From NCBI GenBank assembly GCA_016177735.1, contig JACOUS010000039.1, positions 124,001 to 188,000 on the forward strand: a stretch of DNA of 64,000 bases. Reading direction: 5' to 3'. Within the stretch, counting starts at the first letter, position 1. Every line of letters starts with the position of its first letter. Below are positions 1 through 64,000 of the stretch, in pieces. The translations under genes and the position numbers were made by a program. This DNA comes from Ignavibacteriales bacterium (GTDB lineage Bacteria > Bacteroidota > Ignavibacteria > Ignavibacteriales > Melioribacteraceae). The notes beneath the pieces are model-generated. The model did no database searches. It saw only the letters and a program-made list of their open reading frames with translations, and was not told the DNA's origin.

Positions 1-2
1 CC

Positions 3-1127
3 ATAATTGGAAATTTAAGCGACCGCACATGGAACAAACTTGGAAGGCGCCGCCCCTATTTTCTTGTCGGAGCTATTCTAAGTTCTGCCGCACTTTTGTT
101 GATGCCTAATTCTTCCGCGCTTTGGATGGCTGCCGGTCTGCTCTGGATTCTCGACGCTTCAATTAATATCAGCATGGAACCGTTCCGTGCATTTGTTGCA
201 GATATGCTGCCGAATGAACAGCGAACATCCGGATTTGTAATGCAAAGTTTGTTTATCGGATTAGGTGCCGTAGTTGCTTCGGCTCTGCCGTGGCTTCTTT
301 CAAATGTTTTTGGATTTGATAACGGAAGCACAAGCGGTTCGATACCCTTAACTGTAAAGTTCTCATTTTACATTGGTGCCGCCGCATTTTTAGGAGCCGT
401 ACTTTGGACAATTATTTCAACAAAAGAATATCCGCCGGAAAATCTCGAAGCTTTCAAAAATATGAAGCGAGAGAAGAAGGGTGCCGGCAAATTTTTTAAG
501 GAAATTTTTTCTTCGATTGCCGGAATGCCGAAAACGATGCGTCAGTTAGCCCGCGTACAAATTTTTACATGGCTCGGATTATTCTGCATGTGGCTCTATT
601 TTCCGGTAGCAGTCGCACGAAATGTCTTCGGTGCGCCGGATGAAACCTCGCCGATCTATCAACAAGGCGTTGAGTGGGCTGGAATTTGTTTCGCAATGTA
701 CTCCGCAATTTGTTTTGCCATCTCATTTGTTCTGCCGAAGATTGCAAATAAAATTTCGAGAAGATACACACACATACTTGCACTTGTTCTCGGCGGACTC
801 GGTTTACTCTCGGTTAGTGTCATTCATGATAAATATTTGCTATTGCTTTCAATGACCGGCGTAGGAATTGCGTGGGCAAGTATTTTATCGATGCCGTATG
901 CAATTTTATCAGGAAGTATTCCACCCGAAAAAACCGGTGTTTACATGGGCATATTTAATTTCTTTATTGTGCTTCCTGAAATTGTTGCTTCACTTGTTTT
1001 TGGATGGGTGATGCTGCATCTTCTTGATAATAATCGTTTGACTGCCGTTATTCTCGGCGGAGTATTTATGCTTGTTGCGGCACTGTTCACTTATTTTGTT
1101 GATGATACTGCCGAAGTGAGAAACTAA
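3..1127 (+). CDS. MFS sugar/cation symporter, SLC45/GPH-like (5' truncated by window)
   Basis: The reading frame is open from the first bases of the window, so the true start lies upstream. The visible part begins with a loop reading SDRTWNKLGRRRPYFLVGA, the basic loop between membrane segments 2 and 3 of the major facilitator superfamily. A run of hydrophobic segments and a second-half repeat (PEKTGVYMGIFNFFIVLPEI) follow. This resembles the SLC45/GPH-type carriers of sucrose, maltose and similar sugars; the substrate is inferred only from the family. The carrier encoded at 2052-3323 on the other strand carries an equivalent loop (DNVWFWGGRRRPFILIGA) and an equivalent second-half motif (RMGLFMGIFNLSVVLPQL), so the two are paralogues pointing toward each other. 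An inverted repeat follows the stop. Confidence 0.85.
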   Translation: MIGNLSDRTWNKLGRRRPYFLVGAILSSAALLLMPNSSALWMAAGLLWILDASINISMEPFRAFVADMLPNEQRTSGFVMQSLFIGLGAVVASALPWLLSNVFGFDNGSTSGSIPLTVKFSFYIGAAAFLGAVLWTIISTKEYPPENLEAFKNMKREKKGAGKFFKEIFSSIAGMPKTMRQLARVQIFTWLGLFCMWLYFPVAVARNVFGAPDETSPIYQQGVEWAGICFAMYSAICFAISFVLPKIANKISRRYTHILALVLGGLGLLSVSVIHDKYLLLLSMTGVGIAWASILSMPYAILSGSIPPEKTGVYMGIFNFFIVLPEIVASLVFGWVMLHLLDNNRLTAVILGGVFMLVAALFTYFVDDTAEVRN

Positions 1128-1141
1128 GTTGTCTTTAAAAT

Positions 1142-1201
1142 CTTTGTGCCTTCGCGATTTTACGGCGGATTTTTTTACCGCCAGGTCACTAAGGCACAAA
1201 G
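1142..1201. repeat. Intergenic inverted repeat between convergent genes
   Basis: CTTTGTGCCTT (1142-1152) is matched by its exact reverse complement AAGGCACAAAG (1191-1201). An inner GGCGG/CCGCC pair (1164-1168, 1178-1182) flanks a T-run. It could act as a bidirectional terminator between the two convergent genes. The text also resembles the widespread intergenic phrase 'TTTGTGCCTTCGTG', of which a second diverged copy lies near 50710. Confidence 0.55.
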
Positions 1202-1212
1202 AAAAATTAATC

Positions 1213-2049
1213 TTAATTTTTGCGAAAGATAGTTAGTACTACTTTATAATCACCCGTAAATTTTTGCCGTGAATTTTTTAGATCGAGCAAATTGACTTTT
1301 ACCTCGCGCGGTTTTTCTTCCGACACGCTGAACAGTTCTGTTTTAACTTTGTAATCTTCCTCGCCAATCCATTGTGATGTTTTTTTCTGCCAGCTTTTAC
1401 CGAGACATTTAGAAATATTGTTCGATAACTCTCTCACGATTTTCTCAGCTTCTTTGATATTATTTCCTTCGTACAAAACAGAATTATACGATCCGTCTTC
1501 ATCTAAAAAAGTATCGAGCGAACCTTCCAGTTTTACAAAAGGCTGCTGCGAATCAAAAGAATTTTCGAACAGAAGAAAATATGCTTTAGCATGTTCGGCA
1601 ATAAATTTTATGCGCGAGCAGAAATCAGCATCCGCGGAAAGAGAAATCGAATTGGCAGATGCAAACGCATATTGAAAAGTATAACTTCCTGAAGCGGTTG
1701 AATCGCCGGCAACATAAAGTATCCACTCCCCTTCTTCGGGTACAGAAGCAATTAAACTCGCAACATTATTTTGATCGCCGTTACTTTGTTTGTACACTTC
1801 ACCCTTCTGCGATACAAATGCGAGCCGCGGCTGAAATTTATCCGAGTAAACGACAAAATTAACAGCTTCGCCTTTGTACAAAGTGATTTCGTAACCGTCG
1901 TATCTGCCGAAACCGCTCTTAAATTTATCGGTACTGTTCAGCGTTCCCTTTACCTCGTTGAATTCAACTGCAAACTGGGCGGATAAATTTTGGGAACACA
2001 AAATTGAAATCAAAATAACAAAAAAGATTTTGCTGATCATTTGTTTCAT
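1213..2049 (-). CDS. Secreted protein, PPC-like N-terminal region
   Basis: 278 residues with a clear signal peptide (MKQMISKIFFVILISILCSQ, cleavage near LSAQ-F). Residues about 28-130 look like a bacterial pre-peptidase C-terminal (PPC) beta-sandwich: a 'YDGYEITLYKGEAVNFVVYS' strand pair and later 'EEGEWILYVAGDSTASGSYTF'. The rest is charged and not recognised. No catalytic motif is visible. It starts 2 bases after the stop of the upstream MFS carrier gene on the same strand, so the two are probably co-transcribed. A periplasmic or surface partner of the carrier is possible but only inferred from position. Confidence 0.7.
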   Translation of the reverse strand: MKQMISKIFFVILISILCSQNLSAQFAVEFNEVKGTLNSTDKFKSGFGRYDGYEITLYKGEAVNFVVYSDKFQPRLAFVSQKGEVYKQSNGDQNNVASLIASVPEEGEWILYVAGDSTASGSYTFQYAFASANSISLSADADFCSRIKFIAEHAKAYFLLFENSFDSQQPFVKLEGSLDTFLDEDGSYNSVLYEGNNIKEAEKIVRELSNNISKCLGKSWQKKTSQWIGEEDYKVKTELFSVSEEKPREVKVNLLDLKNSRQKFTGDYKVVLTIFRKN

Positions 2050-2051
2050 TG

Positions 2052-3323
2052 TTAATGCCCTGATTGCATTTTAACACTTTGTTTTGAATTAACCGGAGAA
2101 TCTTTTACCATAAACCATAACAACGATGAAGTTAACAATGTTACTCCACTGATGATGAATATAAGATTCTTATCGCCGGAATTTTGAACGAACGTACCGA
2201 GCACAAGACTTACAAACAATTGCGGAAGCACAACAGACAAATTGAATATTCCCATGAACAAACCCATCCGGTTCTTATTTACTTTTTCAGACATGATTGC
2301 AAAGGGCAGACTTACAATTGCTGCCCAGCCGATGCCGCACACTGCCATCAACGACCACACCAATATTGAACTTTTCCCGAACAACACAATGCCGAAATAA
2401 CCGAGCGACATAATTGCAACAGCCGAAAGATGTGTTTTTACTCTGCCGATTTTTTCAGTGATTGGTTCGAGCACAAGTGCCGGAAGCAGAGCTCCGACAG
2501 CGTTTAAAATTAAAAATGAAATTGAAAGTATCTGCCCGGTTTCGTCCGGTGTTGACGGATTCAATTTTTGTTCAACGTAACCGATCATGTAAACAAACAT
2601 TGTCTGTACGCCAATCCACGAAAATGAATGTGCAAACAAAAGTTTTAGAAATTGGCTCCAATCCGTTTTCGATTCGACGACTGCCGATTCAGAACTTAGC
2701 GAAGTTTTTAACTCACGCGGTTCTTTTATAAACAATATTGGTATTATTGAAAACACGAGCACAAGAATAACGCCGAAGTAGATCAAAAAATAATTTCCGA
2801 AAATGGCGCCGATTGCATAAGCAAGAACACCGAACGAACCGGAGATTGTCTGCATCCATGTATATCCTTTTGTTCGCGGTACCCCATCAGGAGTTACATC
2901 TGCAATTATTGAACGTGTTGGATTGAAACTCACATTTATTGCGAGGTCTAAAGTTAATGCAACGATAACAGCAACAATTATAATATTCGAGATGCCGAAG
3001 AAACTGCTGATCGAATCGATATTCGGCAGAGCAAATAACATCAACGCTGCCAATGTTGCACCGATTAAAATAAACGGTCTGCGTCTTCCTCCCCAAAACC
3101 AAACATTGTCGCTAACCAAACCAACTATCGGTTGGCCGATGATGCCGGCAAGGGGTCCGGCTGCCCAAACAAAACCAATCTCGTGAAGATCCAAATTGTA
3201 CTTTGTGCGCATAAGCCAGCTAAGTGCGGCTATCTGAATTGATAATGCAAATCCCATCGCAGTAGCCGGAAGACTAAGAATGGAATAAAAAGTGTTAGAT
3301 AGTTTTTTCTGAATTTCCAACAT
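2052..3323 (-). CDS. MFS transporter, SLC45/GPH-like sugar carrier
   Basis: 423 residues with about twelve hydrophobic segments. Features seen are the first-half loop DNVWFWGGRRRPFILIGAT and preceding GPLAGIIGQPIVGLVSD, the second-half MGIFNLSVVLPQ motif, and a charged C-terminal tail. These fit the glycoside/SLC45-like branch of the major facilitator superfamily, which imports sugars with a cation; substrate unknown. It is first in a two-gene unit with the secreted protein downstream. It is a paralogue of the truncated carrier at the window start, which lies on the opposite strand beyond that secreted-protein gene. Confidence 0.88.
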   Translation of the reverse strand: MLEIQKKLSNTFYSILSLPATAMGFALSIQIAALSWLMRTKYNLDLHEIGFVWAAGPLAGIIGQPIVGLVSDNVWFWGGRRRPFILIGATLAALMLFALPNIDSISSFFGISNIIIVAVIVALTLDLAINVSFNPTRSIIADVTPDGVPRTKGYTWMQTISGSFGVLAYAIGAIFGNYFLIYFGVILVLVFSIIPILFIKEPRELKTSLSSESAVVESKTDWSQFLKLLFAHSFSWIGVQTMFVYMIGYVEQKLNPSTPDETGQILSISFLILNAVGALLPALVLEPITEKIGRVKTHLSAVAIMSLGYFGIVLFGKSSILVWSLMAVCGIGWAAIVSLPFAIMSEKVNKNRMGLFMGIFNLSVVLPQLFVSLVLGTFVQNSGDKNLIFIISGVTLLTSSLLWFMVKDSPVNSKQSVKMQSGH

Positions 3324-3470
3324 GAGTGCCTCTCATTTTTTCAGTATTAATAAAATATTAAAAGTGATTTTTGATTCCCAAACATGTCTTGCTCATGATC
3401 TTAATCCTGTTCTTACTCTCTCATCGCGAACAAGAAAAAGAGCAATATCCAATTGAAGAGTATGATTTTT

Positions 3471-4220
3471 TTAGAATGGAATCTTTTGCAGCAAAGTTTC
3501 GCATCCGAAAGAAATGCATTCTCTTATTACCGGAATATCTGGCAGTTTAATTTTGGGCAGCCCGAATCTCAAAACATAGATCGGTCTAAAAAGAAATAAT
3601 TCTTTTTTTACCGGGATGAAATTCCTGATTGCACAATGATACTCAAAATCATTTATAGTAATACCGGTGCTGTAGTGGAGCTTTATTTCATCGGCATAAT
3701 CATTTTTTTCACCAAGTGACGAGGCAATTTGTTTTAACAAACTTTTTGGGAGAAGGTGCAGATACGGAATAAATTTCAGATAGCTTTTGGCTATCTGCTG
3801 ATGACCGGCAAACGGAGATAACTTCGGCGGAAAACTCATGAATAAAAAGCCGCGGTCGTTGAGAAGTTTTTCGAGATTATTAAATGCAGCATGTTTATCC
3901 GGCACATGCTCTATTACTTCTCTCATAATTATTACATCAAATTTCCCTTCTAATTTTTGGGGAAGCTGCGAATCAGTAATATCTCCTACCAAAATATTCA
4001 GCTTCGGATTCTTCTCTTTAGCAATATTTACACGTTCGCCGCTGATCTCGACACCGTGTACATCCATTCCAAGTTCGAGAAGCACTTCCATCAAGCCGCC
4101 TTCGGCACAGCCTACTTCAAGAACTCTGGCTTTATGGAAATTGGGTATGTTTTTTTGAAAGTACGGAAGAAGGTAATTCCTTGTAAATTCTTTTTGTTCG
4201 TAGAAATGTTTTTCAGCCAT
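3471..4220 (-). CDS. Class I SAM-dependent methyltransferase
   Basis: 249 residues. The SAM-binding glycine-rich motif I is VLEVGCAEGGLMEVLLE (about residues 33-49). The acidic end of strand 2 is DVHGVEIS, motif II is FDVIIMREVIEHVPD (typical of UbiG/methyltransf_11-23 enzymes), and a later strand reads FLFMSFPPKLSPFAGHQ. The C-terminal third, with aromatic and basic residues, would hold the substrate site. Substrate not identifiable; the closest general types methylate lipids, quinones or glycan precursors. It stands alone on the minus strand, divergent from smpB, which begins about 160 bases away. Confidence 0.85.
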   Translation of the reverse strand: MAEKHFYEQKEFTRNYLLPYFQKNIPNFHKARVLEVGCAEGGLMEVLLELGMDVHGVEISGERVNIAKEKNPKLNILVGDITDSQLPQKLEGKFDVIIMREVIEHVPDKHAAFNNLEKLLNDRGFLFMSFPPKLSPFAGHQQIAKSYLKFIPYLHLLPKSLLKQIASSLGEKNDYADEIKLHYSTGITINDFEYHCAIRNFIPVKKELFLFRPIYVLRFGLPKIKLPDIPVIRECISFGCETLLQKIPF

Positions 4221-4331
4221 AGAAATCTTTCAGCAATGTTATAAGAAAATTTACTCAAAGTTTTTGGTCGTACAAAACTTTCACCGCAATTTAAAAAAAA
4301 TTTTGTCAGAAATTTGAAATCGGCTAAATTC

Positions 4332-4362
4332 TTGTATTTATTGTGCATTAAAAATAAATTTG
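4332..4362 (+). promoter_or_regulatory. Bacteroidota-type sigma-A promoter for smpB
   Basis: TTG at 4332-4334, a 20-base spacer, then TAAATTTG at 4355-4362, matching the TTG-N19-21-TAnnTTTG consensus known from Bacteroidota. A start point about 7 bases downstream would give a leader of roughly 10-12 bases before the ATG at 4381. It would also exclude the in-frame TTG at 4360 as the translation start. Confidence 0.55.
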
Positions 4363-4380
4363 GTTCGCAATTTTTGGCTT

Positions 4381-4836
4381 ATGAGCGAAAACCCTGAAGA
4401 GAAAAACATAACGGTCAACAGAAAAGCACAGCATGAATATTTCATACTGAATAAATATGAAGCTGGAATCATTCTTGTCGGTACCGAAGTAAAGGCTCTG
4501 CGGCAAAACAGAGCTAATCTTGTTGACAGCTATGCTGTATTAATAAATGACGAAGTCTGGCTTTTGGATGCAAATATTTCTGTTTATGATCAAGGCAGCT
4601 ACAATAATCATGATCCTCTTCGTAAAAGGAAGCTGCTGTTGAACAAAAGCGAGATAAGAAAACTAAAGAAAGCCGTTTCCGAAAAAGGAAATACTTTAAT
4701 TCCACTGAGACTCTATTTCAAAAGCGGAAAAGTAAAAGTTGAACTTGCTGTTGCAAGCGGCAAAAAGCAATACGATAAACGCGAAGACATCGCAAAAAGA
4801 GATTTGAAGAGAGAACTTCAAAGAAGCATTAAATAA
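4381..4836 (+). CDS. smpB: SsrA-binding protein SmpB
   Basis: 151 residues from the ATG at 4381. An in-frame TTG at 4360 would add seven residues but overlaps the predicted promoter. SmpB binds tmRNA and delivers it to stalled ribosomes for trans-translation. Seen: N-terminal VNRKAQHEYFILNKYEAGI, the signature GTEVKALRQNRANLVDSYA, and the ISVYDQGSYNNHDPLRKRKLLL loop-and-strand region. The basic C-terminal tail (KKQYDKREDIAKRD, then LKRELQRSIK) enters the mRNA channel. Length is normal for the family. tyrS follows after 19 bases and pyruvoyl arginine decarboxylase after that, so the three form one transcription unit. Confidence 0.96.
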   Translation: MSENPEEKNITVNRKAQHEYFILNKYEAGIILVGTEVKALRQNRANLVDSYAVLINDEVWLLDANISVYDQGSYNNHDPLRKRKLLLNKSEIRKLKKAVSEKGNTLIPLRLYFKSGKVKVELAVASGKKQYDKREDIAKRDLKRELQRSIK

Positions 4837-4855
4837 TTTTAAACCGGAGTTTATA

Positions 4856-6088
4856 TTGAATAACAAAACACTCTTCCCGCCTATCAACGAACAGATGGAT
4901 CTCATAAAGAGAGGCGCTGTTGAAATTATACCCGAAGAAGAGTTAGTACAAAAATTAGAGAAGTCCTTAAAGGAACAAAAACCTCTTAACATAAAACTTG
5001 GTTGCGACCCGACACGTCCCGATCTTCATCTCGGTCACTCCGTTGTATTAAGAAAGCTCGCACAGTTTCAACAACTCGGTCATCAGGCAATTTTAATTAT
5101 CGGTGATTTTACCGGAATGATCGGCGATCCATCTGGAAGAAATACTTCGCGTCCGCCTCTTTCTTTGGAAGAAGCTCACGAGAACGGTAAATCTTATTTC
5201 GAACAAGCGTCAAAAATTCTTGATCGAGAAAAAACAAAGATTGTACACAATTCCGAGTGGCTTGGCAAAATGAGTTTTGCAGATGTAATTAAACTCGCAT
5301 CGAAATATACTGTAGCGCGAATGCTTGAACGAGATGATTTTACAAAACGCTACAAAGGCGGAATACCAATTAGTATGCACGAGATTCTCTACCCTCTCGC
5401 ACAAGCGATGGATTCTGTTGCTATTCAGAGTGATGTAGAACTTGGCGGCACGGATCAAAAATTTAATCTACTCGTTGGCAGAGATATCCAACGTGAATTT
5501 GGAGTTACTCCTCAAGTAATTTTAACTATGCCGCTTCTGGTTGGTACAGACGGCGTAGAAAAGATGAGTAAGTCGTACGATAACTACATCGGCATTAACG
5601 AATCGCCGAAAGATATTTACGGAAAAACTCTTTCTATACCGGACGATTTGATTCAACTCTATTTTGAATTAACTACTAATGTGCCGAACGAAAAGCTGAG
5701 GGCAATCAGTCAAGAGCTTACAAATCCCGAAGTTAACCCGCGCAATTTAAAAAGAGAATTAGCGCGCAAACTTGTATCGATGTATAACAGCGAGGAACAA
5801 GCATGGGAAGCCGAACGAGAGTTCGATAATATTTTTGTGAAGAAAGGTCTGCCTGATAATGTTTCGGATTTTGTGATCGAACCGGATATAAATGAAATTG
5901 ACATACTCGAACTAATTGTAAAAGTAAATTTTGCTCCGACAAAAAGCGAAGCGCGCAGATTAGTGCAGCAAGGCGGAGTAACGATTGACGGCGAAAAAAT
6001 TAACGATGTAAAAGAGATGATAAAAATCGAGAGCCCGAAAATTTTAAAAGTGGGTAAAAGAAATTTTGTTAGATTAATCAAAAACTAA
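4856..6088 (+). CDS. tyrS: Tyrosyl-tRNA synthetase
   Basis: 410 residues; class I aminoacyl-tRNA synthetase that charges tRNA-Tyr. HIGH-type motif HLGH at residues 58-61. The following [13 protein letters not shown] loop and the tyrosine pocket segment [19 protein letters not shown] are typical. KMSKS is intact at residues 236-240. The C-terminal S4-like RNA-binding domain ([20 protein letters not shown]) is complete. The start is a TTG (4856) seven bases after GGAG in CCGGAG; no ATG fits. The DPSGR loop and compact C-terminus put it in the longer TyrS2-like class. Second gene of the smpB unit. Confidence 0.96.
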
Positions 6089-6107
6089 AAACACGGAGGT
6101 AAATGAA

Positions 6108-6653
6108 TTGTACGTTCCAACAAGAATCTTTTTTACCAAAGGCGTAGGAAAGCATAAAGAATATCTTGCATCTTTCGAATTAGCTTTACGAAGCGCCGGC
6201 ATCGAGATATGTAATCTCGTTTCAGTCAGCAGTATTTTTCCGGTAGGTGCAAAAGTTATTACAAGGCAGCAAGGTTTGAAGCTTTTAAAACCGGGTCAAA
6301 TAACTCACTGCGTTATGGCACGAAATGCAACTAACGAACCGAATCGTTTAATTGCCTCTTCTATCGGCGTTGCTATTCCGGCAGATAAAAATATGTACGG
6401 ATACCTTTCCGAACATCATCCGTACGGCGAAACCGAAAAAGTAGCCGGCGATTATGCCGAAGATTTGGCTGCAACTATGCTTGCTACTACATTAGGCATT
6501 GAATTCGAAGCAGAAAAAGCATGGAATGAACGTGAACAAGTTTATAAAATGTCTGGCAAGATTGTTCGTTCTTTCAATGTTACTCAATCTGCACAAGGCG
6601 ATAAAAACGGATTGTGGACAACTGTAATTTCTGTTGGAGTTTTACTTCCATAA
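6108..6653 (+). CDS. Pyruvoyl-dependent arginine decarboxylase
   Basis: 181 residues. The family makes agmatine from arginine, the first step of one polyamine route. Its pyruvoyl cofactor forms when the chain cuts itself at a Ser-Ser pair; here that is in [13 protein letters not shown] (residues about 37-49), followed by the usual [20 protein letters not shown]. The conserved [10 protein letters not shown] and a late EREQVY glutamate region are also present. Start is the TTG at 6108, eight bases after GGAGG (6095-6099). A competing ATG at 6103 lies in another frame and opens only a 15-codon ORF. A strong terminator follows the stop. Confidence 0.92.
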
Positions 6654-6665
6654 ATATTTTACAAC

Positions 6666-6692
6666 GAGCGGATTTAAGTCCGCTCTTTTTTT
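6666..6692 (+). terminator. Rho-independent terminator of the smpB-tyrS-arginine decarboxylase unit
   Basis: GAGCGGA (6666-6672), loop TTTAAG, TCCGCTC (6679-6685), then seven T. The perfect 7-bp GC-rich stem also overlaps the stop codon of the convergent symporter gene (6674). Confidence 0.85.
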
Positions 6693-8053
6693 ATACCAAT
6701 CAAGTGAATAATTCCGCTTGCGACTAAACCGATTATCATCGGTTCTACTGTCATCACAAATTCCGTTGGATAAAATTTTTGAATGATGAGCCAAATTAAA
6801 CTTGCCGAAACCCCAGCTATCATTTCTACAATTGCAAACTTTGGAGATACTTTTAAGTAATTGAAGTACGCGCCGAAAATCAAAAAGATAATTCCCGGTA
6901 TGCAGATACTTCCAATCAAATACCAAATTGAAATTACAGAATTGATGTTGTAAGAAATGAGCAAAGCAATCAGCGACGCAACTACAATTCCAATGCGAGT
7001 ATGTTTGATAAGTTTTCTGTCGTTTGAATTGCTGGTGACTTTCGTAATCAAATCTCTGCCGAAAGTGGTTGCACTTATAAATAAGAAACTGTTCGAAGTA
7101 GAAATTATAGTGGCGAAAAGTGCGGCGTAAAAAATTCCTTTCAATCCGCTTCCAAGAATTTTTTCAGCGTACAACGGAAAAGCGAGCACCGGATTATCCA
7201 AATCATGCAATACAGCTTTCGAAAACAAGCCGGTAGTTGTTGTTAAAAAATCAAACAGCATCCAGAAAAGAACTGAGATTAAAATTCCGTACTTGGCTGT
7301 TTTGCCGTCTCGTGCAGAGTTGCACCGTTGATGAAAACCGGGATCGGCAAAAGTCCACAAAGCAATTAAGCACCAAACAATAATGTAGAGCGGCGAAGTT
7401 CCGCCGGTTAGTTTTAAATGATTTGCCGGCAGATGCGATTCAAGAAAATCAAGACTGCCGATGTTTAGAAATGAAACCACAACGATAATTATAAATCCAC
7501 CGAACATTACGAAGAATTGGAATACATCCGTGTACAAATCCGATTTGTACCCGCCTTTCATCAAATAGATTGATGAAAAAAGAAGCGATAAAATTAAAGC
7601 CGGCAAAAGATCAATTTTGAAAACGAGCTGAATAATATTTGCTATCATCAAAATGTAAGGCGCCGGAGAAACAAGAATAAAAATTAAGAGAGCCGAAATT
7701 ACCGCGGCTCTCTTTCCGTATGTCTGCTCGATCTTATCGGGAATTGTTATGAGTGAAGCGTTTCTAATTTTTTCTGCAAAGAAAAATGCAAACAAGATTG
7801 CAAAAATGTAGTACGGTAATCCTTGAGTAAACCAGCTCAGCAATCCGCTGCGGTAAGTAAATTCACCGACACCGAGAATTCCTCCGTACCAAGTAGAAAC
7901 ATTGGTGAATATGAAAAGCCACAATCCGACTTTTCTGCCTGAGAGAAGATAATCGGTTCCGCTCTCGTTTGATTTTGCAAACAGTCCGATCAACATAAGT
8001 ACGGCAAAGAAACCGCCTATTATCAGCAAATCTAAAAAACTAAACGAGACCAT
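6674..8053 (-). CDS. SSS-family sodium:solute symporter, predicted thiamine transporter
   Basis: 459 residues with about thirteen hydrophobic segments and SSS-family features: YLLSGRKVGLWLFIFTNVST and GVGEFTYRSGLLSWFTQGLPY near the N-terminus, and SNSFLFISATTFGRDL in the middle. It is the last gene of an operon headed by a TPP riboswitch and overlaps the thiamine pyrophosphokinase gene by 14 bases. By that context it most likely brings thiamine or a precursor across the inner membrane by sodium symport (inference). In many Bacteroidota the equivalent gene is pnuT, of a different family; SSS-type thiamine carriers (ThiV-like) have been proposed in other bacteria. Sequence alone would only give 'SSS solute symporter'. 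Confidence 0.85.
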   Translation of the reverse strand: MVSFSFLDLLIIGGFFAVLMLIGLFAKSNESGTDYLLSGRKVGLWLFIFTNVSTWYGGILGVGEFTYRSGLLSWFTQGLPYYIFAILFAFFFAEKIRNASLITIPDKIEQTYGKRAAVISALLIFILVSPAPYILMIANIIQLVFKIDLLPALILSLLFSSIYLMKGGYKSDLYTDVFQFFVMFGGFIIIVVVSFLNIGSLDFLESHLPANHLKLTGGTSPLYIIVWCLIALWTFADPGFHQRCNSARDGKTAKYGILISVLFWMLFDFLTTTTGLFSKAVLHDLDNPVLAFPLYAEKILGSGLKGIFYAALFATIISTSNSFLFISATTFGRDLITKVTSNSNDRKLIKHTRIGIVVASLIALLISYNINSVISIWYLIGSICIPGIIFLIFGAYFNYLKVSPKFAIVEMIAGVSASLIWLIIQKFYPTEFVMTVEPMIIGLVASGIIHLIGIKKERT

Positions 8054-8693
8054 TTTTCTTCAGCAGATTAAAGTTGCGGACAACAAATGCAACACCGTTT
8101 TTTATTTTCAATGTTACCAATTCACCCTTTGCAACATTGCTTGTACTTTCTTTTTTGCCGAAATGTAGTGCCGAATCCGTCAGTTTGTATTTCAAACCGG
8201 TAGAAGTAATTTTTGTTTTACCGTCAAACCCGTAAAGCGAGATTGTTTCTCCGGGAAATGTTTTTAATGAAACGGTTCCGGTGTACGGTTTCAAAATAGA
8301 TTCTTCGTGAATGATGCTGATTTTGATCGTGTCATAAAATTTTAGAACAATTCCGAGATTGCAGATCGAGTGATCCAGCCGGTTGCCGGTTGCGCCAAGC
8401 AAAACTACTTCTGTGAATTTATGTTTCATCGCAAACTTGAGGCACTTTTCAACATCGGTATCGTTCTGTCTTTTTATTTGAATGATTTTCGCGCGGTCAA
8501 AATAGTAATCATACGTTTCCGGTTTTATCGAATCGAGATCGCCGATGATGTAATCCGGCAGAAGTTCATATTTAACGGCGGAGTTGGCTCCGCCGTCTGC
8601 ACAAATTAATGTTTCGTATCCGACTTTGTATAAATAATTAAAAACATTTTTCGGCGGCGGAGTACCGTTCGCCAGAATTATACATTTTTTCAT
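8040..8693 (-). CDS. Thiamine pyrophosphokinase
   Basis: 217 residues. It transfers pyrophosphate from ATP to thiamine, giving the cofactor TPP. Seen: LICADGGANSAVKYELLPDYIIGDLDSI, split here as ADGGAN and GDLDSI, the two acidic metal/ATP motifs. These are followed by QNDTDVEKCLKFA and LGATGNRLDHSICN, all in family order. The C-terminal beta-sandwich (SLYGFDGKTKITSTGLKYKL) that holds thiamine is complete. Its ATG overlaps the stop of the TonB receptor gene by 4 bases and its 3' end overlaps the symporter by 14 bases, so translation is probably coupled. Controlled by the upstream TPP riboswitch. Confidence 0.93.
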   Translation of the reverse strand: MKKCIILANGTPPPKNVFNYLYKVGYETLICADGGANSAVKYELLPDYIIGDLDSIKPETYDYYFDRAKIIQIKRQNDTDVEKCLKFAMKHKFTEVVLLGATGNRLDHSICNLGIVLKFYDTIKISIIHEESILKPYTGTVSLKTFPGETISLYGFDGKTKITSTGLKYKLTDSALHFGKKESTSNVAKGELVTLKIKNGVAFVVRNFNLLKKNGLV

Positions 8694-11185
8694 AAACCGA
8701 ATTTTACTCCAAAAAGAAAATTCCTTTCTGCCGCCGGAAAAAATTCTTTGCCGATTCCGTATGCGGCATAAAGATTATCAAATATATTATTGACTTGAAC
8801 GAATAACTTCAGCGAGTTCAAATATGAATCAACATTGAATTCGTAGCTCGCAAAAAAGTTTGCGGTAAAATACGCATCAACTTTGTTATCGTTGTAATCG
8901 GCAATTTCCGGAACAAGCCGGCGGTACTCTCGTAATTTTTCATCATAATTATCTGTGAAAAATTCGCCGACATATTTACCGCTCAACTGCGCCAAAAATT
9001 TTTCCGTTTGATATTTCACGATTCCATTAAACGTAACTTCAGGGAAACCGCTTATTGAATTGTCGGATAAATCTATTGGAACTGTAATATCATTACCATT
9101 TTGATCTTCCGAACTAACAAAAGTTTTTCCTTTGCTAATATAATTCTTTGAGAAAGAACCGTTAAGAATAATTTGGAATTCGGGAGTAAATTTATAACTG
9201 AGTGCGCCTTCAACTCCGTAATGAATTGTTTCGTCCATATTTCCGGTTATCGGCTGACCGAAGCGGTCAACTTGCCCGCGTTTAACAATTTCATCGTTGA
9301 ATAACATGTAAAATAAATTAAGTGAAGCCGAGTAATCCGGTTTGATGACGGAAGTACCGAGCTCGATATTATTCATTGTTTCCGGCTTTACAAGCGGTTC
9401 CGAAAAATTATACGCACCGGAAGACGTCAATTCAAATTGCGGAACTTCGCCGGCACTCGATTCAGCGGCATCGTAATAATTTTTTAAGCGCGGTTCGCGT
9501 GTAACTCTTGCAAACGATAAATAGAAACTTACATCGGGATCGTATCTGTAATTAATTCCCAAACGCGGATTGAAGAACAAATCATCAATCGTGAATTCGT
9601 TATTCAAGTAACGTTCGTTTTCAATTTTATAATTGTGATATGCAATTTGTGCTTCTGCAAGAATATTTATCTGCCGGTCAACCTGGTAATTTTCATTCAC
9701 GTAAAAACTAAGAATATCATTGCCGCCTTCGTAGTAATAGTATCTGTATTCTTTTGTTACGCCAGCCGGTAAATTTTCAGCATAGTTTATACTGCCCCAA
9801 TGGACGGAACGATGCAGTCTCATTTCACCGCCAACAATCAATTCACCGTTATCGTGTTTGATGCTCACTCTTGGAATCCATCCCCACTGTGTATTTTCAA
9901 CTTGCGCTCTAATGATAGCGTTTGTAGGAATTTTAGCCGGATCGTAACCGTTTTCAATCAAACGGAAGTAATCATCATAAAAAACACTCCATGAACCGTC
10001 GTAATCAAAAAATCCGTTGCCGATTACAAGAAACAGTGCAGAGTTTAATGTTACATCGTCATTTAATTTGTATTCATTCAACAATTCAAAATGCGGCTGG
10101 AAAAAGTTTTCAATTTCTTCCGGTCTCCTATCCAAAGTGTAAGCATAATTTTTTTCATCGGCTTCCCAATAAGAATAGTTTGCCTTCCGCAACTTTTTAT
10201 CTTTGATCGCAAATTTAGGAAGACCTGTGTAAGCTAATCCGTCCGCCAGCGGTCCACCGAAAATATTTATTTGCGTAGTAAGATTTTCATCATAGCGTAC
10301 TGCAGACAAATGATAAGATTTCAAATCGACCCAGCTTTTATCTCTGTAGCCGCTGCTCAAAGTTTGCGAGAACTTTGCGTAGAAAGAATATTTGCCGTCA
10401 ATCAATCCGCTTGAAACACTCGCGGAATATTTTCTTGTGTTGAAACTTCCGAGTTGAACGGAAACTTCATCGCGGATTTTATCGGAGAAACTCGAAGTGA
10501 TAATATTAATCGAACCTCCGACCGCCGGATAACCGATTACGCCAGAACCGGCACCGCGCTGAACTTGAATCAGTTCAGTACTTTCGAGCAGATCGGGAAA
10601 ATCGATCCAGTAAACATTATGATCTTCGGGATCGTTTTGAGGAACGCCGTTAATTGCAACAGAAATTCTTCGTTGATCAAATCCGCGGATGCTCAAATAA
10701 TTGTAACCAAGTCCGTTCCCGTTTTCCGAATAAAAAGTTGCGCTTGGAGTGTAACTCAAAATTTCCGGAATATCTTGTGTGGTGTAAGAATCTGAAATTG
10801 ATTTTCGGTTAACTTGCGAGAAGCTAATCGGCGTAACGCCCGTTTTTCCGACCGAGCCTTTTACAAGCACAGTCTGGCTTGTAATTATTTTGCTTTCGAG
10901 CAAAATATCTTTTACACGACCCGAATGAATTTCATCAACTTCGATTTCTTTGGTTTCAAAACCGATGTAGCTGATTCTCAAAATATCTTTTTTGTTCAGG
11001 TCGCCGTGGATTGTGAATCTTCCGAAATCATCCGTTGCGGTTCCGATTCCCTTCCCCTTCACCATTACGTTCGCAGAAGGAAGCGGCATTCCGCTTGACG
11101 AGTTTAAGATTCGTGCGCTCACCTCCGTAACTTGAGAATGAACCTCAATGAAAACAAATAAAAAAAGAATAACTAAGTACTTCAT
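8690..11185 (-). CDS. TonB-dependent outer-membrane receptor, predicted thiamine/precursor uptake
   Basis: 831 residues. Signal peptide (MKYLVILFLFVFIEVHSQ), then a carboxypeptidase-regulatory-like beta-sandwich (about residues 19-95: SSGMPLPSANVMVKG and DDFGRFTIHGD). A plug domain follows (ISDSYTTQDIPEILSYTPSA, then VQRGAGSGVIGYPAVGGSIN), then a 22-strand barrel region ending in an aromatic/hydrophobic tail (LFGVKFGL). First gene after the TPP riboswitch, with GGAGG eight bases before the ATG. The substrate call (thiamine, phosphate esters or a precursor) rests on that riboswitch and the neighbouring kinase, as in known Bacteroidota OMP-TPK operons. Energy would come from TonB-ExbBD encoded elsewhere. 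Confidence 0.9.
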   Translation of the reverse strand: MKYLVILFLFVFIEVHSQVTEVSARILNSSSGMPLPSANVMVKGKGIGTATDDFGRFTIHGDLNKKDILRISYIGFETKEIEVDEIHSGRVKDILLESKIITSQTVLVKGSVGKTGVTPISFSQVNRKSISDSYTTQDIPEILSYTPSATFYSENGNGLGYNYLSIRGFDQRRISVAINGVPQNDPEDHNVYWIDFPDLLESTELIQVQRGAGSGVIGYPAVGGSINIITSSFSDKIRDEVSVQLGSFNTRKYSASVSSGLIDGKYSFYAKFSQTLSSGYRDKSWVDLKSYHLSAVRYDENLTTQINIFGGPLADGLAYTGLPKFAIKDKKLRKANYSYWEADEKNYAYTLDRRPEEIENFFQPHFELLNEYKLNDDVTLNSALFLVIGNGFFDYDGSWSVFYDDYFRLIENGYDPAKIPTNAIIRAQVENTQWGWIPRVSIKHDNGELIVGGEMRLHRSVHWGSINYAENLPAGVTKEYRYYYYEGGNDILSFYVNENYQVDRQINILAEAQIAYHNYKIENERYLNNEFTIDDLFFNPRLGINYRYDPDVSFYLSFARVTREPRLKNYYDAAESSAGEVPQFELTSSGAYNFSEPLVKPETMNNIELGTSVIKPDYSASLNLFYMLFNDEIVKRGQVDRFGQPITGNMDETIHYGVEGALSYKFTPEFQIILNGSFSKNYISKGKTFVSSEDQNGNDITVPIDLSDNSISGFPEVTFNGIVKYQTEKFLAQLSGKYVGEFFTDNYDEKLREYRRLVPEIADYNDNKVDAYFTANFFASYEFNVDSYLNSLKLFVQVNNIFDNLYAAYGIGKEFFPAAERNFLFGVKFGL

Positions 11186-11224
11186 TTTATTCCTCCTTGC
11201 CTCGCGGCATTTTGAGAAATAAAA

Positions 11225-11247
11225 AAGCCGTTACGGAAAAACGGCTT
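11225..11247 (-). terminator. Riboswitch-controlled intrinsic terminator
   Basis: Read on the minus strand: AAGCCGTT, loop TTTCCGT, AACGGCTT, then a T-run. It lies between the TPP aptamer and the TonB receptor start. The CCGTTTT in its 5' arm can instead pair with AAAACGG at the 3' side of aptamer stem P1 (11268-11274), giving a plausible antiterminator. Confidence 0.8.
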
Positions 11248-11266
11248 AACACTCAATTATTCTTCC

Positions 11267-11349
11267 ACCGTTTTCCTACGCTGGCATTATCCAGATCAGG
11301 TTCGAGGGTGTAATCTCAGCCAAACGGTTAGTATGGCACCCCTAACGAC
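11267..11349 (-). ncRNA. TPP riboswitch (THI element)
   Basis: On the minus strand the aptamer core reads GGGGTGCC, GGCTGAGATTACACCC, GAACCTGATCTGGATAATGCC and AGCGTAGGAA, the invariant blocks of the TPP riboswitch. CTGAGA lies at 11314-11319 and CCTGATCTGG at about 11291-11300. P1 can be drawn between GUCGUU (11344-11349) and AACGGU (11267-11272), with two G-U pairs. TPP binding would hold P1 closed and free the terminator just downstream, switching off the receptor, kinase and symporter genes. Confidence 0.96.
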
Positions 11350-11379
11350 TTTCTATTTCATGTTTATTTAAGAACTTGT

Positions 11380-14157
11380 TTAATTCAGTATCTTCAGTCT
11401 CTGCCCAATTTTAACACGATCCGATTTTAAATTGTTCCAAACCATAATATCGGAAACAAGCACTCTGTAAATCTTGGCAATTGTCCACAACGATTCGCCG
11501 TCCTTAACTTTATGAATTTTATTTGAAACGGAAGATTTCTGTTGCTGAACGTTTCCACTGCCGGATTTGTGAATCACCAATTCTTGCCCAACTTTAATTT
11601 TATTCGAGCCGATATTATTCCATAATTTGATATCCTTTACAGAAACATTGTACTGTTCTGCAATTAAGCCGAGTGTTTCACCGCCGCTAACATTGTGAAT
11701 CATCGTACCGTTATTAGCGGTAACATTTTTTACCGGAACAGTTTCTTTTTTGACTACAACATTATTTTTTGAAGGTGTTGCATCGGAGTAAATTGTTAAG
11801 GTTTTTCCGGCAACAACTTTATTTCCACTTAGATTGTTCCAATCTCTAATTTCGGCTGTCGAAACGTTAAACATTTCTGCAATTTCGCCGATTGAATCGC
11901 CTTTCTTAATTGTGTATTTAACTATGTTAGATTCGTTACGAGTAGTGTTATCGCCCAAAGATTTTGTGTACTCTTTACCGTAAACAGCAAGTACTTGCCC
12001 GGCAGAAATACGGTTCGATTTCAATCCGTTCCATTTCCTCAATTGCTGGGTAGTAATGCCAAACTTTGTGGCAATCTCGCTGATCGTATCGCCTCTTCTA
12101 ACTTTGTACTTCGTTGTTCTGGGCTGTTGATTGGAAGCAACTTGTGTGGTAGGGGCATTTTTAAGATCGCCGGAGTAGATTACAAGTTTTCTACCTTTGT
12201 AGATTTTATTACTCTTTAGGTTATTCCATTCTTTAATTTGATTTACAGTTACGCCGTAACGATTGGCAATGCTCGATAAAGATTCGCCGTTTCTAATTCG
12301 ATGTTCAATCCATGAATCGCCGGAATTGACAAAAAGTATTTCTCCTTTTTCTCGTTCAGACATGCTTTCAATTTTCGAATAGTAATCAAATTTTTCATCC
12401 GGTACATAAACATTGAGCACGTTACCAACTCTCACGCGCGAGGTGTACGGTAAATCATTCCAATTACGGAGATCTGAAACACGTACATCAAAAAGATCGG
12501 CAATGTCAATCAAATTATCTTTGCTTTTCACAGTGTACTTAATTGAGGTCATTCCTTCCGGAACAATAAACTCAACTGAATCTTGCGCCATTTCCTGATA
12601 TAGCTTACTGAATTTATCGGCATCGGTATTGTTTGTCAGTTCTAATTTGTAGGAAGGATTTTGATCGAGCGTGTTCATTTCATCTTCAATTGCTGGAAGC
12701 ATATCGGTATTAATTGCAAGATCATCAACATTAACAGCCGACGTCGGAATTTTTAATTCCATGCCCGCCGTCAATCTTTTTCTCGTTGAAATATGATTTG
12801 TCGATGCGAGCTGGGAAATACTTACATCGTACTTTGAAGCTATCTCGGAAATTGTTTCGCCGGATTGTACTGTGTGCATCACATATAATGATTTTGCGTC
12901 TTCGGGCAAGCTGTCGATATTCTCTACAAACTTATCAAAAGTTTTGGTTGGAACACGCAAAGGATAACCGCCGTTGTAATTTGGCGGAATTGAGTTTTGT
13001 GTCAATTCAGGATTTAATTCGCGCAAAAGGTCTGTACTAATACCGGCACATTTTGCAAGTACGTTCAAGTCAATAGCTTCGTTAATATTATGAACCGTAA
13101 ATTCATGAGGTTTTTCATACTGGATACTTGTAAACCCAAATTTTTCCGGCTGGCTTGCAATCAAAGTAATTGCAATATATTGAGGTACATAATTTTTTGT
13201 TTCGCGCGGTAGAAATTGTCTCAATTCCCAAAAATCGCTTGAACCGGCTCTGCGCATTGCTTTACGGACTCTTCCTTCGCCGCTGTTGTAAGCCGCAAGT
13301 GCCAAGTACCAATCGCCCAACGAATAATAGAGGTCTCTCAAATGTCTCGCTGCGGCGCGTGTTGCTTTTTCCGGGTCTCTTCTTTCATCAATATGAAAAT
13401 TTATATCGAGGTCATACAATCTTGCTGTGCCTTTCATGAACTGCCACATACCAACTGCTCTTGCCCACGATCTCGCAGTAGGATTCAGACCGCTTTCGGG
13501 CATGCTCAAAAAGATCAATTGCTGCGGTACTTTTTCTTCCGCAAAAGTTTTTGCCATCATCGGAAAATATTTGCCCGATCTCGAAAGCCACAGATTAATA
13601 TACTTTCTTCCTTTGCCGGTAAAGTATTCAATGTACTGTTCAACAAATCTGTTCACAACAAGCGGAAAATCACCAACAACAACAGTTACACTGTTGATCT
13701 TATCATTTTCTACAATCACGGAATCTTCGTTCAAAGCTATATCATCGGGTACACTTTTGTTGATCCATTCTTCAAGCGCACTGATTGATGCATTTTCCGG
13801 TAACTCTTCCAAACTATTTACATATTCTTGATAGTCTTCAACTATCGATGTTTCCAATTCTATAAATGCTTCATTCTCTTCAATATCGGGATAATAACTT
13901 AACTTGTTGATTGTAGTCATCGCAGATTCATAGTAATTCAGCGCATCGAGTTTAAAACCAAGCTTCTGTTTGTAAAGCGCGTTTACGTAATCACGTCTGG
14001 CATTTTCCAACATTTCATTTGCGATTGATTTGGTAGTAATTCGAAGTGTGTCTGGAGTTGATACTTTAGTCGTTTGGGTAGATGAGTTTAACGAACTGCA
14101 AGAAGTCCCCAAAAACAAGACTAACATAATAATAGGTAAAAAGAGTACTTTTTTCAC
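11380..14157 (-). CDS. MltD-like lytic murein transglycosylase with seven LysM repeats
   Basis: 925 residues. Lipoprotein signal with lipobox LGTSC near residue 20, so it is probably anchored in a membrane. The SLT domain lies near residues 195-310: [20 protein letters not shown] with the catalytic Glu in PESG, then [15 protein letters not shown] and [13 protein letters not shown]. This domain cuts peptidoglycan between MurNAc and GlcNAc. A degenerate LysM-like segment (near 345-395) precedes seven clear LysM repeats to the C-terminus, each with an '(S/T)xxxIAxxxxVxxxxLxxWNxL' pattern. E. coli MltD has far fewer. Start is GTG (14157), five bases after GGAG. It is probably a separate transcription unit. 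Confidence 0.92.
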
Positions 14158-14291
14158 ACAGACTCCGTTCTTTTGAAATTCGGTTGCAATTTAAGCTCTT
14201 ATAAAAATTTTGTCAAGCTGACTGTGATATAATTCTAATTGTACATTATAATTAAATAACTTACGATTGAAAAAAGTTGTGTAAAAATTTA

Positions 14292-15836
14292 TCACAAAGG
14301 AATATTCGAATGTTTTTTCTTCGGATTTTGGTCAACCTTCGTTTTCAAAAGTTGGAATGAAGCAATTAACCTTTGACGTGTCTCACGCGGTATTATCACT
14401 TCATCAATATAGCCGCGCTCGGCGGCAATGTATGGATTTGCAAACTTATCGATGTAACCGGAAAGCAACTCCTCTAATTTGGCAGAATGATCTTTAGCCG
14501 AAGAAATTTCTTTTTTGAATACAATTTCAACCGCACCTTTCGGACCCATCACAGCAATTTCTGCGCTGGGCCATGCAAAATTAAAATCACCGCGGATGTG
14601 CTTGGAATTCATAACATCATACGCGCCGCCGTATGCTTTGCGTGTAATTACGGTAACTTTGGGAACTGTAGCTTCGCAAAACGCAAATAAAAGTTTTGCG
14701 CCGTGCCGGATAATTCCATTCCATTCTTGTTCCGTGCCGGGTAAAAATCCCGGAACATCTTCGAGAACGAGAAGTGGAATATTGAACGCATCACAGAAAC
14801 GAATGAAGCGTGCACCTTTTACCGATGCATTAATATCCAAGACCCCGGCAAGCACCGAAGGCTGGTTTGCAACAACGCCGACTGAAACTCCGCCGACATT
14901 TCCGAATCCGACAATAATATTCTGTGCATAATTCTGATGTACTTCCATGAATTCATTATCATCGAGAAGCAAATGAATTATTTCTTTCATATCGTACGGC
15001 TTGTTCGGAGTATCGGGAATGATTGCATCGAGTTTCGGTTCAATAAAATCTTGCTCGAAGTTAAATTCTTTTTCGATCGGACGATCTTTCCAATTCGATG
15101 GAAGATATCCGAGAAGTTTCCGGATATTTTCAATCACTTCAACTTCGCTTTCAAATGCGAAGTGTGCAATGCCGCTTTTCGTTGAATGCGTTTCGGCACC
15201 GCCGAGTTCTTCAAAACTTACTTCTTCATGTGTAACAGTTTTCACAACGTTTGGTCCGGTAACAAACATATGGCTTGTATTTTTCACCATAAAAACAAAA
15301 TCGGTAATTGCCGGTGAATAAACCGCACCGCCGGCACACGGACCCATTACTGCGGAAATTTGCGGTACAACCCCCGAAGCCAAAGTGTTTCGCAAAAAGA
15401 TTTCAGCATAACCGCCGAGGCTTACAACTCCTTCTTGAATTCGAGCACCACCGGAATCATTCAACCCGATGATTGGAATACCGAGTTTCAAAGCGGCATC
15501 CATTATTTTACAAATTTTTTCTGCGTGTGCTTCGGATAACGATCCGCCGAACACAGTAAAATCCTGGCTGAACAACGCAACTTGGTTTCCGTTAATCCTT
15601 GCAAAACCGGTTACAACACCATCGCCGGGAATTCTTTGTTTATCAATTCCAAAATCAGACGAACGATGTTTGACCATCATATCAACTTCTTGAAAACTAC
15701 CTTCATCAACGAGCAGCTCTATCCTTTCGCGCGCGGTTAATTTTCCCTTCTCGTGCTGGGCTTTTATTTTTTCTTCACCGCCGCCAAGTTTTGCCGCTTC
15801 CCGTAACTTCTCAAGTTTTTCGATTTTTTCTTTCAT
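14292..15836 (-). CDS. Acyl-CoA carboxylase carboxyltransferase (beta) subunit, propionyl/methylmalonyl-CoA type
   Basis: 514 residues, the usual length for PccB/MmdA. It moves a carboxyl group between biotin and an acyl-CoA. Seen: an N-terminal [18 protein letters not shown] motif, oxyanion-hole glycines in [13 protein letters not shown] and [13 protein letters not shown], and the C-terminal half [20 protein letters not shown] with [19 protein letters not shown]. Both crotonase-fold halves are complete. Last gene of the aroC-hydrolase-permease-ATPase-carboxylase run, three bases after the ATPase stop. No biotin carboxylase or biotin-carrier gene is in the window, so direction (carboxylase or sodium-pumping decarboxylase) cannot be told. 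Confidence 0.93.
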
Positions 15837-15839
15837 GGC

Positions 15840-16580
15840 TCAAATAGAAATATTAAGAAGTTGATTTGATTCGTTCGATTTAAATATCTGTTCCAAATTA
15901 TTTCTATGTTGAAGAAATTTTTCACTGTTAAAAATATCGAGACTGCGGTCACGCGGAAGTTCTACGTTAACTTTAGTAAAAATTTCTCCGGGATTCTTTT
16001 TCATAACATAAATGACATCAGATAAAAACAAAGCTTCGCTGATGTTGCCGCTTGCAAGTAAAAATGCCGTACCGAATTCGTGATTGACTTTTCTTACAAG
16101 CTGTAAAATTTCTGCTTTCGTTGTTTCATCCATCTTGTTGAACGGATCATCGAGGCAGATTAATAAAGGCTTGTGCGCGAGTGAACGTGCAAGCGAAATT
16201 CTGAACCTGAATCCCAAACTTTTATTGTGCGGATAATGAGTTTCATATCCTTCCAACCCAACAGTATTAATTATTTTTTTAATATCAACAGATTTCTCAT
16301 CTTCAACCGCGAACAAAACATTTTGAGTCACGTTCAGCCACGGAAATGAGGAAGGTTCGGAAGGGATAAAAATAATTTTGCCGTTATTAATAATTTCGCC
16401 GCCGTCAGGTAATTCCAATCCGGAAATTATTTTTAGCAAAGTAGATTTACCGGCTCCGGCTGGAGCGATAATTGAAACTATTTGCGAGCCGCCGATCTCA
16501 AAAGAAATTTTTTTGAGAAGGTTAATTTTGTAGCCGGCTCTGTTGTTGTAATCTTTCGATATTTCTTTTATTTGCATCAT
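15840..16580 (-). CDS. Degenerate ABC-transporter ATPase (SsuB/TauB-like fold), probably inactive
   Basis: 246 residues with the general layout of nitrate/taurine/sulfonate-type importer ATPases. Walker A is nearly normal (APAGAGKST). The other key positions are altered against the SsuB pattern. The Q-loop glutamine falls at IPSEPSSFPW with no Gln. The signature LSGGQ position reads KSLGF. Walker B ends LDDP with Asp where the catalytic Glu should be. The H-switch reads ASGNIS with no His. The chain is otherwise full length with no frameshift, so it is kept as a protein. It overlaps the permease start by 4 bases. A structural or regulatory role, or very slow ATP turnover, is inferred. Confidence 0.8.
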   Translation of the reverse strand: MMQIKEISKDYNNRAGYKINLLKKISFEIGGSQIVSIIAPAGAGKSTLLKIISGLELPDGGEIINNGKIIFIPSEPSSFPWLNVTQNVLFAVEDEKSVDIKKIINTVGLEGYETHYPHNKSLGFRFRISLARSLAHKPLLICLDDPFNKMDETTKAEILQLVRKVNHEFGTAFLLASGNISEALFLSDVIYVMKKNPGEIFTKVNVELPRDRSLDIFNSEKFLQHRNNLEQIFKSNESNQLLNISI

Positions 16581-17326
16581 TGCCAGAAATAAATTTTTTC
16601 TCTGATAATTTTATAAACCAAATCACCTAATAAAATTAATAGGCTGATAATTACAGCGATTGAAAAGAGCGCCGAGAAATCGTTATAGTTCAACGCTTGC
16701 CGGTAAACTCCGCCGAAACCTTCTGCATTCGAAATGAATTCGTATATCATAATCAAAACCCAAATGTAATAATGGGTTCTCCTCATGTCATCAAAAATTT
16801 TTGGCTGAATACTTTTGAACAACACTTTGGAATAAAGTGAGTTACCGGCAACACCAAGATTTTTGGCTGTTAACTTGTAACTTTCGTTTATTCCGCCGCT
16901 ATATCTGTAAAGCGAAAACGAGAACATGAGAAACGAAACAATTACTGCAAACAAAAATTCAGCTAAGAAAGAATCACCGAACCAAAATGAAAATAGAATT
17001 GCAAAAAAGAAAGCCGGGAAGTAGCGGAATATCTTTAGCGATTCGGCGGATTCATTATAAGCGGCAAAAAATTTCATCAGCAGAGGTGCAGCTTTTACAA
17101 AAATGAAATACGCGAGTGCCAGCGAAAGATAAATTATAGTGGTTGTTGCCGCAGCAGATTGCAGTAGATTATAATCTTTCCAAACAGCAATTAATGACTC
17201 GAACAGCAAATCAGGTTTCGGCAAAATTTTATTTACCGGCAGAACGAATTCAAACAGAACTACATAAACGAAGAGCAGTACAACTGCTAATTTAACTTTG
17301 GAGATAATTGATTGATTGTTTGGCAA
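16577..17326 (-). CDS. ABC-transporter permease, SsuC/TauC-like
   Basis: 249 residues with six or so hydrophobic segments. The cytoplasmic coupling loop reads KLTAKNLGVAGNSLYSKVLF, followed by KSIQPKIF: an EAA-type loop (LG...L...VLF..I.P.IF) of binding-protein-dependent importers. Position and pairing with the ATPase next to it support a nitrate/sulfonate/hydroxymethylpyrimidine-type permease, but the sequence is divergent. No periplasmic binding-protein gene lies nearby. It sits 21 bases after the metallo-hydrolase and overlaps the degenerate ATPase gene by 4 bases. Confidence 0.75.
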   Translation of the reverse strand: MPNNQSIISKVKLAVVLLFVYVVLFEFVLPVNKILPKPDLLFESLIAVWKDYNLLQSAAATTTIIYLSLALAYFIFVKAAPLLMKFFAAYNESAESLKIFRYFPAFFFAILFSFWFGDSFLAEFLFAVIVSFLMFSFSLYRYSGGINESYKLTAKNLGVAGNSLYSKVLFKSIQPKIFDDMRRTHYYIWVLIMIYEFISNAEGFGGVYRQALNYNDFSALFSIAVIISLLILLGDLVYKIIREKIYFWQ

Positions 17327-17347
17327 CTTTTCTCCGGCAAATTTTTA

Positions 17348-17989
17348 TCAATTAAAAAACGGGTTATGTAATTTTTCGTAACCGATGCTGCTTTCCGATT
17401 CGTGTCCGGGATAAATTTTAACATCATCCGGCAGCGTAAACAATTTTGTTTTTATCGAGTCGATTAATTGATCGTAATCGCCGCCCCACAAATCGGTTCT
17501 GCCGATACTCTCTTTAAAAAGAACATCGCCGGTTAAACAAATTTTTTCTTTTTCAAAATAGAGACAAAATTCGCCCGGCGTATGACCGGGTGTAAACAAA
17601 AATTTTCCTTCGTGCACGCCGATATTTATCAACATACTTTCCGTAATCAACTCATCCGGTTTCGGCGAAGGATTCATGTGCGTCCCATAAGTTTTCGCTT
17701 GCTCTACCATTAAATCAAGCATGAACAAATCTTTTGCCGGCGCCAGAAATTTACAATTATATGTTTCTTTCACAAATGAATTTCCGAAAATATGATCAAT
17801 ATGGCAATGCGTGTTGATCAAAAATTTTACGGAAAGATTATTCTCCAAAATATGCTTCTGCAAAATTCCCCTTTCAACTTGATCGTAGCAGCCCGGATCA
17901 ATAACTGCCGCCTCTTTCGAAATATCATCGTAGAGCAAATACGTGTTTTCGAGAAAAGGATTGAAGACAATTTTTTTTATCTGAAGCAT
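17348..17989 (-). CDS. Metallo-beta-lactamase-fold hydrolase, glyoxalase II-like
   Basis: 213 residues. The metal site motif THCHIDHIFG (HxHxDH) is intact. Further ligands appear as FTPGHTPGEFCLYF (His), ICLTGDVLF (Asp) and YPGHESESS (His). This single-domain form of the glyoxalase II / YcbL family typically hydrolyses thioesters such as S-lactoylglutathione analogues or serves as a persulfide/lactonase-type enzyme; the actual substrate is unknown. It starts one base after the chorismate synthase stop and precedes the ABC permease, so it is co-transcribed. Confidence 0.88.
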   Translation of the reverse strand: MLQIKKIVFNPFLENTYLLYDDISKEAAVIDPGCYDQVERGILQKHILENNLSVKFLINTHCHIDHIFGNSFVKETYNCKFLAPAKDLFMLDLMVEQAKTYGTHMNPSPKPDELITESMLINIGVHEGKFLFTPGHTPGEFCLYFEKEKICLTGDVLFKESIGRTDLWGGDYDQLIDSIKTKLFTLPDDVKIYPGHESESSIGYEKLHNPFFN

Positions 17990-17990
17990 A

Positions 17991-19202
17991 TCATCTCGAA
18001 AAATTTTTTCTCAATCTGCCAAATAATTTTTTCTGATAGCTGCTGAAATTGTCTTTTGTTTCTTCAATCGAATCGCCGCCGAATTTTTCCAAAAATCTTT
18101 CGGCAATTGTCCATGCAATCATTGATTCGGCTATTACAGCACAAGCCGGCACAGCAACAAAATCGCTCCGCTCTCTTCGTGCTTGCACTTCTTTCATTGT
18201 GGAAAGATCAACCGAACCAATCGGACTCATCAAAGTTGCAATGGGTTTCATTGCTGCGCGGACAATTATCGGCATGCCGGTTGTTATGCCGCCTTCTGTT
18301 CCGCCCGCTCTGTTTGTGCGGCGTGTAAATGAATTTTGCCGTATCAAAATTTCATCGTGAACTTCCGAACCGAAATGTTCCGCAAAATCAAAACCGACAC
18401 CAATCTCAACACCTTTCACAGCATGAATCGACATAACAGCGTGTGCAAGGTCTGCATCAATTTTTGTATCGTAGTGAATGAAACTTCCCAAACCGACCGG
18501 CACTCCCGTAACAATAACATAAAATGTTCCGCCGAGCGTGTCCCCTCTTTTCTTCGCTGTCTTTATTTTGCCTATAATTTTTTCTTCATGATTTTTATCA
18601 AGCACTCTAACAGAACTTTTATCCGAAAGTGAATTTAATTTTTCTGCGTTATAATTATGCGGCAGTTTGTTCAAAAGAAATTTTCCCGAATAATTTTCTT
18701 TGGGATAAATTCCCCCGATGCTTTCGACAAAACTTCCGACATGAATTCCGAACTCAGTCAAAAATTTTCTTGCAACGGAACAAGCGGCAACACGTGCGGC
18801 AGTTTCGCGTGCGCTCGAACGGTCAATCGAATTGCGGATATCGTCAAAATTATATTTGGATACGCCGACCAAATCCGCATGACCCGGACGCGGAATGGTT
18901 ATCTTTTCAATTTTACTTTTGACCGGTTCGGGACTCATAATTTCCGTCCAGTTTTCCCAGTCTTTATTTTTAATCAGCATCGAAATCGGCGAGCCGAGAG
19001 TTTTTCCGTGACGCACACCCGATAAAAATTCGGCTTTATCGGTTTCGATTTTCATTCTCATGCCGCGCCCGTAGCCGGCTTGCCTTCTTGCGAGCTGATG
19101 ATTTATATAATCTTCAGAGATTTTTAAATTGGATGGAACACCGGTAACAATTGTGGTTAAAGCTTTTCCGTGTGATTCGCCTGATGTTAAGAATTCCAGC
19201 AT
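17991..19202 (-). CDS. aroC: Chorismate synthase
   Basis: 403 residues. It makes chorismate from EPSP using reduced FMN, the last shared step of aromatic amino-acid synthesis. N-terminal signature LTSGESHGKALTTIVTGVP; conserved GYGRGMRMKIETD, RPGHADLVGVSKY, SSARETAARVAACSVA; and the late RTNRAGGTEGGITTGMPI and KPIATL segments are all present in order. The length is that of the longer, bacterial form. First gene of a five-gene run; a terminator for the upstream htrA gene and a TATATTTG box lie just upstream. Confidence 0.97.
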   Translation of the reverse strand: MLEFLTSGESHGKALTTIVTGVPSNLKISEDYINHQLARRQAGYGRGMRMKIETDKAEFLSGVRHGKTLGSPISMLIKNKDWENWTEIMSPEPVKSKIEKITIPRPGHADLVGVSKYNFDDIRNSIDRSSARETAARVAACSVARKFLTEFGIHVGSFVESIGGIYPKENYSGKFLLNKLPHNYNAEKLNSLSDKSSVRVLDKNHEEKIIGKIKTAKKRGDTLGGTFYVIVTGVPVGLGSFIHYDTKIDADLAHAVMSIHAVKGVEIGVGFDFAEHFGSEVHDEILIRQNSFTRRTNRAGGTEGGITTGMPIIVRAAMKPIATLMSPIGSVDLSTMKEVQARRERSDFVAVPACAVIAESMIAWTIAERFLEKFGGDSIEETKDNFSSYQKKLFGRLRKNFSR

Positions 19203-19227
19203 TGATTTCCGTTTGATATGATATTTG

Positions 19228-19235
19228 CAAATATA
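19228..19235 (-). promoter_or_regulatory. -7 promoter element upstream of aroC
   Basis: On the minus strand TATATTTG, matching TAnnTTTG, about 25 bases before the aroC ATG. The matching -33 TTG is not at the usual distance (nearest gives an 11-base spacer), so the promoter call is weak. The same TATATTTGCA text precedes gltX. Confidence 0.35.
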
Positions 19236-19261
19236 AAAAAAGCGCTCAAATAGTGAGCGCT
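19235..19261 (-). terminator. Terminator downstream of the htrA operon
   Basis: Perfect 8-bp stem AGCGCTCA (19241-19248) / TGAGCGCT (19254-19261) with a 5-base loop. On the minus strand it is followed by TTTTTT, ending transcription that comes from the protease gene. On the plus strand it is also followed by T-rich sequence. Confidence 0.8.
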
Positions 19262-19283
19262 TTTATTTTACTTTTTTATCTAT

Positions 19284-19361
19284 CTGTCCCAATTTTTTTC
19301 AACATACTTCTGAAAGAACCCCCTTTATATTTTTTCATCTACGTCAAAAAGTTTGGGACAG
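19284..19361. repeat. Inverted-repeat element with CTGTCCCAA ends
   Basis: CTGTCCCAA (19284-19292) and its reverse complement TTGGGACAG (19353-19361) bracket a T-rich stretch with TTCATCTA next to AAAAAGTTTGGGA. A diverged relative lies at 48202-48243 (CTGTCCC, then TTCATCTA, then AAAAAAGTTTAGGA). It may be a dispersed intergenic repeat family. Confidence 0.5.
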
Positions 19362-19380
19362 CCGCAACTTCTTATGATTT

Positions 19381-20874
19381 TTATTTCGGAATCTCGAGAC
19401 CGGCGATTCTTGCATTACCATCTTTATCTATTACTTGCAAGAGAACTGCGCCGCCTTTTTTCTTCTCGATAATTATCTCAAGGTCTTTTGCCGATTCAAT
19501 TTTTTTGCGGTCGGCAGAAACAATTACGATTCCATCCCGCAAACCTTGATTGAAAGCTTTGCCAAATTGTTTTACATCCTTTACGATCACGCCGTTCTCT
19601 ACATCGTATTCTTTCAATTCTTCTTCGCTCATATCTCTTACCGACATTCCAAGTTCGTTGAAAGAGATTGTCAAGTTATCAACGCTTCTTCCTTTTTTAT
19701 TTTTCTCGGAAGCTTTGACGGCTGATGTTGCATCATCATCGCGTGCTTTCAGTGTAACGTATCTTTCAATTTCTTTGCCGTCACGGAAGATTGTTAATCT
19801 AACATCACTGCCGGCGCGCTTCGATGCAATGTATGATTGCAGTTCGTTGGCTTGGTTAACTTCCTTTTCATCAATCTTCAGGATAACATCACCTTTTTGA
19901 ATATCTGCTTTTTCAGCGGCACCACCTTTAACAAGTTCTTGAACCAGTACGCCTTTTGGCTCTTTCATACCAATTGCCTTTGCCACTGCGGCATCAACTT
20001 CCGAAATACTAACGCCGATGTAACCACGGCTAACTTTTCCGTTTGCAATTAAATCGTTAGCAACAGATTTAGCGAGATTGATCGGAATAGCAAACCCGTA
20101 ACCGATGTAACGCTGTGTCATTCCGTCTGTTGCAATTGCGGAATTTACGCCGATGACCGCACCGTTCAAATCAACCAGCGCACCGCCGCTGTTGCCGGGA
20201 TTAATTGCTGCGTCTGTTTGAATAAAATTTTCTACTCCGTAACGATCTTCAATTATATTTATGTTTCTGCTCGTTGCACTAATAATACCGGCGGTAACAG
20301 TTGATGCGAGTGATAACGGATTACCGATTGCCATTACCCATTGACCAACTTTTATTTTATCAGAATCACCGAGATATGCAGCCGGAAGATTTTCCGCATC
20401 AATTTTTATTACGGCGAGATCCGTCAACGGATCGGTTCCGACTACAGCAGCATCAAATTCGCGCTTATCGTGAAAAGATACGGTTACACTTTTTGCATCT
20501 TCAACAACGTGATTGTTTGTTAAAATATATCCGTCTTTAGAAATGATAATTCCGCTTCCGCCGCCTTGTTGTTCGCGCGGAACATCTTCTTTAAATGGGA
20601 AGAAGAAATGAAATTGGTCGTCGGGTAATTTATTTTTTACGGAAGCAACTACAGTAATTTGAACGATTGACGGTGTTACGTTTTCTGCAACTCTGACGAA
20701 TGCATTATTGAAAGCGGCGGCATTTTCATCCAACTGCTGAACCGGCGGATGATCTGCGCCGATATGTATATTTGCCAAACCCGGTCTCACCCATCCGAAA
20801 CCTGAGACCAGTACGGCACCGAAAACCACTCCGATAATTATAAGAGAGATGGTCCCAAGAACACTTTTACGCAT
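19381..20874 (-). CDS. HtrA/DegP-family serine protease (Do-like)
   Basis: 497 residues. N-terminal hydrophobic anchor or uncleaved signal (SLIIIGVVFGAVLVSGFGWV) places it in the periplasm. Catalytic triad seen as His122 (LTNNHVVED), Asp152 (DPLTDLAVIKID) and Ser229 (NPGNSGGALV). PDZ1 follows (GYIGVSISEVD, later KGDVILKIDEKEV), then a second, divergent PDZ near the C-terminus (GMSVRDMSEEELKEY and DGIVIVSADRKKI). This family degrades or refolds misfolded envelope proteins. Last gene of the pfkB-mtnA-recO-htrA run and followed by a terminator. AGGAGG lies seven bases before the ATG. Confidence 0.95.
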   Translation of the reverse strand: MRKSVLGTISLIIIGVVFGAVLVSGFGWVRPGLANIHIGADHPPVQQLDENAAAFNNAFVRVAENVTPSIVQITVVASVKNKLPDDQFHFFFPFKEDVPREQQGGGSGIIISKDGYILTNNHVVEDAKSVTVSFHDKREFDAAVVGTDPLTDLAVIKIDAENLPAAYLGDSDKIKVGQWVMAIGNPLSLASTVTAGIISATSRNINIIEDRYGVENFIQTDAAINPGNSGGALVDLNGAVIGVNSAIATDGMTQRYIGYGFAIPINLAKSVANDLIANGKVSRGYIGVSISEVDAAVAKAIGMKEPKGVLVQELVKGGAAEKADIQKGDVILKIDEKEVNQANELQSYIASKRAGSDVRLTIFRDGKEIERYVTLKARDDDATSAVKASEKNKKGRSVDNLTISFNELGMSVRDMSEEELKEYDVENGVIVKDVKQFGKAFNQGLRDGIVIVSADRKKIESAKDLEIIIEKKKGGAVLLQVIDKDGNARIAGLEIPK

Positions 20875-20888
20875 TTTAATTACCTCCT

Positions 20889-21629
20889 TTAAACTAATTC
20901 TAATGATTTTAGTCCTTTGAATTCGTGAATGTTGTATCTCAAAAATTTTTCAAGAAGTTTGATGATTACAACTAAATTTCTTTCTTCGTAAACGATATCG
21001 TTTTTTTTAGTGCTTAGACAAAAGAGTAAATTAAAAAGTTCCTTACTTAGTTCGGAATGAATTAGTCTATCTTGCTTGCAGTCTCCACACAATATTCCCG
21101 ATTCAAAATTATATGCGACCGATAATACATCTGATGTTAATTCTTTTCCGCAAATCGAACAGTGAGTTACCGGAAATTCATAACCGATCTCTTTGATAAA
21201 GAACAAAAAATATTTTGCGAAAATCAATTTCGGGTTTTTGGCTCTGTTGTTTATTAACTCAAACGCACGAGCAGTACCAATGTAAAGTCTGTGATTGTTT
21301 TCATTTTCTACCGTAAGATTGAGAAGGAGTTCGATAATCGCACTTGCATGCATCATTCTATCGAAATCATCGGAGATGTTCGGGTAATGCTGAAGCAAAT
21401 CAACCTCGCTGATGATCTGGACTTCCCGTGTTTCTTTTTTGTAGAGAACAATCTGCACGTTGTTCATCACATCAACAAGCATAATTTTTTTTGATTTGCC
21501 CGAACGTCCCCCTTTTAATATAGCAGAAATTTTTCCAAAGTCTTCGGTGAATAAGTGAATGATTCTGCTTGTATCGCCGTAATCTAATTTACGCAGAACG
21601 ATTGCACGTGTTTTTATTAGATCAGACAT
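20889..21629 (-). CDS. recO: DNA repair protein RecO
   Basis: 246 residues. RecO loads RecA with RecR in the RecFOR recombination pathway. The N-terminal OB fold begins KTRAIVLRKLDYGDTSRIIH and continues TEDFGKISAILKGGRSGKSK. A four-cysteine zinc site is visible as CSICG then LCGDC, as in many RecO proteins. The helical C-terminal part is complete. The start overlaps the mtnA stop by 8 bases; the HtrA protease follows after 14 bases. Confidence 0.92.
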   Translation of the reverse strand: MSDLIKTRAIVLRKLDYGDTSRIIHLFTEDFGKISAILKGGRSGKSKKIMLVDVMNNVQIVLYKKETREVQIISEVDLLQHYPNISDDFDRMMHASAIIELLLNLTVENENNHRLYIGTARAFELINNRAKNPKLIFAKYFLFFIKEIGYEFPVTHCSICGKELTSDVLSVAYNFESGILCGDCKQDRLIHSELSKELFNLLFCLSTKKNDIVYEERNLVVIIKLLEKFLRYNIHEFKGLKSLELV

Positions 21630-22632
21630 TATTAAAATTATACGGTGGTTTGTGAACGTCTTTTTCGGTGATGATTGCGGTAATTAATTCATTCGGCGTT
21701 ACATCAAATGCCGGGCAGTATGCATCGTACTCATCGGAAGTAACTTGTGTTCCGCCGAAATGTGTTAATTCTTTTTTGTCTCTCAATTCTATTTTTATTT
21801 CTTTGCCGCTCATGCAATTTTTATCAATTGTTGTTGTCGGCGCCGCAATATAAAATGGAATGTTGTGATGTTTGCAAAGCACGGCAAGGTTGTATGTCCC
21901 GATTTTATTTGCTGCGTCACCGTTAACTGCAATTCGGTCCGAACCGGCAATAACGAGATCAACTTTCACCTCTTTCATTAAAACTGCCGCCGTGGAGTCC
22001 GTATTAATTGCAAACGGAATTCCAAGTTTGGAAAGTTCCCATGCAGTTAATCGAGAGCCTTGCAAAAGCGGACGGGTTTCATCGGCATATACAAATTCAA
22101 CAAGATTATTTTCGAAAGCATGCCGCACAACATTCAGCGCAGTTCCATTTCCGCTTGTTGCAAGCGCGCCGGTGTTGCAGTGAGTGAGCACGCGCGATTT
22201 CTTTGTAAAAATTTTTAGCCCGTTCAGCGCAATGCCATCACACATTTTTATATCATCGTTATGTAATTCAACAGCTTTCTCAATCAATAATGAATAAAGA
22301 TTTTCGGAATCCTTGTTTTTTTTAAACACATTTTTGATTTCATTCAGTCCGAAAAAAAGATTTACTGCAGTCGGTCGCGTAGAAAATAATCTTTGAAATG
22401 CTTTGTTGAAAATCTCTTCGCAGCCGGTTCTATTATTTTTTAGCGAGAGCGCCAATCCGTATGCAGCAGCAACACCGATAGCCGGAGCGCCGCGAACTTC
22501 AAGACGTTCGATTGCAACGGCAATCCGCTCATAATCATCTGTTGAAATGTATTCTTCTTTTAACGGAAGTTTGGTTTGATCTAAAATTATAAGCCTGTCG
22601 TCTTTGAATTCAATTGCACTGTACTTATTCAT
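21622..22632 (-). CDS. mtnA: Methylthioribose-1-phosphate isomerase
   Basis: 336 residues from the ATG at 22632, just one base after the PfkB stop; a longer in-frame start at 22686 would overlap that gene. MtnA converts 5-methylthioribose-1-phosphate to the ribulose form in recycling of methylthioadenosine. Seen: RGAPAIGVAAAYGLAL, LTHCNTGALATSGNGTAL (active-site Cys), VYADETRPLLQGSRLTAWEL and GSDRIAVNGDAANKIGTYNL (active-site Asp). All are family signatures. eIF2B-alpha-like relatives lack the Cys and Asp context, so the isomerase call is safe. No other mtn gene is in the window. Confidence 0.94.
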   Translation of the reverse strand: MNKYSAIEFKDDRLIILDQTKLPLKEEYISTDDYERIAVAIERLEVRGAPAIGVAAAYGLALSLKNNRTGCEEIFNKAFQRLFSTRPTAVNLFFGLNEIKNVFKKNKDSENLYSLLIEKAVELHNDDIKMCDGIALNGLKIFTKKSRVLTHCNTGALATSGNGTALNVVRHAFENNLVEFVYADETRPLLQGSRLTAWELSKLGIPFAINTDSTAAVLMKEVKVDLVIAGSDRIAVNGDAANKIGTYNLAVLCKHHNIPFYIAAPTTTIDKNCMSGKEIKIELRDKKELTHFGGTQVTSDEYDAYCPAFDVTPNELITAIITEKDVHKPPYNFNNV

Positions 22633-22633
22633 C

Positions 22634-23542
22634 TTAGCTGAAACTTGATAAATTTCTAAATTCAATGAAGCGGTTGTGAATTTCAAGAAAGCTGAGATTC
22701 TCCAAACCTTTGGTGCTGAATTTTTCGACGCAGAAAGAAGCCATTACGCTTCCGTAAATTACTGCACGTTTCAAGTTATCGAAAGAGAAGTCGCGGTTTT
22801 TATGTAGGTAACCCGTGAATCCTCCGGCAAAAGCATCACCGGCTCCGGTCGGGTCAAAAATATTTTCCATCGGATAAGCCGGTGCTGAAAAGATTGTGTT
22901 GTCTCCAAAGAGCAGCGCACCGTGCTCGCCTTTTTTTATTATCAAGTATTGCGGTCCCATATCCGAAATTATTTTCGCGGCTTTAATCAAGTTCGGTTCT
23001 TTCGAAAGCAAGCGCGCTTCGGAATCATTAATCACCAAAACATTAACGCGTTTCAATACTTTCATCAATTCATCGAATGCACCGTTAATCCAAAAATTCA
23101 TTGTATCGCAAACAGTAAACTTAGCATTATCGAGTTGGTCGAGAACATTCATTTGTAGTGCCGGCGCAATATTTCCGAGAATCACAAAACTGTTCTTCTT
23201 GCTCTTTTGGGGAATTACCGGATCAAATTTTTCAAACACGTTCAAGTGAGTGTAAAGAGATTCACGCGCATTGAGATCGTAATGATATCTGCAGCCGTAA
23301 CGGAATGTTTTTGCACTTTCAACAATTTTCAATCCTTCGAGATCGATATTGTGTTCTTCAAGCATTTTAATATGCTTGTTATCAAAATCATCGCCGACTA
23401 CACCAACCACACTAATCGGTCCGGTAAAATAGCTTGCGGCAAGTGCAATGTAAGTTGTTGAGCCGCCGAGTGCATTTTCCACTTTATCAAAAGGCGTTTC
23501 AATATCATCAAGTCCGATAGAACCAACTACGATAAGTCCCAA
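22634..23542 (-). CDS. PfkB-family (ribokinase-like) sugar or nucleoside kinase
   Basis: 302 residues. N-terminal VVGSIGLDDIETP and the gly-rich NALGGSTTYIALAAS. The C-terminal PfkB signature DPTGAGDAFAGGFTGYL has the catalytic base Asp and the anion hole. The family phosphorylates sugars or nucleosides such as ribose, fructose-6-phosphate or adenosine. Being one base upstream of mtnA, a role in salvage from methylthioadenosine, adenosine or 5-deoxyribose is possible (inference). First gene of the mtnA-recO-htrA run, 53 bases after the NUDIX gene. Confidence 0.88.
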   Translation of the reverse strand: MGLIVVGSIGLDDIETPFDKVENALGGSTTYIALAASYFTGPISVVGVVGDDFDNKHIKMLEEHNIDLEGLKIVESAKTFRYGCRYHYDLNARESLYTHLNVFEKFDPVIPQKSKKNSFVILGNIAPALQMNVLDQLDNAKFTVCDTMNFWINGAFDELMKVLKRVNVLVINDSEARLLSKEPNLIKAAKIISDMGPQYLIIKKGEHGALLFGDNTIFSAPAYPMENIFDPTGAGDAFAGGFTGYLHKNRDFSFDNLKRAVIYGSVMASFCVEKFSTKGLENLSFLEIHNRFIEFRNLSSFS

Positions 23543-23595
23543 TTTTTGTTCCTATAATTTTTGTGATTGTATGTTCTAATATAATTAAATCGTTT

Positions 23596-24075
23596 TTATT
23601 TAATTGAACCGGGTATATTTATTTCGAGAAGATTTAGTGTGTTCAATCGGTTGGTAAAATAATCTGCAATTGTTCGAACCGATTCTTTCTGCCCTTTCCA
23701 TGCAAGCATTTCAATTGCATCACCGGTACTCACCCATTTGTAAGTGGAATGTTCGTGAGACAATACAACGTCATCACCGTTATTAATTTGCGCGGCAAAC
23801 ACCGGCACTAAATTCAGTTCGTCTTTTTGCGGCTCGTAGAAAGAATTAACGTGTGGGACAGTCCAAAATTTTTTTGGTGCTAGCCCGGTTTCTTCTTTTA
23901 TTTCACGAAGAGCGGTTGCAAAAGCTTTTTCATTTTCGTGAATCGATCCGCTCACCATCTGCCAGAGACCGGGATACAAATTATCGTTATCCGATCTTTT
24001 GAGAAGAAGAAATTCGATATCGTTCCCATCCAAACGGAAAAGATGTGCTTCAATTATTTTTGATACTATTTGCAT
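23596..24075 (-). CDS. NUDIX hydrolase
   Basis: 159 residues. The complete Nudix box reads GSIHENEKAFATALREIKEE plus TGL (Gx5Ex7REUxEExGU), binding the metals that cut a nucleoside diphosphate linked to another group. Outside the box, LFRLDGNDIEFLLLKRS and WQMVSG are typical of the dNTP/dihydroneopterin-triphosphate-like branch, but substrate cannot be fixed from sequence. A late HEHSTYKWVSTGDAIEML segment matches that branch. Probably first of, or just ahead of, the pfkB operon. Confidence 0.88.
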   Translation of the reverse strand: MQIVSKIIEAHLFRLDGNDIEFLLLKRSDNDNLYPGLWQMVSGSIHENEKAFATALREIKEETGLAPKKFWTVPHVNSFYEPQKDELNLVPVFAAQINNGDDVVLSHEHSTYKWVSTGDAIEMLAWKGQKESVRTIADYFTNRLNTLNLLEINIPGSIK

Positions 24076-24104
24076 TTTCAGCTCTCAATTCAACTCTCTG
24101 ATAG

Positions 24105-24180
24105 AACGCGGATAACGCAGATTCAACGGATTAAATCTGTGCAAATCCGTTTCATCTGTCTAATCTGTGGTCTATCTATT
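24105..24180. repeat. Intergenic 'ATCTGTGCAAATCCGT' type repeat copy
   Basis: The 229-base gap between the NUDIX gene and the outer-membrane protein gene holds the text GATAACGCAGATTCAACGG, then ATCTGTGCAAATCCG and CTAATCTGTGG. This is the kind of intergenic phrase found in many unrelated bacterial genomes. A shorter fragment (AAATCCGTGTAA) occurs at 51333-51344. No coding signal is seen. Confidence 0.4.
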
Positions 24181-24304
24181 TTCATACTTTTTTCTTTGCC
24201 AAATTCTCAAATGCAATTATGAAATACAAGCTTCCCATTCTCAAAAATTCTGTCTACTGACTTCTCCGTAGGAGCCTTCCGGACTGTCTCTTGACTTCTG
24301 CTTT

Positions 24305-27300
24305 TCAAAAGTACGCTCTCGCTTCGGCTTTCATCGTGTGAATTACTCTTCCGCTTCCTTGCAGTCTTCCATCGTAACTGAACGAAGTTTGAATGTAACC
24401 GGCGATGCGGTAATCAAAAAAGACACGCCAAAAATAATTTTTACCGATAACATTGCCCCGTGTAATTTCATACGGAATATTTTTTCTTGCTGTGTTTGCC
24501 GTTAGTTCGCTCCGTTCGCCTTCGAGCCGCAGTCTTCCCAAATTGGCAATTGAGTATGCAATTTTCAACGTGAAAGAGTTTATGTCAATTATCGTTGGAA
24601 CGGACGGATAAAAATCTTCGCTTCTTCCGGTTTGAATTTTAAATCCGGTCTCTACATTCTTGACCGGTCTGTAAGAAAATTCGGTCGTCAATTCATTTTT
24701 GTTGATTGTTCGTGAACGTCCGCTTGTTGGCGGTGAAACCAGATTATCATTCTGATTGACAAACTCAGTTTGATTATTAATCTCCGTGATCATTTTAAAT
24801 CTGATTCTGATTCCGCGCTCTCTAAAATATCCTCTCTCCAATCCGGCAGAATATTGGTTCAAACTTTTTTTCTGCAAGTAACGCAAACGAACGGAGAACT
24901 CGCTGCTGTTTTGGAAGAAGTGAAAATCATGCTGGAATAATTGTGTGCCGCGGATTGTTGTTGAATCATTGAGAAACTTCGAAAGATTGAGCAGATATAT
25001 TTGTTTTGTATCCGGCAGTTTACTGTTTTCATCAACACGCCACGAGGTTTCCGTTGAAATTGATCTTACAGCTTTATCCCAAAAACTTTTGCCTTTGATT
25101 ACTTTGTCCAAATCAATTTTCACACGTGTATTTGTTTTCAAATCGATCACCGGAAAAAGCTGGTCTGTAGGAACGGTAACGAGAATGAATTCGCCATCGT
25201 AACTTGTAAGTTGAAATTCATTCTCTTCAGCAATTCCGTTGTCATTCAAATCGCCGAGATAAATATAATTTCCGCTTCCTTTTTCGACTTTCAAAAAGAC
25301 TTTTTCGAGCCGTGCACTCTGTTCTGTTGCGGCTTGATAATAAAGATCGCCCGAAATAAAATTATTCCACAAGTTGAAACGGCTCTGCGATAAAAACAGA
25401 ACAGTTTCATTATCTCCGTAGCCGAGCGTTTTAAATTCCTTTGTGATTTCCTTATTTCGAAAAGTGAAACTCAAGCTTGTGGTAAATTCTTTTATCCCTT
25501 TGAAGTTTGCTTGAAGATGTTGTGTGTAAGATTTTGATTGCAGTGTCATTTCCTTTTTGAACTGGAAAGACTCTTCTCTGTATGAATAGCCGGCTCTGAT
25601 ATTAAAATTCCCGGCAGAGTACTCCAAGTATGGAGAAGTTTCGAGATAACGGAGACTCGTGGAAAGCAAAGTATCAACATTCAGTTCTTCTTTATTCTCG
25701 TATAAAAAATCTACGCCGGGCATGAAAGAACCGAGCGAATAATTTGCTTTGCCGTTCTGTTTATTCCAGTTCGATTTGACATTCAAATTTGTTGTGGCAA
25801 CGTAATCGATGTTGTAATCGAAATGATAGTCCTGATTTTTTTCGAACTTGATGAGCGAATAAAAACGATCCGAGTGAAACGATTCGCCTTGCTTCAGAAA
25901 CCCGTATTTGAAATTGAGTGCAAGTTCTTCATTCGGAAATAAATCCAACCCGGCTTCACGCAAAATTTGATCCGGCTTAGTTACCATTGATGAACTGCTC
26001 AAATTATAATAACGGCTGAACTCTGCTTCATCGATTCTATCCAGCGGATTATATCTGCTTTGAATGAATCTGTCTTTATAGCTCAACCCGATTTTGCCGA
26101 GCGATAAATCTCCAAGTGAAATATTTTTTGGCGTAAGCTCAATTAAAAATTTTCTTGCATAACCAAAGTTGTCCGAGTCATCATTATTCGATAGAAGATT
26201 TTGATCACGGCTGCTTCCGGATAATTCCAAATTAATTTTTACTGCATCCGCAATTTTTGTTTGGAAGAAAAAATTCCCTACTTGTTTCAATTCCGGCAAC
26301 GGCAGATAAACTATCGGCAGATAACTTCCGCCGGCGATTCCGACAAATTTATATTTGCCCAAACTTTCTTTGATGTAATCGCCGCTCCCGCTCCCGACAT
26401 AGCTGAACGACACATTATAAATTGCTTCTGCCGCACCCGGCGAATAAACATAATACGTGTACGATTGTGAATTGATCACCGTATCAACTTTCGAATATGT
26501 GCCGAGAATTTGCCCGAGTGAATCGGGCTCTGCTATTGAAACGCCTGAACGAACTGCGGCACTCCGGTCATCACCGGCATTGCGGAGAATTTCAAGATCG
26601 CTTCCGCTAAAACTTGCATCAACCGGATTTTTTTCATCGTCTCCTTCGCGGTAATAACTTATGCCGAATTTAAAATTGTCATCAAGCAGACTTGCAGAAT
26701 AATTTGCGCCGAAGAAATTCCGTTTAAAATTTTGATCGGTGTATTCGAAATCAACAACCAAACGGCTTGCACTTGTAATTAATCGTTTCGGTGTAAATGT
26801 AATTTCGGCATTCGAGTAATCAATTACGTAATCATTATTCTCACCGCGTTTGAGAAGTTCGCCGTCAAAATAAACGCGCTCACTTCCGGCAATAATAATT
26901 ATCGAACGCTCATTATTTACGCCGTACAATCTGTACGGACCTTGATTGCCATCCTGACCATTGTATTGATTTGTGTTAAATTTTCCTCTCGAGCCGGCAA
27001 CAGAAATTACTCCTTTGTGATTTTCAAAATTAACTTCTCCTTTCAAACCTTGCAGTTTTCTTGTAATCTGTCCAAACTCGTTTCCTTTTTCTATTAGTTC
27101 GTAATCACCAAAAGTACCGGTTGCATTTTTATGTTTGAGTTCGATAAATACTTTGTCGAGTTCATCGAGAGTTTCCGTATTTCCTTCCGGTTGTATCGGA
27201 GTGTTTTCATCGGTTAATGCGGCGGTTAGTTCAATATCATCTGAAAGCTTACCTGAAAGTTGAAGCCGCAGACCGCTGTTGAGTTGAAAATCACGGTTAG

Positions 27301-27790
27301 TGCCGACAGTAAATCCGCGAATTAATGCGCCGCTCTTCTGAATATTTTTTCCGAATATTGATTCGGTTGTAAGTGGTACGGATTCTTCTTTTATGATTTT
27401 AACCGTGTCGGGAAATTTATCGCTTACGTCAATTACGAAACTTCTACGTTTGTATTCTTTCTTCAAATCGATTTTGACGCTTTCATAAGTAACAATTAAT
27501 GTATCAAGCAATGAATAACCGAGCGTGTCCGCAGTATCAGACGGGATTAATAAACTTAGTATTCCTCTTTCGTAGTTGATGTTGTATTGCGTACGATCTA
27601 AAATTTCACCTCTCAAAAAAACATGTTCCGAAAAAGGAATAATATTTAACGAAGAGATTTTATACTTATTAGCTGTGTTAATTTGGAAAGTATCGGCAAC
27701 TGCAGTCCGGTCTGCAGTTTGAGCAATTGCGGAACGGTTTAATGCAAATGAAAAAATTATCACGAGAAATGTTATAATCCGTTTTTTCAA
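24305..27790 (-). CDS. Large outer-membrane beta-barrel protein of unknown function
   Basis: 1161 residues. A signal peptide (IITFLVIIFSFALNRSAIAQ) is followed by about 130 residues of beta-rich, probably periplasmic sequence. A segment reading KSGALIRGFTVGTNRDFQLN follows, with LSGKLSDDIELTAALTDENT soon after. From there on the sequence alternates polar and aromatic residues in strand-length units to a terminal Phe (KAEARAYF), the usual outer-membrane barrel signal. No plug domain or TonB box is seen, so it is not an ordinary TonB receptor. I do not recognise a family with certainty. Transcribed alone. Confidence 0.75.
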   Translation of the reverse strand: MKKRIITFLVIIFSFALNRSAIAQTADRTAVADTFQINTANKYKISSLNIIPFSEHVFLRGEILDRTQYNINYERGILSLLIPSDTADTLGYSLLDTLIVTYESVKIDLKKEYKRRSFVIDVSDKFPDTVKIIKEESVPLTTESIFGKNIQKSGALIRGFTVGTNRDFQLNSGLRLQLSGKLSDDIELTAALTDENTPIQPEGNTETLDELDKVFIELKHKNATGTFGDYELIEKGNEFGQITRKLQGLKGEVNFENHKGVISVAGSRGKFNTNQYNGQDGNQGPYRLYGVNNERSIIIIAGSERVYFDGELLKRGENNDYVIDYSNAEITFTPKRLITSASRLVVDFEYTDQNFKRNFFGANYSASLLDDNFKFGISYYREGDDEKNPVDASFSGSDLEILRNAGDDRSAAVRSGVSIAEPDSLGQILGTYSKVDTVINSQSYTYYVYSPGAAEAIYNVSFSYVGSGSGDYIKESLGKYKFVGIAGGSYLPIVYLPLPELKQVGNFFFQTKIADAVKINLELSGSSRDQNLLSNNDDSDNFGYARKFLIELTPKNISLGDLSLGKIGLSYKDRFIQSRYNPLDRIDEAEFSRYYNLSSSSMVTKPDQILREAGLDLFPNEELALNFKYGFLKQGESFHSDRFYSLIKFEKNQDYHFDYNIDYVATTNLNVKSNWNKQNGKANYSLGSFMPGVDFLYENKEELNVDTLLSTSLRYLETSPYLEYSAGNFNIRAGYSYREESFQFKKEMTLQSKSYTQHLQANFKGIKEFTTSLSFTFRNKEITKEFKTLGYGDNETVLFLSQSRFNLWNNFISGDLYYQAATEQSARLEKVFLKVEKGSGNYIYLGDLNDNGIAEENEFQLTSYDGEFILVTVPTDQLFPVIDLKTNTRVKIDLDKVIKGKSFWDKAVRSISTETSWRVDENSKLPDTKQIYLLNLSKFLNDSTTIRGTQLFQHDFHFFQNSSEFSVRLRYLQKKSLNQYSAGLERGYFRERGIRIRFKMITEINNQTEFVNQNDNLVSPPTSGRSRTINKNELTTEFSYRPVKNVETGFKIQTGRSEDFYPSVPTIIDINSFTLKIAYSIANLGRLRLEGERSELTANTARKNIPYEITRGNVIGKNYFWRVFFDYRIAGYIQTSFSYDGRLQGSGRVIHTMKAEARAYF

Positions 27791-27929
27791 CTACACGCTT
27801 TTAATTATTCTGTAGAATAAATCTATACCTTCGCTCCTTCTGTTTCAAGTAATGTTTCGGGCTGTGAAAATTATTGGTTGTAGTAAACTGCTTTGTTTTT
27901 CCCCGGTGCACTCTGTGTTATTTTTTTGC

Positions 27930-27992
27930 TCTTGCACGTGCTCATGATCTTGCTCTTATTTTTTAAGTTGATCAAGATTAAGAGCATGAGTA
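27930..27992. repeat. GCTCATGATCTT-type inverted repeat
   Basis: In the 216-base gap after the fourth permease, CTCATGATCTTGCTCTT is followed about 15 bases on by a partly complementary AAGATTAAGAGCATGAG. The 12-base text GCTCATGATCTT also occurs at about 3394-3405 in the gap between the MFS and methyltransferase genes. Likely a simple dispersed repeat. Confidence 0.4.
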
Positions 27993-28006
27993 AAAATGAA
28001 CCGCTT

Positions 28007-29236
28007 CTATTCGTATCGCAAAGCTTCAATCGGATCCAAGTTTGCGGCTTTATAAGCGGGATAAACTCCAAAAACAATTCCAACAAATGATGTTACGAAC
28101 AGACCAACAAGAATCCACTCGATTGGAAGTACAACCGAAACGCCGAGTAGAACCGCTACAATATTTCCGCCGATTACACCGAGCAAAATTCCGATGATTC
28201 CGCCGAACCAGCTCAAAGAAACAGCCTCGATAATAAATTGCGCGAGAATGTTTTTCTTTTTGGCGCCGATTGCTTTCCGAATCCCGATTTCCCTCGTTCG
28301 TTCGGTAACACTTACAAGCATGATATTCATTATTCCAATTCCGGCGGCAAGCAGTGCAATGAATGCAATAACGCCAGCACCGAGTTTAAAATATTTTGTT
28401 ATATCGTTGAACTGTTCAATCAACTGTTCGTTGGTAACAATTTCAAAATCATTCTCTTTGCCCGGCTCCACTTTGCGTATTTTTCTCATCGCACCGATTA
28501 CTTCGTCCATCGTTTCTTCGATTAAATCTTTACCCGGCGCCATCACAAAAAAGTATGCGCTTCTTTCCGTACCGAAATGTTTTTGAAAAACCGAGAGCGG
28601 CACACAAATAAAATTATCTTGCGAACGCCCCAAAATACTTCCTCTTCTTTCGAACACGCCAATTACCTCAAAAGTGTATTTGTCGATTCGAATTGTCTGC
28701 CCGATCGGGTCAATATTCTTGAAAAGTTTATCAACTACATCCGGTCCCAAAACAGCAACGGGTTTTGAATAATCATTATCGGACTTTGAAAAGTTTCTCC
28801 CTTCGGAAATTTTCAAATCGAGAGCAATGAAATAGTCAAAATTAGTTCCGGCAAGTGCCACATCGGGATTTGTTTTTTCTCCATTGTATTTAGCAGTTAT
28901 ACTGCCTTTCGACAATCCAATGCCAACAGCCGCCGGCAGTGAAGTCATCTCCCGTAATTTTTCCCCGTCTTTCACGGTTAAATCTTTTCTGTTGCGGTAC
29001 TGTCGCATCCGGTGAGGTCCGCCCAATTGAATTGCGGGCCATTTCTGTACAACAAAATTATTTGTCCCGATGCTGTTGAAAGTATTTTCCACACTTTTTT
29101 GCACCGCACTAATTGCAGTCATTACAATGATGATGGAAAAAAGTCCGACGGCAATTCCGAGCAAAGTAAGAATGGAGCGGAGTTTGCTTCCTCTAATCGA
29201 GTTGTAAGCCAATTTAATACTTTCGTAAACTTGCAT
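28007..29236 (-). CDS. MacB-type ABC exporter permease (B-type, second copy)
   Basis: 409 residues. MacB-PCD/FtsX architecture: an N-terminal membrane helix (RSILTLLGIAVGLFSIIIVM), a large periplasmic domain (about residues 50-270), then three C-terminal helices with the signature SVTERTREIGIRKAIGAKKK. It closely resembles the permease at 30873-32105 (both share the QKWPA pattern and TREIG), while the two other permeases share a different pattern. It lacks its own ATPase domain and would rely on the single MacB-like ATPase at 33387. Its ATG overlaps the stop of the previous permease by one base. Confidence 0.9.
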   Translation of the reverse strand: MQVYESIKLAYNSIRGSKLRSILTLLGIAVGLFSIIIVMTAISAVQKSVENTFNSIGTNNFVVQKWPAIQLGGPHRMRQYRNRKDLTVKDGEKLREMTSLPAAVGIGLSKGSITAKYNGEKTNPDVALAGTNFDYFIALDLKISEGRNFSKSDNDYSKPVAVLGPDVVDKLFKNIDPIGQTIRIDKYTFEVIGVFERRGSILGRSQDNFICVPLSVFQKHFGTERSAYFFVMAPGKDLIEETMDEVIGAMRKIRKVEPGKENDFEIVTNEQLIEQFNDITKYFKLGAGVIAFIALLAAGIGIMNIMLVSVTERTREIGIRKAIGAKKKNILAQFIIEAVSLSWFGGIIGILLGVIGGNIVAVLLGVSVVLPIEWILVGLFVTSFVGIVFGVYPAYKAANLDPIEALRYE

Positions 29237-30471
29237 TACTCGTACCTCAAAGAATCAACCGGGTTTAAACGCGAGGCTTTCCACGCCGGCAAAAATCCTG
29301 AAACAACACCGACAATAATTGATATCAACAAAGCAAGTACAACAATATCGAGCGGCATCGCTGTTGGTAAAAATTGGTTTATTATTAAACTTAGCGGAAA
29401 CGAAATCATCAACCCGATAATTCCGCCAAGCAGACAAATCAAAGCGGATTCAATTAAGAATTGAAAAAGGATTGACCAAGTTTTGGCGCCGATAGCTTTC
29501 CTGATTCCGATTTCTTTCGTGCGTTCCGTTACAGAAACAAACATGATGTTCATTATTCCGATTGCACCAACAAATAGCGACAGCGCAGTTATCATTATTC
29601 CCGCAATTGCAATCACACCGACAGTTTGATCGTACATTTGCTTAAATGCTTCTTGCTGGTTGACTGCAAAATCATCGGGTTTATTCGGCGGAACTTTGCG
29701 GATGATTCTCATCGCAGAAATAATTTCTTGCCGGGCATCTTCAAGTTTTGTTACGTCTCCCACTTTCACGTCAATTCTTAATCTTGCGCGCGCTTCTCCG
29801 GCAATTGATTCAAAAGTTTTCAACGGCATAATAATCATTCCATCCAAACTAAATGTGCCGAGAAATCCGCTCCCTTGTTTTTCCATCACGCCTATTACTT
29901 TAAAAGGCGCGTTGTTGATTTTAATATCTTTATTGATCGGACTCTCTGCGCCGAAAAGTTCTTTCACAATATCCTGACCGATCATGCAGATTTTTCTTCC
30001 GGCACGTACATCCATTCCCGACATGAAGTGACCTTCCGTCAATTCAATTTGACTTGTCTGTTGAAACTCTTCTGTGGTTCCGTAAACTACACTTGATTCA
30101 ACCGTTTTCTCTTTCCTTTTTACATTCATTCCGAAAGTTGTTTTTGTGGGAGCTATTGCTTCATAAGTTACGATCATTTTTTTAAGCTTCTCGTACTGTT
30201 CAAGAGTAATATCTTTTCTGTTTCGATACTGGCTCCAATCGCCCATTGCAAACCACGGAAATTTGCTGACATAGAGGACATCACTGCCGAGAGATGAAAT
30301 GGAATTAAGAAATGCTTCACGCAAGCCTACTATCGCTGTGGACATCGTTGTAACAGCAACAATCCCGATTATAATGCCCAGCGTTGTTAATACTGAACGA
30401 AGCTTATTTGCACGGATAGCCCTTAATGCTATCGATAGTATTTCGAGAAATTCAATAAAGAATAATTTCAT
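29236..30471 (-). CDS. MacB-type ABC exporter permease (A-type, second copy)
   Basis: 411 residues. Same architecture: membrane helix RSVLTTLGIIIGIVAVTTM, periplasmic domain, and three C-terminal helices with SVTERTKEIGIRKAIGAKTW. It pairs by sequence with the permease at 32137-33384 (LRAIRANK(L/V)RS, SSLGSD, TKEIG). It follows the first A-B pair after a 401-base gap that contains only short palindromes, so this second pair may have its own promoter. Together with the next gene it probably forms an A/B heterodimer. Confidence 0.9.
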   Translation of the reverse strand: MKLFFIEFLEILSIALRAIRANKLRSVLTTLGIIIGIVAVTTMSTAIVGLREAFLNSISSLGSDVLYVSKFPWFAMGDWSQYRNRKDITLEQYEKLKKMIVTYEAIAPTKTTFGMNVKRKEKTVESSVVYGTTEEFQQTSQIELTEGHFMSGMDVRAGRKICMIGQDIVKELFGAESPINKDIKINNAPFKVIGVMEKQGSGFLGTFSLDGMIIMPLKTFESIAGEARARLRIDVKVGDVTKLEDARQEIISAMRIIRKVPPNKPDDFAVNQQEAFKQMYDQTVGVIAIAGIMITALSLFVGAIGIMNIMFVSVTERTKEIGIRKAIGAKTWSILFQFLIESALICLLGGIIGLMISFPLSLIINQFLPTAMPLDIVVLALLISIIVGVVSGFLPAWKASRLNPVDSLRYE

Positions 30472-30872
30472 AAAAAAACTGTCACATGTTTTTCGAAAAA
30501 TATGTATTTAAAAACAAAAAAGCCGTTGCCAAAATTAATGACAGCAGTCCAAACGAAAAATTATTTGTTGTTACAACATTTTGAAATATCGTCAGTAAAT
30601 ATACGGCAAACAACACACCGCTTTCCGCATCCCCTCTGTAGAGGGAAATTCTTTCGCTTTTTTATTTTTTCAATAATTGAATTTACCGGGCAAAAGATAG
30701 GGTTTGTTAACAAATTTTTTTACACGAAATATTTTTAACAGCGTGACTATTTCCCCTCTTGAGATGGGAAACGAAGAGTTTATCCCGCTGATTTTTGGCG
30801 GAAGGGAGTGTTAATAAAACTAAAAATTACTTTCCGGCATCAAGTTCAGATGAGTTCGAACAACACAAAAAA
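30472..30872. repeat. 401-base intergenic region with short palindromes, no gene
   Basis: The gap separates the two permease pairs. It holds CCCTCTGTAGAGGG (30632-30645, perfect palindrome), TTTCCC...GGGAAA (30750-30771, near-perfect) and CCGC...GCGG (30785-30801). No open frame of meaning and no clear remnant of a permease or ATPase was found on either strand. The hairpins could end or slow transcription coming from the first pair. Confidence 0.5.
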
Positions 30873-32105
30873 TTATTCGTATCGAAGCGCATCTATCGGA
30901 TCGAGGTTTGCAGCTTTGTATGCCGGATACGTGCCAAAACCTACACCGATTAGTACGCACAAAACAACACCAATGACAACCCAATCCAACGGAATAACAG
31001 CGGCGGCATTCAAAAACGAACCGGCAAGATTGCCAACAAGTACACCCAAAAATATTCCGACAAATCCACCGATTAAACTTAGTGTAATTGCCTCGATAAT
31101 AAATTGAACAAGTATGTTAAACTTTTTAGCGCCGATGGCTTTACGAATACCAATCTCTCGCGTTCGTTCTGTAACGGAAACAAGCATGATATTCATGATA
31201 CCCACGCCGGCGGCAAGAAGTGCAATTGCGGCAACAACAATTGATCCGATACGCACACCCGAAGTAATATCGTTAATTTGTGTCAGCACAGATTCATTTG
31301 AAAATATCGAGAAGTTACTTTCCTCACCCGGTGCAATTTTTCTTATCGTTCTAAAATAACCTTCTGCCAATTCAATCATATCTTGATAAGATTCCTGATC
31401 GTGTGACATGATTGTGATATTTATGCTTCGCGATCTTTTCCCGTACATTGATTGAAATGTTGTTAACGGAACAAGGGCAAAATTATCCTGGCTCTGCCCG
31501 AAAACATCGCCTTGCGCTTCAAGTACACCGAGAACTTTTAGTTTGTATCCGTCAAGCGTTATAGTCTGTCCCACTGCACTCATATTTGGAAATAATGTTT
31601 TTGCAACATCGGGACCTAAAACAATAAATCTTTCGTAACGCTGAACATCTCTATCATTGAATGATCTTCCTTCTTCAACGACCCATTTGTTATTTGGAAA
31701 AGCTTCCGGTGTGCACCCGCTTAACGGCACATTCGGATTTGTTTCTTTATTACCGACTTTCAGCTGCTTTCCAAAATTCCATTGCTCTGCGCCTACGTAT
31801 TTTGCTTCAACAAGTTTGTCCTTCAGTTTATAGTACTCTTCCAATGTAATATCGGGACGGTTTCTGAATCTTGCACCGGCGCCGGGTCCACCGGTTTGTA
31901 CAGCGGGCCATTTCTGAATTTGAAACGTATTCTGCCCGAGCATCGAAGTTCCTTTTTCAATACTTGTTTGCAGCATCTCGACAACTGTGCTTATTGCAAT
32001 TATTGAAAAAATACCGACAACAATTCCAACAATAGTAAGTATTGATCTTAATTTATTAGTACGTAACGAAGCCAAAGCTACTTTAATGATTTCTAATATT
32101 TGCAT
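30873..32105 (-). CDS. MacB-type ABC exporter permease (B-type, first copy)
   Basis: 410 residues. Membrane helix RSILTIVGIVVGIFSIIAIS at the N-terminus, a periplasmic MacB-PCD domain (about residues 50-270), then three helices with SVTERTREIGIRKAIGAKKF. It matches the permease at 28007-29236 much better than its immediate neighbours, which points to duplication of a two-permease unit. It starts 31 bases after the A-type permease stop and is co-transcribed with it. Confidence 0.9.
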   Translation of the reverse strand: MQILEIIKVALASLRTNKLRSILTIVGIVVGIFSIIAISTVVEMLQTSIEKGTSMLGQNTFQIQKWPAVQTGGPGAGARFRNRPDITLEEYYKLKDKLVEAKYVGAEQWNFGKQLKVGNKETNPNVPLSGCTPEAFPNNKWVVEEGRSFNDRDVQRYERFIVLGPDVAKTLFPNMSAVGQTITLDGYKLKVLGVLEAQGDVFGQSQDNFALVPLTTFQSMYGKRSRSINITIMSHDQESYQDMIELAEGYFRTIRKIAPGEESNFSIFSNESVLTQINDITSGVRIGSIVVAAIALLAAGVGIMNIMLVSVTERTREIGIRKAIGAKKFNILVQFIIEAITLSLIGGFVGIFLGVLVGNLAGSFLNAAAVIPLDWVVIGVVLCVLIGVGFGTYPAYKAANLDPIDALRYE

Positions 32106-32136
32106 TATTCATTCCTCATTTTTTCTTATTGTGGAA

Positions 32137-33384
32137 TTACTCGTAACGTAATGCTTCAACGGGATCTAATTTTGCGGCAGTGTATGCCGGCGCAAATCCG
32201 GAGATTACACCGGTCGCAATCGAAATAACTATTGCAAGCACAACAGAATCAACTTGAACGGAAGTCGGCAGAAATTGATTTACTACCATGCTTAAAATTA
32301 CTGCCATTATAAGTCCTACTATTCCTCCGAATAAACAAATTATTGCAGACTCTGTTATAAACTGTCCTAAAATTGTTCTTCGTTTGGCGCCGATTGCTTT
32401 TCTAATTCCGATCTCTTTTGTTCTCTCTTTTACTGAAACGAACATGATGTTCATAATTCCTACCGCACCGACAAACAAAGAAAGACCGGTAATGAACAAT
32501 CCGGCAATTTGAATAACGCCTACCGTTTCGTTAATTGTGTTTAATAATCCTTCTTGCTGATTAATCGAAAAATCGTTCGCCTCGTTGTATTTCAAACCTC
32601 TCACTCTTCTCATAATTCCGATTGCTTCTTCTTTTGTAGCCTCAACCATCTGGCTGTTACGTGCTCTAATATTGATTGTTACGCTTCTGAACCATTCACT
32701 ATGAAAATATTTGAACACGTTTTGGATGGGAGTGAAAACCTGTTTATCGGGATTGAAATTTCCCATCACCCAGCTTCCTTGTTCGGAAAGCACGCCGACA
32801 ACTTTGAATTTGTGTCCCTTTATTTTCACATCCTGATTAATAGCATTTCCGTTTGGAAAAAGATTTTTTGCAACTTCGAAACCGAGAACGGCAACTTGTC
32901 TTCCGCCGCTGCTTTCAAGTTCATTAAAAAATCTTCCCTCATCAAAACTAAGGTTAGTTGTGTTAATATATTCTTCGTTCGTGCCTTGAATAATAATCGA
33001 TTCAACGTTGTGGTCTTTGTGCTTAACAGTTTGATTCGACCACACAGTAGGTGCAGCTGCGAGCGGTAATTGCGCAAGCTCTTTATATTTTTCAAAGTCT
33101 TCGAGATTAAGATTTTTTCTGTTGCGAAGTTCCCACCACGGCGTATCGTTGTTGAACCATTCCCATTTATCGATGTAAAGATTATCCGAGCCGAGAGAAG
33201 AAACACCCTTTTGAAAAGCATTATCAATTCCTTTTATTGCAGTTGACATCAACACAACGGCAGTAATTCCGATTACGATGCCGAATATTGTCAGCGCCGA
33301 CCTTACCTTATTTGCTCTTATTGCTCTTAAAGAAATGAGCAGTCCCTCTTTCAACTCGAATAAAAATGTGTTCACCGTGTTCAC
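32137..33384 (-). CDS. MacB-type ABC exporter permease (A-type, first copy)
   Basis: 415 residues. N-terminal helix RSALTIFGIVIGITAVVLMS, periplasmic domain, and C-terminal SVKERTKEIGIRKAIGAKRR with three helices. It follows the ATPase stop by 2 bases, so ATPase and permease are translated from one message. Such exporters move peptides, lipoproteins, siderophores or drugs from inner membrane or periplasm to a TolC channel through mechanical coupling. The sequence gives no substrate. Confidence 0.9.
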   Translation of the reverse strand: MNTVNTFLFELKEGLLISLRAIRANKVRSALTIFGIVIGITAVVLMSTAIKGIDNAFQKGVSSLGSDNLYIDKWEWFNNDTPWWELRNRKNLNLEDFEKYKELAQLPLAAAPTVWSNQTVKHKDHNVESIIIQGTNEEYINTTNLSFDEGRFFNELESSGGRQVAVLGFEVAKNLFPNGNAINQDVKIKGHKFKVVGVLSEQGSWVMGNFNPDKQVFTPIQNVFKYFHSEWFRSVTINIRARNSQMVEATKEEAIGIMRRVRGLKYNEANDFSINQQEGLLNTINETVGVIQIAGLFITGLSLFVGAVGIMNIMFVSVKERTKEIGIRKAIGAKRRTILGQFITESAIICLFGGIVGLIMAVILSMVVNQFLPTSVQVDSVVLAIVISIATGVISGFAPAYTAAKLDPVEALRYE

Positions 33385-33386
33385 CT

Positions 33387-34109
33387 TTATAATTTTGATG
33401 ATCCGTTCTTTTGCGGAATATATCTGTTGGATACATTTTCATCGTTCTCGATCATGCCGTCTCTAATTCTAATTATTCTTTCGGCATGTTCTGCAATATA
33501 TTCTTCGTGGGTAACCAGAATGATTGTGTTGCCGAGTCCGTAAATTTCGTTGAAGAGCGCCATAATATCTTCGCCGGTTTTTGTATCGAGGTTGCCGGTG
33601 GGTTCATCTGCTAAAATAATTGCGGGCGAAGTAACAAGTGCGCGAGCTATTGCAACTCTTTGTCTTTGTCCGCCGGAAAGTTCATTCGGTCTGTGATGGA
33701 TGCGGTCTGAAAGCCCTACATGTTCAAGTGCTTCTCTCGCCTTATCTTTTCTTTCATGCGAAGGAATGCCGGCATAAATAAGCGGCAGTTCAACATTGTG
33801 CAATGCATCGGATCTCGGCAGAAGATTAAATGTTTGGAACACAAACCCGATTTCTTTGTTGCGGATATTTGCAAGTTCGTTATCGTTCATCTGACTAACA
33901 TTAACGCTCTTGAAATTGTAGATACCGTGAGTAGGCGTATCCAAACATCCGAGAATATTCATCAACGTAGATTTCCCCGAACCCGAAGGACCCATTATTG
34001 CAACGTATTCTCCTTTGTGGATATCAAGCGAAACATCCCGGAGTGCATGAACTTCTTCGCTGCCCACCTGATAAATCTTTGCAATATGTTCGATGTTAAT
34101 TATGTTCAT
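33387..34109 (-). CDS. MacB/LolD-type ABC exporter ATPase
   Basis: 240 residues from the ATG at 34109 ([14 protein letters not shown]). An upstream in-frame ATG at 34199 would overlap the adaptor gene and is unlikely. All motifs are standard: Walker [11 protein letters not shown]-loop [12 protein letters not shown], signature [15 protein letters not shown], Walker [14 protein letters not shown]-switch LVTHEE. It is the only nucleotide-binding subunit in a locus that has four permeases. It lies 22 bases after the adaptor gene stop. Confidence 0.94.
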
Positions 34110-34131
34110 GTTATTTTCCGTTTTCAATTTT

Positions 34132-35415
34132 TTATTGATTGGATTCTTCAGATGCTTTCTTTTTTGCCGGTGCGGTAGAAACAGTTTTTCCGTTTTCAAG
34201 TTCTTTCGATATTGCTCTGTACGGACCGTTCACAACATTTTCGTTTCCTTTCAAGCCGTTCTGAATTTCAATGTAAGTATCGTCGCTAATGCCGGTTTTA
34301 ACTTCGAGCATTTTTGCAATATTGTTTTCAACAACAAACACAACTTCTTTCGGCTTATTTGTTTTGTTGTTTTTTGGTTTCGGTGCGGCTTCCTCACCTT
34401 CGCCTTCGCTCATTGGTTTTATCTCGGCAACACGTGCTGTTACGCTTTGAATTGGGACGGATAATACATTTTGTTTTGTTTCTGTTTGAATATCCGAATC
34501 GCACGACATACCGGGACGAACTTTATCGCCGGGATTTAAAAGCCTGATCTCTACTTCAAAATTTACAACTTCGTCTTGCGTTCCGAGTCCGGATGTTACG
34601 GCACTGTTTCCGATTTGAGTTACAACTCCGTTAAAATTCTGTTCACCGAATGCATCAATTTGAATTTTAGCGGTATCGCCTATCGAAACCATAACAACAT
34701 CGTTTTCATCAACGTTAACCGTAGCTTCCATCTGGCTTAAATCTGCAACTGTTAACAAATCTGTACCTTGAAAAGCACTTCCAATAACTCGTTCGCCCAA
34801 TTCAACATTTAGCTTGCTGATTGTTCCGTTCATCGGTGAATAAATGTATGTTCTATTCAATGTTTCGTTAGATTCTTTCAATGCGGCTTCGGATTGAGCA
34901 ACGATAGATTTTTGCGATTCATAATTTCCGAGTGTCTGCAGATAATTTGATTTCGCATTTTCAATTTCAGAATCACTTGCCAATCCTTTTTCGAAAAGAC
35001 CTTTAACGCGCTTGTATTCTGCCTCAACTTTATCGAGAGCGGCTTTGGTAGAATTTAAACTCGCCTTCGACTGACCGAGCCGGGCTTCAGCACTTGTCTT
35101 TTGTGCTTCGTAAATATCCGGTTTGATTCTCAACAGCAACTGTCCCTTTCTAACAGCGTCTCCTTCTCTAATTAACAACGCAACAATTTCTCCGGTAGCT
35201 TCTGCAGTTATTTTAACTTCAAAAACCGGGTTGATTTTTCCGGTAGCAGAAACAACTTGTGTAATAGTACGGCGGGTAACCTTTTCAGTTTGCACTGAAA
35301 TAATTTCTTCTTTGCTTCCGCCAAGAATAACAAGCAGAATAACTGCAACAACAAGTACACCCAAGCCGCCGAATATGAAGAGTTTCTTTTTCGATTTCTT
35401 TTTACCGTTAGCCAT
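34132..35415 (-). CDS. MacA/HlyD-type periplasmic adaptor of a tripartite efflux pump
   Basis: 427 residues from the ATG at 35415, which has AGGAG just upstream; a start at 35445 is less likely. A positively charged N-terminus (NGKKKSKKK) precedes one membrane anchor ([20 protein letters not shown]). A lipoyl-like half-motif ([20 protein letters not shown]), a long coiled-coil hairpin (about residues 95-180), a second lipoyl half ([20 protein letters not shown]) and beta-barrel regions follow. A Glu/Lys/Asn-rich insert lies near residue 345. It would join the inner-membrane permease to TolC. Gene order tolC-adaptor-ATPase-permeases fits a MacAB-TolC type pump. Confidence 0.92.
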
Positions 35416-35437
35416 TTTATATAACTCCTTGAAGTGT

Positions 35438-36787
35438 TTATTCAAATTTTTTGTACTCTAATTTGCCGAGTACGTTGTTCAACTTATCACGCTTCGTATA
35501 GAAATCATAAAGCGCATTTATTTTGTTTCGCAATGCATCGGTGTAATCTCTATCAGCTTGCAGTATGTCCAGAATTGTTCCCGAACCGAGATTGTATCTT
35601 TCTTGATTTATCTTTCTTGTTTCTTCTGCTGCAGTTACATTTTTAGATGCAACTTCAAGACTTTTTTTAGCAGCAACGAGATCGAGATAACCTTGTTTTA
35701 CTTCTATCTTCACCAAACGTTCGAGAGCCAATAAATCTTCTTGTGCATTTTTCAAATTCACTTGTGCAAGTTCTATTTGATTTTCCGTTGACCAGTTTGA
35801 AAAAATAGGAAGATTAAGAGTTAGACTGATGCTCAAAACTTTTCTATCAAACAGATTTTCGGGTTTGGTAGCATTTGAATAATATGAATAATTACCGGTG
35901 AGGTTCGGCAGAAGCCCTGAGCGGGCAATTGTTAAACCGCTCTTTGCAGAGCTGACTGTCAACTGCTGACTTTTGAAATCGAATCTGTTATCGAGCGCAG
36001 CATTTACCATCGCACGCATATCATCAAATTCTTTTAAATAACTTTCTGTATCCGGTGAACCTTGCGAAGCGTACGGATCAACTAAAATATATTCTTCGAG
36101 AACATCGAGACCGAGATAATTTAAAAGATTGCTCAAAGAAGTTTGGTAATCGTTCTGTGCTTGAATTAAAAGAAGTTCCGCATTACCAAGCTGAACTTGC
36201 GCAGTATAAACATCTGCTTTTGCAACCGAACCAAGTCTATTTCTTTCCTGAACAGTTTCATAAAATTTTTGATAATACTTCACATTATCTTCACGTACTC
36301 TCTGCAGTTCACCGGCATTTAATACTTGATAGAAATAATTCGTTGCATCGTAAACAACATCCTGTTTTTTCTTTTCGATACTGTATTCAACAGATTTAAG
36401 ATTATCTTGTTTTTGGGATATGTTGGCAATATTTGCTAAGCCGTCAAATAAAGTCACGTTTCCACCAAGACCCAGTGAGTAAGAACGGCTGTCAACTTCA
36501 GATGCTTCAACTAAAACTTCATTTCCAAAAAAATCTCTCTGAGTTCCGCCAATATCATTAACTCTTTGCCAGCTCCACTGCCCTTGTCCGGCGAAAGTAG
36601 GAATCAATTCGCCGTAAGCATTCTTTAGCTGAGACTTACTGCTTGAAAGATTATTCTTTGTTTTGATTAATGATGTGTTTCTTTGAAGTGCAATTGAGAC
36701 TGCTTCATCTAATGTTATTTTTTTTTGTGCCAACAGCGGCATTGCCATTACAAACATTAATAATGCAGCGATAATCTTTTTCATCAT
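35438..36787 (-). CDS. TolC-family outer-membrane efflux protein
   Basis: 449 residues. Signal peptide (KIIAALLMFVMAMPLLAQ), then two internal repeats of long amphipathic helices and two-strand inserts, typical of the OEP family: ITLDEAVSIALQRNTSLI near the start and RLVKIEVKQGYLDLVAAKKS in the second half, and NQERYNLGSGTILDILQADR near the end. It forms the outer-membrane duct of the exporter. Two ATG codons in a row; the second (36784) is better placed (six bases) after AGGAG. First gene of the exporter operon. Confidence 0.93.
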   Translation of the reverse strand: MMKKIIAALLMFVMAMPLLAQKKITLDEAVSIALQRNTSLIKTKNNLSSSKSQLKNAYGELIPTFAGQGQWSWQRVNDIGGTQRDFFGNEVLVEASEVDSRSYSLGLGGNVTLFDGLANIANISQKQDNLKSVEYSIEKKKQDVVYDATNYFYQVLNAGELQRVREDNVKYYQKFYETVQERNRLGSVAKADVYTAQVQLGNAELLLIQAQNDYQTSLSNLLNYLGLDVLEEYILVDPYASQGSPDTESYLKEFDDMRAMVNAALDNRFDFKSQQLTVSSAKSGLTIARSGLLPNLTGNYSYYSNATKPENLFDRKVLSISLTLNLPIFSNWSTENQIELAQVNLKNAQEDLLALERLVKIEVKQGYLDLVAAKKSLEVASKNVTAAEETRKINQERYNLGSGTILDILQADRDYTDALRNKINALYDFYTKRDKLNNVLGKLEYKKFE

Positions 36788-36880
36788 CTGCTCCTTTTGG
36801 GATATTACAATTAAATTTTCTGTTAATTAGGACGTAGCTATGAAATAAAAAGTTACAAAAAAAATTTATTGCCAATAATT

Positions 36881-38293
36881 TTATTTACCCTCTGGCAGAA
36901 ACGAATCTTTGATCTTCAAAAAATATTCGTATGCTTCTTCGTAATTGTTTGCAATCTTGCCGTCGAGTATTGCTTCCTCGACCGCCGTTTTAATTTCGCC
37001 TACAAGTTTGGAAGGCGGGATATTGCAGACTTTCATTATTTCGTCTCCGCGAACCGGCGATTGGAATTCTCGCAGCTTGTCTCTCTCTTTTACATCGTGA
37101 ACTTTCGCCATAACTATTTCATAGTTTTCAAGATATCTGCTGACTTTGTTTGGGTTCTTACTTGTGATATCCGCGCGGCATAAAGTAATTAGATCATCAA
37201 GATCCTCTCCGGCAGAAACAATTAATCTTCTAATTGCCGAGTCTGTCACCTGCTCATCAACTAAAGCAATTGGTCGCAAATGAAGCCGGATTAATTTTTC
37301 GATGTAATCCAATTGAGTGAAAGGAAGCCGCATCCGCTCAAAAATTTTTTTCATCATACGCGCGCCGAGTTCTTCATGCCCGTGGAAAGTCCAGCCGGTT
37401 CCTTCAACAAATTTTTTAGTTGGCGGTTTTGCAATATCGTGAACGAGCGCCGCAAATCTGAGCCACAAATTTTCATCCACTGCTGCAACGTTATCGACAA
37501 CAATGCATGTATGATAAAAAACATCTTTGTGATGATATTCTTTTCTTTGTTCAACCCCGCCCATCGCATCGATTTCCGGGAAAACAGTTTTCATCACGCC
37601 GTTCTCGTACAGCAGTTTTAAACCGGTTGACGGTTTTGGCGAGCCAAGTATTTTTAAAAACTCATCCGTTATTCTTTCTTGCGAAACAATTTTTAAGCGT
37701 TCAGCCATTTTGCTTGCGGCATTCAAAGTGTGCTGATCAATTTCAAAACCAAGCTGCGAAACAAACCTGAATGCGCGCATAATTCTTAGCGGATCGTCGT
37801 CAAAAGTTTTTTCGGGATCTAGCGGAGTGCGGATTAATTTATCTTCGATATCTTTCACTCCGTTGAATTTATCGATCAGCTTTCCAAAATCTTTCTTGTT
37901 CAACGAGACGGCGAGAGTGTTAACCGTAAAATCACGTCTGCAGATGTCGTCTTCCAAAGTGCCCGGCTCTACTTTCGGGTTTCTGCTTTTTCTCGAATAG
38001 GATTCTTTCCGCGCACCGACAAACTCAAGCGACAGATCCTGATGTTTGAAATGCGCCGTTCCAAAATTTTTATAAACCACTATTTCCGGGATTCCGAGTT
38101 GTTCGGCAAATTCTTTTGCAAATGCCGGACCATCACCGACGATTAAAAAATCCATTTCATCACGAGCGCGGTTTAAAATTATATCGCGTACATAGCCGCC
38201 GACTAAAAAAAATTCTTCGCCTCGCTTCTCCGCTATGTTTGATGCAACTTCAATGAAACTATATTTATTAAGATGTTCGATAAAATTTATCAT
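36881..38293 (-). CDS. CCA tRNA nucleotidyltransferase / poly(A) polymerase family with HD domain
   Basis: 470 residues. The nucleotidyltransferase head reads VGGYVRDIILNRARDEMDFL (metal-binding Asp pair DEMD) then CRRDFTVNTLAV. The template-like DDPLRIMRAFRF segment follows. An HD phosphohydrolase domain (ALVHDIAKPPT then HGHEELGARM) occupies residues about 260-380. This gives a class II CCA-adding enzyme or poly(A) polymerase; whether it adds CCA or only A cannot be told here. The tRNA-Leu in this window lacks an encoded CCA, so a CCA-adding activity is needed. Start overlaps the previous gene by 4 bases. Confidence 0.9.
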   Translation of the reverse strand: MINFIEHLNKYSFIEVASNIAEKRGEEFFLVGGYVRDIILNRARDEMDFLIVGDGPAFAKEFAEQLGIPEIVVYKNFGTAHFKHQDLSLEFVGARKESYSRKSRNPKVEPGTLEDDICRRDFTVNTLAVSLNKKDFGKLIDKFNGVKDIEDKLIRTPLDPEKTFDDDPLRIMRAFRFVSQLGFEIDQHTLNAASKMAERLKIVSQERITDEFLKILGSPKPSTGLKLLYENGVMKTVFPEIDAMGGVEQRKEYHHKDVFYHTCIVVDNVAAVDENLWLRFAALVHDIAKPPTKKFVEGTGWTFHGHEELGARMMKKIFERMRLPFTQLDYIEKLIRLHLRPIALVDEQVTDSAIRRLIVSAGEDLDDLITLCRADITSKNPNKVSRYLENYEIVMAKVHDVKERDKLREFQSPVRGDEIMKVCNIPPSKLVGEIKTAVEEAILDGKIANNYEEAYEYFLKIKDSFLPEGK

Positions 38294-40497
38294 TGGTATT
38301 TGAAACGGGATTTAACTTCTGTGGAAAAATTATACAGCCAGTTAGCTAATCTTAAATTTTCTACAACTGCATGCGAAAGATAATTTATTTCATTCTTATT
38401 TATTGATTTAACTGCAAGTTGTTTTGCAGACTCATAATCTCCGATAGTCATTGCAGCAAATGAAAGTTTGTATGCGGCGTAGCCGGAATATAAATTAGTC
38501 ACAATAACAGCATCTTTAATTTGTCCGATTATTTTTTCTAGTTCTTCGCGGCTTTCACACAGATCCAAAATCGTTGGAATGGCAAAGTAGTTGACGGAAG
38601 CGCGGTTTTGCCTGACCAGCATATTTAACTTTCTCTTTCGCGTTTCGTTCAAATAGTGTTTCAAAGAATCGACACTTAACGATGCAAACATTTTTCTGAT
38701 TTGCACTTGATTAGTATATGCAATCGACGAATTCTGCAATAACAACGAATCATACATTTCCTCTGCTTCATTAAATTTATTAACACTTGCGTATGCATCG
38801 CCAAGCAGAAGCTCCAAGTTGAATATGTACGGAGTCACCTTAAAATTATTTATCTCTCTTGCGAGCAGTTTTTCTGCATCGATATTTTTCTTTTGATTCG
38901 CCAAAGTAAACTGCAAACCAAAGAGCGAAGCATACGACTTAGAGTATTCGTAAACTTTTTCGAACAATTCACCGGCACGTGTAAAATCTTTCCGGTTATA
39001 AAATTTCCAAGCTTTTTTTGTTTCACTTGCGGCTGTTCTCGGACAGAATTTTTTGAATACGGGCACTCCTCCAAAATATAACCGAGCAGTGTATTTATTG
39101 GAATCAATTTTCACGGAATCGAGGCGTGAATAAAAATCATTTTCCAACTCCCGTAAATCTTTGCCGAATATTTTTTTTGTATCTGAATCCGTATAAAATG
39201 ATTTTACTTTTTCGATGCCATATTCATTTATCAAATAGTTAAAAAACGCTCCGGAAAAAACATACGAGAGAGAAGACACCGAACCGAAAAAGTTTAATCC
39301 CGAAAAGAGTTCTGTAATTTTTATTTTTTTGCCGGAATCAACAGCGAGTTTGCAAATGTAATCTACAGTGTAAGAATCAAAATCATTTTCAACAGCCATC
39401 GCAAGTCCTTCAATTTTAGCCGGATTAAAATTGTCCGCAACTTTTAACGGCGTTGTTCCAAACTTAGCAGAGAGAACATGAACTATCTCGTGTTTGAGTG
39501 TTTCATAAATCGAATTGTAATTAAGATAAATATGATTGAGCCACGGTTTGGCAACATCTGCTTTGCCGGCGCCGAATAAATTTCTTTTCTGATCTTCATT
39601 CTCAAAAATGTATGAAGAAATTTTAGAATCACTCTTCTCTTTTAACTGTTCGGCAATATATTCGTAATAGTATTCGTGCAGAAGTGCAATGAATTCTATA
39701 TTCTTATTATCATAATTACCGGAATAGAAAATTTTAAAATGTTCCGTCTCCAAATGTTTGTTTAGCGCATTGTTAAGCTGCCCTTCAGTTGTAGAGTATC
39801 CAAGGAAAGGTTTCAAAAAGATGAAAATTAATACCGAAAAGGCGATTGCGATTATTGCTTTTGTCTTATTCAGAATCTTTCTGTAGTACAACTCATTCAC
39901 TATTACGATGATCATAAAAAACAGAAGATTGTAAAAACGGTACGAGATTAATTTGAAGTCAACGCTGATATCCTCATCGTAAATGGTGCCGGGGAAAAAG
40001 CCGAAGATCGGATTGTAGAAATAAACTTGCGGATTAAGATAAAATTCGACCAGCGGTAACAAAAGTATCAACAGAAATATTATTACGGTGATGAAGTAGA
40101 AAAATCTTTTTGAATATAATCTTATTGTAACGCCGGTTATGAAACCGAAAAGTGCGGACGGCAAAGTAATTGTAAGATAAAACTTAAATCCATCACAAAG
40201 CGGGCAGTTACTTTGAAGAAGTGTCGAACCAATGCCGATTAAAAGCGGCAGAAAAATAAATGCAGAAAAAAATTTCAGTGATTCTTTGAGCACAGATAAT
40301 AGAAGAAAGTTTGATAGCTCACCGGGCTGCGAATACTTAACTCCGGCAAGTGCAAAAATTAAGAACAGAATTATGCCGTTGACAGCACAGAATTCGTAAC
40401 TTAAAATTTGGGTAAGCGGAAGCCGCGTTAAGAACAAATTAACTATTACAAGTATGAGAGTTAAAAATGTTTGCAGCTTATAACGAACTAAAATCAA
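38290..40497 (-). CDS. Polytopic membrane protein with gluzincin-like HExxH domain and TPR-like tail
   Basis: 735 residues. The first ~250 hold about seven to eight membrane helices. A globular domain follows with LKHEIVHVLSAKFG, an HExxH zinc motif. A Glu about 25 residues further on (IEGLAMAVE) fits a gluzincin third ligand. From about residue 490 the sequence looks like TPR-type helical repeats (AWKFYNRKDFTRAGELFEK, NKFNEAEEMYDSLL). I do not recognise the family; a membrane-anchored peptidase is the best guess. It lies 1 base after the murA stop and overlaps the CCA-enzyme gene by 4 bases. Confidence 0.75.
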   Translation of the reverse strand: MILVRYKLQTFLTLILVIVNLFLTRLPLTQILSYEFCAVNGIILFLIFALAGVKYSQPGELSNFLLLSVLKESLKFFSAFIFLPLLIGIGSTLLQSNCPLCDGFKFYLTITLPSALFGFITGVTIRLYSKRFFYFITVIIFLLILLLPLVEFYLNPQVYFYNPIFGFFPGTIYDEDISVDFKLISYRFYNLLFFMIIVIVNELYYRKILNKTKAIIAIAFSVLIFIFLKPFLGYSTTEGQLNNALNKHLETEHFKIFYSGNYDNKNIEFIALLHEYYYEYIAEQLKEKSDSKISSYIFENEDQKRNLFGAGKADVAKPWLNHIYLNYNSIYETLKHEIVHVLSAKFGTTPLKVADNFNPAKIEGLAMAVENDFDSYTVDYICKLAVDSGKKIKITELFSGLNFFGSVSSLSYVFSGAFFNYLINEYGIEKVKSFYTDSDTKKIFGKDLRELENDFYSRLDSVKIDSNKYTARLYFGGVPVFKKFCPRTAASETKKAWKFYNRKDFTRAGELFEKVYEYSKSYASLFGLQFTLANQKKNIDAEKLLAREINNFKVTPYIFNLELLLGDAYASVNKFNEAEEMYDSLLLQNSSIAYTNQVQIRKMFASLSVDSLKHYLNETRKRKLNMLVRQNRASVNYFAIPTILDLCESREELEKIIGQIKDAVIVTNLYSGYAAYKLSFAAMTIGDYESAKQLAVKSINKNEINYLSHAVVENLRLANWLYNFSTEVKSRFKYQ

Positions 40498-40498
40498 A

Positions 40499-41764
40499 TT
40501 AAAATTCCGAGGTTGTTACTCTTTGGATATCGGCGCCCAATGTTTTTAGCTTCTCTTCAATTTTTTGATAACCTCTGTCCAGATGGTAAATTCTCAAAAC
40601 TTCGGTAATGCCTTCGGCGGCTAATCCGGCGAGAACCAAACAAGCACTCGCTCTCAAATCGGTGGACATCACCTTTGCTCCTTTCAGCCCTTTAACGCCT
40701 TTAACAATAGCGCTGTTGTTCACAACTTCTATGTTCGCACCGAGCCGGATCAATTCCGGCACATGATTGAATCTATCATGATAAATTGCATCGGTCACTT
40801 TTGAAGTACCTTCTGCAAGCGACATGTATGCAATCCACTGAGCTTGCATATCGGTTGGAAATCCCGGATAAACCGAAGTAGTCACGTCAACACTATCGGG
40901 GCAAAGATTTTCTGCATCCGCAATGATTTTATCATTCTGGTTAAATAACTTAACACCGCTCATTTCAATTTTATTGAGCAATGAATCGAGATGCTCGGTT
41001 TTAACATTGTCCAGTTCAATTTTACTTTGGGTAATTGCAGCGGCAATAAGAAGAGTTCCGGCTTCAATTCTATCGGGAATGTTCTCAATATCGCAAGCAG
41101 TCAATTCATCGACACCCTCTATTTCAATTGTTGTAGTGCCAATGCCGTCAATTTTTGCTCCCATCTTTACAAGATCATCAGCAAGAAGTGTAATCTCCGG
41201 CTCGATTGCTGCGTTGGTAATTAATGTAGTCCCTTTTGCAAGAACCGCTGCCATTAAAGCATTGCCGGTCGCACCAACCGACGAAACATCAAAATTAATT
41301 TTACCACCGATAAGCTTCGATGCTTTTGCAACAATATATCCTTCATCCAAATCAACAACAGCACCGAGTTTTTTCATCGCTTCAAGATGCAGATTAATTG
41401 GTCGCGGTCCCCATGCACATCCGCCGGGCAATGATACTTTTGCATATCCGTACCTCGCCAATAACGGACCCAAAACGTAAACCGATGCACGCATTTTTTT
41501 TACGTGTTCGTACGGCGCTTCTTGGCTAACAATTTTTTTCGTATTTAATCTTAACGTATGATTTTTAAATTCGGTTTCAACTCCGATATGAGAAAGGAGT
41601 TTGATCATCGTATAAATATCATTTACTTCGGGCGTATTATAAATTACATTTTCGCCGGTATTGAGAAGTGTTGCCGGCATCAAAGCCAACGAAGAATTCT
41701 TCGCCCCGCTTACGCTAACTTTACCGCTAAGTTTTTTACCGCCGTGAATTATAAACTTGTCCAC
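40499..41764 (-). CDS. murA: UDP-N-acetylglucosamine 1-carboxyvinyltransferase
   Basis: 421 residues, the usual length. First committed step of peptidoglycan synthesis: PEP is added to UDP-GlcNAc. The N-terminal [20 protein letters not shown] and the catalytic loop [11 protein letters not shown] with Cys116 are intact, so it should be sensitive to fosfomycin-type alkylation. Later family segments [13 protein letters not shown] and [13 protein letters not shown] are present. It lies 9 bases after the Ser/Thr kinase stop and 1 base before the membrane protein gene. Confidence 0.96.
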
Positions 41765-41773
41765 AAAAAACCT

Positions 41774-43681
41774 CTATTGAATTTTGAACATCATTCCGTT
41801 AACACCTACCATGTAAAGATGTCCGTCCGGATTTAATGCAACATCATTCATGTTGGAAAACAATTGTGTATCAACCAAATTCCATGTTTCGCCGTTATCC
41901 TTGCTTAGCATTATAGTACCTCTGTTGCCGATCAGCACTGCATATCTTTCCGAAATAAATAAAACTCTCTGCAATCCGCCGATATCAGTTATTTTAGTTT
42001 CTTCCCAATGCTGCCCGTGATTTGTTGAGCGCAATATCGTTCCGTCTCCGCCTACTATCAAACCGTAACCTTGTTTTGTAAAATCAATCGACTTTAAATA
42101 ATTATCTACGGAATGATCATCTTTTTTATACCACGATTCACCGGCGTTTGTCGTTTCCAAAATCATTCCGTCCCAGCCGACTGCAAAACCATGTTTGGAA
42201 TCGATGAAAGACAGATCGAACACCAATTCATTTGTGTTAGATGAAGTCTTCTTCCAATTAATTCCGCCATTGCTGGTCTTAAGGATCAAACCTTTACTGC
42301 CGGTTATAAATCCGGTTTCGTCATTAATAAATTTCACTCTGAAAAGAGTGTAACCTTGCGTAACCGGAACTAATTGAAGCGAATCCAAATTATTCTGGCT
42401 GTAATAAACAGTTGATGAATCCCCGATGATAATTGCTTTTCCGTTCGGCAGACAATAAATATCGCTGAAATTAATTTCTCTGTTAAATACTTTTTGATTC
42501 CACGTCAAGCCGCCGTCATTCGAAGTTATTATCGTACCGGAATCGCCAACTGCGGCGGCAAATTTTGTATCTGCAAAATAGATCGCATTAAGATTGTACA
42601 ACGCTTTGGAATCAACTTTGCTGATGGCAGTAAACTTAAATTTGTTGTCTTCCGAGGAAAACAATGATTGTATGCTGAATTTCTTTAATTGATCGAGTTT
42701 GTTGCTCTTTATCAAAACATCTACTTGTGTGTAAACAAAGTACGATAGCACAATCAGCAAAATGAAAAAAGCCGCGAATGCCAAAACAGAAAACGTTTTA
42801 TATGTTTTGGATTTTTCTTGTGTCTTTTCGAAATAGCTTGTATAAAGTTTTGAAACATTTTTATCCAACTCATGAATATCATTTAGCATCTCTTCGCAAG
42901 ATGAGTAGCGCGCCAGAGGATTTTTTTCGAGTGCTTTCATTACAACTTTATCAACTTGTTCGGGCAAGCCGGTAAGCTTGGTAGAAATTCTCGGTGCAGT
43001 CTTTTTGAGGTGACTGTCCATTACTTCGTATTCACTCGGAAAATCAAAAGGCGGGGTACCAACTATCATCTCGTAAGTTGTGCAGCCGATAGAATAAATA
43101 TCGCTCCGGTTTGTAACATCATCGCTTCGGATTTGTTCGGGACTCATATAAAAAACCGTTCCCATTTTAGACCCGGTTTTTGTCATTCCTTTATTATCGT
43201 AAAGCGACTTCGAAATTCCGAAGTCCATTATTTTGGTAATACCTTCCTTGTTAAGAATTATGTTGGAAGGTTTGATATCTCTATGAACAAATCCTTTCGT
43301 ATGTGCGTAACCCAGCCCAAGCAAAGCTTGTTTTAAAATATAGATAACATCGTAGAGGTTAAATCTTCCTTGCCGTTGAATAACTTTTTCGAGACTCTCC
43401 CCTTCAACATATTCCATAACAATTCCGAGAAGATCGCCGTACTCAATAAATCCATAAACTGTAACAATGTTAGGGTGGGAAAGTTTTGCCTGGTTTTTTG
43501 CTTCCCTCTTAAAACGCTCGATGAATCTTTCGCGGTCGTAACTTTGTGAATTCAACAATTTTATTGCAACGTACCGGTCAAGTTTGGTATCGTAAGCTTT
43601 GTAAACAATACCCATTCCGCCTTTGCCGAGTACGGAGACAACTCTGTAGTTGTCGATAAGTTTGCCGATCAAATTTTCCAT
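41774..43681 (-). CDS. Membrane Ser/Thr protein kinase with Ycf48-like extracellular beta-propeller
   Basis: 635 residues. Hanks-type kinase domain at about 10-265: LGKGGMGIVYKAYD, Lys41 in YVAIKLL, catalytic Asp135 in FVHRDIKPSN, DFG in IMDFGISKS, and YMSPEQ. A single membrane helix follows (VLAFAAFFILLIVLSYFVYT, about 299-318). The rest is a beta-propeller with repeated GxTW / GESWY / GQHWEET / GETWNL turns and VG(D/W/G)xG(T/M)I strands, as in Ycf48/BNR-type sensors. That C-terminal half would sit outside the inner membrane. First gene of a run with murA, so a cell-wall-linked signal is possible (inference). Confidence 0.9.
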   Translation of the reverse strand: MENLIGKLIDNYRVVSVLGKGGMGIVYKAYDTKLDRYVAIKLLNSQSYDRERFIERFKREAKNQAKLSHPNIVTVYGFIEYGDLLGIVMEYVEGESLEKVIQRQGRFNLYDVIYILKQALLGLGYAHTKGFVHRDIKPSNIILNKEGITKIMDFGISKSLYDNKGMTKTGSKMGTVFYMSPEQIRSDDVTNRSDIYSIGCTTYEMIVGTPPFDFPSEYEVMDSHLKKTAPRISTKLTGLPEQVDKVVMKALEKNPLARYSSCEEMLNDIHELDKNVSKLYTSYFEKTQEKSKTYKTFSVLAFAAFFILLIVLSYFVYTQVDVLIKSNKLDQLKKFSIQSLFSSEDNKFKFTAISKVDSKALYNLNAIYFADTKFAAAVGDSGTIITSNDGGLTWNQKVFNREINFSDIYCLPNGKAIIIGDSSTVYYSQNNLDSLQLVPVTQGYTLFRVKFINDETGFITGSKGLILKTSNGGINWKKTSSNTNELVFDLSFIDSKHGFAVGWDGMILETTNAGESWYKKDDHSVDNYLKSIDFTKQGYGLIVGGDGTILRSTNHGQHWEETKITDIGGLQRVLFISERYAVLIGNRGTIMLSKDNGETWNLVDTQLFSNMNDVALNPDGHLYMVGVNGMMFKIQ

Positions 43682-43792
43682 CAGTAAGGTTAAAATTTTT
43701 TATGAACAATATATGAAAACTTCGCAAAAGTTGATTAGCGGGCAACTAATTTATCTTGGTTGTTGTTACGAGAATAACTCTGCCATCTATTT

Positions 43793-43822
43793 TTGATATT
43801 TCTGAACATTTAGCTAATTTTG
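43793..43822 (+). promoter_or_regulatory. Bacteroidota-type sigma-A promoter for tRNA-Leu (and tig-clpP)
   Basis: TTG (43793-43795), a 19-base spacer and TAATTTTG (43815-43822). This is an exact fit to TTG-N19-TAnnTTTG. The predicted start point falls only a few bases before the tRNA 5' end at 43833. Confidence 0.65.
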
Positions 43823-43832
43823 CAAGCCATTT

Positions 43833-43915
43833 GCGAAAGTGGCGGAATTGGCAGACGCGCTAGACTTAGGATCTAGTACCCAAAAGGTGTGGGGGTTCGA
43901 GTCCCCCCTTTCGCA
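43833..43915 (+). tRNA. tRNA-Leu, anticodon UAG
   Basis: 83 bases. Acceptor stem GCGAAAG / CTTTCGC closes perfectly with discriminator A at 43915. D-arm (GGCGGAATTGGCAGACGCGC), anticodon stem CTAGA/TCTAG with anticodon TAG at 43867-43869, a long variable arm (typical class II), and T-arm with GGTTCGAGTCC are all visible. CCA is not encoded. It reads CUN leucine codons. tig begins 34 bases later. Confidence 0.98.
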
Positions 43916-43948
43916 CTATTTAATTAATTAAAAAGTCAGAGGTATTTT

Positions 43949-45244
43949 TTGGAAGTTAAAGTAAATCAACTCTCGGATGCGGTTCATGAAGTAGAAGTCA
44001 GTCTCACCTACGAAGAAATCCAGCCGGAAATTGCAGAAGCCTACAACGAAGAAAGAAAAAACATCGAAATCGATGGTTTTAGAAAAGGCAAAATACCGAT
44101 GCCGATGCTAAAAAAACTTTTCGGCGAAGCGATTGAATATAAAGCCAGCGAAAAAATTGCTACAAAGAAATTTTGGGATGTCGTTGAACAAGAAAATCTA
44201 AAACCTATTTCAACACCTCAGTTAACAGATATTGATTTTCAGATCGGCTCAAAGCTTTTCTTCAAAGTAAAATTTGAAGTTAAACCCAAATTAGAACTAA
44301 GAAATTATACCAATCTCGAAATTGAAAAACCAGTCTTCAAAGTAAAAGAAGAAGAGGTAGAAAAAGAAATTGATTATTTGTTAAAGCCCTATAAAAAGTT
44401 TGAAGCCGCAGAAACAATTGAAAACAAAGACTCCCGCATCACTGTGAATCTTCAAAAAATGGATGACCAAGGCTTGCCGGTAATTGGACAGCGCAGCGAA
44501 AATATGCTTATCGATTTGAGCGATGAAAGAGTTAACCAGCAGATTATTGATAACGCACAAGGTAAAAAAGTTGATGAAACATTCCCATTTACATTCGTTG
44601 ATGAACATTACCACGGCGAAGAATTACACCGCGAAGAATTCCGGTACGAAGCACAAATAACAAAAATCGAAAAAATAGTCGAGCCGGAAATAAATGAAGA
44701 ACTTCTAAAAAAAGTTTCCAGCAACAAAGCGGCAACTTTAGATGAGTTGAAAGAACTTCTTCGTAAAAATTTTATCGAATATTACAGCAAACAATCCGAT
44801 GAAATTTTCACCAACAGTTTGTTAAACGAGATAGTAAAGAATAATGACTTTACACCGCCTCCGGGTTTTGTAGAATCTGTTCACAAACATTTGGTTGATG
44901 CCGAAAGAGAAAACGCTAAAAGATATAAATCGCCGCACTTTGACGAGCATGCTGTTGCTGAATATTACAAACCACGCGCCGAATGGAATGCAAAGTGGCA
45001 GATTATTTTAGAAAACCTTGCTGCCAAAGAGCAAATTAAAGTAGAAGATTCCGAATTGGAAGAAACAGCAAAACAAGAATCAGAAAAGACCGGCATTTCT
45101 GTTGAGAAGCTTGTAAAATTCTATAAAGATACAAACCGCACAGAAGCATTACTCGAAGAAAAAGTTGTAAAGTTTTTAAAAGAAAACAGCAAAGCAAAAG
45201 AAGTTGATGCAGACGAAAAATTAAAAGAGAAAAAGGAAAAATAA
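43949..45244 (+). CDS. tig: Trigger factor
   Basis: 431 residues. Ribosome-associated chaperone for newly made chains. The ribosome-binding loop [14 protein letters not shown] (consensus GFRxGKxP) lies near residue 45. The middle domain (about 150-245) is in the PPIase position but weakly conserved, with [14 protein letters not shown]. The C-terminal helical arms run from about 250 to the end, with a Lys/Glu-rich tail. Start is TTG (43949) six bases after AGAGG; no better ATG is in frame. It is followed after one base by clpP, the common tig-clpP arrangement. Confidence 0.94.
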
Positions 45245-45245
45245 A

Positions 45246-45920
45246 ATGGACCGAAAAATTCTTTCGTATGCCGAATACTTGAACAGACCTGAAATTTATA
45301 ACCAGCTCGTTCCATACGTCATCGAGCAAACCGGGCGCGGAGAACGCGGCATGGATATTTTTTCACGCCTACTTCGTGAAAGAATCATTTTCCTCGGTAC
45401 TGCAGTCGATGACCACATCGCAAGTTTAATCATTGCCCAGCTTCTTTTTCTTGAAGCAGAAGATCCTGAAAAAGATATTTATTTATATATCAACTCGCCG
45501 GGCGGAAGTGTTTCTGCCGGACTGGCAATTTACGACACGATGAGGTATATCAAATCAAAGGTCTCTACCATTTGTGTTGGATTAGCTGCAAGTATGGGCG
45601 CCGTTTTGCTAACCGGCGGAGAACCGAAAAAACGTTCCGCACTTCCTCATGCAAAAATTATGATTCATCAGCCGTGGGTCGGCGGATTGCAAGGGCAGAC
45701 AACCGATATTGAAATCCATGCAAAAGAAATGATTAAAACACGCGATACCATTTACAAAATTCTTTCCGACCACTCCGGTAAGCCGTATGAGCAAATTGCA
45801 AAGGACTGCGATAGAGATTATTTCATGACTTCGGAAGAAGCCAAAAATTATAACCTGATTGACAATATCCTCGTGCATAGGTTATCACCAACCTCCGAAA
45901 ACAATAAAGAAAAAAAATAA
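45246..45920 (+). CDS. clpP: ATP-dependent Clp protease proteolytic subunit
   Basis: 224 residues. Serine protease subunit of the Clp chamber, paired with ClpX or ClpA/C. Catalytic Ser116 in [11 protein letters not shown] and His141 in [10 protein letters not shown], with the third residue (Asp) in the expected later CDRDYFM region. Seen also [21 protein letters not shown]-terminal extension of about 20 residues ([18 protein letters not shown]) is longer than in E. coli and may be cleaved. One base after tig. A terminator follows. Confidence 0.96.
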
Positions 45921-45934
45921 ATGTTCTTTGATTT

Positions 45935-45960
45935 AAAGGGGCTTCAATTGCCCCTTTTTT
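45935..45960 (+). terminator. Rho-independent terminator of the tRNA-tig-clpP unit
   Basis: AAAGGGGC (45935-45942), loop TTCAATT, GCCCCTTT (45950-45957) and a run of T to 45960. Perfect 8-bp stem. Confidence 0.85.
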
Positions 45961-46034
45961 ATTTAATCTGTTACTACGATGAATAATCACTTTAACCGCT
46001 GCCATTTTCTTTCATCAATTTTTCAGGTGAAGCT

Positions 46035-48188
46035 ATGAATACTCTCAAGCTGTTTCTTCTTTCCCTTTTTGTAACCGCTTTCCAAATCCATTCTCAAGAC
46101 AAATTATTAACCGTTGAAGACATAATTCTGAACGCTAATACAAAATTGGCACCGGCGAATCTCAAGCAATTGGACTGGATACCGAACACAAACAATTTTG
46201 CATGGATTGAAGGGAGCGGAGAAAAATCTGCACTCGTGAAATCAAATCCGCAATTAAAACAAACAGATACTCTGGTTACACTTGGTGTATTAAATGACTT
46301 TTTGGAAAAAGCTTCAAGCAAAAAATTGATAAATTTCCCTCTCCTTTCGTGGATGAACGAAAACGTTGTTTCTTTTTGGAAAGACAATTCGTTTTATTCA
46401 TTTGATCTGAAATACAAAAAATTAACTACCGCTGCTTCCGCAGATGATAATGCAGAGAACTTAACACCAGCACCGAATAATAAATTTATTGCGTTCACAA
46501 AAGCGAATAATTTATTCGCAAATGTTGACGGTAAAATTATTCAGATTACTTTGGACGCTGATACAAACATTGTGAACGGACAAGCGGTACATCGAAATGA
46601 ATTTGGAATCGAGAGCGGAATTTTCTGGTCGCCAAATTCAAATTATATTGCTTTCTATAGGATGGATCAAACGATGGTAACCGATTACCCGCTTGTTGAA
46701 ATTCAGTACACACCGGCTCGATTAAAAAATATTAAATACCCGATGGCTGGGCAAAACAGCCATCATGTTACAATCGGTATTTATGAAATAAAAACCGGCA
46801 ATACAATTTGGCTGAAAACCGGCGAGCCGCTCGATCAATATTTAACAAATTTGTGCTGGTCGCCCGATGAAAAATATTTTTACGCTGCACATTTGAACCG
46901 CGATCAAAACCATCTGCAAATGAAAAAATATAATGCGGCAAACGGAGAACTCGTAAAAATTCTTTTTGAAGAAAGCGACAATGAATATGTTGAACCGTTA
47001 AACACGCCGATCTTTTTGCCAAAATCGAACGATAAATTTTTATGGTTCTCTCAAAGAAGCGGTTACAATCATCTTTATCTTTATGATACCGAAGGAAATT
47101 TGATTAAACAAATTACACAAGGCAATTGGGTTGTTACTGATTTTAACGGGTTCGATCAAACCGGAAAAAATATTTACGTAACTACAGCCAAAGATACTCC
47201 ATTGGAAAGGTACGTTTACAAAGTAAACCTTGATAACGGCAAAATGGAAAAGATTACTAACGGAACCGGCACTCATAAAGTTTACGCCAGTTTTAATGAT
47301 GAATATTATATTGATTCATACACAAGTTTAACCGTGCCGCGCACAATCAATCTGCTCAATAAAAAACACGAAGTAGTTGGGAATTTACTTACCTCCGATA
47401 ATCCAATTAAAGATTATAAACTTGGCGAAACTAAAATTTTCAGCATCAAAAACGATGAAGGGGTTGAATTCTACTGCCGTATGATTTATCCGCCTGATTT
47501 CGATGAAACAAAAAAATATCCGGTTATAGTTTATGTTTACGGCGGACCACATTCGCAAGGAGTTACAAATACTTTTGGCTACGGTAAATATCATTTGTGG
47601 TTTCATATGATGGCACAAAAAGGTTATCTCGTTTTCGAACTCGACAATAGAGGAACATCAAACCGCGGTTCCGATTTTGAACAAGCGACATTCAGAAAAC
47701 TCGGCACAATTGAAGTTGCAGATCAAATGACCGGTGTTAATCATTTAAAATCTCTCTCGTATGTTGATGCAAACAGAATCGGTGTTTATGGATGGAGTTA
47801 CGGCGGATTTATGACTACTTCTTTAATGCTTCGAACCAACGGAGCTTTTAAAGTTGGTGCTTGCGGCGGTGCGGTGATCGATTGGAAATTCTACGAAGTT
47901 ATGTACACAGAACGTTACATGGATACTCCCCAAACAAATCCGGACGGATATAAAGAATCATCACTGCTCAATTATGTCGATAATCTTAACGGCAAGTTAT
48001 TGCTGGTACATGGTACTTCCGATCCGACTGTTGTTTGGCAGAACACGCTTTCCTTCGTGAAGAAAGCTGTAGAAATTAATAAGCCGCTGGATTATTTCCC
48101 TTACTTAGGGCATGGTCACGGAGTTGCCGGTAAAGATGCAATTCATCTTTACGACAAGATAACAAATTATTTTCTTGATAATCTTTGA
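46035..48188 (+). CDS. DPP-IV-like S9B serine peptidase
   Basis: 717 residues. Signal peptide (MNTLKLFLLSLFVTAFQIHS). An eight-bladed beta-propeller occupies about 50-450 (FWSPNSNYIAFYRMDQT, WSPDEKYFYAAHLNRDQ). The alpha/beta-hydrolase domain has the nucleophile Ser588 in VYGWSYGGFMT, Asp in HGTSDPTVVW and His 693/695 in LGHGHGV. Family members cut dipeptides after Pro or Ala. Periplasmic or surface location is expected. Ordinary length for bacterial DPP-IV. Transcribed on its own after the clpP terminator; an inverted repeat follows. Confidence 0.94.
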   Translation: MNTLKLFLLSLFVTAFQIHSQDKLLTVEDIILNANTKLAPANLKQLDWIPNTNNFAWIEGSGEKSALVKSNPQLKQTDTLVTLGVLNDFLEKASSKKLINFPLLSWMNENVVSFWKDNSFYSFDLKYKKLTTAASADDNAENLTPAPNNKFIAFTKANNLFANVDGKIIQITLDADTNIVNGQAVHRNEFGIESGIFWSPNSNYIAFYRMDQTMVTDYPLVEIQYTPARLKNIKYPMAGQNSHHVTIGIYEIKTGNTIWLKTGEPLDQYLTNLCWSPDEKYFYAAHLNRDQNHLQMKKYNAANGELVKILFEESDNEYVEPLNTPIFLPKSNDKFLWFSQRSGYNHLYLYDTEGNLIKQITQGNWVVTDFNGFDQTGKNIYVTTAKDTPLERYVYKVNLDNGKMEKITNGTGTHKVYASFNDEYYIDSYTSLTVPRTINLLNKKHEVVGNLLTSDNPIKDYKLGETKIFSIKNDEGVEFYCRMIYPPDFDETKKYPVIVYVYGGPHSQGVTNTFGYGKYHLWFHMMAQKGYLVFELDNRGTSNRGSDFEQATFRKLGTIEVADQMTGVNHLKSLSYVDANRIGVYGWSYGGFMTTSLMLRTNGAFKVGACGGAVIDWKFYEVMYTERYMDTPQTNPDGYKESSLLNYVDNLNGKLLLVHGTSDPTVVWQNTLSFVKKAVEINKPLDYFPYLGHGHGVAGKDAIHLYDKITNYFLDNL

Positions 48189-48201
48189 CCGGTTGTTATA
48201 T

Positions 48202-48243
48202 CTGTCCCTAACTTTTTTCTTCATCTAAAAAAGTTTAGGAAAG
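48202..48243. repeat. Inverted repeat / possible terminator, relative of the 19.3 kb element
   Basis: CTAACTTTTTT (48208-48218) pairs with AAAAAAGTTTAG (48227-48238) with one bulge. Flanking CTGTCCC and TTCATCTA match the element at 19284-19361. It lies just after the DPP-IV-like gene. Confidence 0.45.
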
Positions 48244-48342
48244 TAGTACCGGCGGCAAATTATTTATAAGAAACTACTTTGCGAATTTTCAAGTCTTAAA
48301 CAAAATGATTATTTTTCCTACAAAATTTACGGCTACTCAACT

Positions 48343-50691
48343 ATGGCGCTTGGAATAAAAACAGAAATAATACTCCGTTTGAATGAACTTGCCGGCTTCG
48401 CTAAAAAAGGAGACGATTTTTTCGGCGATGAATTATGCAACTTTCTTTCTAATGAATTTGATTTGGAAGCGGCAGTAATTTTTTCTGTTAATCAAGAAAA
48501 TAGTTTGACCGTGATTGGCAAATCAGCCAATGCCAGAAGAAATTTTTTGAGTGGAAGCAGTTTTAATTGCAATGTTTGCAAACTTATTCAGAATGAAATT
48601 GAACATAATCTCCACTTCGATTCTAATTGTAATCTCCAAATTTCTGATTCCTTGATCTACGAAGGATGCGTTCTTACAAAAACTGTGGATTCTCTAAATC
48701 TCTTATTCAAACTCGCAAAGAAAACGGCTTTCACAAAAGCAGAAAAAGATTCTCTTCAAAAGATTGTTGAATTCGTAAGTTTATTATTCAGTTCATGGCT
48801 CGGTAAAAAAGGGAACGTTACTGCACCGTCTTCTGCGTTTTCAAAAATTGTTGCTGATTCAACGTTCGAACTAAAAAACAACGCAAACTCTATCATCGGA
48901 TTTACAACAATATTGACGGAAGAATCACTCTCCCCTTCCGTAACCGAATATCTTAGCTCTATAAAGAAAAACGCGCAGAGTTTACTTCTAAACATCAACG
49001 ACTTGAATGAACTTGCAAAAGCCGATGCCAATTCGCTTACCGGCATTACAAAAAAAATCAGCGTTACAAACACGATAAATGAAATTTTGAATCTCTTCGC
49101 CGGAAAATTATCCGCACGTAATGTTACTTTTAAAACCGAATATGCACCGGCGTTATCGAGACAAATAGAACTCGACGATCAAAAATTGAGATACATCATT
49201 ACTAATCTTCTTCTGTTCACAGCAACTTCTGCCGATGAAGGAGAAGTAGTAATAAATGCAGTGCCAGCGCCGGAAAAGAAAATTAAAACTACAATTAGCT
49301 TTAAAGGGAAAAATCTGCCGGATGAAATTCTCAACAAAATTTTTGAACCATACACGCTTGCAAAACTTAATGAGTATAAGAACACAAGTTTTAGTGGATT
49401 GGGATTAACATTAGTAAAAAAATATGTAAATTACTTAGGAGGAGATATCACAGCCGGTAATACGGTTGGTGGTACTACTTTTGCGTTCACAATAAATGGA
49501 GAAGTAATGTCCGACTTAGAGACTACCATTTCACAGCTTCCGAAACCAACTTCGAAAAATAAAGTATTGGTTATCGAAGACGACTATGCTACTTCGAAAT
49601 TACTTAGCAATTACTTAAATAAATGGGGCTACAACCCGACTATTGTCAGCAAGGAAGATCAGGCAATGTCGATAATTAACAACGATCATCTTCTTGCTGT
49701 TATACTTGATATTGAAATACCGAATACCAACGGTTTAGAATTGCTGAAAAAAATTCACGAGCATCCGAATACAAAAAATGTTCCGGTAATTGTCTGCTCG
49801 ATTGAACCCGAACAACAAAAAGCTTTTATGATGGGCGCAGTCGAATATTTTGTTAAACCGATCAATTACAATTACCTTGTTGAAGTGCTAACGAGCTACA
49901 AACTCCGGAAGGATTCAAATATTCTTTGTGTTGACGATGATTTACCTACACTGAATTTGGTTAAGCAGGCTATCGAACTTGCCGGGTTCAATCCTATTGC
50001 AGAAAATGTTTCGGCAAATGTGATGAATATGATCATCGATAAACAAATTGATCTCGCAATAGTTGACCTCGATATGCCGCACCCGAACGGATTCGAACTT
50101 ATCAAATTGATTAAATCGGAAAAACGTTTTGCGCATCTTCCGATAATTATTTACACCGGCAAAGAAAATTACAAGGAAGATCTTCACAAAATAGAAGGAC
50201 TTTTTGAAGAGCTTCTCGATAAACGTTCTACAAATATTGAAGACCTTGCCGATACAATTAATGCAATGATAAATCGTTACGATGTTCCTCCCCCGGTTGA
50301 GGAAGTTATACTGAAAAAAGGCGGAATAAAAATTTTATTGGCTGAAGATTACAAACACTCGCAGATAATTGTTACAAGATTATTAAAGAAAAATAATTTT
50401 GAAGATATTGTTGTTGTTGAAAACGGAGAAGACGCTGTTAAGATGGCTCAGCAAGAAAAATTTGATCTTATTCTGATGGATATGCAGATGCCGATTATGA
50501 ATGGTTTTGAGGCGACTGAAAAAATCAGGCAAATGCCCGAATATAAAAGCACACCGGTAATAGCACTTACAGCTTTTGCCATGAAAGGCGACCGCGAAAA
50601 ATGCCTTGAAGCCGGAGCTACCGATTATATTCCTAAACCAATCGACAGCAAAGAATTTATTGAAAAAGTGAAGTACTACACGAACGCTTAA
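48343..50691 (+). CDS. Degenerate hybrid histidine kinase with three receiver domains
   Basis: 782 residues. About 1-155 is a soluble GAF-like sensor region with three spaced Cys (FNCNVCKL, YEGCVL). The dimerisation helix reads ADSTFELKNNANSIIGF where active kinases have ..SHELRTPL..IIGF, so the phospho-acceptor His is Phe175. In the ATPase domain the N-box reads NLLLFTATSADEGEV (second Asn lost) and the G1 Asp is missing (SFKGKNLPDEI), but FEPY and the GLGL of G2 remain. Three receivers follow, each with an acceptor Asp: VILDIEIP (about 404-520), AIVDLDMP (about 525-640) and LILMDMQMP (about 662-780). No membrane helix. Probably a phospho-signal scaffold rather than an autokinase (inference). 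Confidence 0.88.
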   Translation: MALGIKTEIILRLNELAGFAKKGDDFFGDELCNFLSNEFDLEAAVIFSVNQENSLTVIGKSANARRNFLSGSSFNCNVCKLIQNEIEHNLHFDSNCNLQISDSLIYEGCVLTKTVDSLNLLFKLAKKTAFTKAEKDSLQKIVEFVSLLFSSWLGKKGNVTAPSSAFSKIVADSTFELKNNANSIIGFTTILTEESLSPSVTEYLSSIKKNAQSLLLNINDLNELAKADANSLTGITKKISVTNTINEILNLFAGKLSARNVTFKTEYAPALSRQIELDDQKLRYIITNLLLFTATSADEGEVVINAVPAPEKKIKTTISFKGKNLPDEILNKIFEPYTLAKLNEYKNTSFSGLGLTLVKKYVNYLGGDITAGNTVGGTTFAFTINGEVMSDLETTISQLPKPTSKNKVLVIEDDYATSKLLSNYLNKWGYNPTIVSKEDQAMSIINNDHLLAVILDIEIPNTNGLELLKKIHEHPNTKNVPVIVCSIEPEQQKAFMMGAVEYFVKPINYNYLVEVLTSYKLRKDSNILCVDDDLPTLNLVKQAIELAGFNPIAENVSANVMNMIIDKQIDLAIVDLDMPHPNGFELIKLIKSEKRFAHLPIIIYTGKENYKEDLHKIEGLFEELLDKRSTNIEDLADTINAMINRYDVPPPVEEVILKKGGIKILLAEDYKHSQIIVTRLLKKNNFEDIVVVENGEDAVKMAQQEKFDLILMDMQMPIMNGFEATEKIRQMPEYKSTPVIALTAFAMKGDREKCLEAGATDYIPKPIDSKEFIEKVKYYTNA

Positions 50692-50702
50692 AAGATTATC
50701 TC

Positions 50703-50760
50703 AAAAATTCTTGGTGCCTTCGTGTCTTACGCCATAAGCATCACTATGCTCGCGGCTATA
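50703..50760. repeat. 'TTGGTGCCTTCGTGTCTTACGCC' type intergenic repeat copy
   Basis: The 228-base gap between the sensor gene and the DGC gene holds GGTGCCTTCGTGTCTTACGCC, matching GTGCCTTCGCG..TTACGGC near 1146-1167. The rest of the gap shows no gene. Confidence 0.4.
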
Positions 50761-50919
50761 TTATTTACAAAATAATTATTGCCCTAAGTAAAAAAATCAT
50801 TTTTGAAACGCCCCCGGCTTTTGCTTGATTTACTCCGCCGTATTAAACTGCTTCATTCACCTTGTTGAACAGCACAACAACTCAACTCTTTGCTCAGATT
50901 AACTATGAAGGAATCTTCA

Positions 50920-51288
50920 ATGCATAAAGAAAATAAATTACACGTTGTCTATTCATGTTCCGGTAGTTCAAACGTTGCACAATTAACTAATCATCTTGCG
51001 GTTAAACTCGATAGAGATGGAATTGCGGAAATGTCTTGTATTACCGGCGTTGGTGGAAATGTAAAACCGCTCGTGCATAAAGCAAAACAAGCAGAGAAAA
51101 TTATTGTAATTGACGGATGCAAATTACAATGTGCGCTTCAATGTCTGCAGAATCAAAACATTGAACCGGATATTCATTTTACGGTAACGGAAGATTTTCA
51201 GATTAAAAAAATTTTTCATGAAGATTTTTCGCCGGAAGATGCCGATAAAATTTATAATGCCGTTTCGGAAAAGATAAAAACACTATAG
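50920..51288 (+). CDS. DGC-domain putative zinc-binding protein
   Basis: 122 residues from the ATG at 50920, seven bases after AAGGA; earlier in-frame starts (TTG 50890, ATG 50905) are less well placed. Seen: VVYSCSGSSNVAQLTNHLAV near the N-terminus and IIVIDGCKLQCALQCL, the Asp-Gly-Cys motif that names the DGC family. Two more Cys follow. Members are small, often found with metal or stress genes, and their biochemical role is not settled. Possible zinc or thiolate chemistry is inferred only from the cysteines. Monocistronic in this window. Confidence 0.82.
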   Translation: MHKENKLHVVYSCSGSSNVAQLTNHLAVKLDRDGIAEMSCITGVGGNVKPLVHKAKQAEKIIVIDGCKLQCALQCLQNQNIEPDIHFTVTEDFQIKKIFHEDFSPEDADKIYNAVSEKIKTL

Positions 51289-51350
51289 CCAAAAAATAAT
51301 TTTTCATCTAGTTCGAAACAGCGGTTGTAGGTCAAATCCGTGTAAACTTT

Positions 51351-51358
51351 TATATTTG
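51351..51358 (+). promoter_or_regulatory. -7 promoter element upstream of gltX
   Basis: TATATTTG followed by CA, the same ten bases as upstream of aroC on the other strand. A TTG lies 23 bases upstream, longer than usual. A start point near 51365 would put the GGGAG site of the TTG start (51387) in the leader. Confidence 0.45.
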
Positions 51359-51386
51359 CACATCATTTTTGATAATGGGAGTTGAA

Positions 51387-52844
51387 TTGGAAAATATCCG
51401 CGTTCGTTTTGCACCGAGTCCTACCGGTTATCTGCATGTCGGCGGTTTGCGAACCGCACTTTATAATTATCTTTTTGCAAAAAAGAACAACGGTAAATTT
51501 ATTTTACGAATTGAAGATACCGACCGCAACCGCTACGTTGAAGGTGCAGTCGAAAATTTAATTAAAGCACTTAAATGGGCTGGCTTGGATTACGATGAAG
51601 GTCCCGATGCCGGCGGAAATTTTGGTCCGTACTTGCAATCGCAAAGATTGGATATATACAAAAAATATGCTGATGAACTGATCGAGAAAGGTCACTCCTA
51701 TTATTGTTTCTGCACGACGGGGAGACTACAAAGTTTGCGCGAGGAACAAGAGAAACAAAAACTTCCGCAAGCAAAATATGATAAACATTGTTTGTCGCTT
51801 TCAAAATCCGAAATAGAAAAAAATTTACAAAGCGGAATGCCGCATGTTGTTCGCTTGAATGTTCTGCCGAATCAAAAAATTGTGTTTGACGATATTATCC
51901 GCGAACGAGTCGAATTCGACAGCAGTAATGTTGATGATCAGGTGCTGATAAAAAGCGACGGCTACCCTACTTACCATCTCGCAAATGTTGTTGACGATCA
52001 TTTAATGCAGATAAGTCATGTTATCCGCGGCGAAGAATGGCTCTCCTCTACTCCAAAACATGTTTTGTTGTATGATGCATTCGGGTGGGAACGACCGAAG
52101 TTTGCGCATTTGCCTTTGTTACTTAATCCAGATAAATCAAAATTAAGCAAACGGCAAGGAGATGTTGCAGTTGAAGATTACCGTGATAAAGGATTTTTGA
52201 AAGATGCGCTGGTGAACTTTGTAGCTCTGCTCGGATGGAATGCCGGCGACGATAAAGAATTTTATTACATGAACGAACTGATCGAAAAATTTTCACTTGA
52301 ACGTGTGAACAAAGCCGGTGCCGTCTTCGATCTCCAAAAATTGAATTGGCTCAACGCAGAACATTTACGAAAACTTTCCGATGAGCAAATTTTACCAATG
52401 CTTAAAGATGAAATTCTGCACTCTGAGTTCAACGTTCTGCATTTAACTGACGAACATTTATTGCTAATCATCTCCGCAATGAAAGAACGAGTAAGTTTTG
52501 TGAAGGAATTCATAACCACTTGCCCATATTTTTATGAACCACCGAAAGAGTATGAACAAAAAGCCATTGAGAAAAATTGGAAACCGGAAACACCCGAACA
52601 GTTAACAAAACTTCGTAATGCTTTCACCGAACTTAAAAATCTAACAAGAGAAGATTACGAACATGCTCTCGCAAAGGTCGCGGAAGAATTAAATGTCGGT
52701 AAGGGAAAGCTAATTCATCCGCTTCGTCTCGCAGTTTCAGGGCAAAGCACCGGACCCGGAATGTTCGATCTGCTTTTTATTCTCGGCAACGATGAAGTTA
52801 TAAAACGAATTGATACAGCAATAGAAAAAATTAAGATTAGTTGA
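51387..52844 (+). CDS. gltX: Glutamyl-tRNA synthetase
   Basis: 485 residues from TTG 51387, chosen because GGGAG lies five bases upstream; an ATG at 51375 is the alternative and adds four residues. Class I enzyme charging tRNA-Glu. HIGH motif in RFAPSPTGYLHVGGLRTALY. KMSKS variant KLSKRQGDVAVED. The intervening HVIRGEEWLSSTPKH, and the tRNA-binding C-terminal half with LRLAVSGQSTGPGMFDLLF, are complete. Whether it also charges tRNA-Gln depends on a GatCAB outside the window. The TATATTTG element lies about 30 bases upstream. Confidence 0.94.
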   Translation: MENIRVRFAPSPTGYLHVGGLRTALYNYLFAKKNNGKFILRIEDTDRNRYVEGAVENLIKALKWAGLDYDEGPDAGGNFGPYLQSQRLDIYKKYADELIEKGHSYYCFCTTGRLQSLREEQEKQKLPQAKYDKHCLSLSKSEIEKNLQSGMPHVVRLNVLPNQKIVFDDIIRERVEFDSSNVDDQVLIKSDGYPTYHLANVVDDHLMQISHVIRGEEWLSSTPKHVLLYDAFGWERPKFAHLPLLLNPDKSKLSKRQGDVAVEDYRDKGFLKDALVNFVALLGWNAGDDKEFYYMNELIEKFSLERVNKAGAVFDLQKLNWLNAEHLRKLSDEQILPMLKDEILHSEFNVLHLTDEHLLLIISAMKERVSFVKEFITTCPYFYEPPKEYEQKAIEKNWKPETPEQLTKLRNAFTELKNLTREDYEHALAKVAEELNVGKGKLIHPLRLAVSGQSTGPGMFDLLFILGNDEVIKRIDTAIEKIKIS

Positions 52845-52967
52845 TTGCTGATATTTTTATTTGCTCTGTTACTTCTCCGTGATCTCAGTATTATTCTTTT
52901 CTTTCAAAGAGAACGTTGAGCAGAAACAGAACAACAGAGCGATTTTATTTTTTTCTCCCCGCATTTT

Positions 52968-52996
52968 TTGCGTCCTTTTCATAGTTGTTTCGTCTA
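52968..52996 (+). promoter_or_regulatory. Candidate ECF (SigZ) promoter of the sigma-factor operon
   Basis: TTGCGTCC (52968-52975), a 15-base spacer, CGTCTA (52991-52996). The first twelve bases (TTGCGTCCTTTT) and the CGTCTA box are repeated, with the same spacing, at 58428-58456 upstream of the second DUF5916 gene. CGTC-type -10 boxes are common for ECF sigma factors. It lies 47 bases before the first gene of the SigZ operon. The assignment to SigZ is inferred. Confidence 0.6.
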
Positions 52997-53043
52997 CTGC
53001 ATATGAAAAATATTTTTATTACTACAAAATGAAGGGACAGAAA

Positions 53044-53379
53044 ATGATTGCACGAGTCTGGAAAGGCACTACACTTGAAAAAGATACTGAAACTTACCTT
53101 CAATATTTGGAAGAGACCGGGTTAAAAGATTACAGAAAAACAGAGGGAAACCTCGGCGTTCAGTTACTCTTAAAAACAGAAGACGGCATAAGCGAATTTG
53201 TAATAATTTCTTTGTGGGATTCGTTCGATTCAATTCGTAAATTTTCCGGCAAAAATATTAACAAAGCACGCTACTATCCGAAGGATAAAAAGTATCTGCT
53301 GAAACTTGAACCGAACGTTACTCATTACACGGTTGCAAATTTTCTTGGCATCAAAACCGATAATTCAAAATGTTGTTGA
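53044..53379 (+). CDS. Small antibiotic-biosynthesis-monooxygenase-like (ABM) protein
   Basis: 111 residues from the ATG at 53044, preceded by AAGGG; the longer open frame back to 52861 runs through the promoter candidate and is not coding. The sequence (MIARVWKGTTLEKDTETYLQ, later FVIISLWDSFDSIRKFSG) has the ferredoxin-like alpha-beta pattern of ABM dimers. Such proteins include heme- or quinone-modifying monooxygenases and many of unknown role. It ends in Cys-Cys, and the sigma factor that follows 24 bases later also has a Cys-rich end; a thiol or metal link is speculation. First gene of the SigZ operon. Confidence 0.8.
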   Translation: MIARVWKGTTLEKDTETYLQYLEETGLKDYRKTEGNLGVQLLLKTEDGISEFVIISLWDSFDSIRKFSGKNINKARYYPKDKKYLLKLEPNVTHYTVANFLGIKTDNSKCC

Positions 53380-53403
53380 TAATAAAACAAGCAACGGGAA
53401 ATT

Positions 53404-53994
53404 ATGAACAAGAACGAATTAAATATGATAGTCTCTACCGAAAAAATCTGGAAAGAATTTTATGATAAGCTGAAAAGCTTCGTTCAACTACGTGTATCTG
53501 CAAAAGATGATGCCGAAGATATTGTCCAGGAAGTTTTTATCCGCATACATAATAAAATTGATACGCTCAAGGATAATCAAAAATTAGAAAGCTGGATATA
53601 CCAGATAGCGCGAAACGCAATCATAGATTACTACCGCCGCAAAAAAGAGAAGATAGAACTTCGTGATGATTTCAAGATTGATGAAGATTCCGAAAACGAT
53701 GCAATGAAAAGATTATCGCCAAGCATAATTAAAATGATAGACCATCTTCCCTATATTTACAAAGAGGCAATCTTACTAACCGAATACAAAGGTTTGAAGC
53801 AGAAAGAACTTGCTGATAGTTTAGGCATTTCATTAACCGGCGCCAAATCGCGCGTACAGCGCGGCAGAAAGCTTTTGAAAGAAATGCTGCACGATTGCTG
53901 TGCATTCGAATTTGACAGCATCGGCAAATTGACCGGCTATTGCGAAAAATCGAAATGCTGTTCCCGGTTTGTTGAGCTTCGCGGGAAGTTGTGA
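53404..53994 (+). CDS. sigZ: RNA polymerase ECF sigma factor, SigZ type
   Basis: 196 residues. Region 2 (FVQLRVSAKDDAEDIVQEVF, with IRIHNKIDTLKDNQKLESWI after it) and the DYYRRKKEK patch bind core enzyme and the -10 box. Region 4 (EAILLTEYKGLKQKELADSL, GISLTGAKSRVQRGRKLLKE) is the -35-binding helix-turn-helix. The tail LHDCCAFEFDSIGKLTGYCE plus KSKCC carries five Cys and matches the end seen in SigZ proteins; it may sense metal or redox state. No anti-sigma gene follows. Instead a DapB-like and an AraC gene do. I think it drives its own operon and the 58.5 kb gene (see findings). Confidence 0.9.
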   Translation: MNKNELNMIVSTEKIWKEFYDKLKSFVQLRVSAKDDAEDIVQEVFIRIHNKIDTLKDNQKLESWIYQIARNAIIDYYRRKKEKIELRDDFKIDEDSENDAMKRLSPSIIKMIDHLPYIYKEAILLTEYKGLKQKELADSLGISLTGAKSRVQRGRKLLKEMLHDCCAFEFDSIGKLTGYCEKSKCCSRFVELRGKL

Positions 53995-54023
53995 TTCACA
54001 AAAAAAATAATCAGAGGTAAGCA

Positions 54024-54821
54024 ATGATAAAAGTTTGTGTTGCCGGCGCAACCGGAAATGTTGGGAGTATTCTCGCAAAAGAAATCAACAACTCGCCGCT
54101 GTTTTCTTTAACGGAAGCGATATCGAAAAGTAACGCCGGTAAAAATCTTGGAGAAATTATTAACGAACCCGATATTAATTTGACACTTAAAGGTGACGTT
54201 GAAGAATTGGGAAACAAATCCGTTGATGTTCTGATTGATTACACAACTCCTTCTTCAGTAAAAAGAAATGTTGAGACTGCAATATCGAAAGGGACCAATG
54301 TTGTAATCGGAACTTCGGGATTATCGGACACGGACTATGAAGAAATAAATGAACTCGCATTGAGAAATAAAGTTGGAGCTTTTGCCGCCGGAAATTTTTC
54401 CATAACGTCTGCATTGATGCAGTACTTTGCAAAAATTGCCGCCAAACATATCGATACATGGGAAATTATTGATTACGCACCAGATACCAAAGTTGACGCA
54501 CCGAGCGGAACTACGCGCGAGCTATCGTTTGAATTATCTAAAATAAAAAAACCGTCATGGCGTGTTCCGATAGAATCTAATATCGGTTTACGGGAAAGCA
54601 GAGGCGCCGAATTGAACGGTTCTCAAATTCATTCTATCCGCGTGCCCGGATTCTATTCATCTTCCGAAATTATTTTTGGATTGGATGGCGAGAAGTTAAC
54701 ATTGCGTCACGACTCGATCAGTTACAAACCTTACGTGCAAGGAACATTACTTGCCGCAAGCAAAGTTGTAGAATTTATCGGCTTGAAAAGAGGAATCATT
54801 TCTTTGCTGGATATTTTATAA
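54024..54821 (+). CDS. DapB-like 4-hydroxy-tetrahydrodipicolinate reductase family protein (divergent)
   Basis: 265 residues, full DapB length. N-terminal dinucleotide site CVAGATGNVGSILAKE; DYTTPSS; GTSGLSD; AAGNFSITSALM; and KVDAPSGT all fall in DapB order. But the usual ExHHxxKxDAPSGT is IIDYAPDTKVDAPSGT: the lysine is kept and the catalytic His-His pair is absent. I recall other DapB-annotated proteins with an 'EIIDYA' version, so this may be a known subfamily rather than a local loss. Its place between a sigma factor and an AraC regulator suggests a job other than routine lysine synthesis. Whether the genome has a second, canonical dapB cannot be seen here. It overlaps the next gene by one base. 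Confidence 0.82.
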   Translation: MIKVCVAGATGNVGSILAKEINNSPLFSLTEAISKSNAGKNLGEIINEPDINLTLKGDVEELGNKSVDVLIDYTTPSSVKRNVETAISKGTNVVIGTSGLSDTDYEEINELALRNKVGAFAAGNFSITSALMQYFAKIAAKHIDTWEIIDYAPDTKVDAPSGTTRELSFELSKIKKPSWRVPIESNIGLRESRGAELNGSQIHSIRVPGFYSSSEIIFGLDGEKLTLRHDSISYKPYVQGTLLAASKVVEFIGLKRGIISLLDIL

Positions 54822-55714
54822 TGAGCGATAATACAAAAAATCTTTTTACTTCCGACTTGTTTCGTATTGAAGATTTTGAATGCAAAAAAAATTCTTCCAC
54901 ACATTTCGGAAACCAAATCTGCAATGAATATGAAATTAATTTTATCAGGAGCGGCTGTTTCTCGCTACAAATCAGGAAGAGACATTTTGATATCTATTCG
55001 GAGCGCATTCTGCTCGGTAACGCCGGTATTGAATACGCCATTGAACAAGCAGAGAGCACAGCCAGCCAAACAACAGTATTGAAAATTGAGAAAGAATTTT
55101 TAGACGATATTAAAAGTTATTACCGGAAGGGAACAAATTGTACGGCAGATTTATTCGGCAAAGATGAAAATGCCGTATTCCCTTTTCCAGTGATTAAAAC
55201 TTCACCGCTGCTCGCTTGCACACATCATTTAATCCTGAGTTCGTTGAATAACAAAACCCGGAAAGAATTTCGACTGCAGACTGAGGTGTTACTTTGTAAT
55301 CTAATCGAAGATATTTTCAAATCATTGTATTCAAATCTGCCGCCGGAACCCGATAAGACCGGATTAAATAAAAGACATATCGAAACTATTGAGCTGTCAA
55401 AAATATTTATAGAGAAAAACTTTAGCAGAGAAATTTCACTTTCCGAAATAGCCGCCAGTTCTTTTTTAAGCCCGTTCTATTTTAACAGAATATTTAAAAA
55501 ATATACAAACTTAAGTCCTTATTCGTATTTGATTCAGTTCAGATTGAAATATGCTTCTCTGCTGCTCAGAAATACTAATTTATCAGTTACCGAAATATGT
55601 TACCGGAGCGGTTTTAATAATTTTTCACATTTTGTTTCAACCTTCACAAAATTTTTTAATACCAGCCCCCGATTTTTCAGGAAATCACACACTCCTCTTC
55701 AAAACAAAAAATAA
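54821..55714 (+). CDS. AraC-family transcription regulator
   Basis: 297 residues. N-terminal cupin-like ligand part (YEINFIRSGCFSLQIRKRHF; GNAGIEYAIEQAE), then the AraC DNA-binding module: HTH1 ISLSEIAASSFLSPFYFNRI, FKKYTNLSPYSYLIQFRLKY, and HTH2 LSVTEICYRSGFNNFSHFVS with FTKFFNTSPRFFRK. Two intact helix-turn-helix units. The ATG overlaps the DapB-like stop (TAATG), so it is co-translated with it. It likely controls a nearby gene, e.g. the DUF5916 genes just downstream; ligand unknown. Confidence 0.9.
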   Translation: MSDNTKNLFTSDLFRIEDFECKKNSSTHFGNQICNEYEINFIRSGCFSLQIRKRHFDIYSERILLGNAGIEYAIEQAESTASQTTVLKIEKEFLDDIKSYYRKGTNCTADLFGKDENAVFPFPVIKTSPLLACTHHLILSSLNNKTRKEFRLQTEVLLCNLIEDIFKSLYSNLPPEPDKTGLNKRHIETIELSKIFIEKNFSREISLSEIAASSFLSPFYFNRIFKKYTNLSPYSYLIQFRLKYASLLLRNTNLSVTEICYRSGFNNFSHFVSTFTKFFNTSPRFFRKSHTPLQNKK

Positions 55715-55830
55715 TTTGAGAAAGAGTAATCATTTCCCGCAAACCATCATAAGAAAAAAATAAAAAGCAATATCCCGAAAGTTTTCTTTATCACTTCCCT
55801 CTATCATTGTGCATCAAAGGGGGAAGTTTT

Positions 55831-57993
55831 ATGCGAACAAAGTTATACATCTTCATCGCACTTTTTTTATTCACAGCATCAATCATTTTCTGCACCGGAA
55901 ATAAATTGAGTAGAACTGCCCCCAAACATGACGGCGCTCCAAAGATTGACGGAATTTTAGACGAAGATATTTGGAAACAAAGTCTTGTAATTGACAATTT
56001 CACACAGCGGTTTCCGAAAGAAGGCAACTCACCAACCGAAAAAACTGTTGTTCATATTTTTTACACACCCACTTCTCTTTATATCGGAGTTCAAGCGTTC
56101 GATTCGCAGCCGGATAAAATTTTCGCAAGTGCAATGAGACGGGACGATTTCAGCATAACCGAAAACGATCAATTCGTTATTGCAATCGATTCATACAACG
56201 ACGGACGAAACGGTTACTGGTTTTCTACAAATCCACTCGGGGTAAAAGTAGATGCTCAATTTTTTGACGAAGGCGAAATTTGGGAATCGAACTGGGACGG
56301 CATCTGGAATTGTGAAGCCGTAATTCACGAATCCGGCTGGAGCGCCGAACTCGAAATACCGTTTTCAACTTTGCGATTCAACAACGGTGATGATGTAACA
56401 ATGGGCATCAATTTGTTCCGCAGAATTATTAGAACAAACGAACAAATTTTTTCTCCGCTCATTCCACTTTCGGTTCCGTACGGTACGCCGCGAGTTTCGT
56501 TTGCGAACAAATTTGTTTTCAGCGGCATCGATAAAAGCAGAAGTTTGAAATTTGAGCCTTATGTTCTCGGCAAATATGTTTCTGAAAAAAATTCAGAGAC
56601 AGATAAAGACGGAGACGTTGGCTTCGATCTTCGTTATAACATTACGGATAATTTTGTAACCAACTTTTCATACAACATCGATTTCGCCCAAGCAGAAGTT
56701 GACGATCAGCAGATTAACTTAACGCGCTTCAATTTGTTCTATCCTGAAAAGAGGGATTTTTTTTTGGAGAACAGCGGAATCTTTTCTGTAGGTATGCCGC
56801 AAGAAAATGAAATTTTCTTCAGCAGAAAAATCGGTTTGAAAGAAACGTCGCCGAATAATTTCGAGCCGATACCGATTCAACTCGGGTTGAAGGCAACCGG
56901 AAAAGTGAGCGACTTAAATATTGGAGTGATGAATTTACAAACGAGATCAGCCGGAGAAATCCCGTCACAAAATTTTTCAGTTGCGCGAATCAAGTACGAA
57001 TTGCAAAACTCATATTTAAGCGCAATAACAACCAACGTTGTTGACAAAAATAATTTTGCGAACACAAGTGCAGTAGATTTTTCAGCAAATGTTTTCGGCG
57101 ATGCAAAATTTTATGGGTTTGCCGCACTGACTTCCTCAAGAAATAACAAAACAAATATCGGGAACGGTTCATCTGTATTTCTGGATTTATATCAACTCGG
57201 CGAGCGGACTTCATTTGCACTCAATTACATGTACATCGGAAAAAATTATAAACCGGAACTTGGTTTTGTTAATTGGCAAGGCGTTAATCGTTATAATGCA
57301 ACTCTTACAGTGCCGTTTTATATCGAAACAGAAACACTTCGAAGAATTATTCCACGTTTCTATTCTCTAAATATTTTTAATCTCGACGGCAAACGTGAAT
57401 ATCTCGAACAAACATTCGAATTCGGTTTTGAATTTCAATCCGAAGACGTAATCAAATTTTGGGCGGCGCAATATTTTGAACATGTTCCTTTCGATTACAG
57501 CATTTTCAAATCACACTTACTTCACAAAGGTGAATACAATCATTTCAGGTACGGTTTGTCGATCGATTCCAAACCCGGCAGAATTTTTTCCGGCGGTCTA
57601 TCTCTTTCTCTTGGAGAACTATACGGCGGAAGCATGTACAAAATAAATCCTTCCATCAATTGGAAGATCAATAAAAATCTTACTGTCACTCAGTTTTACA
57701 GTGCCAATTTTGTCGAATTGCAAAACGAAAAATTCACCACACAACTTTTCAGAACGGTTTTTAATTACTCGTTCAATACACATCTGAGTCTCAGCGGTTC
57801 GGTTCAATACAACAACAGCAATGAATCAATTTTATTGAATCTGCGCACGTCATACATTCCATCCGATGGCATCGCACTTTATCTTATCATTAACAGCACT
57901 ACTGAAAACTCAGATATCTTCAGAAAAAGTAACTTAACAGAAGAGACGACAAAAATGGTTCTGCTGAAATTCAATTACCTTTTTAAAATATAA
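55831..57993 (+). CDS. Outer-membrane protein, CBM9-like domain + DUF5916 barrel (copy 1)
   Basis: 720 residues from the ATG at 55831, with GGGGGA upstream; a TTG at 55807 is less likely. A signal or lipoprotein-like leader precedes the CBM9-like N-terminal domain (KIDGILDEDIWKQSLVIDNF; FYTPTSLYIGVQAFD; DQFVIAIDSYNDGRNGYWF). A conserved NYNIDFAQAEVDDQQINLTR-type segment and YPEKRDFFLENSGIF open the barrel, which then runs to the C-terminus. This family is common in Bacteroidota; several members are tied to uptake or surface-exposed modification of polymers, but function is open. Paralogue of the gene at 58493. Confidence 0.88.
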   Translation: MRTKLYIFIALFLFTASIIFCTGNKLSRTAPKHDGAPKIDGILDEDIWKQSLVIDNFTQRFPKEGNSPTEKTVVHIFYTPTSLYIGVQAFDSQPDKIFASAMRRDDFSITENDQFVIAIDSYNDGRNGYWFSTNPLGVKVDAQFFDEGEIWESNWDGIWNCEAVIHESGWSAELEIPFSTLRFNNGDDVTMGINLFRRIIRTNEQIFSPLIPLSVPYGTPRVSFANKFVFSGIDKSRSLKFEPYVLGKYVSEKNSETDKDGDVGFDLRYNITDNFVTNFSYNIDFAQAEVDDQQINLTRFNLFYPEKRDFFLENSGIFSVGMPQENEIFFSRKIGLKETSPNNFEPIPIQLGLKATGKVSDLNIGVMNLQTRSAGEIPSQNFSVARIKYELQNSYLSAITTNVVDKNNFANTSAVDFSANVFGDAKFYGFAALTSSRNNKTNIGNGSSVFLDLYQLGERTSFALNYMYIGKNYKPELGFVNWQGVNRYNATLTVPFYIETETLRRIIPRFYSLNIFNLDGKREYLEQTFEFGFEFQSEDVIKFWAAQYFEHVPFDYSIFKSHLLHKGEYNHFRYGLSIDSKPGRIFSGGLSLSLGELYGGSMYKINPSINWKINKNLTVTQFYSANFVELQNEKFTTQLFRTVFNYSFNTHLSLSGSVQYNNSNESILLNLRTSYIPSDGIALYLIINSTTENSDIFRKSNLTEETTKMVLLKFNYLFKI

Positions 57994-58007
57994 CGGGGGA
58001 AAAATTT

Positions 58008-58418
58008 ATGGACGAGAAAATAGTTCTTTCAAAATTTAGTGAAGAAGAAAAAACAACACTCAAGACAATTGACGAGTTTAACAAAGCTCTTGTAGAAAAC
58101 GATCTCAAAAAATATTTCTCTTTTATCGATGAAGATTTCACAACTTTTCTCTCAAACTCTCCTTACCGGATTGACGGCGTGTACGACGACGAAGAAGAAC
58201 TACAAAACATGTACAGGACAAAACAATTTACTCTGTTTGAAGAGATGCAGCCAGCAGTGCAGTTATTCGGGGACTGCGCAGTTGTAACTTATCATGTCCG
58301 TGCAATTGTAGAATCAAAAGAAGGCGGCACAACTTTGTACATGAAAGAAACCGATGTGCTTGTTAAAAAATCCGGCACTTGGAAAGTTGTGCACGTACAT
58401 ATTTCCGGCACAAAATGA
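58008..58418 (+). CDS. NTF2-like / SnoaL-like domain protein
   Basis: 136 residues. The pattern KTIDEFNKALVENDLKKYFS, DEDFTTFLSNSPYRIDG, FGDCAVVTYHVRAIVES and a C-terminal TWKVVHVHIS strand fits the SnoaL/NTF2 cone fold (DUF4440-type). Such small dimers bind hydrophobic ligands or act as ketosteroid-isomerase-like enzymes. No signal peptide, so cytoplasmic. It is 14 bases after the first DUF5916 gene and is probably co-transcribed. The SigZ-type promoter for the next gene begins only 9 bases after its stop. Confidence 0.8.
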   Translation: MDEKIVLSKFSEEEKTTLKTIDEFNKALVENDLKKYFSFIDEDFTTFLSNSPYRIDGVYDDEEELQNMYRTKQFTLFEEMQPAVQLFGDCAVVTYHVRAIVESKEGGTTLYMKETDVLVKKSGTWKVVHVHISGTK

Positions 58419-58427
58419 TGGAACAGC

Positions 58428-58456
58428 TTGCGTCCTTTTGAGCATCCTTCCGTCTA
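58428..58456 (+). promoter_or_regulatory. Candidate ECF (SigZ) promoter upstream of second DUF5916 gene
   Basis: TTGCGTCC (58428-58435), 15-base spacer, CGTCTA (58451-58456), identical in both boxes and in spacing to the one at 52968-52996. It lies 36 bases before the ATG of the outer-membrane protein gene. These two are the only copies I could find by eye. Confidence 0.6.
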
Positions 58457-58492
58457 TGAAAATAAAAAATCAATTATTAAGGAAGGAGCAAA

Positions 58493-60643
58493 ATGAAACC
58501 AAATAAATATTTCTTTCTAATTCTTTTTCTTTTGTCCGGCAAAATATTTGCCGGAAATAATTTATCCGTTGAGCCGGTAAAATCGGCACCGGTTTTTGAC
58601 GGCAAAGTTGATGAGCTTTATAAATCCGGTATTCTTTTCAATTCATTCAAACAGCTTGAGCCGGATATTTTTGCAGAGCCGTCCGTAAAAACAGAAATCT
58701 ATTTTTTGTACGATCAGCAAAACATTTACATTGCCGGAAATTTATATCAACCGAAAAACGGAATTAAATCGAGCAACGGCAGAAAAGATTCACCGATAAT
58801 CCTTGACGGCGACGCAATTGGAATCGTGATCGATCCGCTCAACAACGGCAACTCTGCATATTTCTTTTCGATTAACCCATCGAATGCAATTGTTGATGGA
58901 ACGCTTGATGCTTACGGTATATGGGATTTCAAATGGGATGCAATATTTAATTCTGCCACTTCAATTGAAGATGATCACTGGAGTTTTGAATTTCAGCTCC
59001 CCCTTTCATCAATCAGCTTTCAGGATAAAGATGAACAGGATTGGGGCTTAATGTTCAGACGCGAATATGCAGCGACAAAAGAAATTATTTTAAGTCAGAT
59101 TGTTGATAAGAATCAGCCGTTCAGAATAAGCGACTTTCATAAAATCAAAGGTCTCGCCGGATTGAAGAAAGAAACAAATTTATTCTTCACGCCATATTCA
59201 TTTTATTCATTTAGAAATAACATCAACACAAAACAGAATGAAAGTAAAACAAAATTCGGCGGCGAAGTGAAATATAATCCGCTATCATCGATGACGATAC
59301 TTGCAACAGTGAACCCTGATTTTGCGCAGATTGAAACAGATAAATTAATTATCAACGTTGATGATGTACCGACTTCGTACCCAGAGAAAAGACCTTTCTT
59401 CACCGAGTCGAGTGATTTGTATCCGGGACTTGCGGTAAATACACGAAACATTGAAGATATTGATGTTGGAATCAAACTGAGAGATGTGCGCGATAATATT
59501 AAGTACGACCTCACATGGGTTTTGGACAGCAAACAAAATAAATGGTACACCGGTGATTTCAGATGGACGGACAACCAAACTTTTTATGTTGATTTGATCG
59601 GGGGGATCAAACAACAGAAAGAAAGAACTGATTACAACTTCACAACAAATTTAAGAACGTGGTTTTTCGATAAAAGATTAACCGCTTATACATGGTTCGG
59701 AACAATAAATAAACAGAACGCAAAAAATGAATTTGAGTCGGTCAATTCCGTCCGCTGGGTAACACGCGAGCTTACAATTGCGGTTTGGAATCACTTTAAA
59801 ACAAAATACTACAACCCGAACATTACCGGTCACAACACTCTATCGAACGAAATACTTTTTGATGCGTGGATTTCATATTCGTCAATTAACGAAAGCGGAT
59901 TTTTTAGAGTAATTACGCCGCAGATTAAAAATCAATATGTGTCGTTCTATACAAATCCGGAACTTTCATACGACTATTTAACACTTTCATTAAACACTAC
60001 TCTGAATTTGGGAAATGCGCTTGGTAACTGGAATTTTGATATAAGCTACTTCCCCTCTGCAAAAAAATATTTCCGCTATAGAAATGTTGACGGATTTTCC
60101 GAAGATAAAATATTTCAAGATGCGTTCAGTGATTTTGTACTTGTTGAGCAGAATAAGGACGGCTGGCAGTTAGATTTTAATTCGGATTACTCAAAAATAT
60201 TCGGCACAAAATTTTCATACGATAATCGTCAAGTCAGAAAATCTTCCACCGATAATTTTTCAGGCGAGCTTTATTGGAAGATTGCACCAACTTCAGTAAT
60301 AACATACTCGTTGGAATATGTTAATCTCAGCGGTTCGGAATATCAGAACAAGTACAATCAGGTTATTCACAGAGTAAAAGCAGAGTATAACATCACAGAT
60401 AAAATTAATCTGCGCGGAATTGTGCAATTGAATGATGCAGCGATGACATCTCTTGATAATTATGAAAGCAGTAATCCGGTAATTAATTTCACACTCTCGT
60501 GGCAGTACATGAGCGGAAGTTACATTTATCTTGTTTACAACAAACAAGAATTAAATTGGAGCGACCGGGTAAATTCTTCTGCGACAAAATTTAACGATCA
60601 ATCTATCACACTGAAAATCAATAATGTATTCAATATTTATTAA
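58493..60643 (+). CDS. Outer-membrane protein, CBM9-like domain + DUF5916 barrel (copy 2)
   Basis: 716 residues. Signal peptide (YFFLILFLLSGKIFAG). N-terminal CBM9-like region (PVFDGKVDELYKSGILFNSF; YDQQNIYIAGNLYQP; DAIGIVIDPLNNGNSAYFFS). The barrel marker ATVNPDFAQIETDKLIINVD and YPEKRPFFTESSDL follow, then strand-rich sequence to the end. It shares domain order and the NxDFAQ and YPEKR(P/D)FF motifs with the protein at 55831, but is clearly diverged. GGAGG-like GGAAGGAG precedes the ATG. It has its own SigZ-type promoter candidate and a hairpin terminator after it. Confidence 0.88.
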   Translation: MKPNKYFFLILFLLSGKIFAGNNLSVEPVKSAPVFDGKVDELYKSGILFNSFKQLEPDIFAEPSVKTEIYFLYDQQNIYIAGNLYQPKNGIKSSNGRKDSPIILDGDAIGIVIDPLNNGNSAYFFSINPSNAIVDGTLDAYGIWDFKWDAIFNSATSIEDDHWSFEFQLPLSSISFQDKDEQDWGLMFRREYAATKEIILSQIVDKNQPFRISDFHKIKGLAGLKKETNLFFTPYSFYSFRNNINTKQNESKTKFGGEVKYNPLSSMTILATVNPDFAQIETDKLIINVDDVPTSYPEKRPFFTESSDLYPGLAVNTRNIEDIDVGIKLRDVRDNIKYDLTWVLDSKQNKWYTGDFRWTDNQTFYVDLIGGIKQQKERTDYNFTTNLRTWFFDKRLTAYTWFGTINKQNAKNEFESVNSVRWVTRELTIAVWNHFKTKYYNPNITGHNTLSNEILFDAWISYSSINESGFFRVITPQIKNQYVSFYTNPELSYDYLTLSLNTTLNLGNALGNWNFDISYFPSAKKYFRYRNVDGFSEDKIFQDAFSDFVLVEQNKDGWQLDFNSDYSKIFGTKFSYDNRQVRKSSTDNFSGELYWKIAPTSVITYSLEYVNLSGSEYQNKYNQVIHRVKAEYNITDKINLRGIVQLNDAAMTSLDNYESSNPVINFTLSWQYMSGSYIYLVYNKQELNWSDRVNSSATKFNDQSITLKINNVFNIY

Positions 60644-60700
60644 TAGCAGATAGGAGTGCAATTTCTTACACCACATAAATCTAATGAACAAAAAACAATT

Positions 60701-60731
60701 GCCGCGACTTTTGGAGGTCGTGGCTATTTTT
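60701..60731 (+). terminator. Hairpin terminator after the second DUF5916 gene
   Basis: GCCGCGAC (60701-60708) and GTCGTGGC (60717-60724) form a stem with one G-U pair, followed by TATTTTT. Text of this type ('cgacttttggaggtcgtggc') also recalls dispersed intergenic hairpins of Bacteroidota, so it may be repeat-derived. Confidence 0.65.
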
Positions 60732-60791
60732 AATAATACTGAACCGTTCGAGTAAACTAATTTGTAATTAAGAACTTTTAGGAAACAAATA

Positions 60792-61712
60792 ATGATACCA
60801 TTATCGATAATCCTGATAATTTTATTAACTGTTGGATGCGGCACATCGCAGATGTATAAAACTCCTGAACACGAGAGAAAAATCATGGAGATTTATAATT
60901 CCAAACTTGCGCAATGGACCGTTGAGTTTGATACTATTAACATAAAAACCAAACTTGGTATAACTCATATTACCGCAAGCGGAGAAAAAGAAAATCAGCC
61001 GGTAATATTATTGCACGCAATGGGGTTAACATCAACTATGTGGCTGGATAACATTAGCGAATTAAGCAAGCACTTCCGTGTGTACGCCGTCGATCTGCTT
61101 GGCGATATCGGCAAAAGCAGATTATTTGATACCGGAGAATATTTAGACAGCGATGGAAAATACAGTCAATGGCTTTCAGAAATTTGTGATTCGCTAAAGA
61201 TTGAGAAAGCTGATTTTGTAGGCGCTTCGTTTGGCGGGTGGATCACAATTAGTCACGCAATTTTTTCTCACCAAAGAGTTAATAAAATTGTTTTGTTGGG
61301 ACCGATGGGGTTAACCAGCACTTCATTCAAAACAATTTGGAGAATTCTTTCTCTTGTTTGGTTTCCTACCGATTCAAAAAAGAAAGATATGCTTGAATGG
61401 GCACTCGGGAATAATCCAAGAACAATTTCCAGATTTTCAGAACATATGTGGCTCGCAATGGATTGCAAAGGTTTTATGGCAACACCATGGGCATTTGATG
61501 AGGAAGAGCTACAAAAAATAAAAGCACGTACTCTATTATTATTAGGTGAGAAAGACGATTTGATTGGCTCAATAGAAGAAGTGAAATCTAACGCTGAAAA
61601 AAATATTGCAAATGTTGAAATAGCAATCATTGAAGATGCCGGACATATGATAAATACTGACCGGCCGGAGATTACAGACAGTTTAATAACTCGTTTTTTA
61701 AAAAGTAACTAA
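60792..61712 (+). CDS. Alpha/beta-hydrolase lipoprotein
   Basis: 306 residues. N-terminal lipoprotein signal with lipobox LTVGC (Cys at residue 17), so it is probably membrane-anchored in the envelope. Alpha/beta-hydrolase features: oxyanion turn LLHAMGLTSTMW, nucleophile elbow VGASFGGW, acid in LLGEKDDLIG and His in DAGHMI. All three catalytic residues are present. Substrate not predictable; esterases, lactonases and C-C hydrolases share this layout. Preceded by its own 148-base gap containing the hairpin above. Confidence 0.88.
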   Translation: MIPLSIILIILLTVGCGTSQMYKTPEHERKIMEIYNSKLAQWTVEFDTINIKTKLGITHITASGEKENQPVILLHAMGLTSTMWLDNISELSKHFRVYAVDLLGDIGKSRLFDTGEYLDSDGKYSQWLSEICDSLKIEKADFVGASFGGWITISHAIFSHQRVNKIVLLGPMGLTSTSFKTIWRILSLVWFPTDSKKKDMLEWALGNNPRTISRFSEHMWLAMDCKGFMATPWAFDEEELQKIKARTLLLLGEKDDLIGSIEEVKSNAEKNIANVEIAIIEDAGHMINTDRPEITDSLITRFLKSN

Positions 61713-61739
61713 CTCTGGTTATTGCATTGTTTTATAAAC

Positions 61740-61912
61740 CGTTAAAACGGTTATCAATACTGATATTTTTCACATTAAGACCGGGATTAATCCCCGTCTT
61801 AATGAAACCAAAGTTGAATCATTAACTGTTTTAACAGTATTTAATTTTAGATGACAACTTGAGTAACAATTAGAATTATAGACCTTGAAAGTCACCACAA
61901 CCTTCAAGGCCT
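61740..61912. repeat. Cluster of palindromic intergenic repeats
   Basis: Within the 214-base gap between convergent genes lie several hairpins in a row: AACCGTTAAAACGGTT (near 61738-61753), ATTAAGACCGGG..CCCGTCTTAAT (near 61778-61803), ACTGTTTTAACAGT (near 61827-61840), and CCTTGAAAGT..ACCTTCAAGG (near 61883-61908). Such strings are typical of dispersed REP-like elements in this phylum. They could also serve as a bidirectional terminator. Exact boundaries are approximate. Confidence 0.6.
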
Positions 61913-61926
61913 GACTTGCCAATAAT

Positions 61927-63357
61927 TTATTTCTCTTTCAAGAATTGATTAACCGAAGCGGCTACTTTTCTTCCGTGATTTATTGCGCGTACAACAAGCG
62001 ATGCACCGGTCATTGAATCGCCGGTTGCAAAAAATCCGGGCTCGGTAGTTTTATAATCTTTATCAACAACAACGTTGCCTCTATTATCGGTTGCAATGTT
62101 AAGTTCTTTTACAAGATTTCCGTGTTCAACATGTAAGAAACCCATTGCAAGCAGAATCAAATCGGCTTTCATAAAAATATTTGTATCGGGTGCTTCAACA
62201 AATTTTCTCATTCCGTTTTTATCCGGTTCACTCCAATCCAATTTAGTGAAATTAATTCCGGCAACTGTTCCATCCGTATTTTCAAAATTCTTTGCCGTAA
62301 GCGACCAATGCCGTTCGCATCCTTCATCTTGTGATGAAGACGTAAATAAAATTTGAGGCCACGAGGGCCACGTATTGTATTCCATTCTTTCTTTCGGCGG
62401 TTGTGGAAGAATCTCAACTTGTGTAATTGAAAGCGCACCTTGCCTTTTTGATGTGCCAACGCAGTCCGAGCCGGTATCGCCGCCACCGATTACAATTACA
62501 TGTTTACCTTTTGCACTTATTCTTTTTTCCTCAGGAATATGATCACCGGCGTTCAATTTATTCTGTTGTGTTAAAAATTCCATCGCATAATGAATTCCCT
62601 TCAACTCTCTTCCGGGTATTTCTAAATTTCTCGGAATAGTTGCGCCGGCGGCAATTACAACCGCATCAAAAGTTCTTTTGAGATACTTCGGAGAGATATC
62701 AATTCCAACATCAACGCCCGGTTCAAAAACCACTCCTTCGGCTTTCATCTGTTCCAATCTTCTATCGATGATCCACTTCTCAAGTTTGAAATCGGGAATG
62801 CCGTATCTCAACAATCCACCGATGCGATCGCTCTTTTCAAAAACAGTTACATCGTGTCCGGCACGAGAGATTTGTTGAGCCGCCGCAAGTCCCGCCGGAC
62901 CTGAGCCAATTACAGCAACATTCTTCCCAGTTTTAATAGGAGCCGGCTGCGGAACAATCCACCCTTCTTTCCATCCTCTTTCCACTATCTGCAGTTCGAT
63001 ATGTTTAATAGAAACCGGCGATTGATTAATTGAAAGTGTGCAAGAATGTTCGCACGGCGCCGGGCAGACTCTTCCCGTGAATTCGGGAAAGTTTATCGTT
63101 GAATGAAGAAGATCGAGTGCGGCTTTCCATTGATTACGGTAAACCATATCGTTCCAATCCGGAATGCGGTTGTTAACGGGGCATCCGTACGAATGGCAAT
63201 ACGGGATTCCGCAATCCATACATCTTGCCGCTTGATTGATAATTTTATCTTCCGGCAAAAGTGATTCAAATTCCTTAAAGTTTTTTATCCTTTCTTCAAC
63301 CGGCAGTTTAGAAGGATTCTCTCTTTCGAATTCCAGAAATCCGGTGGTTTTAGCCAT
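61927..63357 (-). CDS. gltD: Glutamate synthase, small (beta) subunit
   Basis: 476 residues from the ATG at 63357, with GGAGG upstream; a start at 63390 would lie inside gltB. It passes electrons from NADPH through FAD and iron-sulfur centres to the large subunit, making glutamate from glutamine and 2-oxoglutarate. Seen: iron-sulfur Cys cluster CMDCGIPYCHSYGCPVNN, FAD site VAVIGSGPAGLAAAQQI, second dinucleotide site HVIVIGGGDTGSDCVG, and the late FFATGDSMTGASLVVRAINH. Start overlaps the gltB stop by 8 bases, so translation is coupled. Confidence 0.95.
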   Translation of the reverse strand: MAKTTGFLEFERENPSKLPVEERIKNFKEFESLLPEDKIINQAARCMDCGIPYCHSYGCPVNNRIPDWNDMVYRNQWKAALDLLHSTINFPEFTGRVCPAPCEHSCTLSINQSPVSIKHIELQIVERGWKEGWIVPQPAPIKTGKNVAVIGSGPAGLAAAQQISRAGHDVTVFEKSDRIGGLLRYGIPDFKLEKWIIDRRLEQMKAEGVVFEPGVDVGIDISPKYLKRTFDAVVIAAGATIPRNLEIPGRELKGIHYAMEFLTQQNKLNAGDHIPEEKRISAKGKHVIVIGGGDTGSDCVGTSKRQGALSITQVEILPQPPKERMEYNTWPSWPQILFTSSSQDEGCERHWSLTAKNFENTDGTVAGINFTKLDWSEPDKNGMRKFVEAPDTNIFMKADLILLAMGFLHVEHGNLVKELNIATDNRGNVVVDKDYKTTEPGFFATGDSMTGASLVVRAINHGRKVAASVNQFLKEK

Positions 63358-64000
63358 TGAATACCTCCTCTGTAACAGCAACAGTTTCAATATCAGGATA
63401 CTCGCTTAGTTTCATACGCTCGAGAGATTTTCGGTAATCTATCGGCATAACTTTTACAAACATCGGCAGATTCGATTCCCACTTAGTCAAAATTTCCATA
63501 GCAAGAGGACTGTTTGTATAATTGTAATGTCTTTCAATCATTGTTCTTAAAAATAATTTATCGTTCTCATGCCATACGCTTTCGAGATCAACCATGTCGA
63601 GATTACATTTTGTATCGAACAACTGCGATTGATCGCGAATGTATGCGATACCTCCGCTCATGCCGGCGGCAAAATTTTTACCGGTTGAACCGAGACAAAC
63701 AACAATTCCGCCGGTCATGTATTCACAGCCGTGATCTCCAATTCCTTCAACGACAATTTTTGCACCGCTGTTACGAATTGCAAATCGTTCGCCGGCTTTT
63801 CCGTTAATGTAAATTTCACCGGCGGTTGCACCGTAGAGCACAACGTTTCCGCATATTACGTTATCGTGCGGAGTGAATGCAGATTTTTCCGGCGGCACAA
63901 TTATTACTCTTCCGCCGGACATTCCTTTTCCGAGATAATCATTTGCATCACCTTCAACTTTCATTGTGATGCCCGGCGCTAAAAATGCACCGAAACTTTG
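63350..64000 (-). CDS. gltB: Glutamate synthase, large subunit C-terminal part (truncated by window)
   Basis: Only the last ~216 residues are in the window; the frame is open to base 64000. The beta-helix GXGXG domain of the large subunit is visible: GAFLAPGITMKVEGDANDYL, GKGMSGGRVIIVPPEKS, YGATAGEIYINGKAGERFAI and GMSGGIAYIRD. The final segment (LAMEILTKWESNLPMFVKVM, then PIDYRKSLERM) is the usual end. It is the upstream gene of a gltBD operon reading leftwards. Confidence 0.93.
   Translation of the reverse strand, partial: QSFGAFLAPGITMKVEGDANDYLGKGMSGGRVIIVPPEKSAFTPHDNVICGNVVLYGATAGEIYINGKAGERFAIRNSGAKIVVEGIGDHGCEYMTGGIVVCLGSTGKNFAAGMSGGIAYIRDQSQLFDTKCNLDMVDLESVWHENDKLFLRTMIERHYNYTNSPLAMEILTKWESNLPMFVKVMPIDYRKSLERMKLSEYPDIETVAVTEEVFNG

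Follow-up and report, generated by a model that had tools for sequence, protein, structure and literature searches.

SigZ, an ECF sigma factor with a conserved promoter and a cysteine-rich tail, is a likely metalloid-responsive regulator

A stretch of 64,000 nucleotides from an Ignavibacteriales bacterium (contig JACOUS010000039.1, positions 124,001 to 188,000; hereafter the window) carries the same two-box element twice, once before an operon containing an ECF sigma factor gene and once before a gene for a DUF5916 protein. Which polymerase reads these elements, and to what signal does the system respond? We consider it likely that this sigma factor, SigZ, responds to metalloids, most probably arsenic, by means of an on-board cysteine sensor working in a CorE-like manner, and that the two elements, P1 and P2, are its promoters.

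Two copies of one element in the window genome

The window holds exactly two matches to TTGCGTCC-N15-CGTCTA, both on the + strand (Table 1), where 0 are expected by chance (100 shuffles). P1 reads TTGCGTCCTTTTCATAGTTGTTTCGTCTA and P2 reads TTGCGTCCTTTTGAGCATCCTTCCGTCTA; they are identical in 18 bases, TTGCGTCCTTTT plus CGTCTA, and differ in the intervening 11-base spacer. The -10 box is separated from the start codon by 47 bases at P1 (ABM ATG at 53044; a second in-frame ATG at 53029 lies 32 bases away) and by 36 bases at P2 (DUF5916 ATG at 58493, preceded by a good ribosome site). An earlier note on this DNA had described the identical copies, their 18 fixed bases and both distances correctly, and scanning the whole genome (3,866,697 bp) for scattered copies returned only these two exact matches, each just upstream of a gene.

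With up to three mismatches allowed, the genome contains 101 matches versus 238 for a reversed control pattern. Loose matches are therefore uninformative and give no grounds for naming further targets in this genome. Two one-mismatch sites, on contigs C1 and C7, were also rejected as promoters, one lying antisense within a gene and the other in a CTTTGCG-type repeat before panB. Such CTTTGCG/TTGCGT-rich sequence recurs among the loose matches (G000:C7:34178, C18:17998, C13:104888, C16:87004), is intergenic at least once, and resembles a dispersed repeat more than a set of promoters.

The sigma factor gene had been named SigZ in the earlier note, and it is a true member of that family. Its product scores 215.3 bits against TIGR02959 (curated equivalog cut-off 168.65) and 222 bits against NF007215 (cut-off 212). 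It consists of sigma2 and sigma4 only (PF04542, PF08281), which is the ECF type; its best solved-structure matches are ECF structures, and most hits of a fold search were ECF or other sigma factors. Of the proposed operon ABM-SigZ-DapB-AraC, DapB and AraC are the less certain members: the genome has only this dapB, and dapB does not adjoin SigZ at the other loci examined. Our scan found no + strand terminator between sigZ and araC (terminator scans alone are weak evidence), and dapB is probably transcribed by read-through from P1. This gene, required for lysine and cell-wall precursor synthesis, begins 29 bases past sigZ. Since it is the sole dapB of the genome and no terminator was found in between, a stress sigma factor may partly control an essential gene.

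A Pfam search with the ABM copy of the window alone gave no match; its Stygiobacter counterpart, which adjoins sigZ, passes PF03992. An ABM gene also adjoins SigZ in a Chloroflexota locus (L117). ABM was rejected as a general neighbour of ars genes, as ABM relatives without SigZ do not adjoin them. Directly upstream of the first DUF5916 gene no SigZ motif was found in the window search, and its place in the regulon is uncertain. A DGC-domain, putative zinc-binding protein (PF08859) is encoded at 50905-51288 of the window, two genes ahead of the SigZ operon and before gltX.

Table 1. Elements and genes of the SigZ locus (window coordinates)
Feature	Position	Strand	Remarks
Predicted SigZ promoter P1	52968..52996	+	-35 TTGCGTCCTTTT 52968-52979, -10 CGTCTA 52991-52996; exact match
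ABM-fold small protein	53044..53379 (alternative start 53029)	+	C-terminus ...NSKCC; 60% identity to Stygiobacter ABM
sigZ, ECF sigma factor	53404..53994	+	196 aa; TIGR02959 and NF007215
Cys-rich C-terminal tail of SigZ, proposed metalloid sensor	53896..53961	+	C165 C166 ... C185 C186, also C181
dapB, 4-hydroxy-tetrahydrodipicolinate reductase	54024..54821	+	sole dapB in genome
AraC-family regulator	54821..55714	+	PF12833; overlaps dapB stop
First DUF5916 outer-membrane-type protein	55831..57993	+	PF19313
SnoaL-like/DUF4440 protein	58008..58418	+	PF14534, PF08332; stops 9 bases before P2
Predicted SigZ promoter P2	58428..58456	+	-35 58428-58439, -10 58451-58456; exact match and alignment
Second DUF5916 protein, predicted SigZ target	58493..60643	+	PF19313, PF06452; signal peptide, CBM9-like N-terminus
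Probable intrinsic terminator at the end of the P2 unit	60701..60724	+	10-pair stem, then T-rich tract

Co-occurrence of the element with sigZ

Next, we examined whether the element accompanies sigZ in other genomes. Among the 164 genomes of the order, SigZ above cut-off is present in seven and TTGCRTCC-N15-CGTCTA likewise in seven, in five of them at the sigZ locus (Fisher p = 4.6e-7 for co-occurrence). The remaining two SigZ genomes carry a weakened motif (one and three mismatches) in the same place, between sigZ and an ArsP gene; in G053 and G069, which have no SigZ above cut-off, the motif sites are one identical common sequence. At the level of the phylum (395 genomes), TTGCGTCYTTTT-N11-CGTCTA was found in seven genomes and SigZ (E<=1e-45) in 22. 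Six of the seven motif-bearing genomes possess SigZ, with the nearest motif at most 0.75 kb from sigZ (p = 9.9e-8).

The same holds across many phyla. We drew 80 SigZ loci from 84,980 species genomes, spanning Chloroflexota, Bacteroidota, Bacillota, Ignavibacteriota, Pseudomonadota and others; at 62 of these 80, which are non-independent samples including a few duplicates or near relatives, the motif (at most two mismatches) lies within 3 kb. The spacing is most often 15 bases, with few sites at 16 and 14. Counting sites no more than 1.5 kb from sigZ gives 20 exact ones and 69 with up to two mismatches, versus 0 and 6, respectively, in 658 kb of control sequence further from sigZ, and no motif site occurs in 79 kb around 23 other ECF genes. 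In the aligned sites, positions 9-12, which lie outside the search pattern, are T in 82, 100, 94 and 86%, and the median distance from motif to start codon is 37 bases.

The element has the make-up of an ECF target promoter: a -35 box and a CGTC-type -10 box at a constant distance from each other, placed before the sigma gene as well as before its targets. TTGCGTCCTTTT is in register with the SigW -35 element TTGAAACCTTT. According to the SigW structure paper, the -35 of the B. subtilis SigZ promoter has C at -34 (PMC6713349), and this C matches the TTGC of the present motif. B. subtilis SigZ belongs to the same curated family (TIGR02959 / PRK09637) and is listed as an ECF factor without function (PMC10141391). 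In one Bacteroidota family (L196-L199, L202, L208) the -10 box, found ahead of ArsI/CadI-type genes, is CGACTA instead of CGTCTA and is a natural promoter-specificity variant of SigZ. The earlier note had read the element as an ECF promoter lying shortly before genes and had expected it to track with sigZ in relatives. The order and phylum counts and the distance to start codons agree with it. With the spacing and the retained run of T added, the promoter reading is strongly supported by sequence comparison.

Genes beneath the promoter

Window SigZ is sister to SigZ of Stygiobacter electus (99 SH-aLRT; 66% identity). In that genome (G152) two divergent SigZ promoters face methyltransferase-ABM-sigZ in one direction and arsM-DUF5916 in the other. 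P1 and P2 align with these Stygiobacter promoters and with three ArsP promoters. The sole close relative (E<1e-60) of the second DUF5916 protein in the 164 genomes of the order is encoded by gene 2 of the Stygiobacter arsM operon (48% identity over 682 aa). Together with the ABM homology, this indicates that the pairing of SigZ promoter and DUF5916 is conserved; judged from these sequences, the second DUF5916 gene is a member of the SigZ regulon. Of the SigZ-controlled surface-protein system that the earlier note predicted, the DUF5916 link is supported, while the wider regulon of arsenic and metal-binding genes had been missed. This probable function of the regulon, suggested by the genes under the promoter elsewhere, is an addition beyond that note.

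The SigZ unit of the window is itself without a classical ars gene. In relatives the SigZ motif does stand immediately before ars genes, and only by analogy with Stygiobacter may the window locus be assigned to an arsenic regulon. The genome also holds, on a different contig, an ArsR-controlled operon, ArsR-ArsM-ArsC-ArsP-thioredoxin-CcdA-Acr3 (G000:C23:7759-12717, L166). Control of this operon by SigZ was rejected: it has its own ArsR and lacks the motif at up to three mismatches and spacings of 14-17. In this genome, SigZ would govern only an accessory part of the response.

Elsewhere, arsenic genes prevail. Among 63 genes directly under the motif, 22 encode the arsenite methyltransferase NF008823, the commonest single target, followed by ArsP and ArsI/CadI; the ArsP_1 permease family accounts for 14 and DUF2703 for 5, and one gene that was tested singly scored above cut-off as ArsI/CadI. 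In a wider set of 103 SigZ loci, counts from which are not independent, a few of the loci being duplicated or closely related, the motif is present at 89, and at 70 an ArsM, ArsP, ArsI, DUF2703, ArsO-like or small Cys-rich gene lies directly under it. Of 86 SigZ genes, 48 have ArsM, ArsP, Acr3 or ArsI at a distance of at most 1.5 kb, whereas none of the 23 other ECF genes does (p = 1.7e-7). MATE pumps and oxidoreductases are also found under the motif. Some of the ArsP_1 permeases also score with models of Cu/Zn exporters, below cut-off in the cases checked, which leaves room for another metal.

About one third of SigZ loci have no ars marker within 10 kb, and in many of these the motif precedes a gene for a small Cys-rich protein. 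Upon inspection, sites that first seemed to lack a gene proved to lie before short reading frames (39-66 codons, 7-14 cysteines) that are conserved among relatives; one example is MENQNQSCSCNTNNGQTSNQSTNSCSCSNSCSCNCSCNCTCNCNSNKCC. In all, the small proteins encoded directly under SigZ promoters are 39-84 aa long with 7-14 Cys and unannotated. We count 19 such targets, L095 being left out as a wrong-frame artefact; proteins of this kind occur at L131, L136, L141, L145, L081, L086, L088, L142, L140, L206 (just after or beside sigZ), L109, L111, L112, L121, L122, L130 and L133. Random positions give a small Cys-rich call in about 2%. The Paenibacillus proteins resemble the Cys-rich N-terminus of ArsM (L084). 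Possibly, these small proteins constitute new metallothionein-like families.

The cysteine tail and the proposed signal

All 75 aligned SigZ proteins end in a tail containing CC and at least two further cysteines. C165 is invariant, conservation is at least 90% at C166 and C186, and the tail cysteines are as conserved as the DNA-binding residues. Beside sigZ in the window no anti-sigma gene was seen. In the AlphaFold model the two Cys pairs flank a beta-hairpin that follows sigma4, confidence being low at the tail end; our structure search returned no solved structure covering the tail. The Bacillus-type SigZ copies examined on Priestia plasmids have CC only and are without the distal cysteines, the motif and ars genes, so our claim is limited to the Cys-tailed group and does not extend to every SigZ.

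Known sigma factors offer a model for such a tail. CorE (copper) and CorE2 (cadmium and zinc) of Myxococcus xanthus, from the group formerly called ECF44 and now ECF238, have a metal-binding Cys-rich C-terminus and activate resistance genes without an anti-sigma factor (PMC9023288, PMC8999054). A Cys-rich C-terminal domain is common to them and all 75 SigZ proteins, but the spacing differs: CC-X3-C-X2-C-X1-C in CorE2 versus CC-about 18-C-X(0-2)-C in SigZ, with the predicted hairpin in between. Nor does window SigZ have any Cys in residues 80-110, where the CXC of the CorE-type linker was sought (motif as described in PMC8999054, PMC9023288). For these two reasons we propose that SigZ works like CorE and do not file it as a CorE member; the likeness meant is one of features, and SigZ targets, unlike those of CorE and CorE2, are mainly arsenic genes. 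OrbS of Burkholderia cenocepacia, again an ECF factor that has no anti-sigma partner, also has an on-board Cys sensor at the sigma C-terminus, as proposed for SigZ (PMC9023288); unlike SigZ, it is inhibited by Fe(II) and controls siderophore genes.

Starting from what was computed (the motif and its consensus, its link to SigZ, the genes beneath it and the cysteine tail), we infer that RNA polymerase bearing SigZ would initiate at P1 and P2. From P1, SigZ would direct transcription of the operon that encodes it, comprising ABM-sigZ and probably dapB-araC; from P2, the cell-surface DUF5916 protein would join the same response. Arsenic in its trivalent form, or another soft metal(loid) like it, the presumed ligand being As(III) or a methylarsenical, would bind the tail thiols and switch SigZ on, as copper does for CorE. 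Active SigZ would then turn on detoxification genes, in other lineages ArsM, an ArsP-type exporter, ArsI/CadI or metallothionein-like small proteins, and in the window genome ABM and DUF5916.

The presence of araC within the SigZ operon raises the question of whether the 29-base element is an operator for AraC or another DNA-binding regulator instead of a sigma-factor promoter. We regard this as exceedingly improbable, since an AraC relative is found at only two of 86 SigZ loci, the two boxes with their fixed 15-base spacing face a start codon at a median of 37 bases, and the element fits the SigW -35 register (PMC6713349) and co-occurs with sigZ genome by genome. Hardly more credible is the view that only P1 is a real promoter and P2 a chance or copied functionless sequence. 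The first DUF5916 gene does without a motif, but P2 shares 18 identical bases that are unique in the genome, is followed 36 bases on by an ATG that a good ribosome site precedes, and stands before a gene whose close relative lies under a SigZ-type promoter in Stygiobacter, with no second close relative in 164 genomes.

Alternatives that accept the promoters and dispute the signal deserve more weight. SigZ might be controlled through its synthesis (ArsR and read-through are examples) or through an anti-sigma factor encoded far away, the Cys tail being only structural and holding zinc. Many ECF factors have anti-sigma partners, L063 has an ArsR gene close to SigZ, and AlphaFold confidence is low at the tail end; against this, an unsystematic inspection of SigZ loci showed no conserved membrane or zinc anti-sigma gene next to SigZ, the SigZ promoter drives sigZ itself at 15 loci, and the tail cysteines match the DNA-binding residues in conservation. 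We judge this explanation rather unlikely. Somewhat less doubtful, though still the weaker reading, is that the same promoter and regulon serve a broader response to soft metals or thiol-reactive agents (Cd, Zn, Cu, Hg, electrophiles), arsenic being one inducer among several or used in some clades only. The metallothionein-like genes under the motif, the partly Cu/Zn-exporter-like ArsP_1 permeases, and the MATE pumps and oxidoreductases among the targets speak for it, as does CorE2, which senses Cd/Zn with a CC...C..C tail (PMC9023288). On the other hand, arsenite methyltransferase is the commonest target, with ArsP and ArsI/CadI next. We know of no role of ArsM with divalent metals.

Arsenic resistance is normally described as controlled by the ArsR repressor. 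ArsR-controlled operons have target genes in common with SigZ (arsM, arsP, acr3, arsC, arsI), whereas for SigZ we propose activation by a sigma factor. If arsenic-responsive SigZ is the correct reading, this would be a second, unrelated control of arsenic resistance across several phyla. The SigZ family gains a promoter consensus, TTGCGTCYTTTT-N11-CGTCTA, together with a proposed signal, sensor and target list. For DUF5916 outer-membrane proteins, DUF2703 and the unannotated small Cys-rich proteins, the data provide an initial hint at function. No paper linking SigZ to arsenic was found in the literature searched; the motif or its context may already be noted in the main ECF reclassification. 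We give about even chances to a broader proposal, that SigZ represents a widespread class of one-protein arsenic switches, in which the Cys tail would bind As(III) or methylarsenicals and recruit RNA polymerase to the conserved promoter of a regulon including metallothionein-like small proteins, a second methyltransferase, ABM and a dedicated outer-membrane DUF5916 protein.

As to the second methyltransferase, ArsM is fused to such a domain at three loci (L097:3227-4645, L101:10658-12073, L108:705-2123), and in Stygiobacter it is a separate gene (L062:10302-10928) heading the sigZ operon. A two-enzyme arsenic methylation is possible.
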